Source: a virus. Taken from it: DNA of 24,067 nt. Positions 1 through 24,067 of this stretch are shown piece by piece. Made by a program: the position numbers and the translations under genes. Each line of letters begins with the position of its first letter. The first letter of the stretch is position 1. The DNA is taken from IMG/VR virus record IMGVR_UViG_3300021093_000355, positions 1 through 24,067 of that record. The stretch is one strand, 5' to 3'. The notes under the pieces were generated by a model that saw only the letters and a program-made list of their open reading frames with translations, had not been told where the DNA came from and made no database searches.

Positions 1-129
1 GTATACCGTGGCGTTGAATACGATACCGAAAAGCGTATCGCCTATCAACAGCAAATGCAACAACAACCTCAACAATACAATGAGACCTACCGTGGGGTCA
101 AGTTTGTAAAAGAGGGGACCAAGGGATGA
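1..129 (+). CDS. Partial small YRGV-repeat protein (C-terminal end)
   Basis: The frame is open from the first base and stops at 127-129, so only the last 42 residues are visible. They contain two copies of a YRGV-aromatic motif (VYRGVEY near the start, TYRGVKF near the end) separated by a Gln-rich stretch. This motif resembles the short cyanobacterial DUF4278 domain, whose function is unknown, and the same motif recurs in the next gene. The stop overlaps the next start in an ATGA arrangement, so the two are probably translationally coupled. The assignment to DUF4278 is from motif memory and not a search. Confidence 0.6.
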   Translation, partial: VYRGVEYDTEKRIAYQQQMQQQPQQYNETYRGVKFVKEGTKG

Positions 130-287
130 CAGCAACCTATCGTGGTGTGAAGTATAATACTCACACTCCGAAACTAGAATATCGTAAGTGGTATTCACAA
201 ACACATGCTCCATCGCATCCATCAAACACATATCGTGGTGTTGCTTATCGTCCTTGTAACAACTGGAACTGGGAGGAGAAGAAATGA
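126..287 (+). CDS. Small YRGV-repeat (DUF4278-like) protein, 53 aa
   Basis: A 53-residue frame starting with ATG overlapping the previous stop. It has two YRGV-type motifs, TYRGVKY at residues 4-10 and TYRGVAY in the second half, and ends with an acidic/basic tail. The motif is that of the small cyanobacterial DUF4278 domain (function unknown), suggesting a host-related gene family carried by the phage. It overlaps the next gene by ATGA. A GGAGGAGAAG stretch at its end (271-281) is a strong ribosome-binding site for the following gene. Function cannot be inferred from the sequence. Confidence 0.6.
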   Translation: MTATYRGVKYNTHTPKLEYRKWYSQTHAPSHPSNTYRGVAYRPCNNWNWEEKK

Positions 288-385
288 AAAAACTTAACTT
301 CCTACAATTGATTAAGGAACAAAAGCAAAAAGAGGAGCGTCGTCATCAAGCACAACTAGCACAACTAGTAGGAGCAAAGCAATGA
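284..385 (+). CDS. Very small charged protein, 33 aa
   Basis: A 33-residue frame starting at ATG 284, preceded by the Shine-Dalgarno-like GGAGGAG at 271-277. It is rich in Lys, Glu, Gln and Arg and looks like one amphipathic, helix-forming segment. It overlaps the upstream gene (ATGA at 284-287) and the downstream one (ATGA at 382-385). I do not recognise it. The good ribosome-binding site and the double overlap argue that it is translated. Confidence 0.5.
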   Translation: MKKLNFLQLIKEQKQKEERRHQAQLAQLVGAKQ

Positions 386-471
386 TACAAACTATCGTAA
401 CTCTAACTGCTGCTACAACTCTAGGGACAATTTTACTTTCAACCTATATTCAATGGTTGTATAAGTATTAA
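382..471 (+). CDS. Tiny single-pass membrane peptide, 29 aa
   Basis: A 29-residue frame starting in an ATGA overlap and ending in TAA at 469-471, just before the terminator. Apart from the ends it is hydrophobic (Ile, Val, Leu, Ala, Thr) and long enough for one membrane helix, finishing in an aromatic-basic WLYKY tail. Its place as the last gene before a terminator suggests it ends the operon of mini-genes. There is no recognised family; function unknown. Confidence 0.45.
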   Translation: MIQTIVTLTAATTLGTILLSTYIQWLYKY

Positions 472-479
472 TCACCAGG

Positions 480-503
480 GGGGTCTTGACAGACCCCTTT
501 TTT
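480..503 (+). terminator. Rho-independent terminator after the mini-gene cluster
   Basis: GGGGTCT (480-486) pairs with AGACCCC (491-497) around a TGAC loop, followed by six T residues (498-503). It sits 8 bases after the TAA of the last mini-gene. The loop and flank also hold the -35 box of the following promoter. Confidence 0.9.
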
Positions 504-514
504 CTTGCTATAAT
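486..514 (+). promoter_or_regulatory. Consensus sigma70-type promoter upstream of thyX
   Basis: A perfect TTGACA (486-491) and a perfect TATAAT (509-514) are separated by 17 bp, the optimal spacing for host vegetative RNA polymerase. The predicted start is near 520, about 20 bases before the thyX ATG. The -35 lies in the loop and descending arm of the preceding terminator. In T4-like cyanophages, host-sigma promoters of this kind serve early genes, so the block starting with thyX is probably expressed early. Confidence 0.88.
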
Positions 515-539
515 AACTTTGTTCAGACTCATATAAAGA

Positions 540-1226
540 ATGTTAGCTAAGATTATTTCAGTAACCCCAGATGCAGAGAAGCATATGGCATACTGTGCTA
601 GGGTTAGCAACCCAGCAAATCAAGAAAATGAAAAGTTCTCGGGTCTTCTTAAGTATTGTATTCAACATCAACATTGGAGCATCTTTGAACAAGCAACGAT
701 GACTGTGGAAATTAATACCTCTCGTGGTATCGCAGCTCAGATTTTGCGTCATCGTTCGTTTACATTTCAAGAATTTTCGCAACGCTATGCTGACACTAAT
801 CTGTTGACAAGAGATATTCCTGTACCAGAATTGCGTCGTCAAGATGATAAGAATCGTCAGAATTCTACTGATGATCTTGAAGGGTATCTAAAACTTGTTC
901 TTGAGACAGAAATTCAAGAGCACTTCATCCGTTCTAACAACCTCTACAAGCGTCTTCTAGAGGCGGGGGTAGCAAAGGAGTGTGCAAGGTTTGTGTTGCC
1001 TTTGGCAACCACCACACGCCTGTATATGACGGGATCAGTGCGTTCCTGGATACATTATATCAACCTACGTTCCGCTAACGGCACACAGAAAGAACATATG
1101 GATATTGCAGAAGCAATCCGTTGTATTTTTATCTGTCAATTCCCTGCAGTATCTGAGGCACTTGGTTGGACCCGTGCTAAAGAATGCCCAGAATGTTTAG
1201 ATGCCCCTTCTATTACACTTGAATAA
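540..1226 (+). CDS. thyX: Flavin-dependent thymidylate synthase ThyX
   Basis: 228 aa. ThyX methylates dUMP to dTMP using methylene-tetrahydrofolate and FAD, supplying thymidylate for phage DNA. The ThyX signature lies at residues 70-83 as [14 protein letters not shown]. Against the canonical RHRxxSxNExSxRY, the Arg-His-Arg, Glu, later Ser, Arg and Tyr are kept, while the first Ser is Thr and the Asn is Gln. The length is normal for the family. It is the first gene after the sigma70-type promoter at 486-514, so early expression is likely. The start at 540 has only a weak AAAGA ribosome site but is the first ATG after the promoter. It heads a run of nucleotide and DNA-replication genes. Confidence 0.95.
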
Positions 1227-1228
1227 TT

Positions 1229-1459
1229 ATGCCTACTTACGCAGTAATCAACACCAAGACTGGTGACAAACAAGAACTTTATATGTCCATGAAGGACTAT
1301 GAACAGTGGAGAAAAGATAATCCTGACTGGGATAAAGATTGGATGGCAGGTGTCGGAGGAACTATATATGGCGAACCCAAACAATCTGATGGATTCAAAG
1401 AAGTGATGCAAAAAGTACAATCTGCTCACCCTAATGCAAACCTCTCTCGGTATACTTGA
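1229..1459 (+). CDS. Small FmdB-like cyanophage protein, 76 aa
   Basis: 76 aa beginning MPTYAVINTKTGD, a start reminiscent of FmdB-type zinc-ribbon proteins (MPTY...). The Cys pairs of the ribbon are absent: there is no Cys in the protein, so it cannot bind zinc in that way. The middle (MSMKDYEQWRKDNPDW) and the end (DGFKEVMQKVQSAHP) follow a pattern I associate with small conserved proteins of T4-like cyanophages. It begins 2 bases after the thyX stop and ends 3 bases before phoH, so it belongs to the same transcript. Function unknown. Confidence 0.75.
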   Translation: MPTYAVINTKTGDKQELYMSMKDYEQWRKDNPDWDKDWMAGVGGTIYGEPKQSDGFKEVMQKVQSAHPNANLSRYT

Positions 1460-1462
1460 TTT

Positions 1463-2212
1463 ATGGCAAGAAAAAGAATTCAGAACCCCGTACCATTCGG
1501 GATGTCAAATAAAACTATGCAACGTAAAAAACCAATTAATCTTGATTATATCAAGGACATTGAACCACTCACAGAAAATCAAGAAAAGTTTTTCCATGAT
1601 TATAATCTTGAACAAAATATTTTTGCCTATGGTGCCGCTGGTACAGGTAAAACATTTGTTGCTCTTTATCTTGCACTAAAAGATGTTCTCAACGAAAGGA
1701 CTCCTTACGAAAAAATCTATATTGTTCGCTCACTTGTAGCGACACGCGAGATTGGTTTCCTTCCTGGTGATCATGAAGATAAGTCATCGCTCTATCAAAT
1801 TCCTTATAAGAATATGGTAAAGTATATGTTTAAGATGCCAGATGATAATGCATTTGAACTGCTCTATACGAACCTCAAGAATCAGGGAACGATTAGTTTC
1901 TGGTCTACTTCATTCATTCGTGGCACTACCTTTGACAATGCTATCCTTTTGATTGATGAGGCACAGAATCTTAACTTCCACGAACTTGATTCCATTATCA
2001 CTCGTGTCGGTGAGAATAGTAAAATTATGTTTTGTGGTGATGTTCTTCAGACTGACCTTATAAAACAAAGTGAACGAAATGGTATTGTAGATTTCCTCAG
2101 AATCATTCAAAGCATGAAAGAGTTTAGTTGTATTGAGTTCGGTGTGGATGATATTGTACGCTCTGGTCTGGTAAAATCTTATCTTGTAAGTAAAATTAAT
2201 CTTGGTCTTTGA
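1463..2212 (+). CDS. phoH: PhoH-family P-loop ATPase
   Basis: 249 aa. The Walker A motif is GAAGTGKT at residues 57-64, and Walker B ends in LLIDEAQN with Asp165-Glu166, followed by a sensor-like IMFCGD segment; this is the PhoH/superfamily 1-like fold. PhoH is common in marine cyanophages. In hosts it belongs to the phosphate regulon, but its molecular role (possibly RNA or nucleotide related) is unsettled, and I saw no clear Pho box here. The catalytic motifs look intact. It lies between the FmdB-like gene and an exonuclease gene, whose ATG is 1 base past its stop, in the early-transcribed block. Confidence 0.93.
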   Translation: MARKRIQNPVPFGMSNKTMQRKKPINLDYIKDIEPLTENQEKFFHDYNLEQNIFAYGAAGTGKTFVALYLALKDVLNERTPYEKIYIVRSLVATREIGFLPGDHEDKSSLYQIPYKNMVKYMFKMPDDNAFELLYTNLKNQGTISFWSTSFIRGTTFDNAILLIDEAQNLNFHELDSIITRVGENSKIMFCGDVLQTDLIKQSERNGIVDFLRIIQSMKEFSCIEFGVDDIVRSGLVKSYLVSKINLGL

Positions 2213-2213
2213 T

Positions 2214-2912
2214 ATGTTTAATCACATTGGTAATTCTTTAATTGAACTTCCTGAACCCGTGACAGTGAACGGAGTACGCCACTATTCTGTTCCTAATGGC
2301 AATAAGTATCCTTCAATTACTTCTGTCACTACTCATAAAAACCGTCAGTTTTTTGCTGACTGGCGGCAGAAGGTCGGTGATGCTGAAGCAGACCGAATCT
2401 GTAAGGTATCTACAACTCGCGGCACAATCTTCCACAAGTATGCTGAAGACTACCTAAACAACCTTCATGTAGCTCCAAGTAATCTTATGGAGCAGGCATC
2501 TGCCTCCTGGCAAATGTTTGAATCCGCAAAACCTTACCTTGATAACATAAATAATATTCACGCACTAGAAGCACCACTCTATAGTGATGACTTCCGAATT
2601 GCAGGTAGAGTAGATTGCATTGCAGAGTACAATGGTGAACTCGCAATCATTGACTTTAAAACATCAGGAAAATTAAAGCGCGAAGATTGGATTGAACATT
2701 ATTTTGTTCAATGTATGGCATACGGTTACGCTTACTGGGAGCGGACTGGCATTGAGATTGATAAAATCGTTGTGATGATTGCATGTCAGGATGGTGAGAT
2801 GCAAATTTTTGAAAAGTATGATAAAATGTTGTATCACCAGTTGCTTTTAGATTATGTTGATGAATTTTTTGAGTACCACAACGGAGCGAAGTTTGCCAAT
2901 GTCAAAGGATAG
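2214..2912 (+). CDS. PD-(D/E)XK (RecB/Cas4-like) exonuclease
   Basis: 232 aa from ATG 2214; a TTG at 2202 would add four residues inside phoH but is less likely. The nuclease core is visible: RGTIFHKYAEDYL near residue 75, then AGRVD with Asp134, then IIDFKTSGK with Asp147-x-Lys149, then a QCMAYGYAY helix corresponding to the RecB-family Gln-Tyr motif. This arrangement is typical of Mg-dependent RecB/Cas4-like nucleases, and similar exonucleases are found in T4-like cyanophages. It probably acts in host DNA breakdown or recombination; which one cannot be told from sequence. Its end overlaps the start of gp33. Confidence 0.85.
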   Translation: MFNHIGNSLIELPEPVTVNGVRHYSVPNGNKYPSITSVTTHKNRQFFADWRQKVGDAEADRICKVSTTRGTIFHKYAEDYLNNLHVAPSNLMEQASASWQMFESAKPYLDNINNIHALEAPLYSDDFRIAGRVDCIAEYNGELAIIDFKTSGKLKREDWIEHYFVQCMAYGYAYWERTGIEIDKIVVMIACQDGEMQIFEKYDKMLYHQLLLDYVDEFFEYHNGAKFANVKG

Positions 2913-3162
2913 AATCAATGACATCCTTGAGGAAAAGTTTATGACTGCTGCAAAGTTCTCAATGGAAATTGAGAATCTGATGAAGAGCAGTGATGGTTCT
3001 ATGAACTACATTGAGTGTATTGTGCATTATTGTAATGAACATAACATTGAGATTGAAACTGTCTCAAAGTTAATCTCCAAACCTTTGAAGGATAAACTGA
3101 AGTATGATGCACAACGATTAAACTACATGAAAAAATCATCTAAGGCACGACTTGCTATATGA
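2899..3162 (+). CDS. 33: gp33-like late-transcription co-activator
   Basis: 87 aa from ATG 2899, with GGAG at 2883-2886 upstream and overlap of the exonuclease end; in-frame earlier ATGs lie deeper inside the exonuclease gene. The segment from residue 17 (FSMEIENLMKSSDGSMNYIE and on through NIEIETVSKLI, LKDKLKYDAQRLNYM) lines up with T4 gp33 (MSYLEA, IPETQFAKFIPS, EKIQSEAIDENLL). In T4, gp33 binds the RNA polymerase beta flap and, through its C-terminal LDFLL, the gp45 sliding clamp. Here the protein ends in a basic KKSSKARLAI with no such tail. Position next to gp59 and gp32 supports the call. Its stop overlaps the gp59 start. Confidence 0.78.
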   Translation: MSKDRINDILEEKFMTAAKFSMEIENLMKSSDGSMNYIECIVHYCNEHNIEIETVSKLISKPLKDKLKYDAQRLNYMKKSSKARLAI

Positions 3163-3779
3163 CCGCTTTTGAGTCTTATAAAATGTATGTCGCACTGAAA
3201 TTACACTTCACTACCGACAGTTATGATTATTTTAAATTCAATGGCAAAGCAAAAGCAACAGAAGAAAATTTCCAGAAAAGAAAGGATAGGTATTTTTTCA
3301 AGAAACTCGTTAATAAACACAAAGAGTGCGAGATTCTTTCTTATTTCCTCGCTAACTTCGTCTCTGATCCTTCTAATTGGATTGGGTCTATGGTAAGAAC
3401 TGATGGGGATGATAACTATCATGACTGGAAGAAACGAATGGAGAGTTTGCATTATACTTTCAGTGAAGATGTAGACTTCCTTCTATCAGAAGTTCAAGAG
3501 TTTGATAACTTATTTAAAGTTGATGGTACTCATCCACCACTACTCAAGTTTTTATTGGGAAAGAAAATTTCAATGGAAACTTTTGTTATTATGAATCAGA
3601 TACTTGACTTTATTCCAAGATTTGATAGAATGATAACCGAACAACTTATCTGGAAAGATGTAAGGAGAACCGCCCTAAAATACTCTCCATTTCTCACTCC
3701 AGATATTGTTAAATACAAATGTACACTTAAGGAGAAGGTATTAGACCACAAATGTCTTTCTTTGATTCCGAAATCGTGA
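3159..3779 (+). CDS. 59: gp59 loader of replicative helicase
   Basis: 206 aa (T4 gp59 has 217). The N-terminus, with YKMYVALKLHFTTDSYDYFK followed by NGKAKATEENFQKRKDRYFF, is the hallmark of the gp59 family, and the all-helical character fits. gp59 recognises forks, binds gp32-coated ssDNA and loads the gp41 helicase, coordinating origin- and recombination-dependent replication. It overlaps gp33 upstream (ATGA at 3159-3162) and the DUF1825 gene downstream by 28 bases, and gp32, its T4 partner, follows one gene later, so the cluster is functionally coherent. Confidence 0.93.
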   Translation: MTAFESYKMYVALKLHFTTDSYDYFKFNGKAKATEENFQKRKDRYFFKKLVNKHKECEILSYFLANFVSDPSNWIGSMVRTDGDDNYHDWKKRMESLHYTFSEDVDFLLSEVQEFDNLFKVDGTHPPLLKFLLGKKISMETFVIMNQILDFIPRFDRMITEQLIWKDVRRTALKYSPFLTPDIVKYKCTLKEKVLDHKCLSLIPKS

Positions 3780-4093
3780 GGCAAGAAGCTCAAGAAATTA
3801 CTGATTTACAGCAAGAAATTGTTAAATTTCTTCCTAATCTTTTGACGCTCCCTCGTGGTGATAAACTTGAATGCATTGATAAAATGCTTCTACTAATTGA
3901 AAAACAAAAAATTTTTTACAACAGGATTTCCCTGTCCGATGACCCCCGTGCTCTAGATCTTAAAGATGAATTTGTAAAGGCAGCACGAATGATGGGGATG
4001 ACTATCACTGGTTCTAATATGAATCAAATTTATGATGGTTTCGCTACAAACATGGAAGAAATGAAACGCCAGGTACTTGACGGAACCATCTAA
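3752..4093 (+). CDS. DUF1825-family protein (cyanobacterial homologue)
   Basis: 113 aa starting MSFFDSEIVRQEAQEI, the characteristic opening of the DUF1825 family, otherwise known from cyanobacteria. The rest (DKMLLLIEKQKIFYNRISLS, then an MMGMTITGSNMNQIYDGF segment and a Met/Lys-rich end) also follows that family: helical, with no catalytic motif visible. It overlaps gp59 by 28 bases and precedes gp32, so it is made with the replication proteins. Function unknown in host and phage. The likely history is acquisition from a cyanobacterial host; family assignment is from memory of the sequence pattern. Confidence 0.82.
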   Translation: MSFFDSEIVRQEAQEITDLQQEIVKFLPNLLTLPRGDKLECIDKMLLLIEKQKIFYNRISLSDDPRALDLKDEFVKAARMMGMTITGSNMNQIYDGFATNMEEMKRQVLDGTI

Positions 4094-4161
4094 ATAGGTT
4101 AGGATGATCAGGTGCTGGTCGTCCGCCACACAACGAATCCACTTAATACGAGGTAATACGA
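4090..4161 (+). promoter_or_regulatory. gp32 leader with a possible T4-late-like motif and RBS
   Basis: CTAAATA at 4090-4096, overlapping the previous stop, resembles a T4-type late -10 element (TATAAATA) and would start transcription about 60 bases before gp32. GAGGT at 4150-4154 is the ribosome-binding site for ATG 4162. In T4, gp32 represses its own translation through its leader; no clear pseudoknot could be identified by eye here. The late-promoter reading is tentative. Confidence 0.35.
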
Positions 4162-5106
4162 ATGTCTTTTGCTGATCTTAAAAAACAATCTAAGTTTGGT
4201 TTTGATAAACTCACTAGCGAGATTGAGAAACTCCAGAATGCTGGTACGTCATCCGCCGATGACCGTCTCTGGAAACCCGAAATGGATAAATCTGGCAATG
4301 GTTTTGCCGTAATCCGTTTCCTGCCCGCCCCTGAAGGAGAAGACCTTCCCTGGGCAAAGATCTGGTCTCATGGTTTCCAAGGTCCTGGTGGTTGGTATAT
4401 TGAGAACTCTCTGACAACTCTGGGCAAGAAGGACCCTGTTGCAGAAATGAATCGTGAACTCTGGAACAGCGGTCACGATAGTGATAAGGAAATCGCTCGC
4501 AAACAAAAGCGTAAACTGTCCTACTACTCCAACATCTATGTTGTGAGTGACCCTGCTAATCCTAGCAACGAAGGTAAGGTCTTTATCTTCAAGTATGGTA
4601 AGAAAATCTTTGATAAGATTCAGGCAGCGATGCAACCTGAATTCCAAGATGAAACCCCCATCAATCCTTTTGATTTCTGGGAAGGTGCAAACTTCAAACT
4701 GAAAATCCGTAAGGTTGAAGGTTACTGGAACTATGATAAGTCCGAGTTTGCTTCGGTCTCTACCCTTGGTGACTACACTGACAATGAACTTGAAAAGATC
4801 TGGCGTAGTGAATATGTTCTGTCGGAGTTTATGGATGCTAAGAACTTCAAGACCTATGAAGAACTTGAGTCCCGTCTAAATGTAGTGCTCGGTCGTGGTA
4901 AACCCACCCCCGCTCGTGTTGACCGCGAGACCTTTGAGGATGAGGATGATGAGCAAATCTTCTCTCCCCCTGCTCGTAGCACTCAGATGTTTAACACGGT
5001 AGCATCACGAGAACCCTCTCTGCCTAAGGTTGCCGCCCCTGTAGGAGCATCTGATGATGAGGATGATACCCTGAGTTACTTTGCTCGTCTAGCAGAAGAG
5101 GATTGA
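4162..5106 (+). CDS. 32: gp32 single-stranded DNA-binding protein
   Basis: 314 aa (T4 gp32 has 301). The N-terminal basic region (MSFADLKKQSKFGFDKL) corresponds to the cooperativity domain. The central OB-fold core is seen from WKPEMDKSGNGFAVIRFLPA through NIYVVSDPANPSNEGKVFIF, GKKIFDKI and GANFKLKIRKVEGYWNYDKS. The C-terminus is strongly acidic (FEDEDDEQ and a final GASDDEDDTLSYFARLAEED), the tail through which gp32 contacts gp59, polymerase and others. It has no Cys, so the zinc site of T4 gp32 (His and three Cys) is missing. It coats ssDNA in replication, recombination and repair. It is the last gene of its block, followed by a terminator. Confidence 0.95.
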   Translation: MSFADLKKQSKFGFDKLTSEIEKLQNAGTSSADDRLWKPEMDKSGNGFAVIRFLPAPEGEDLPWAKIWSHGFQGPGGWYIENSLTTLGKKDPVAEMNRELWNSGHDSDKEIARKQKRKLSYYSNIYVVSDPANPSNEGKVFIFKYGKKIFDKIQAAMQPEFQDETPINPFDFWEGANFKLKIRKVEGYWNYDKSEFASVSTLGDYTDNELEKIWRSEYVLSEFMDAKNFKTYEELESRLNVVLGRGKPTPARVDRETFEDEDDEQIFSPPARSTQMFNTVASREPSLPKVAAPVGASDDEDDTLSYFARLAEED

Positions 5107-5135
5107 CCCTCAAACCAAAATCAACTTTTAGTTAC

Positions 5136-5170
5136 AAAAAAGGTGGGAAAAAATTTCCGCCTATTTTTTT
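5136..5170. terminator. Bidirectional terminator between gp32 and gp53
   Basis: AGGTGG (5141-5146) pairs with CCGCCT (5157-5162) with one wobble, extended inward by A/T pairs. On the plus strand it is followed by seven Ts (5164-5170); on the minus strand the A-run at 5136-5141 gives the U-tract. It therefore suits both converging genes, gp32 (+) and gp53 (-). The remaining bases up to 5184 hold nothing else recognisable. Confidence 0.85.
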
Positions 5171-5184
5171 GTCTGTAGGGTTTT

Positions 5185-5883
5185 TTAGAGACTTTTATTA
5201 TTAAAGATATTTTCGGTATTTAAAGTTCTTGTCAATGCATTAAATTCATTAGATACTTTTTCATTTGGCAAATAACCTACAGATGCTTTAAACAAAGTTA
5301 CGAAGAAATCAAGATACCTAGGGTTTAATACTTGAATAACTCTTTTTTTCTCATTTAATTGCTGTTCATACTCATAGTATGAAACTGATTCAAGCACTGT
5401 ATCGCCGTATTCTATTTCTTCTACTCTAGGATTGTATGATTTCACATATCTAAGAGTAAATGAAGATGGTACACTGGGGTTATAATATACCACCAATCCC
5501 TTTGGTTGAACTATTTCACCAATATCATTTTTAACTTCTTTTGTCACCCAATGCTTTGTGTCAAAGGGATTTGAATATTTTTTTTGTAACATAGATTCAA
5601 ACATGGCAGTAGAAAGAGGCCAATCATTGTGTAAATTTTTAATATTATTTGTCAGTAAAATTACCCAATCGTAATTAGCATCATTATACAACTTTTCTGC
5701 AATATAATCTGGTCTTGCTGAATCTTTAATCAAAAATTCTTTGAATAAATTAGTAGCATATGCAGAATTGTCAATTTGGATGCTTTTAAATATATTTTTT
5801 GCAACTACAAATTCACTATCCGTGAATCTGTACTTAATGCGATTCTGCGAGTATTCTAGATTTGGTAAAAGTGAGAAAAACAT
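5185..5883 (-). CDS. 53: gp53 baseplate wedge protein
   Basis: 232 aa (T4 gp53 has 196). The N-terminus (MFFSLLPNLEY...YRFTDSEFVVAKNIF) and the core motifs RPDYIAEKLYNDANYDWVIL and LLTNNIKNLHNDWPLS are the signature of gp53, the wedge subunit that embraces the hub and joins wedges into the six-fold baseplate. It is the last gene of the minus-strand structural block, with its stop facing the shared terminator. The start at 5883 lies one base after the gp48 stop, so the two are co-transcribed. Confidence 0.92.
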   Translation of the reverse strand: MFFSLLPNLEYSQNRIKYRFTDSEFVVAKNIFKSIQIDNSAYATNLFKEFLIKDSARPDYIAEKLYNDANYDWVILLTNNIKNLHNDWPLSTAMFESMLQKKYSNPFDTKHWVTKEVKNDIGEIVQPKGLVVYYNPSVPSSFTLRYVKSYNPRVEEIEYGDTVLESVSYYEYEQQLNEKKRVIQVLNPRYLDFFVTLFKASVGYLPNEKVSNEFNALTRTLNTENIFNNKSL

Positions 5884-5884
5884 T

Positions 5885-6961
5885 TTACTTTATTCCTATT
5901 GCTCTGTTTGCAAAGTTATTATCATAATCTTCTTTAAAGACATTTTTAACTTCAGTCAATTCAAGAGTTATATTCACTGCAACAACGGTTGAAACGTTTG
6001 GTTTGCCAAAATTGTCCATTACAGTGTAGTTTCCAGTTGGAGTATAATCAATAGATAAACTATTTAATGAACATGGAAGTAATGGACGTAAGAAAGGATG
6101 AATATTTGCTCCTCTCTTATATGTCAGGAGTAAAAATGGTGGTTGTTTGATAAATCTATTTTCTCCTGTTCCGATCACACCACCGCCAGCCAAAGCAGCA
6201 CCCGAACCACCCCTTACTAGACCAAGTAGAGTATTGACTCCAGCATCAATGCTATTTTGAAATGGGTTTGAGGTAGTTCCAGAAGTGGTTGTGGTTGTTG
6301 CCCTTTTTATAAGATCATTTATACCAGCACCAGCAAAGCCAGCGACATTTTCCGCTGTTTCAATTGCAGCTTGATCCAAAATAACACCAGCTAATGCTCC
6401 AGTATCAACTACTCCTCCTCCAGATGGAACAGAACTATATTGAAAAAATCTTACAATACTGTAAATTGCCTGAGCATCTTTTTCTGATTTAGTAAATAAT
6501 GAAAATTGAAAATTAAATCTCCTGAAGTCAGGACCATCATAAAGAACTTCAAGATTGGGATTGTATACTACACCACTGGTTGCTGATAAAATACCATTTT
6601 CATTTAGTTGACTAGCTCCTAATTTTTGAGCTCCTTGTGTTGCTGCTCCAAGAAATGCATTTTCTAAAAGTCTTTTAATTACATTTTGCACCATTTGTTT
6701 TTTCATGCCACCAGTTCCATCTTTTGCCCCCAAAAATGGTCCTATTTCACCTAAAGATGCATTTAAAAAATTCTGACTAATGCTTTCAGTCACTCTCTGT
6801 GGCATATTTAATATAATAGTATCAGGAAGACCATTTCCAGGACTTTCTAACTTATATGATGTGGAACCAGTTTCTTTATAATCTCTCCTGATCATCTTAA
6901 TTTCAAGATAATCAGTTTCTGGTGTTCCTGTGAAATCTGCAGGATATCTAGTTGTTGCCAT
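5885..6961 (-). CDS. 48: gp48 baseplate tail-tube cap
   Basis: 358 aa (T4 gp48 has 364). It has the opening DYLEIKMIRRDYKE, the segment LPDTIILNMPQRVTESISQN and the tube-like strands LEVLYDGPDFRRFNFQFSLF, followed by a C-terminal tube domain (LTYKRGANIHPFLRPLLPCS, IDYTPTGNYTVMDN). In T4, gp48 forms the ring on which gp54 and then gp19 tail-tube polymerisation starts. A central Gly/Ala/Thr-rich stretch (about residues 180-270) is low complexity and probably a surface insertion. It directly abuts the upstream hypothetical gene and is in the gp53 transcript. Confidence 0.93.
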   Translation of the reverse strand: MATTRYPADFTGTPETDYLEIKMIRRDYKETGSTSYKLESPGNGLPDTIILNMPQRVTESISQNFLNASLGEIGPFLGAKDGTGGMKKQMVQNVIKRLLENAFLGAATQGAQKLGASQLNENGILSATSGVVYNPNLEVLYDGPDFRRFNFQFSLFTKSEKDAQAIYSIVRFFQYSSVPSGGGVVDTGALAGVILDQAAIETAENVAGFAGAGINDLIKRATTTTTSGTTSNPFQNSIDAGVNTLLGLVRGGSGAALAGGGVIGTGENRFIKQPPFLLLTYKRGANIHPFLRPLLPCSLNSLSIDYTPTGNYTVMDNFGKPNVSTVVAVNITLELTEVKNVFKEDYDNNFANRAIGIK

Positions 6962-7426
6962 TTAATTCTCTATAAATTTCTCTAAAGGAAGTGATGATAT
7001 AAATTCCCAATCTTCATTTTTCACTTCAAAAAAGAAATTATCAGCATTTTTAAAGATGTATCTATGAATGGTTTCATCAGGAAATCTTGCTACTTTATTT
7101 AGAACAGATTTTGCTAAAGCAGGTCTTAATTTGTCTCTAACATAATGTAAATTATGACCTAGAAAGGTATCTTTTCCTCTATCTACAGCATATACTAAAG
7201 GATAGATATCATAGCGCGGTAAAGTTTCCTTTAATTTAGGGTCATACTCAAAGAAATACATTTTTCCTGGCAATACCTCATCAGTAACATTTTTATAAAG
7301 ATAATCAAACACCTGTTTGCGATACCAGTCAGGATTTTTTGCTTTTCCTGCTGCTTCTTTGACAATATGTTTTTCTAGACCACCCTTTGGTGTTTTTTTG
7401 TCTTTACCGAAGCCTTTACCTGACAT
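6962..7426 (-). CDS. Conserved cyanophage hypothetical, 154 aa
   Basis: 154 aa between gp4 and gp48. The N-terminus is very basic (many Lys/Gly in the first 35 residues), then YRKQVFDYLYKNV, then a core with PGKMYFFEYDPKLKETLPRY followed by DIYPLVYAVDR and FLGHNLHYV. This aromatic YD..PL...GxNLHY pattern recurs in small proteins of marine myoviruses, but I know of no assigned function. It overlaps gp4 by 11 bases and abuts gp48, so it is co-expressed with virion-assembly genes and may be a head or tail completion factor. That role is inferred from position only. Confidence 0.72.
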   Translation of the reverse strand: MSGKGFGKDKKTPKGGLEKHIVKEAAGKAKNPDWYRKQVFDYLYKNVTDEVLPGKMYFFEYDPKLKETLPRYDIYPLVYAVDRGKDTFLGHNLHYVRDKLRPALAKSVLNKVARFPDETIHRYIFKNADNFFFEVKNEDWEFISSLPLEKFIEN

Positions 7427-7853
7427 TTAAGTGGTCTTCTGTGAGAATAAGAAATTCTAGTTGTCTATCAGCACACCATTCTCGTGCTGCTTCCCATTTT
7501 GCTTGATTTATCACATAAGTTGTCACTTCGTTGATATATCTTGGCGTCCTTCTTTTTTGTACTGCTGGTTCCGTTGTCTGTTTTTTTGGCTTTATTTCAA
7601 TCAAATATTTTTTAATTTGACCTGATTTATTTTTAATTTTAATATAAAAATCTACAAAATAACGATGATATTTACCATCTAGCGGCGAACGATATGGCAC
7701 AATAATCTCCTCACTGCCCCACTCAAGAATATTATCATTCAGATCACACCACTTCATGAATTTGAGTTCCCAGAGAGAGCGATAGAATACTTGTGTGGGG
7801 TTACCTCTGTATTTTTTAGGATTATTTGGAAGATACTTCCCAGAGTACGCCAT
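7416..7853 (-). CDS. 4: gp4 head-completion protein
   Basis: 145 aa (T4 gp4 has 150). The opening MAYSGKYLPNNPKKYRG and the block FYRSLWELKFMKWCDLND are typical of gp4 (gp50/65), needed to complete the filled head before tail joining. It carries a PD-(D/E)XK nuclease-like core: Glu in SLWELK, Asp in YFVDFYI and Glu-x-Lys in YLIEIKPKK, then an AKWEAAREWC helix; this resembles TnsA-like endonucleases. First gene of the minus-strand block; its ATG complement is at 7851-7853, and a CTAAATAA motif on the minus strand lies about 22 bases upstream. Confidence 0.9.
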   Translation of the reverse strand: MAYSGKYLPNNPKKYRGNPTQVFYRSLWELKFMKWCDLNDNILEWGSEEIIVPYRSPLDGKYHRYFVDFYIKIKNKSGQIKKYLIEIKPKKQTTEPAVQKRRTPRYINEVTTYVINQAKWEAAREWCADRQLEFLILTEDHLNVR

Positions 7854-7887
7854 AAATATATTAGAAGAATATCTTTATTTAGATTTA
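7852..7887. promoter_or_regulatory. Divergent intergenic gap with T4-late-like motifs on both strands
   Basis: Only 34 bases separate gp4 (-) from the gp54-like gene (+). ATAAATA at 7852-7858 on the plus strand matches the T4 late -10 core and would start transcripts about 25 bases before ATG 7888. On the minus strand CTAAATAA (complement of 7875-7882) is in the equivalent position for gp4. T4-like late promoters have no -35 box, which fits the tiny gap. This rests on motif matching alone. Confidence 0.55.
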
Positions 7888-8550
7888 ATGTCCACCTTAA
7901 CTAAAATACGAAGTTTATTTGAGACAGACCAAGGCGCTTCTTTATCTAATGAATATGAAGTGGAAGTTATACCTAATAGTACAAGAAATTCTCAATTATT
8001 AACTAATTTTGCTGAATTGAAATTCACTAATTTCAACGTTGCTGATGGTGCATACAAGAATATGATGTTACTATGTGATGAAGCATCATTGCCTGGTCAA
8101 TTTGCTGCCACGCAAGAAATTGACGGTTTGTATACAGGTAGACTTATTCAATATCCCCATGCAAGACTTTATAATGATTTTAGTTTAAGTTTTATTATGA
8201 CTAATAACGAATTGCCAATTAAATTTTTTGAAACTTGGTTTTACACCATTTTTCCTGAAAGAAGATTAAATGATGGTACAGCATTAGAGTATGTCAATAA
8301 GACATCAAGAGCAGAAAGAACAAATATTACTACTTTAAGTTATTATGATAATATCACAATGGATATTAAGGTAAAAAAGTTTAATAAAACAGCATATGCT
8401 GCCAATGGTAGAGTCACCTCTGAACATACCATGTACAGAGCATATCCATATAGTGTTGAGAGCACACCATTGGCATATGGACCATCGGTGCTAAATAAAT
8501 TAAGAGTGCAATTTCGTTATGAAAAGCACGTACAAGTTTATAAAACATGA
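7888..8550 (+). CDS. Tail-tube-like baseplate protein, probable gp54 tube initiator
   Basis: 220 aa from ATG 7888; in-frame starts further upstream lie within gp4 on the other strand and before the likely promoter. The centre has the tail-tube pattern: LPGQFAATQEIDGLYTGR, then IQYPHARLYNDFSLSFIMTN and LPIKFFETWFYTIFPE, and a final strand KLRVQFRYEKHVQVYK. This is the gp19/gp54 tube fold. Its place beside gp48 and gp26, and not next to the sheath gene, favours gp54, the initiator seated on the gp48 cap, although T4 gp54 is longer (320 aa). The gp54 name is an inference; the tube-like fold is better supported. Confidence 0.68.
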   Translation: MSTLTKIRSLFETDQGASLSNEYEVEVIPNSTRNSQLLTNFAELKFTNFNVADGAYKNMMLLCDEASLPGQFAATQEIDGLYTGRLIQYPHARLYNDFSLSFIMTNNELPIKFFETWFYTIFPERRLNDGTALEYVNKTSRAERTNITTLSYYDNITMDIKVKKFNKTAYAANGRVTSEHTMYRAYPYSVESTPLAYGPSVLNKLRVQFRYEKHVQVYKT

Positions 8551-8566
8551 CGAGGTTATTTAAAGT

Positions 8567-9280
8567 ATGTCATTGCCTAAGATTAATGTTCCTTTGCATG
8601 AACTGACTATCCCATCAACTGGTAAGAAAATTAAATATAGACCATTTGTGGTAAAAGAGGAAAAACTTCTTTTACTTGCAATGGAATCAGAAGATACAAA
8701 TGATATTACAAATACTATCATCCAAATAATTAATAATTGTGTTCAATCAAAAATAGATGTAGAAGAATTATCTACTTTTGATGTAGAATATATTTTTTTA
8801 AATATTAGATCTAAGTCTGTTGGAGAAGTATTGGAATTTGCTATTACTTGTCCAGACGATGGCGAAACTCAAGTAGAAGTAGAAATCAATATTGATGATA
8901 TCAAAATAATAGAAGAAAAAAATCACACTAATACTGTTGATCTGGAAAACGGATATTTTATTAAGATGAAATATCCGACTATGAAGTATATTATGGAGAA
9001 AAAAAATATTGACACTAAGAGTATCATTGACAGTACATTTGAATATGCTGTTGAGTGTATTGATCAAATTTATAATGAAGAAGAGGTCTGGACTTCTGCC
9101 GATTCAACCAAAAAAGAAATGGAAGAATTTGTGGAAAACTTAAATACAAAACAATATCAAAAACTTCAAGACTTTTTTAATACTATGCCTAGATTAAAGC
9201 ATAATGTTAAAATTACAAATCCAAAGACTGGTGTTGAAAGTGAGGTGACGATTGAGGGTCTCGCAAATTTTTTCGCATAG
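8567..9280 (+). CDS. 26: gp26-type baseplate hub assembly protein (zero-frame product)
   Basis: 237 aa (T4 gp26 has 208). The opening PKINVPLHELTIPSTGKKIK, then YRPFVVKEEKLLLLAMES, is the signature of the T4 baseplate gp26 family. The rest is acidic, ending in a short ITNPKTGVESEVTIEGLANFFA tail. In T4, gp26 acts with gp51 and gp28 in assembling the gp5-gp27-gp29 hub but is not required for the mature particle's structure in bulk. GAGG at 8552-8555 precedes the ATG. The last codons AAT TTT TTC form a -1 slippery site, so a fraction of ribosomes should make a longer fusion (see next entries). Role as a tail-assembly chaperone is inferred. Confidence 0.88.
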   Translation: MSLPKINVPLHELTIPSTGKKIKYRPFVVKEEKLLLLAMESEDTNDITNTIIQIINNCVQSKIDVEELSTFDVEYIFLNIRSKSVGEVLEFAITCPDDGETQVEVEINIDDIKIIEEKNHTNTVDLENGYFIKMKYPTMKYIMEKKNIDTKSIIDSTFEYAVECIDQIYNEEEVWTSADSTKKEMEEFVENLNTKQYQKLQDFFNTMPRLKHNVKITNPKTGVESEVTIEGLANFFA

Positions 9281-9306
9281 CAGTTTTCCAGAATAATCTG
9301 GAGAAC
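9268..9306 (+). promoter_or_regulatory. Programmed -1 ribosomal frameshift signal at the end of gp26
   Basis: The heptamer T TTT TTC occupies 9268-9274, with the zero-frame codons exactly AAT-TTT-TTC, which permits tandem -1 slippage. The zero-frame stop TAG follows at 9278-9280. After an 8-base spacer, GTTTTCCAGA (9283-9292) pairs with TCTGGAGAAC (9297-9306), ten pairs with one U-G wobble and an ATAA loop. Slippery site, spacer and stem match the known layout of stimulated -1 frameshifting, as in the lambda gpG/gpGT and related tail genes. Not tested experimentally here. Confidence 0.85.
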
Positions 9307-9456
9307 TATTATCGGTTAAATTTTAATCTCATGCAGCATCATAAATATTCTTTGACAGAAATAGAAGAAATGATACCATGGGAACGTGATGTTTACGTTC
9401 AATTGTTAGTTGAATTTATTCAAAAAGAAAACGCACGTAGAGCAGCACAACAATAA
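9274..9456 (+). CDS. Frameshift extension of gp26 (gp51-type small frame)
   Basis: After slippage at 9274 the -1 frame reads 60 codons to TAA 9454-9456, giving a fusion of about 296 aa. The extension contains KYSLTEIEEMIPWERDVYVQ, resembling the aromatic-acidic PWE/YE..(A/I) motif common in the second frame of phage tail-assembly chaperones. If it were an independent gene it would start at ATG 9331 (41 aa) with no Shine-Dalgarno sequence, and the open frame upstream of that ATG back to the slippery site would be unexplained. Small proteins at this place are usually named gp51 (baseplate hub assembly) in cyanophages; T4 gp51 is much longer, so I do not assert orthology. Its stop overlaps the next start (TAATG). 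Confidence 0.75.
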   Translation, partial: RIAVFQNNLENYYRLNFNLMQHHKYSLTEIEEMIPWERDVYVQLLVEFIQKENARRAAQQ

Positions 9457-11927
9457 TGCCAGCAACATCAGGAGCTAATCCAAGTCCACCAGGAGGTTCT
9501 AATCCTCCTGCGACTCCTCCTGCAACACAATCAGGTGTTACTCCACAGACTCAAACACCTCAAACACCTCAATCTCCTGGGTTGGATCCTAGTCCAAATC
9601 CTATTGTAAAAATTCAATCTGTTAATCCTCCACTGACTCCTGATCAAGTCATAGGGTTATATGATACGCCAGTTCCAAAATCTTATGTCCCCACTATAAA
9701 ACTCCAGGACATAAAGATTCCTAATGTTAAAAACAAAACACTTCAATCGCATCTGAAAGCAATTGAAGCAAAGATGATTGCAACTGAAAAGTTGATGAAG
9801 GATATTGTAAAACTTCAGAGACTGCAAATTATTACTGAAAAAGAAGTATATGAAAGGAAAAAAGAATTATATCAAAATACTTTTGAGGAATATTTACTTG
9901 ATAAAACAGTTGCATTTGAAAATGAAGATGACAAAAATAAAGATTGTACTTGTATTAATTTACCAAAACTTGCTGCAGCAGTTCCCGCAGCACCAGTAGG
10001 AGGAGCACCAACACCTCCAACACCACCAACACCACCCGATCCCCCTGCGCCCGCTCCCCCCAAGGCACAAACACGTACAAGAACACCAATATCTCAACCA
10101 TCAATTCCGTCCACTGAAGTTCCTGATTTTGTTAAGCGAGGGGCGGAGAGAACTGATAAACTTATGAGCATGATGGGTTTACTTGGCAAAAGTGCCCACC
10201 CAGCCCTCCAGGTGTTGGGTCAAACTGTTGGTGCTGCGGGAACGGCAGGATTCAGTCAAGCTTGGGCAAAAGCATGGTATCAACACTACATGAATGAAGA
10301 AAGAGAATATATTAAATATAAAATTAAACAAATTTTGAAACTTAAAGGAAAGGCAAGAGTTGGCGAATTAAACAATATAAAAATTGCAAAAGAGAAAGCA
10401 GCACAACATATTCAAACACCACAGGCACAAAAGGGATCGTACAATCCTAGTAAATATTGGAGAGAAGCACATCCATCCGCGGCTGGCGGAAGAAAATTAG
10501 AAGAATTTTTTCAAAGTATTCAAGGTGGTGGTGCAGAAATGAATCAATTTCTTGCCCAGAGTGATTACAATATTACCAGTAATATATTAAATGGTTTTGG
10601 TACTGATTATGGTGAAATGAGAACACGAACTACAGAAGAAGTTATAAAACGCACTAAATTTGATCCCAAACACATTACAGCCGAGAACCAAACTTTAGAT
10701 CAAACAGGTATTGACAAATTACAGAAACATGATCCAGGTATGCCTGCATCTCCGCCAGCACCTGCAGCAACTTCACCTAATAATTTTGCTTCTGGCGGTA
10801 TCCCTGGAGGTGGAGATTTAAAACTTTATGATGCTAAACCACAAACTGTACTAACGCCAGGATATAAACCATCTCCAGTCGTAAATCCTGCTGTTGACGG
10901 TGCTTGGGTACGTGGATCCCGCCAGTCAGCAAAAATAGCATCAAGTATTCCAGTAGGACCACATACTCCACTGCCACATCCAGGTTATGTGAGACCTCAA
11001 GGTGGATATATTCCAAGACCTAATTTAAGAGGTATGCCAGGTCCGTTGGGTAACCCTATGCCATGGGGATGGCAACCTACTTTACTTTCCAAAGGCGCTG
11101 TAGTATCTTCTGCTGCAAAAGCTTCTGGTGGGTTAACAGATTTAGAATTATATCATGCTCAGTCGCAAAATTATTTTAGAAAAGTTTCTAATGATATTCC
11201 CAAATATGGAGCTGGTGCTATGCTCAAATTCCTACCAGCTGGTATTAATTTGGCAAAACGAGGATTTAATGCGATAAGGGGTATTGCTGGTAAAGGCGGC
11301 GCTGGTAAAGGCGGCGCTGGTAAAGGCGGCGCTGGTGGATGGATGGGAGATCCTAATATGGTTAATCCATTTAGAAATCCAAAGCAATGGTGGAATTTAG
11401 GTAGAAATCAACGCATTCCAAATGAATCAACTGCAAGACTTAGAACCTTAATTAAAGATGATTTACAGCAAGTTGGTAAATTTAAAACTCCTACAGGTTA
11501 TAAAGGATTTAATCCTTGGTGGTCTTTCACAAAAGGTTTAGGAACTGGACCAACACCAATACAGAGACAACTTGTTGAAAGAATACTTCCAAGATTTGCA
11601 GGTAGAGTAATATCTGCACCTGTACTAGGAGACATGATTTCCCCACAAGGAACAAGTTATTATGATCAATTGTCTGGACCTAATGCTTACTACAATGCTC
11701 CTGGTTATAAAGGTCCAAGACCATCCGAAAGATTAGAAACTGCTCAAAACAATTTGAGAAATAATAATTCAAATAAAGCACCTAGTGTTGTTCCATTACC
11801 TCCAAATTACATTCAAATTCCAAGTAAAAAAGCAAAAGAAACTAAAGAAAATAAGACTATGTTAACACCTCCAGGTGTTGATTCTTCACGTACTATCTTT
11901 AGTATAGAGAGTGGTAATTATAAATGA
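9456..11927 (+). CDS. Large Pro-rich structural protein, candidate tape-measure/hub protein, 823 aa
   Basis: 823 aa, starting in a TAATG overlap with the recoded upstream frame. In order: Pro/Thr/Gln-rich N-terminus (residues 1-55), a helical charged segment (about 85-165, with KAIEAKMIATEKLMKDIVKL), a second Pro-rich hinge (about 180-215), Ala/Gly-rich hydrophobic helices near 240-280, a SGGI motif at residues 446-449, a long Gly/Pro-rich region, and three tandem AGKGG repeats from residue 611. No enzymatic motif is visible. The gene directly after a frameshifted chaperone pair is normally the tape measure in long-tailed phages, so that is my leading hypothesis; a cyanophage-specific hub or structural protein is the alternative. 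Its stop overlaps the next gene (ATGA at 11924-11927). Confidence 0.7.
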   Translation: MPATSGANPSPPGGSNPPATPPATQSGVTPQTQTPQTPQSPGLDPSPNPIVKIQSVNPPLTPDQVIGLYDTPVPKSYVPTIKLQDIKIPNVKNKTLQSHLKAIEAKMIATEKLMKDIVKLQRLQIITEKEVYERKKELYQNTFEEYLLDKTVAFENEDDKNKDCTCINLPKLAAAVPAAPVGGAPTPPTPPTPPDPPAPAPPKAQTRTRTPISQPSIPSTEVPDFVKRGAERTDKLMSMMGLLGKSAHPALQVLGQTVGAAGTAGFSQAWAKAWYQHYMNEEREYIKYKIKQILKLKGKARVGELNNIKIAKEKAAQHIQTPQAQKGSYNPSKYWREAHPSAAGGRKLEEFFQSIQGGGAEMNQFLAQSDYNITSNILNGFGTDYGEMRTRTTEEVIKRTKFDPKHITAENQTLDQTGIDKLQKHDPGMPASPPAPAATSPNNFASGGIPGGGDLKLYDAKPQTVLTPGYKPSPVVNPAVDGAWVRGSRQSAKIASSIPVGPHTPLPHPGYVRPQGGYIPRPNLRGMPGPLGNPMPWGWQPTLLSKGAVVSSAAKASGGLTDLELYHAQSQNYFRKVSNDIPKYGAGAMLKFLPAGINLAKRGFNAIRGIAGKGGAGKGGAGKGGAGGWMGDPNMVNPFRNPKQWWNLGRNQRIPNESTARLRTLIKDDLQQVGKFKTPTGYKGFNPWWSFTKGLGTGPTPIQRQLVERILPRFAGRVISAPVLGDMISPQGTSYYDQLSGPNAYYNAPGYKGPRPSERLETAQNNLRNNNSNKAPSVVPLPPNYIQIPSKKAKETKENKTMLTPPGVDSSRTIFSIESGNYK
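11286..11336 (+). repeat. Three tandem 15-bp units encoding AGKGG repeats
   Basis: The unit GCTGGTAAAGGCGGC occurs three times without mismatch (11286-11300, 11301-11315, 11316-11330), followed by a partial copy. It is in frame and encodes AGKGG x3 within the 823-aa protein. The perfect identity and the high G+C against an A+T-rich surrounding suggest recent slippage expansion. The copy number may vary between relatives. Confidence 0.9.
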
Positions 11928-13924
11928 TAAAACCAAAAAGTAGAATTGTACCTAAATTACAAAAAAGTAATTCTCCAAAATTTTCTATAGTTAATCAAAA
12001 AGTTATTCCTTTGATGGGAATAACTCATCATAATATACCTCAAATTGTTGATTTTAGAAAAGAAAAAATATTACCATTACCTACAGTACAAAAGATATCT
12101 CGTCATTATAAGTATACAAATAATTTCTATAAATTCATTAAAAGAATTGATCGTTATTTAGATAGTTTACAATACTTTTTGACTCGTATGAAAAAATTAT
12201 ACGAGTTATCTATTATTCAAAAAAAAATAATTCTTCACTCGGAAAAATCTGATCAACTATTGCGAACTTATAGAGCAAAAAGAGAAGTAAAAAAATTAAA
12301 AGAAGAAAAAGAAAAAAAATCTAGACCATCAATTAATTTGGGTGAAGATAAAGATCTTATAGGACTTCTTGCACTTTCTTTAGGTCTTATCGGTCGTAAA
12401 TCAGAACCATCGGCATCTGGTGGTGATGTTGCGTATGAACCAGTCTCTGGACAATTAATACCTAAAGGAAAAACAAATGCTGACATGATTAGTGGTTATC
12501 CTATTTCGTCTCCATTTGGACCGAGAACAGATCCAGTAACTGGTCAACGCAACAAACACCATGGTGGTATTGATGTCGGTGTTGATATAGGTACATTATT
12601 TGCACTGAAAGTTCCATCTCAAGTTGCATACGCTGGATGGCAAGATCCCTTAAACAAGAAAAAAGGTTATGGTTTGTTGGTTGATGTATATGTTCCTACA
12701 TTAGGGAAAATGTTTAGATTCGGACATTTATCATCAACTGCTGTCAGACCTGGAGAACTTGTACCAGCAGGTAAAGTATTAGGTAAATCTGGTGACACTG
12801 GTAAATCTACAGGACCTCATTTTCATATTGAAGTTCATACTGTAAAATCTTATGGTGATGCTATCAACAAGCGAGATTATGGAACTGAACCTCCTGGTAA
12901 TTTAATGAATTATGTTGTGCTGGGTGATACAGTTAAAAATGCTGATGGTGGTATTGAAACAAGGAATATAATGGTCGGTGAAGCGGATCCAGAATTTATT
13001 ATTCCAATGAGTCAAATGCCCATGTTTATTCAAGGAATAATAGAAGAAAAAATAAAATCTCTCAATCCTTATTATGACACTACAAAAGCATCAGCAAATA
13101 TTATAAAAACTTCTTTTGGGAGTGCTGATAAAAAGTATTCTGCTGGTGCTATAATTAAAGCAACTAATATAATTGAATATCATGAAGCACTGTCTTCATT
13201 TACTCCAGGCGATAATGATTACATTAAAAAGGGATTTACTAGTGTTGGAAAAAGTAAGACTAAATGGAGTTATGTAAAGTCAAATCCAAGAAAAAATATG
13301 ATTTTTCCGTATCAAAACACTGGTGATGTTCCCACTATTGGATGGGGAACTACTTATTATTTTGATACCAATAGTAAACCAGTAACTATGAGCGATCCTC
13401 CAATTTCTTTATATCGTGCAGATGCACTTTTGAAATCGTATGTTAATAAAAATATCTTGCCTGAATACTCTAGAGAATTTAAGTATTGGAATAAGTTTAG
13501 CGATTCACAAAAAGCATCTATAATGAGTTTGGGTTATAACTTAGGTAAGTATTGGGTTTATGGCACTAACTTTTACAGATTACTGCAAGATGGTAAAATT
13601 GCTGCAGCGGCAAAAGAAATACCTAATGATATACCTGATAGAAGAGCAGAAGAACGCAGACTGTTATTAACAGGACCTCAAATTATTCTGGGTCCGAAAA
13701 CGGTAGGTGAAGGGAGAGTTGGTAGTGGAATACCATTTATTCCTCCTTTCTTGTACAACTTGTTTAATAAACCTACTACTAAAAAAACAACAAGTTTAAA
13801 TAATATTGATCCTGCAGAACAAATGGAAGTTGCCAGATCTTATAGAAATAATTTTGATTTTGCTGATACTACTAATGAAATAATTGCTTTTTACAAACCA
13901 ACTGTTTACTATCCTGAGTCATGA
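11924..13924 (+). CDS. Tail-associated murein hydrolase: M23 peptidase plus GH24-like lysozyme domain, 666 aa
   Basis: 666 aa. Residues 1-140: basic leader and a Lys/Glu coiled coil, then a short hydrophobic IGLLALSLGLIG segment. An M23/LytM peptidase follows: HxxxD zinc ligands His213 and Asp217 (HHGGIDVG), His268 in FGHLSS and HxH at 299-301 (HFHIE); these cleave peptidoglycan cross-bridges. DGGI (341-344) and VGEADPEFIIP (351-361) resemble the C-terminal motif of tape-measure proteins. Residues from about 415 form a GH24 T4-lysozyme-like domain: Glu421, then YQNTGDVPTIGWG at 463-475 with Thr471; Asn465 sits where the catalytic Asp (T4L Asp20) is expected, and the gap from Glu421 is enlarged. 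It should open the host wall during injection. 4-bp overlaps on both sides. Confidence 0.85.
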   Translation: MIKPKSRIVPKLQKSNSPKFSIVNQKVIPLMGITHHNIPQIVDFRKEKILPLPTVQKISRHYKYTNNFYKFIKRIDRYLDSLQYFLTRMKKLYELSIIQKKIILHSEKSDQLLRTYRAKREVKKLKEEKEKKSRPSINLGEDKDLIGLLALSLGLIGRKSEPSASGGDVAYEPVSGQLIPKGKTNADMISGYPISSPFGPRTDPVTGQRNKHHGGIDVGVDIGTLFALKVPSQVAYAGWQDPLNKKKGYGLLVDVYVPTLGKMFRFGHLSSTAVRPGELVPAGKVLGKSGDTGKSTGPHFHIEVHTVKSYGDAINKRDYGTEPPGNLMNYVVLGDTVKNADGGIETRNIMVGEADPEFIIPMSQMPMFIQGIIEEKIKSLNPYYDTTKASANIIKTSFGSADKKYSAGAIIKATNIIEYHEALSSFTPGDNDYIKKGFTSVGKSKTKWSYVKSNPRKNMIFPYQNTGDVPTIGWGTTYYFDTNSKPVTMSDPPISLYRADALLKSYVNKNILPEYSREFKYWNKFSDSQKASIMSLGYNLGKYWVYGTNFYRLLQDGKIAAAAKEIPNDIPDRRAEERRLLLTGPQIILGPKTVGEGRVGSGIPFIPPFLYNLFNKPTTKKTTSLNNIDPAEQMEVARSYRNNFDFADTTNEIIAFYKPTVYYPES

Positions 13925-15549
13925 TTAAACCACTTCAAAATATTATAGGTCCATTTAGTAAACCAGTAAAGATAACTGCTCTGACGAGAATGATTCCTCG
14001 TAATCGTAGGAACGTGGAAACGATTGATAGAAATTTTTATGGAATAGTACAATTAACACCAGAGATGCTTGAACTATTAGGAATAGATGAAGAGTCTTAT
14101 GTAGTTCCTAGAACAGAATTTAAAAATATAGTAGAGAAAAAAGATATTGATGATTGGTCTTATTTACTAAAAAGGTTTGATTTATTATTAAATAATTTAA
14201 TTAAATTTCTTGGTAATATAAGAAGATATAATTATCATAAAATTTTATTATCAAAACTTGAGCAAAAAGAAATTGAAGAACGTCATAATAAACTCCATGA
14301 AAAACTGTTAGAGAAAGAAGAAGATAAGAAAGTAGTTGCTAAGTCAAAACTCACAGACAAAGAAAAACTTGATAATTTAATAAATGGACTGATAGCATTA
14401 GGATTTGCTCAAGGATTGGTATCAACAAATTATGAAGATTTATCTGGTCTTGCTACTGGACCTGTTCACAAAAGAGGTGCTCAACTAGCAAAAATGTTGA
14501 TGCAAAAATATGGATTGAAAGATTTTCAAGCTGCTGCTATGGTAGGAAACTTCATTTATGAATCTGGATTAATTGCTTACAACGTTGAAAATACTAGTCC
14601 TTATGATGCAGAAGAACCATTACCACCACCTTGGGGTACACCACGGACAGGTTATGGTTGGGCACAGTGGACTGGTGGTAGATTAAATGTATTTATTGAG
14701 AAATTTCTTGGCGGTGGTCCAAATAAAAGAGGTAGAGCAGCTACAACAGATGACAACTGGAAAATGCTCACTTATGAATTAGATGGACCTTATAAAAGTG
14801 TCATTGATGGTTTGAAGACTCAAACTAATGTCACTGATGCAACAATATATGCAGAATTAAATTATGAAGGTGCATTAATTAAGGCAAATGATAAACGTAT
14901 TGCTGCAGCAAAAGGAGTTCTGAAAGAACTAAGATCACCAACCGCCACTAAGGCAAAAGGTGGAATTATGATACCAGAAATATTTAAGAAGCATACTATA
15001 CAATATGATACTGTAAATAAGACTAATATTTTATCAAACTTTATTGTTGATAGACCTACAATTATCAATGTTGCACAATATAATGAACCTTTAATTATTA
15101 TTCCTATTAAGAGACCAATCGGTATAAGTATACTAAAAACATTATTTGAAAGACCATTCAGAAGAATTGAGCAAATGTTCTTTGCTAATCAACGTAGATT
15201 AAATAGAAAAAAACCAAGTATATACAAGAAAAGTGATAGTGTAACTAACAGAACTAACAGAAATATTATTGCAAAATCTCAAACAAATGTCGGTTCTGTT
15301 TCACCATCATTCCTCTCTTCTAAATCAACAAAAACTTTACAATCATCTATTAAAAACAAAATAGAAACTGACTTTACATCTTCTAAGCAATCTGATAATA
15401 AAATTTCTAATACTATTCCTAGATTTAATTCCACTCCACCATCTGACATGTCAAAAAAGCAAAATTTTAACATGATCTCTCAAGAAACTGAAGATGTTTT
15501 TGGTCAGGATATTATTTTACTCACTCAAGACATTATTGTAACTGAGTGA
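13921..15549 (+). CDS. Tail lysozyme-domain structural protein, 542 aa
   Basis: 542 aa, again starting MIKP in an ATGA overlap, like the previous gene. Residues 1-135: leader and charged coiled coil (LLKRFDLLLNNLIKFL, KLEQKEIEERHNKLHEKLLE), then a hydrophobic LINGLIALGFAQGL segment. Residues about 185-330 match a phage tail lysozyme domain: GNFIYESGL with probable catalytic Glu214, and GYGWAQWTGGR at 244-254. KGGI follows at 346-349. The last 150 residues are Ser/Thr/Asn/Lys-rich and low complexity. It likely digests peptidoglycan at the tail tip. Its modular plan parallels the previous protein (leader, coiled coil, hydrophobic segment, hydrolase, GGI motif), suggesting duplication followed by domain exchange. 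Confidence 0.82.
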   Translation: MIKPLQNIIGPFSKPVKITALTRMIPRNRRNVETIDRNFYGIVQLTPEMLELLGIDEESYVVPRTEFKNIVEKKDIDDWSYLLKRFDLLLNNLIKFLGNIRRYNYHKILLSKLEQKEIEERHNKLHEKLLEKEEDKKVVAKSKLTDKEKLDNLINGLIALGFAQGLVSTNYEDLSGLATGPVHKRGAQLAKMLMQKYGLKDFQAAAMVGNFIYESGLIAYNVENTSPYDAEEPLPPPWGTPRTGYGWAQWTGGRLNVFIEKFLGGGPNKRGRAATTDDNWKMLTYELDGPYKSVIDGLKTQTNVTDATIYAELNYEGALIKANDKRIAAAKGVLKELRSPTATKAKGGIMIPEIFKKHTIQYDTVNKTNILSNFIVDRPTIINVAQYNEPLIIIPIKRPIGISILKTLFERPFRRIEQMFFANQRRLNRKKPSIYKKSDSVTNRTNRNIIAKSQTNVGSVSPSFLSSKSTKTLQSSIKNKIETDFTSSKQSDNKISNTIPRFNSTPPSDMSKKQNFNMISQETEDVFGQDIILLTQDIIVTE

Positions 15550-15591
15550 TAAAACTTTTATAGATATCATACAACAAGAACCATAATTTAA

Positions 15592-16989
15592 ATGGCTACA
15601 GCAAATGAATCTAAAACATCTCCCATAGGAGAAGTAAGAATTTATGATGCTCCTACTCAATCTAAAATTTGGGAGGCTGTTCCTACTGGAACTCCACTCA
15701 TCGCAAAGGAAATTATAGAATTTGAGTATATTGAGAGCATTTATGATTCTTTTGTGCGAGCGAATATGAGTATATTTGAATCATCTGGTGCTTTTGAGAA
15801 AGCATTTAATGGTTGTGGCGTAAGAAATTTTTGTATGATTGAAGTGGTACAATTTAATGATCCATTAAAAGATACTGACGATTCTACTAGAACGAGAAAA
15901 GATCTTTCTTTTACTGGAGCTAATTGTTTTTTTGTTAGTAAGGTAAGGCAAATTATTCAAAACAAAAAACAAATATATGAGTTAGAATTAGTAACTAGAG
16001 ATGCTCTGACATCTCTTGCATCTAATGTCTTATCTACATGGCCTCCTAATGAATCTACAAAAATTGATTATAATTTTATAGTAGAAGATATATTAAAGAG
16101 ATGGATTTACGCTACAAAAAAACTTGATGTTCAAGAAGATAAGTCCAAACCAACCACCAAATATAATGGAAATGGTATGCAACCATTTCAAGTTATTCAT
16201 GATATATGCAGTAAAGCAACATCAGTGCGCTGGAGTTCTTCTGGGACACAAGAAGAAACTGGTGCTACTGGTTACATGTTTTTTGAAAGATATGATGCAT
16301 ACAAATTTACGTCTGTTGCAAGTTTAATTAATTTGTCTGCGGGTGAGGAGGCAAAAGAATCGCATAGATATAAAATTATTGCAGCAAATTCTAGTGAAAC
16401 CACACCAAAAGAACAAGCATATAGCATACTTTCTTATAAATTTAATGATGATGAACAAACGTCAGATGTAATTCAAGAAATTAGATCAAAGAAAAGAGGT
16501 AAACCAGCAACGTTTGTTTTAGACCCTCACGGACAAGTTTTTAAAAAAATTGAATCACTTGACCCAATAAAAGATCCCTGTGAAGTAACTTCAGTTGATA
16601 AAAGTTTCGTTAGAAACACGTATAAAGAAGTTGGTTATTATGAATATTCTGCTTACAATAGTTGCTCAAATGAATTAGATAATGAACCTTTGAGTGTTGC
16701 ACTAACATCTTTAAACTATTCCGCTTTACTTGAAGAATTAAGAACAAGAAATTCTGTATTAAGAGTAAATGGTAACTTTGATATTTCTTCAGGAGATAAA
16801 ATCTATATTACAGTTCCTGAAATTAAAGGTGATGGCGCTTCTGCTACCAGTCCCAGCGATAAATATTCAGGAACATATGTCGTTACTAAAGTTGCACATC
16901 GTTTAGAAAATTACAAGTTTTTATACACTGATTTAGTGATTGCTAAAATCAAAGATAAATCAGGCGCAACCGTAAAAGTACCACAATAA
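15592..16989 (+). CDS. 27: gp27 baseplate hub subunit
   Basis: 465 aa (T4 gp27 has 391). The pattern FEYIESIYDSFVRANMSIFE, followed by a tandem beta-domain, the central RWIYATKKLD, an HGQVFKKI strand and the final GTYVVTKVAHRLENYKFLYTDLVIAK, is that of gp27/gpD-like hub proteins, which form the trimeric torus that adapts three-fold spike to six-fold baseplate and through which the DNA passes. It is followed five bases later by gp5, its T4 partner. The preceding 42 bases (15550-15591) are non-coding and contain no obvious promoter or terminator. Confidence 0.9.
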   Translation: MATANESKTSPIGEVRIYDAPTQSKIWEAVPTGTPLIAKEIIEFEYIESIYDSFVRANMSIFESSGAFEKAFNGCGVRNFCMIEVVQFNDPLKDTDDSTRTRKDLSFTGANCFFVSKVRQIIQNKKQIYELELVTRDALTSLASNVLSTWPPNESTKIDYNFIVEDILKRWIYATKKLDVQEDKSKPTTKYNGNGMQPFQVIHDICSKATSVRWSSSGTQEETGATGYMFFERYDAYKFTSVASLINLSAGEEAKESHRYKIIAANSSETTPKEQAYSILSYKFNDDEQTSDVIQEIRSKKRGKPATFVLDPHGQVFKKIESLDPIKDPCEVTSVDKSFVRNTYKEVGYYEYSAYNSCSNELDNEPLSVALTSLNYSALLEELRTRNSVLRVNGNFDISSGDKIYITVPEIKGDGASATSPSDKYSGTYVVTKVAHRLENYKFLYTDLVIAKIKDKSGATVKVPQ

Positions 16990-16994
16990 TATAA

Positions 16995-19900
16995 ATGACG
17001 CAAACCACTGTAGATCAAATTTGGTATCAGGGAAAAGAACTGAGATCACCAGGAAGAAAGTTCTTGGGTTTTATCGTTGTAGATGAAAATAAAGATAAAA
17101 CACATAGTCAGAGATATCGCGTAAGAATTCCTGCTATTCATGGTTATGCTGATCTCAATGGCAAGAATGCTGAAAGTGATAAAATTACACCAAATTCTGC
17201 GCTACCATTAGCTAGATCTCATGCTAGTATGGGAGATCTTTCTCAAAACGTAACGGGAAGTGGTAATGGAAAATTTGATGCTGGAAACTGGGTTATTGTT
17301 GAATTCAGTGATTATCAAAATTTAAAAGATCCTGTTATTGTTGCTAAAGACTCCGCAACCAATGCTATCTACGGTAGCAAAAATAAATTCAATGCGATGA
17401 GTCAGTATATTCCATCGCAATTAGTAAAACCAAATCCAGAATCAAAAGTTCTTCAGGCTACTGGTGCCTTCAATGGTTGTACGGAGGTAGTTACTGATGC
17501 ACAGATGATTCCTGCCAATGGTGTAGGTGCTCAGGGAGCAGATAAATGTGGTCAGAGTGGTGCTATCAAAAATTCTTTTTCTGCCAATATTGCTGATTTC
17601 TTAAAGATTATTCAAGATACAGATGGAAAAATAGGTAGTAAATTTATAGACAAATATACAGGAGAACTGTTTGAAATAACAAACTATATTACACAATATA
17701 CTTCTGCGATTTCAGGATTGTTTAGAAGTGCAACAGGATGGATTAAGGCACAGATCACGAAATACACGAGAAAAGCAATTGATATGTTGGTCAAAGCAAT
17801 TATGAGACCAATCAAAAATGTAACAAAAATTGTCAATGAGACTATTGAAAAAATTCTTGAAATGGTTGGTTGTACTTTTGGTAATTTAGAAGCTTTAATT
17901 TCTAATATGATTGAAAGTCTTTTAAATTCTTTACTTGATCAGGCATTAAGTGCTGTTTTTGGGTGTCTTGATTCATTAGTTGATGGTATACTTAATGAAA
18001 TTATGAGTGAGGTATTATCACTAGTTGATAGTATAATTTCAGCAGTTTCTGCTATTGCTGGATTTATCGGCGGTCTCGGAGATTTATTTGGTGAAGCAAT
18101 CAATGCAATCCTTGAATTCTTAGGAATTAGTTGCGGCGGAAGTGATAAGTGTGGACTTGGTGATACATTCATTACTAAAATTAATACTCCTGGTGAGTAT
18201 GGTGTTTCTGGTAATATTTTAGGATTCTTAAGTAGTGGTGTCGGGGCGATCAGTAATATTACCAGAGATATAGATAAATCTTCTGAAGAAGCTTCGGCGG
18301 CGGCAGAAGAAGCAGCAAAGGGTGTTGATCTAGGAACGTCAACATATGATGGATCAAATACTGGAAATAGTGCTCTTAATAATGCTTTTAACACAGCATC
18401 ACAAATATTAGGACCACAAGTTTCTGGAGTATTTGATTTTTGTAATCAAATATCAGATAACAATACATCTAGCGATCCTAATAATAATAATGGTGCTGGA
18501 ACAAATGTAGTTATTGTTGGTGATGAAAAATATACTTACTATATGATAACTCCAGTGGGGAGTTCTGTTAAGACTGGTTCTGCTCAATCATTTGAAATTA
18601 CCAGAGATAATGATACTATCCCTGGGGTAATTAATTTTCTAGTCTATTTAGAACCAACTAACACAGCTAGAGTTGTGGGTATTACAACTGGGTTAAGTTC
18701 TGGTGGTGATTTAAATCGTAATGTTACTTTATCTGCATCTGATTATGCTGAGGATCCAAAAAGTCCTAGTAGGAAACTGCCAATTGCAAATAATGTAGTA
18801 ATTTCTGAAAGAATAACATTTGATGTGGGGCAAAAGAGAAAAACTGTTATAGTTCCTACATTGAAGTCTAATTCACCAGATTCAACTACTTCTGAAGTTA
18901 CTTATACTGCAGGATTGTTTAGATCAGCAGATGATATAAATGACAGTAAGTATCCTGAGACTAATGTACCTAATACTTCATCAACTTTGAATACTGTAAC
19001 TGGTATTATTACGTTTGATTTACCAGTTAAGTCTCCAGACATTGATACTCAAACCAATGACCCGCCAACTATAAATTCAACTAATTTAACTTATTCATCA
19101 CAAGATCAATCAGTTCTTGCTGGTAACTCTTTAATCTTCACAATAACTAGATCACCAGTTACTGCCGAAGCATCGCAGATTAAAGTAGTAACTATTCCAA
19201 ATACAGCACAGGATGGTATTCATTATACTGGTGGTCAAGCATATATCAATTTTGCTCCTAATGAAGCCTCTAAAAGTTTTAGTGTAACTACATTAAATCC
19301 TGGCAATATTACTAATACAGCACTTGATCTCAAAGTTAGATTGACTGATGTTGTTGTTCCTAATGGGATGACAAGTAATTTGGGAGGTTCATCAGTAAAT
19401 AATAGAACTTCAGTAGGAAGCGGAATAACTTATAAAGGTAGTATTACATACGCCGCAACTAGTAATACTCTTAGTTCTTCTGTGGTTCCATTATGCCCAG
19501 CAGATATTATTATCACATCACCTCCTCCAACTTGTATTATACATCCTGATGTTCAAGATCTTTACATTGGTTTGATTGCCCGCACTACAGTTGCTGGTTA
19601 TACTTTATCGTATCAATGGCAAAAAACTTATAATCCCACTTCTGGTTGGACTAATGTAACAGATGGAACACGTTCAGAAACAGTCAATCAATATGTTACT
19701 AATTTCCAGCAACTAACAACGTTAGTCATAAGTGGAGTTACAATAGCTGTTTCTGGTTGGACCTCAAATATTGTTCCCACAGCTGCGACAGTTACCTATT
19801 CTGGTGCTACTTCGCCAACACTTGGTTTTAGACCATCATATCTCCTGAATGATGAAGAATATTATAGATGTTTGATAACAGCAACTCCTTCAATTATTAC

Positions 19901-20774
19901 AACTGGATTAACTACAATTTCGGCTGTTACAGTACCAACCTATCTGGGTGTTACTTCTTCTGGAGTATTTTTAACAACAATTAATTGTTCCCCCACTGTT
20001 CCCTCAGGAGTCGTAATTACATATAGTGGTACGACTCCAACACCAGGAGGTGTTACTGTTGCAAGTGGTGTTGTTTGTTTAACTCCCATTCAATCAATAC
20101 CAGAAGTTCCTACTATTAGACCTGTTACATTACCTGAAGCAACTGGTCTAATACCTCCTCCATTGCCTTCAAACCCAGATGGACCAAGAATTGAACCAGT
20201 CGTTGATCCAACAATTAGAGGACCAGTTATTGCTCCAGCTGTTGTTGGACCAAATGGAGATGTCATTTCAGTTATTATTCCAGAAAATCTTCCTACATTC
20301 AGAAGTATTCCTCTTATTCCTATTATTGGTTCTGGTGTAGGTGCTACTGCACGAGCTGAACTTGATGATAATGGAAAATTAAGTAATATTATTATCAGTT
20401 CAAGAGGATTTGGTTATACACCAAATATTATATCTAATAAATTTGGTTGCGGTATTCTCAATCAAATTAATGTTTCTGTGGTCGGTGGATATTATGAAAC
20501 TTCCCCTACAGTGTATGTAGATGATGACCCAGAAATTGCGGTTGCAGCAATTAATGACGCTGGTCAAGTTGTGGAAATTAGAATTGTAAATCCAAAGAAT
20601 AAAGTATATGATTCTATTCCTAGAATTGATATAATTGGTGATGGTTATGGTGCTGCTGCTATAGCAACAATTAAATACGTTGATTGTGCAAAGGTTGCTG
20701 ATGAGTACTTGCGGGTGGTTGATAAATACAGTACTAGCATTATTGGAAATGTGAAAGTGGAGGATTGCCCATAA
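16995..20774 (+). CDS. 5: gp5-type hub OB-fold protein with Calx-beta and Ig-like domains, 1259 aa
   Basis: 1259 aa. Residues 1-115 form the gp5 OB-fold: KFLGFIVVDENKDKTHSQRY, RVRIPAIHGY, then AGNWVIVEFSDYQNLKDPVI. T4 gp5 (575 aa) continues with lysozyme and beta-helix; neither is seen here. Instead residues about 200-380 are long amphipathic helices rich in Ile/Leu/Val. About 505-670 and 695-795 look like Calx-beta repeats (the second with DGIHYTGG and INFAPNEASKSFSV). About 845-970 looks Ig-like (LSYQWQK, DEEYYRCLITATPS). A Pro-rich linker (about 1035-1100) leads to C-terminal IIGSGVGATARA and GFGYTP/IIGDGYGAAAIA repeats like those in cyanophage adhesins. It sits 5 bp after gp27 and abuts the beta-helix gene. 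The extra domains suggest surface display or cell binding. Confidence 0.82.
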   Translation: MTQTTVDQIWYQGKELRSPGRKFLGFIVVDENKDKTHSQRYRVRIPAIHGYADLNGKNAESDKITPNSALPLARSHASMGDLSQNVTGSGNGKFDAGNWVIVEFSDYQNLKDPVIVAKDSATNAIYGSKNKFNAMSQYIPSQLVKPNPESKVLQATGAFNGCTEVVTDAQMIPANGVGAQGADKCGQSGAIKNSFSANIADFLKIIQDTDGKIGSKFIDKYTGELFEITNYITQYTSAISGLFRSATGWIKAQITKYTRKAIDMLVKAIMRPIKNVTKIVNETIEKILEMVGCTFGNLEALISNMIESLLNSLLDQALSAVFGCLDSLVDGILNEIMSEVLSLVDSIISAVSAIAGFIGGLGDLFGEAINAILEFLGISCGGSDKCGLGDTFITKINTPGEYGVSGNILGFLSSGVGAISNITRDIDKSSEEASAAAEEAAKGVDLGTSTYDGSNTGNSALNNAFNTASQILGPQVSGVFDFCNQISDNNTSSDPNNNNGAGTNVVIVGDEKYTYYMITPVGSSVKTGSAQSFEITRDNDTIPGVINFLVYLEPTNTARVVGITTGLSSGGDLNRNVTLSASDYAEDPKSPSRKLPIANNVVISERITFDVGQKRKTVIVPTLKSNSPDSTTSEVTYTAGLFRSADDINDSKYPETNVPNTSSTLNTVTGIITFDLPVKSPDIDTQTNDPPTINSTNLTYSSQDQSVLAGNSLIFTITRSPVTAEASQIKVVTIPNTAQDGIHYTGGQAYINFAPNEASKSFSVTTLNPGNITNTALDLKVRLTDVVVPNGMTSNLGGSSVNNRTSVGSGITYKGSITYAATSNTLSSSVVPLCPADIIITSPPPTCIIHPDVQDLYIGLIARTTVAGYTLSYQWQKTYNPTSGWTNVTDGTRSETVNQYVTNFQQLTTLVISGVTIAVSGWTSNIVPTAATVTYSGATSPTLGFRPSYLLNDEEYYRCLITATPSIITTGLTTISAVTVPTYLGVTSSGVFLTTINCSPTVPSGVVITYSGTTPTPGGVTVASGVVCLTPIQSIPEVPTIRPVTLPEATGLIPPPLPSNPDGPRIEPVVDPTIRGPVIAPAVVGPNGDVISVIIPENLPTFRSIPLIPIIGSGVGATARAELDDNGKLSNIIISSRGFGYTPNIISNKFGCGILNQINVSVVGGYYETSPTVYVDDDPEIAVAAINDAGQVVEIRIVNPKNKVYDSIPRIDIIGDGYGAAAIATIKYVDCAKVADEYLRVVDKYSTSIIGNVKVEDCP
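20722..20728 (+). promoter_or_regulatory. Possible T4-late-like motif before the spike gene
   Basis: ATAAATA lies 46 bases upstream of the spike ATG, inside the end of the gp5-type gene, where it also encodes an in-frame Asp-Lys-Tyr. Similar ATAAATA matches occur at 9341-9347 and 16859-16865, 109 and 130 bases before the next genes. They could be internal late promoters, but in A+T-rich coding sequence chance matches are expected. Confidence 0.25.
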
Positions 20775-21986
20775 ATGTCTCAGTCAGTAAAACAATCAGT
20801 CACAGAGAGAGTGAATCAGGTCACTAATGTGACCGAAGAGATTATAACTACTATATTAAAAAGTAAGTTCCAAATTACTGAAACAACCAATCCTAATGAT
20901 GCTAATTTAGAATTACGTCATTGGAGAGCAAGTGCAATTAGATGGCAGCATGATGGATCTATAGTAATTAATGCTAGAAATAGAGAAAATTTTGCTGCTA
21001 ATGCTGGTTTCATTCATACTCATTCTACGGGTCAAACATATGTAATTGCAGAACATAATGTTATGATTTCTGCAAAAGGATATGCGAAAACTGGCGGCGG
21101 CGCCGCTGGATCTCAGAATGAAAAAAGTTTAGAACTTTATGGTCGTGGTGATATACATATTGAGTCTGATGGAAAAGGTGGTGTTTATATCACTGGCAAG
21201 AATATTGAAATTAATGCTGATAACAATATTATTTTAAGAGCAGGCAATCAAGTTAGTATTAATACAGGAGCTCAAGATCTGGCAGCGTCACTGTCTTTAT
21301 CCAAGAGTATCGGTAGTGGTAAATTTGTAGTGTCTACGGGAGTTTATGAACTGGCAACAGCAACTTATAAAGAAACTGTGACAGGATCTAAAACTATGGA
21401 AAATTATGGTGAAATATTATCCTCACAAAAATTAAATCCGACGCAACCAGCAGCAACTGGACCTTCAGCACATATTGAAACCAAAGAAACAGTAGGATCT
21501 TTGGTTCATAAAATTGATCATGATTATATTCTTGATATTGGCGGTAAAATGTTACTTAGAGTAAAAAATGATCCTACTAAAATTTTAGGTCCGTTGAATA
21601 CTGGCGAGGCTGGTTATCCAGCAATGCCAGATGCCGCTATGAAACAAGAAATTGGTGGTAGCAGACAATCTATTCTCACAGCTGGGTTGAAGCCACCGTA
21701 TGCTCAAGATAGAATTAGTATTGATAGAGGTAATTGGTTTTGTGAAGTTCAACTGGCAGCACCAAACTCAACAGCTGTTTCTGCTGGTAGTATTACAAAG
21801 GGGGATATTATTTTCCAGACACAAGGAATTGGTCTTATAGGATTAGAAACTAGGACACCAGCAAGTCCTATCATAATAAGAAGCGCCGATAGTATTCAAA
21901 TGGATGCTCTTGGTGCTAAGGGAATAATTAATATGATAGCGACGCAGGAAATTAGAGGAACTGCCATAAGAATTAATTTAAATTGA
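20775..21986 (+). CDS. Baseplate spike protein with beta-helix (gp5 C-terminal/VgrG-like)
   Basis: 403 aa, directly abutting the gp5-type gene. The central region (about residues 100-165) has the short-period strand repeats of the gp5/VgrG triple-stranded beta-helix: KSLELYGRGDIHIESDGKGG, VYITGKNIEINADNN, IILRAGNQVSINTGA. Earlier is a His-rich IHTHSTGQTYVIAEHNVMIS strand run, and the second half has more strands (LDIGGKMLLRVKN, IIIRSADSIQMDALGAKG). In T4 this needle is the C-terminal part of gp5; here it is its own protein, which should trimerise below the OB-fold ring to pierce the outer membrane. A gpV-like or Apex-type spike role is the alternative. Confidence 0.75.
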   Translation: MSQSVKQSVTERVNQVTNVTEEIITTILKSKFQITETTNPNDANLELRHWRASAIRWQHDGSIVINARNRENFAANAGFIHTHSTGQTYVIAEHNVMISAKGYAKTGGGAAGSQNEKSLELYGRGDIHIESDGKGGVYITGKNIEINADNNIILRAGNQVSINTGAQDLAASLSLSKSIGSGKFVVSTGVYELATATYKETVTGSKTMENYGEILSSQKLNPTQPAATGPSAHIETKETVGSLVHKIDHDYILDIGGKMLLRVKNDPTKILGPLNTGEAGYPAMPDAAMKQEIGGSRQSILTAGLKPPYAQDRISIDRGNWFCEVQLAAPNSTAVSAGSITKGDIIFQTQGIGLIGLETRTPASPIIIRSADSIQMDALGAKGIINMIATQEIRGTAIRINLN

Positions 21987-21990
21987 GGAG
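21985..21990 (+). promoter_or_regulatory. Strong ribosome-binding site deciding the speD TTG start
   Basis: GAGGAG lies 7 bases before TTG 21998. The only nearby ATG (22005) is out of frame, so this Shine-Dalgarno sequence fixes the unusual TTG as the speD start. Confidence 0.8.
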
Positions 21991-21997
21991 ATAAAAA

Positions 21998-22336
21998 TTG
22001 AAGCATGTATTGGGAAAGCATTGTTTTACAGAGGCATATGGATGTGATAAAGAACTTTTAGATAACGAACAGTTTTTAAAAGATCAAATTATTGCAGCAA
22101 TAAATAAAACAGATCTGAAGTTGTTAGATATTTCATCTCACAAATTTAGTCCTCAGGGTGTTACAATAGTAGCACTGTTGTCTGAAAGTCATATAAGTAT
22201 TCATACATGGCCTGAGAATGGTTCTGCTGCACTTGATGTTTTTACCTGCGGTAAAACAAATCCAGAAATTGCTATGTTTCATATGATATTGGCTTTGCGA
22301 TCAACAAATCATAATACCAAATGCATAGAACGCTAA
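21998..22336 (+). CDS. speD: S-adenosylmethionine decarboxylase proenzyme
   Basis: 112 aa from a TTG start. Decarboxylates S-adenosylmethionine to give the aminopropyl donor for spermidine synthesis. It has the self-cleavage site SESH with Glu63-Ser64 (Ser64 becomes the pyruvoyl group), His69 in HTWPE and Cys84 in DVFTCG, equal to Ser63, His68 and Cys83 of the Thermotoga enzyme shifted by one; length and motifs match the short bacterial class (usually about 120-130 aa). All key residues are present, so it should be active. speD is a recognised auxiliary metabolic gene in cyanophages, perhaps supplying polyamines to compact DNA. It follows the spike gene by 11 bases and overlaps the next gene (TAATG). 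Confidence 0.95.
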   Translation: MKHVLGKHCFTEAYGCDKELLDNEQFLKDQIIAAINKTDLKLLDISSHKFSPQGVTIVALLSESHISIHTWPENGSAALDVFTCGKTNPEIAMFHMILALRSTNHNTKCIER

Positions 22337-22605
22337 TGTATAAGGTTATCGCAAGGCACGTATTAACTGAAGAAGAGGGACTGGTTAAGGTTTATTTCCT
22401 TAACGATACCCCCTTTACATATGATTCGCTTGATGATATAATGAAAGAAGATCAAAAGATTCTTGAAGAAGCGATTCATTTTCCTACATTATCAATTGAA
22501 GAAATTCATCAAAAATCTGCTTATCTTCTTGAGGAGGGTTTACATCCTTTATTAAATAGTGTAGAATTACACCCAGAAAGTGTTCTTCCTGATATGCTTC
22601 TATGA
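22336..22605 (+). CDS. Small hypothetical, first of a paralogous pair, 89 aa
   Basis: 89 aa from ATG 22336 in a TAATG overlap with speD; an in-frame ATG at 22321 would add five residues and overlap more, so it is less likely. Visible landmarks: ARHV near residue 6, YFLNDTPFTYDSL, then a YLLEEGLHP helix and a VELHPESVLP end. The next gene has the same length, the same landmarks and spacing, so the two are tandem paralogues. Composition is acidic with no membrane segment. I do not recognise a family; function unknown. Confidence 0.75.
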   Translation: MYKVIARHVLTEEEGLVKVYFLNDTPFTYDSLDDIMKEDQKILEEAIHFPTLSIEEIHQKSAYLLEEGLHPLLNSVELHPESVLPDMLL

Positions 22606-22871
22606 AATACAGACTTGATGCCAGATATGTGTGGTATAATCAAGGAACACAAATAGTTCTGATGTATTTTATTCAAGGTATTCCATTTAGTTTTGAAGAA
22701 CTTCCAGATACTGCAAAGCAGGATTTAGAACTTATTAATTTGGCAGATTGTGAAAGAAGATATAATCTTGACGATCTCTACCAATCAAATTATTATTTAA
22801 TGATGGAAGAATGTCATCCCGAGATGTTTGAACTGGAGTTAGAAAATCCAGAAATTTTACCTAATAAGTAA
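22602..22871 (+). CDS. Small hypothetical, second of a paralogous pair, 89 aa
   Basis: 89 aa starting in an ATGA overlap (22602-22605) with its paralogue. Matching landmarks are ARYV, YFIQGIPFSFEEL, YYLMMEECHP and LELENPEILP, in the same order and spacing as in the first copy. It differs in much of the rest, so the duplication is old. The stop TAA (22869-22871) comes one base before the tRNA gene. Acidic, soluble, no recognised family. Confidence 0.75.
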   Translation: MKYRLDARYVWYNQGTQIVLMYFIQGIPFSFEELPDTAKQDLELINLADCERRYNLDDLYQSNYYLMMEECHPEMFELELENPEILPNK

Positions 22872-22872
22872 T

Positions 22873-22944
22873 GCCCTTGTAGCTCAGTGGTAGAGCAACG
22901 GTTTTGTAAACCGTTGGTCGTCTGTTCAAATCAGATCGGGGGCT
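22873..22944 (+). tRNA. tRNA-Thr (anticodon UGU)
   Basis: The cloverleaf is complete: acceptor GCCCTTG with CGGGGGC (two wobble pairs), D-arm GCTC/GAGC, anticodon stem ACGGT/ACCGT around loop TTTGTAA with anticodon TGT, T-arm GTCTG/CAGAT around TTCAAAT, discriminator T. CCA is not encoded. It reads ACA codons, which are frequent in the A+T-rich phage tail genes, so it probably supplements the host tRNA pool. It starts one base after the stop of the preceding gene. Confidence 0.95.
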
Positions 22945-22945
22945 C

Positions 22946-22962
22946 TTAAAGTATCACTTTAA
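22946..22962 (+). repeat. Short perfect inverted repeat after the tRNA
   Basis: TTAAAGT and ACTTTAA form a 7-bp stem with an ATC loop just 3' of the tRNA. No T-tract follows, so it is not a normal terminator. It might protect or guide 3'-end trimming of the tRNA, or be chance in A+T-rich sequence. Confidence 0.4.
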
Positions 22963-22970
22963 AATCTATT

Positions 22971-23237
22971 ATGTCTTCGTATAAATCTCCATATAATTTT
23001 ATTGATCCGAGATATCCACTGCTTAGTTGGATGAGAGTAGTTGGCAATATGTTATTTGTTGTTGGTTATGTGGTTATTCTTTTTACTAGTGTTGAAGTTG
23101 GAATTTATTTTAGGATGATTGGTAATGTTTTATCATGGCCCCATTTTCAAAAAATGAAAATTTATGATATACTTACCATCAGAGCATTTTTTGCTGTTGT
23201 TGAAAGTGTAAAACTCATTCAAATTTGGTTTTTCTAA
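22971..23237 (+). CDS. Small membrane protein, 88 aa
   Basis: 88 aa from ATG 22971. After a hydrophilic start (MSSYKSPYNFIDPRYPLLSW) there are two clear hydrophobic segments: VVGNMLFVVGYVVILFTSV (about residues 24-42) and a second, shorter one near the C-terminus (TIRAFFAVVESVKLIQIWFF). A short linker contains WPHFQKMKIYD. It looks like an inner- or thylakoid-membrane protein with two passes. No family recognised. The stop overlaps the next start (TAATG). Confidence 0.65.
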   Translation: MSSYKSPYNFIDPRYPLLSWMRVVGNMLFVVGYVVILFTSVEVGIYFRMIGNVLSWPHFQKMKIYDILTIRAFFAVVESVKLIQIWFF

Positions 23238-23440
23238 TGTCACTAATTTCACAAAGAGATAGACAACTTGCAATTGATGCATTTAATCACTATATTGATT
23301 TTCTCTCCAGTGAGGTAGAATTTCTTGAAAAAGAGAATATGCTAGATGATCCTGATTATCAAGAATATAAATCAGAACTAACTGAATCCTATGCTTTGGT
23401 GAATTGGATCAAACTAGAATATCAGAAAAATGAAAATTAA
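23237..23440 (+). CDS. Small acidic helical protein, 67 aa
   Basis: 67 aa from ATG 23237 in a TAATG overlap; the TTG at 23225 that would add four residues is a weaker choice. Helical and acidic: RQLAIDAFNHYIDFLSSEVE, FLEKENMLDDPDYQEYKSEL and a final WIKLEYQKNEN. It looks like a small two-helix hairpin, perhaps a host-interaction protein, but no family is recognised. It overlaps the next gene by 11 bases. Confidence 0.6.
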   Translation: MSLISQRDRQLAIDAFNHYIDFLSSEVEFLEKENMLDDPDYQEYKSELTESYALVNWIKLEYQKNEN

Positions 23441-23609
23441 TCTCTGGTTTAGTAATGATATGAATCAATGGAGGTGGACTCTGATTGATGATTCTCACAT
23501 TACGATGAAAATGGAGTCAGGAGGTCAGGAAAAGCTGATAAATGCTATGGATGATATTTATAAAACTGTTAAATACTTGCGTGGCAAACAAGGACTGGAA
23601 ACAGAGTGA
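23430..23609 (+). CDS. Small hypothetical protein, 59 aa
   Basis: 59 aa from ATG 23430, overlapping the previous gene by 11 bases and ending with TGA 23607-23609 in a TGATG overlap. The first half is Trp-rich (LWFSNDMNQWRWTLIDD), then MKMESGGQEKLINAMDDIYK. The pattern resembles a small beta-beta-alpha fold. It fills an otherwise empty gap between overlapping genes, and this tight fit supports it. Function unknown. Confidence 0.6.
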   Translation: MKINLWFSNDMNQWRWTLIDDSHITMKMESGGQEKLINAMDDIYKTVKYLRGKQGLETE

Positions 23610-23797
23610 TGGATTATACTACAAAAGAAGAAGTAAAGGAGATGATTGATGCTGCCATAAGAAAACACAACAGAAATGCTTCTATTATTTCTATGTTTGT
23701 TGGTTGGTTTGTCCTTGCTTTATTCGCTGAAGGACTCCTAAGACTTATTGGCGTAATTCCACCCGTACTACCATGGCTCAACATTACCCTGAAATAA
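23609..23797 (+). CDS. Small single-pass membrane protein, 62 aa
   Basis: 62 aa from ATG 23609 (TGATG overlap); a GTG one codon earlier is possible. A charged N-terminal helix (TKEEVKEMIDAAIRKHNRN) is followed by one strong transmembrane segment (SIISMFVGWFVLALFAEGLL) and a short hydrophobic tail with PPVLPW. It overlaps the next small membrane gene by 25 bases. No family recognised. Confidence 0.6.
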   Translation: MDYTTKEEVKEMIDAAIRKHNRNASIISMFVGWFVLALFAEGLLRLIGVIPPVLPWLNITLK

Positions 23798-23964
23798 TCG
23801 GGGTCTTACTCTTACTAATATTTCTTGCTACAATGACCTATCATGGAATCATGATTCACAAAGGTTTGCGTGGTTATAGACATCATGCAAGAGAAGAACA
23901 CGAATCAGAAAATATGCGACGAAGATTAGAGGAAATGATGGGCGAAAAAATAAATGATCACTGA
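23773..23964 (+). CDS. Small single-pass membrane protein, 63 aa
   Basis: 63 aa from ATG 23773, in another frame from the gene it overlaps. An N-terminal membrane segment (IIGVLLLLIFLATMTYHGIM) is followed by a strongly charged cytoplasmic-type tail (HHAREEHESENMRRRLEEMM). The topology mirrors that of the previous protein (helix then membrane), so the two could pair. No family recognised. It overlaps the next gene by 11 bases. Confidence 0.55.
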   Translation: MAQHYPEIIGVLLLLIFLATMTYHGIMIHKGLRGYRHHAREEHESENMRRRLEEMMGEKINDH

Positions 23965-24067
23965 GGAAGATATAAAAGAATTACAAGAAAGAGTTTTAGA
24001 TTTAAAAATGATAGAGCTCTTTGAAGAACCATCCACCTACGAAGACGAAGATTATGGAAATGACAGA
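23954..24067 (+). CDS. Partial small acidic protein (N-terminal 38 aa)
   Basis: Opens at ATG 23954, overlapping the previous gene by 11 bases, and remains open to the end of the window. The visible 38 residues are very acidic with a helix (TEEDIKELQERVLDLKMIEL) followed by an EEPSTYEDEDYG stretch. No family can be named from this part. Confidence 0.5.
   Translation, partial: MITEEDIKELQERVLDLKMIELFEEPSTYEDEDYGNDR

Follow-up and report, generated by a model that had tools for sequence, protein, structure and literature searches.

The tail assembly chaperones (TACs) gpG and gpGT of phage lambda are reportedly produced by way of a −1 frameshift (Levin 1993; Xu, Hendrix and Duda 2004). The locus described here, in a 24,067-base virus record (IMGVR_UViG_3300021093_000355; the window, to which all unlabelled coordinates refer), resembles the lambda system in that a −1 frameshift is predicted near the end of a short putative chaperone gene, in that the genes follow the order of lambda V-G-T-H (tail tube gene, then TAC-N with its extension, then a long tail gene) and in that the stop of the extension overlaps the next start, by 8 nt for lambda T/H and by 1 base in the window. 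It differs in having another slippery site and no detectable sequence similarity to lambda, and in belonging to a contractile-tailed, T4-like phage in which the gene is annotated as baseplate hub. A predicted −1 frameshift with a conserved poly-T run near the end of TAC-N is also described for the TACs of Vandenendeviridae and Andersonviridae, e.g. Adele (PMC12846349), although there the site is GTTTTT and the family is a different one. TAC genes of T4-like phages were reportedly identified by Vladimirov, Gautam and Davidson (2022, Virology 566:9-15), poly-T slippery sequences are described as known in T4-like TAC-N genes (PMC12846349, citing Vladimirov et al., 2022), and some T4-like phages are stated to have, in place of the frameshift, one gene for the short form and another for a long fusion (PMC10885494, citing Vladimirov et al., 2022). 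The mechanism is of a known kind (lambda-type TAC frameshifts, T4-like TACs) and not a new one, and given these statements the initial annotation of this DNA overstated its novelty. What is added here is the breadth of conservation, a covarying stem, switching of the slippery site in Ackermannviridae and the finding that the cyanophage ‘gp51’ would be the C-terminal part of a TAC and not a separate gene.

The gp26 gene of the window (8567–9280, plus strand, as are the other window features between 7858 and 11927 given below) encodes a zero-frame product of 237 aa that matches Pfam T4_baseplate (PF12322, E 3.8e-73) and phrog_150 ‘baseplate hub’ (E 2.6e-79). Its last codons are GCA AAT TTT TTC GCA TAG, which places the heptamer T_TTT_TTC (9268–9274) in the X_XXY_YYZ phase before the zero-frame stop (TAG, 9278–9280), so that codon reading bears out the phase first proposed. 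The −1 frame is shut upstream by TGA at 9253–9255, 15 nt 5′ of the heptamer; read after a slip it begins CGC ATA GCA and continues for 60 codons (9274–9453) to TAA at 9454–9456, the final A of which is the first base of the next ATG (9456), again as originally described. The product of this extension (9274–9456 including the stop) matches phrog_634 ‘baseplate hub assembly catalyst’ (E 3.7e-27, profile positions 56–116 of 121). It matches phrog_150 as well, at that profile's C-terminal end (positions 232–276 of 282), so fused members are included in the phrog_150 profile itself. As there are 336 XXXYYYZ heptamers on both strands of the AT-rich window, the heptamer by itself carries little weight, and the element that rises above chance is its conservation among relatives.

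The relatives used comprise 300 loci of gp26 in which the zero-frame stop could be read, taken from viral contig scans and annotated isolates; the set is redundant and reduces to 246 distinct junctions and 191 clusters. T_TTT_TTC or T_TTT_TTT is present in phase, 7–16 nt 5′ of the gp26 stop, in 299 of the 300 loci (in the one remaining locus gp26 contains a stop further upstream), and the distance from heptamer to stop is exactly the same in 282 of them. In 298 of the 299 heptamer-bearing loci the −1 frame is open for 57–69 codons where complete. The second Phe codon of the site is TTC in 187/191 cluster representatives against a background of 27%, the codon before TTT TTC/T ends in T in all 191 clusters, and elsewhere in the same genes TTT TTC encodes 3/201 Phe-Phe pairs. 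On codon usage alone the chance of T TTT at this place in all 191 representatives is about 10^-66, a figure that assumes independence and is to that extent overstated. On these sequence comparisons the case for a −1 programmed frameshift is very strong. We attach next to no credence to the view that an in-frame gp26-gp51 fusion was broken by a sequencing error or that the open frame is accidental; homopolymers are indeed error-prone (see IME-SM1 below), but the same frame relation recurs in 300 loci, in independent assemblies, in 246 distinct junctions and in named isolates, and this conservation already refutes it.

The −1 extension is found with T_TTT_TTC/T in Schizotequatrovirus (VH7D and a close relative), an Aeromonas Straboviridae phage and phiM12, and further in OLIVR5, Ochrobactrum phage OC, Melnitz and Menderavirus. 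Ackermannviridae (L304, L305, L308, L328–L330, L332 and L333) keep the extension with sites of the form N_NTT_TTC or N_NTT_TTT, for example G_ATT_TTC and G_GTT_TTC, the latter of which we take to be of the T7 gene 10 type. The two-form chaperone arrangement known from lambda would then reach marine T4-like phages, Schizotequatrovirus, Emdodecavirus, Pootjesviridae, Menderavirus and Ackermannviridae. Slippage of RNA polymerase on the T run, with insertion of a U, could in principle take the place of ribosome slippage, and runs of seven or eight T do occur at the site in a few relatives (HTVC008M, Melnitz and phiM12). We regard this as extremely improbable, as the run is held at six and its seventh base is C in 187/191 representatives even though Phe is more often encoded by TTT, the opposite of what selection for polymerase slippage would give. 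A structured, covarying hairpin lies downstream (see below), and Ackermannviridae retain the extension with only four or five T.

Two loci were considered as possible departures from this pattern. In Stenotrophomonas phage IME-SM1 (L331, about 1399–1403) the run has five T, not six, and the record fuses gp26 to the wrong C-terminus; it was not retained as an exception, as the site is intact with six T in two other, closely related Menderavirus genomes, which suggests a homopolymer sequencing error. In S-SCSM1 (L004, 1481–1520) an 11-nt insertion just 3′ of the slippery site closes the −1 frame and leaves the extension in the +1/−2 frame. A +1/−2 frameshift variant was considered and set aside: relatives with 76–79% identical gp26 lack the insertion, so that an isolated mutation or an assembly error is just as likely as such a variant.

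Selection on the extension was assessed just past the gp26 stop, where extension codons 4–17 have a pN/pS of 0.209 in the −1 frame but 1.65 and 1.41 in the zero and +1 frames, respectively. It falls to 0.188 in the 63 sequences whose −1 frame contains no ATG, GTG or TTG ahead of codon 18, with ratios above 2 in the 0 and +1 frames. By these ratios the extension is under protein-coding selection, also where no separate start could produce it, and since the 63 start-less sequences (window type included) combine purifying selection with the lack of a start codon, frameshifting would be their only ordinary route to translation of these codons. Many cyanophage GenBank records present the small frame as a separate gene, gp51 or ‘hub assembly catalyst’ (it is annotated so in P-SSM2, syn9, Syn33, HTVC008M and phiM12), which would need an internal start of its own, and among the 191 representatives an ATG is found at the position equivalent to 9331 in 148 and at extension codon 4 or 7 in about 150, the latter in many other clades and not in the window. 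Such a gene is nevertheless very improbable. The ATG at 9331 is the earliest in the window extension, no ATG, GTG or TTG preceding it in the −1 frame; it leaves only 41 codons and lacks a strong Shine-Dalgarno sequence (pairing of −2.4 kcal/mol vs −6.6 kcal/mol at the gp26 start), and hence the well-placed start with Shine-Dalgarno that had been named as counter-evidence is absent. The candidate internal ATGs of relatives pair with the anti-Shine-Dalgarno sequence no better than random sites do, the same purifying selection acts on codons ahead of the first possible start, and a separate gene leaves the invariant heptamer and the preference for TTC unexplained. In all inspected records the extension is either annotated as a separate short gene or unannotated, and it is joined to gp26 in none; as the small frame corresponds to a C-terminal part only, ‘gp51’ as a separate cyanophage gene would be a misannotation. 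That many cyanophage records split off or miss this C-terminal part bears on the roles of gp26 and gp51 in baseplate assembly.

A predicted stimulatory stem-loop lies at 9282–9307, with arms at 9282–9292 and 9297–9307, an ATAA loop and a spacer of 7 nt. The stem as first noted (10 bp, 9283–9292 with 9297–9306, 8-nt spacer) is confirmed and gains an eleventh, outer A-U pair, 9282/9307. The 36 nt that follow the heptamer fold at −14.4 kcal/mol in RNAfold, and across relatives the predicted folding energy reaches its minimum directly 3′ of the heptamer (z −2.26 vs −0.26 for the control). Among 33 distinct sequences of the window clade 93.9% of stem cells are paired, compared with 39–58% in slid registers, although it should be noted that these sequences were picked partly for likeness to the window stem, which biases the 93.9% upward. 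Less affected by this choice are the two-sided changes (C-G to G-C and C-G to U-A), which amount to 28 cells, a number reached in 0 of 500 shuffles, so the compensatory changes that had been expected do occur in the window clade. A perfect stem of at least 6 bp is present downstream in 131/221 relatives. One universal stem register was also considered and was rejected, as the window's own stem is confined to a clade of about 37 sequences while in other clades the corresponding place holds a different hairpin or no evident one. The hairpin of the window is thus, to judge from covariation, real within its clade, and its exact stem is clade-specific. The conserved junction that the initial annotation expected in relatives holds for the heptamer phase, the −1 frame and coding selection in about 300 loci, but not for the exact stem.

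At the sequence level neither gp26 nor the extension matched a TAC family in searches of Pfam, NCBIfam and solved structures, and the likeness to TACs emerges from fold comparison alone. In an AlphaFold2 model built on 77 homologues from the window and contigs (pLDDT 84.6) the N-terminal approximately 85 residues of gp26 (1–87) best match HK97 gp13 (2OB9; Z 7.7, rmsd 4.3 over 84 residues), a tail assembly chaperone according to its PDB title, together with YqbN (3KLU; Z 7.4 over 85 residues), which has been described as a tail assembly chaperone (PMC9603447). Next come 5ir0 (Z 5.0) and then unrelated chains (Z 2.2 or less), and Foldseek against the PDB returned 2OB9 at an E of about 1 (1.0). 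The two chaperones differ from gp26 in sequence (about 10% identity) and in length, gp26 having some 150 further residues. With Z below 8 the similarity is good but not overwhelming, and the N-terminal region of gp26 probably has a TAC fold. The gene upstream (7858–8550) encodes a tail tube protein (PF23849, E 7e-27; phrog_45, E 7.2e-23), as would be expected next to a TAC gene. The predicted fold, the gene order and the kinship to T4 gp26/gp51 support the assignment of gp26 as a TAC, in which case the frameshift would most likely yield TAC-N and TAC-NC as in lambda G/GT.

In T4 genes 26 and 51 lie on opposite strands. The match of T4 gp26 to phrog_150 ends at profile position 235, where the frameshift falls, whereas T4 gp51 (249 aa) matches positions 13–280 of 282 plus phrog_634 and also passes Pfam T4_baseplate. 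T4 gp26 is thus homologous to the zero-frame product, and gp51, from the span of its matches, is a full-length equivalent of the predicted frameshift product; the downstream frame of the window, which had been equated with gp51, corresponds only to its C-terminal part. A single-frame, full-length gp51 was seen (at least 80% query coverage) in 1334/1339 matching records, and T4 gp51 is required for tail assembly and absent from the virion (PMC3004832). T4 retains the Phe-Phe of gp26, encoded as GAG TTC TTT, but has no heptamer. Among T-even and RB43-type phages 11 complete gp26 ends were examined; all lack the heptamer, while most still encode Phe-Phe. That these Tevenvirinae-type phages, which have a separate long gene, are heptamer-less supports the frameshift reading elsewhere. 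By homology T-even phages make the TAC pair from two separate genes, gp26 short and gp51 long, and T4, the textbook case, would be the exception in which a second gene has replaced frameshifting. The original suggestion that gp26-gp51 is the T4-family equivalent of G/GT therefore stands as regards the TAC fold, the gene order and gp26 and gp51 as short and long homologues, but does not extend to T4 itself, which lacks the frameshift. In RB43 (locus L309, 2501–3794), unlike T4, long gp51-type and short gp26-type genes are in tandem on one strand.

We consider it roughly 93% probable that the TAC gene is subject to programmed −1 ribosomal frameshifting. The reading is weakened by the closed −1 frame of S-SCSM1, by the variation of the stem's place between clades and by the early ATGs of other clades. 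We infer that most ribosomes would finish gp26 (TAC-N), stopping at TAG 9278, while the hairpin at 9282–9307 would pause some of them during decoding of TTT TTC, whereupon both tRNAs would move one base backwards and pair with TTT TTT. Translation would resume at CGC 9274 for 60 codons to give a 296-aa TAC-NC with the junction ...NFF-RIAVFQ.... The efficiency of slippage would be such that the short form is abundant and the long form rare, as for lambda gpG/gpGT; the two may coat or solubilize a protein of the tape measure or the hub and bring in tube subunits during tail and baseplate-hub assembly, and presumably neither would remain in the virion.

The gene downstream of the extension (9456–11927), in the position of lambda H after T, encodes a product of 823 aa for which the profile search gave no family match. 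In 164/176 relatives a long downstream ORF starts −20 to +3 nt from the extension stop, mostly without a Shine-Dalgarno sequence, so that only frameshifted ribosomes would terminate there and re-initiate. It is a possible, though rather doubtful, extension of the frameshift model that slippage controls, in addition, how much product the next tail gene yields; if so, a single slip would link the synthesis of TAC-NC to that of the tail protein encoded downstream. Three long genes with ATGA-type overlaps follow the extension (9456–11927, 11924–13924 and 13921–15549); matches of the endopeptidase and lysozyme type fall in the second, weak tape-measure profile matches in the second and third, and the stretch 9456–15549 is arranged as if a tape-measure/tail-lysozyme gene had been split in three.
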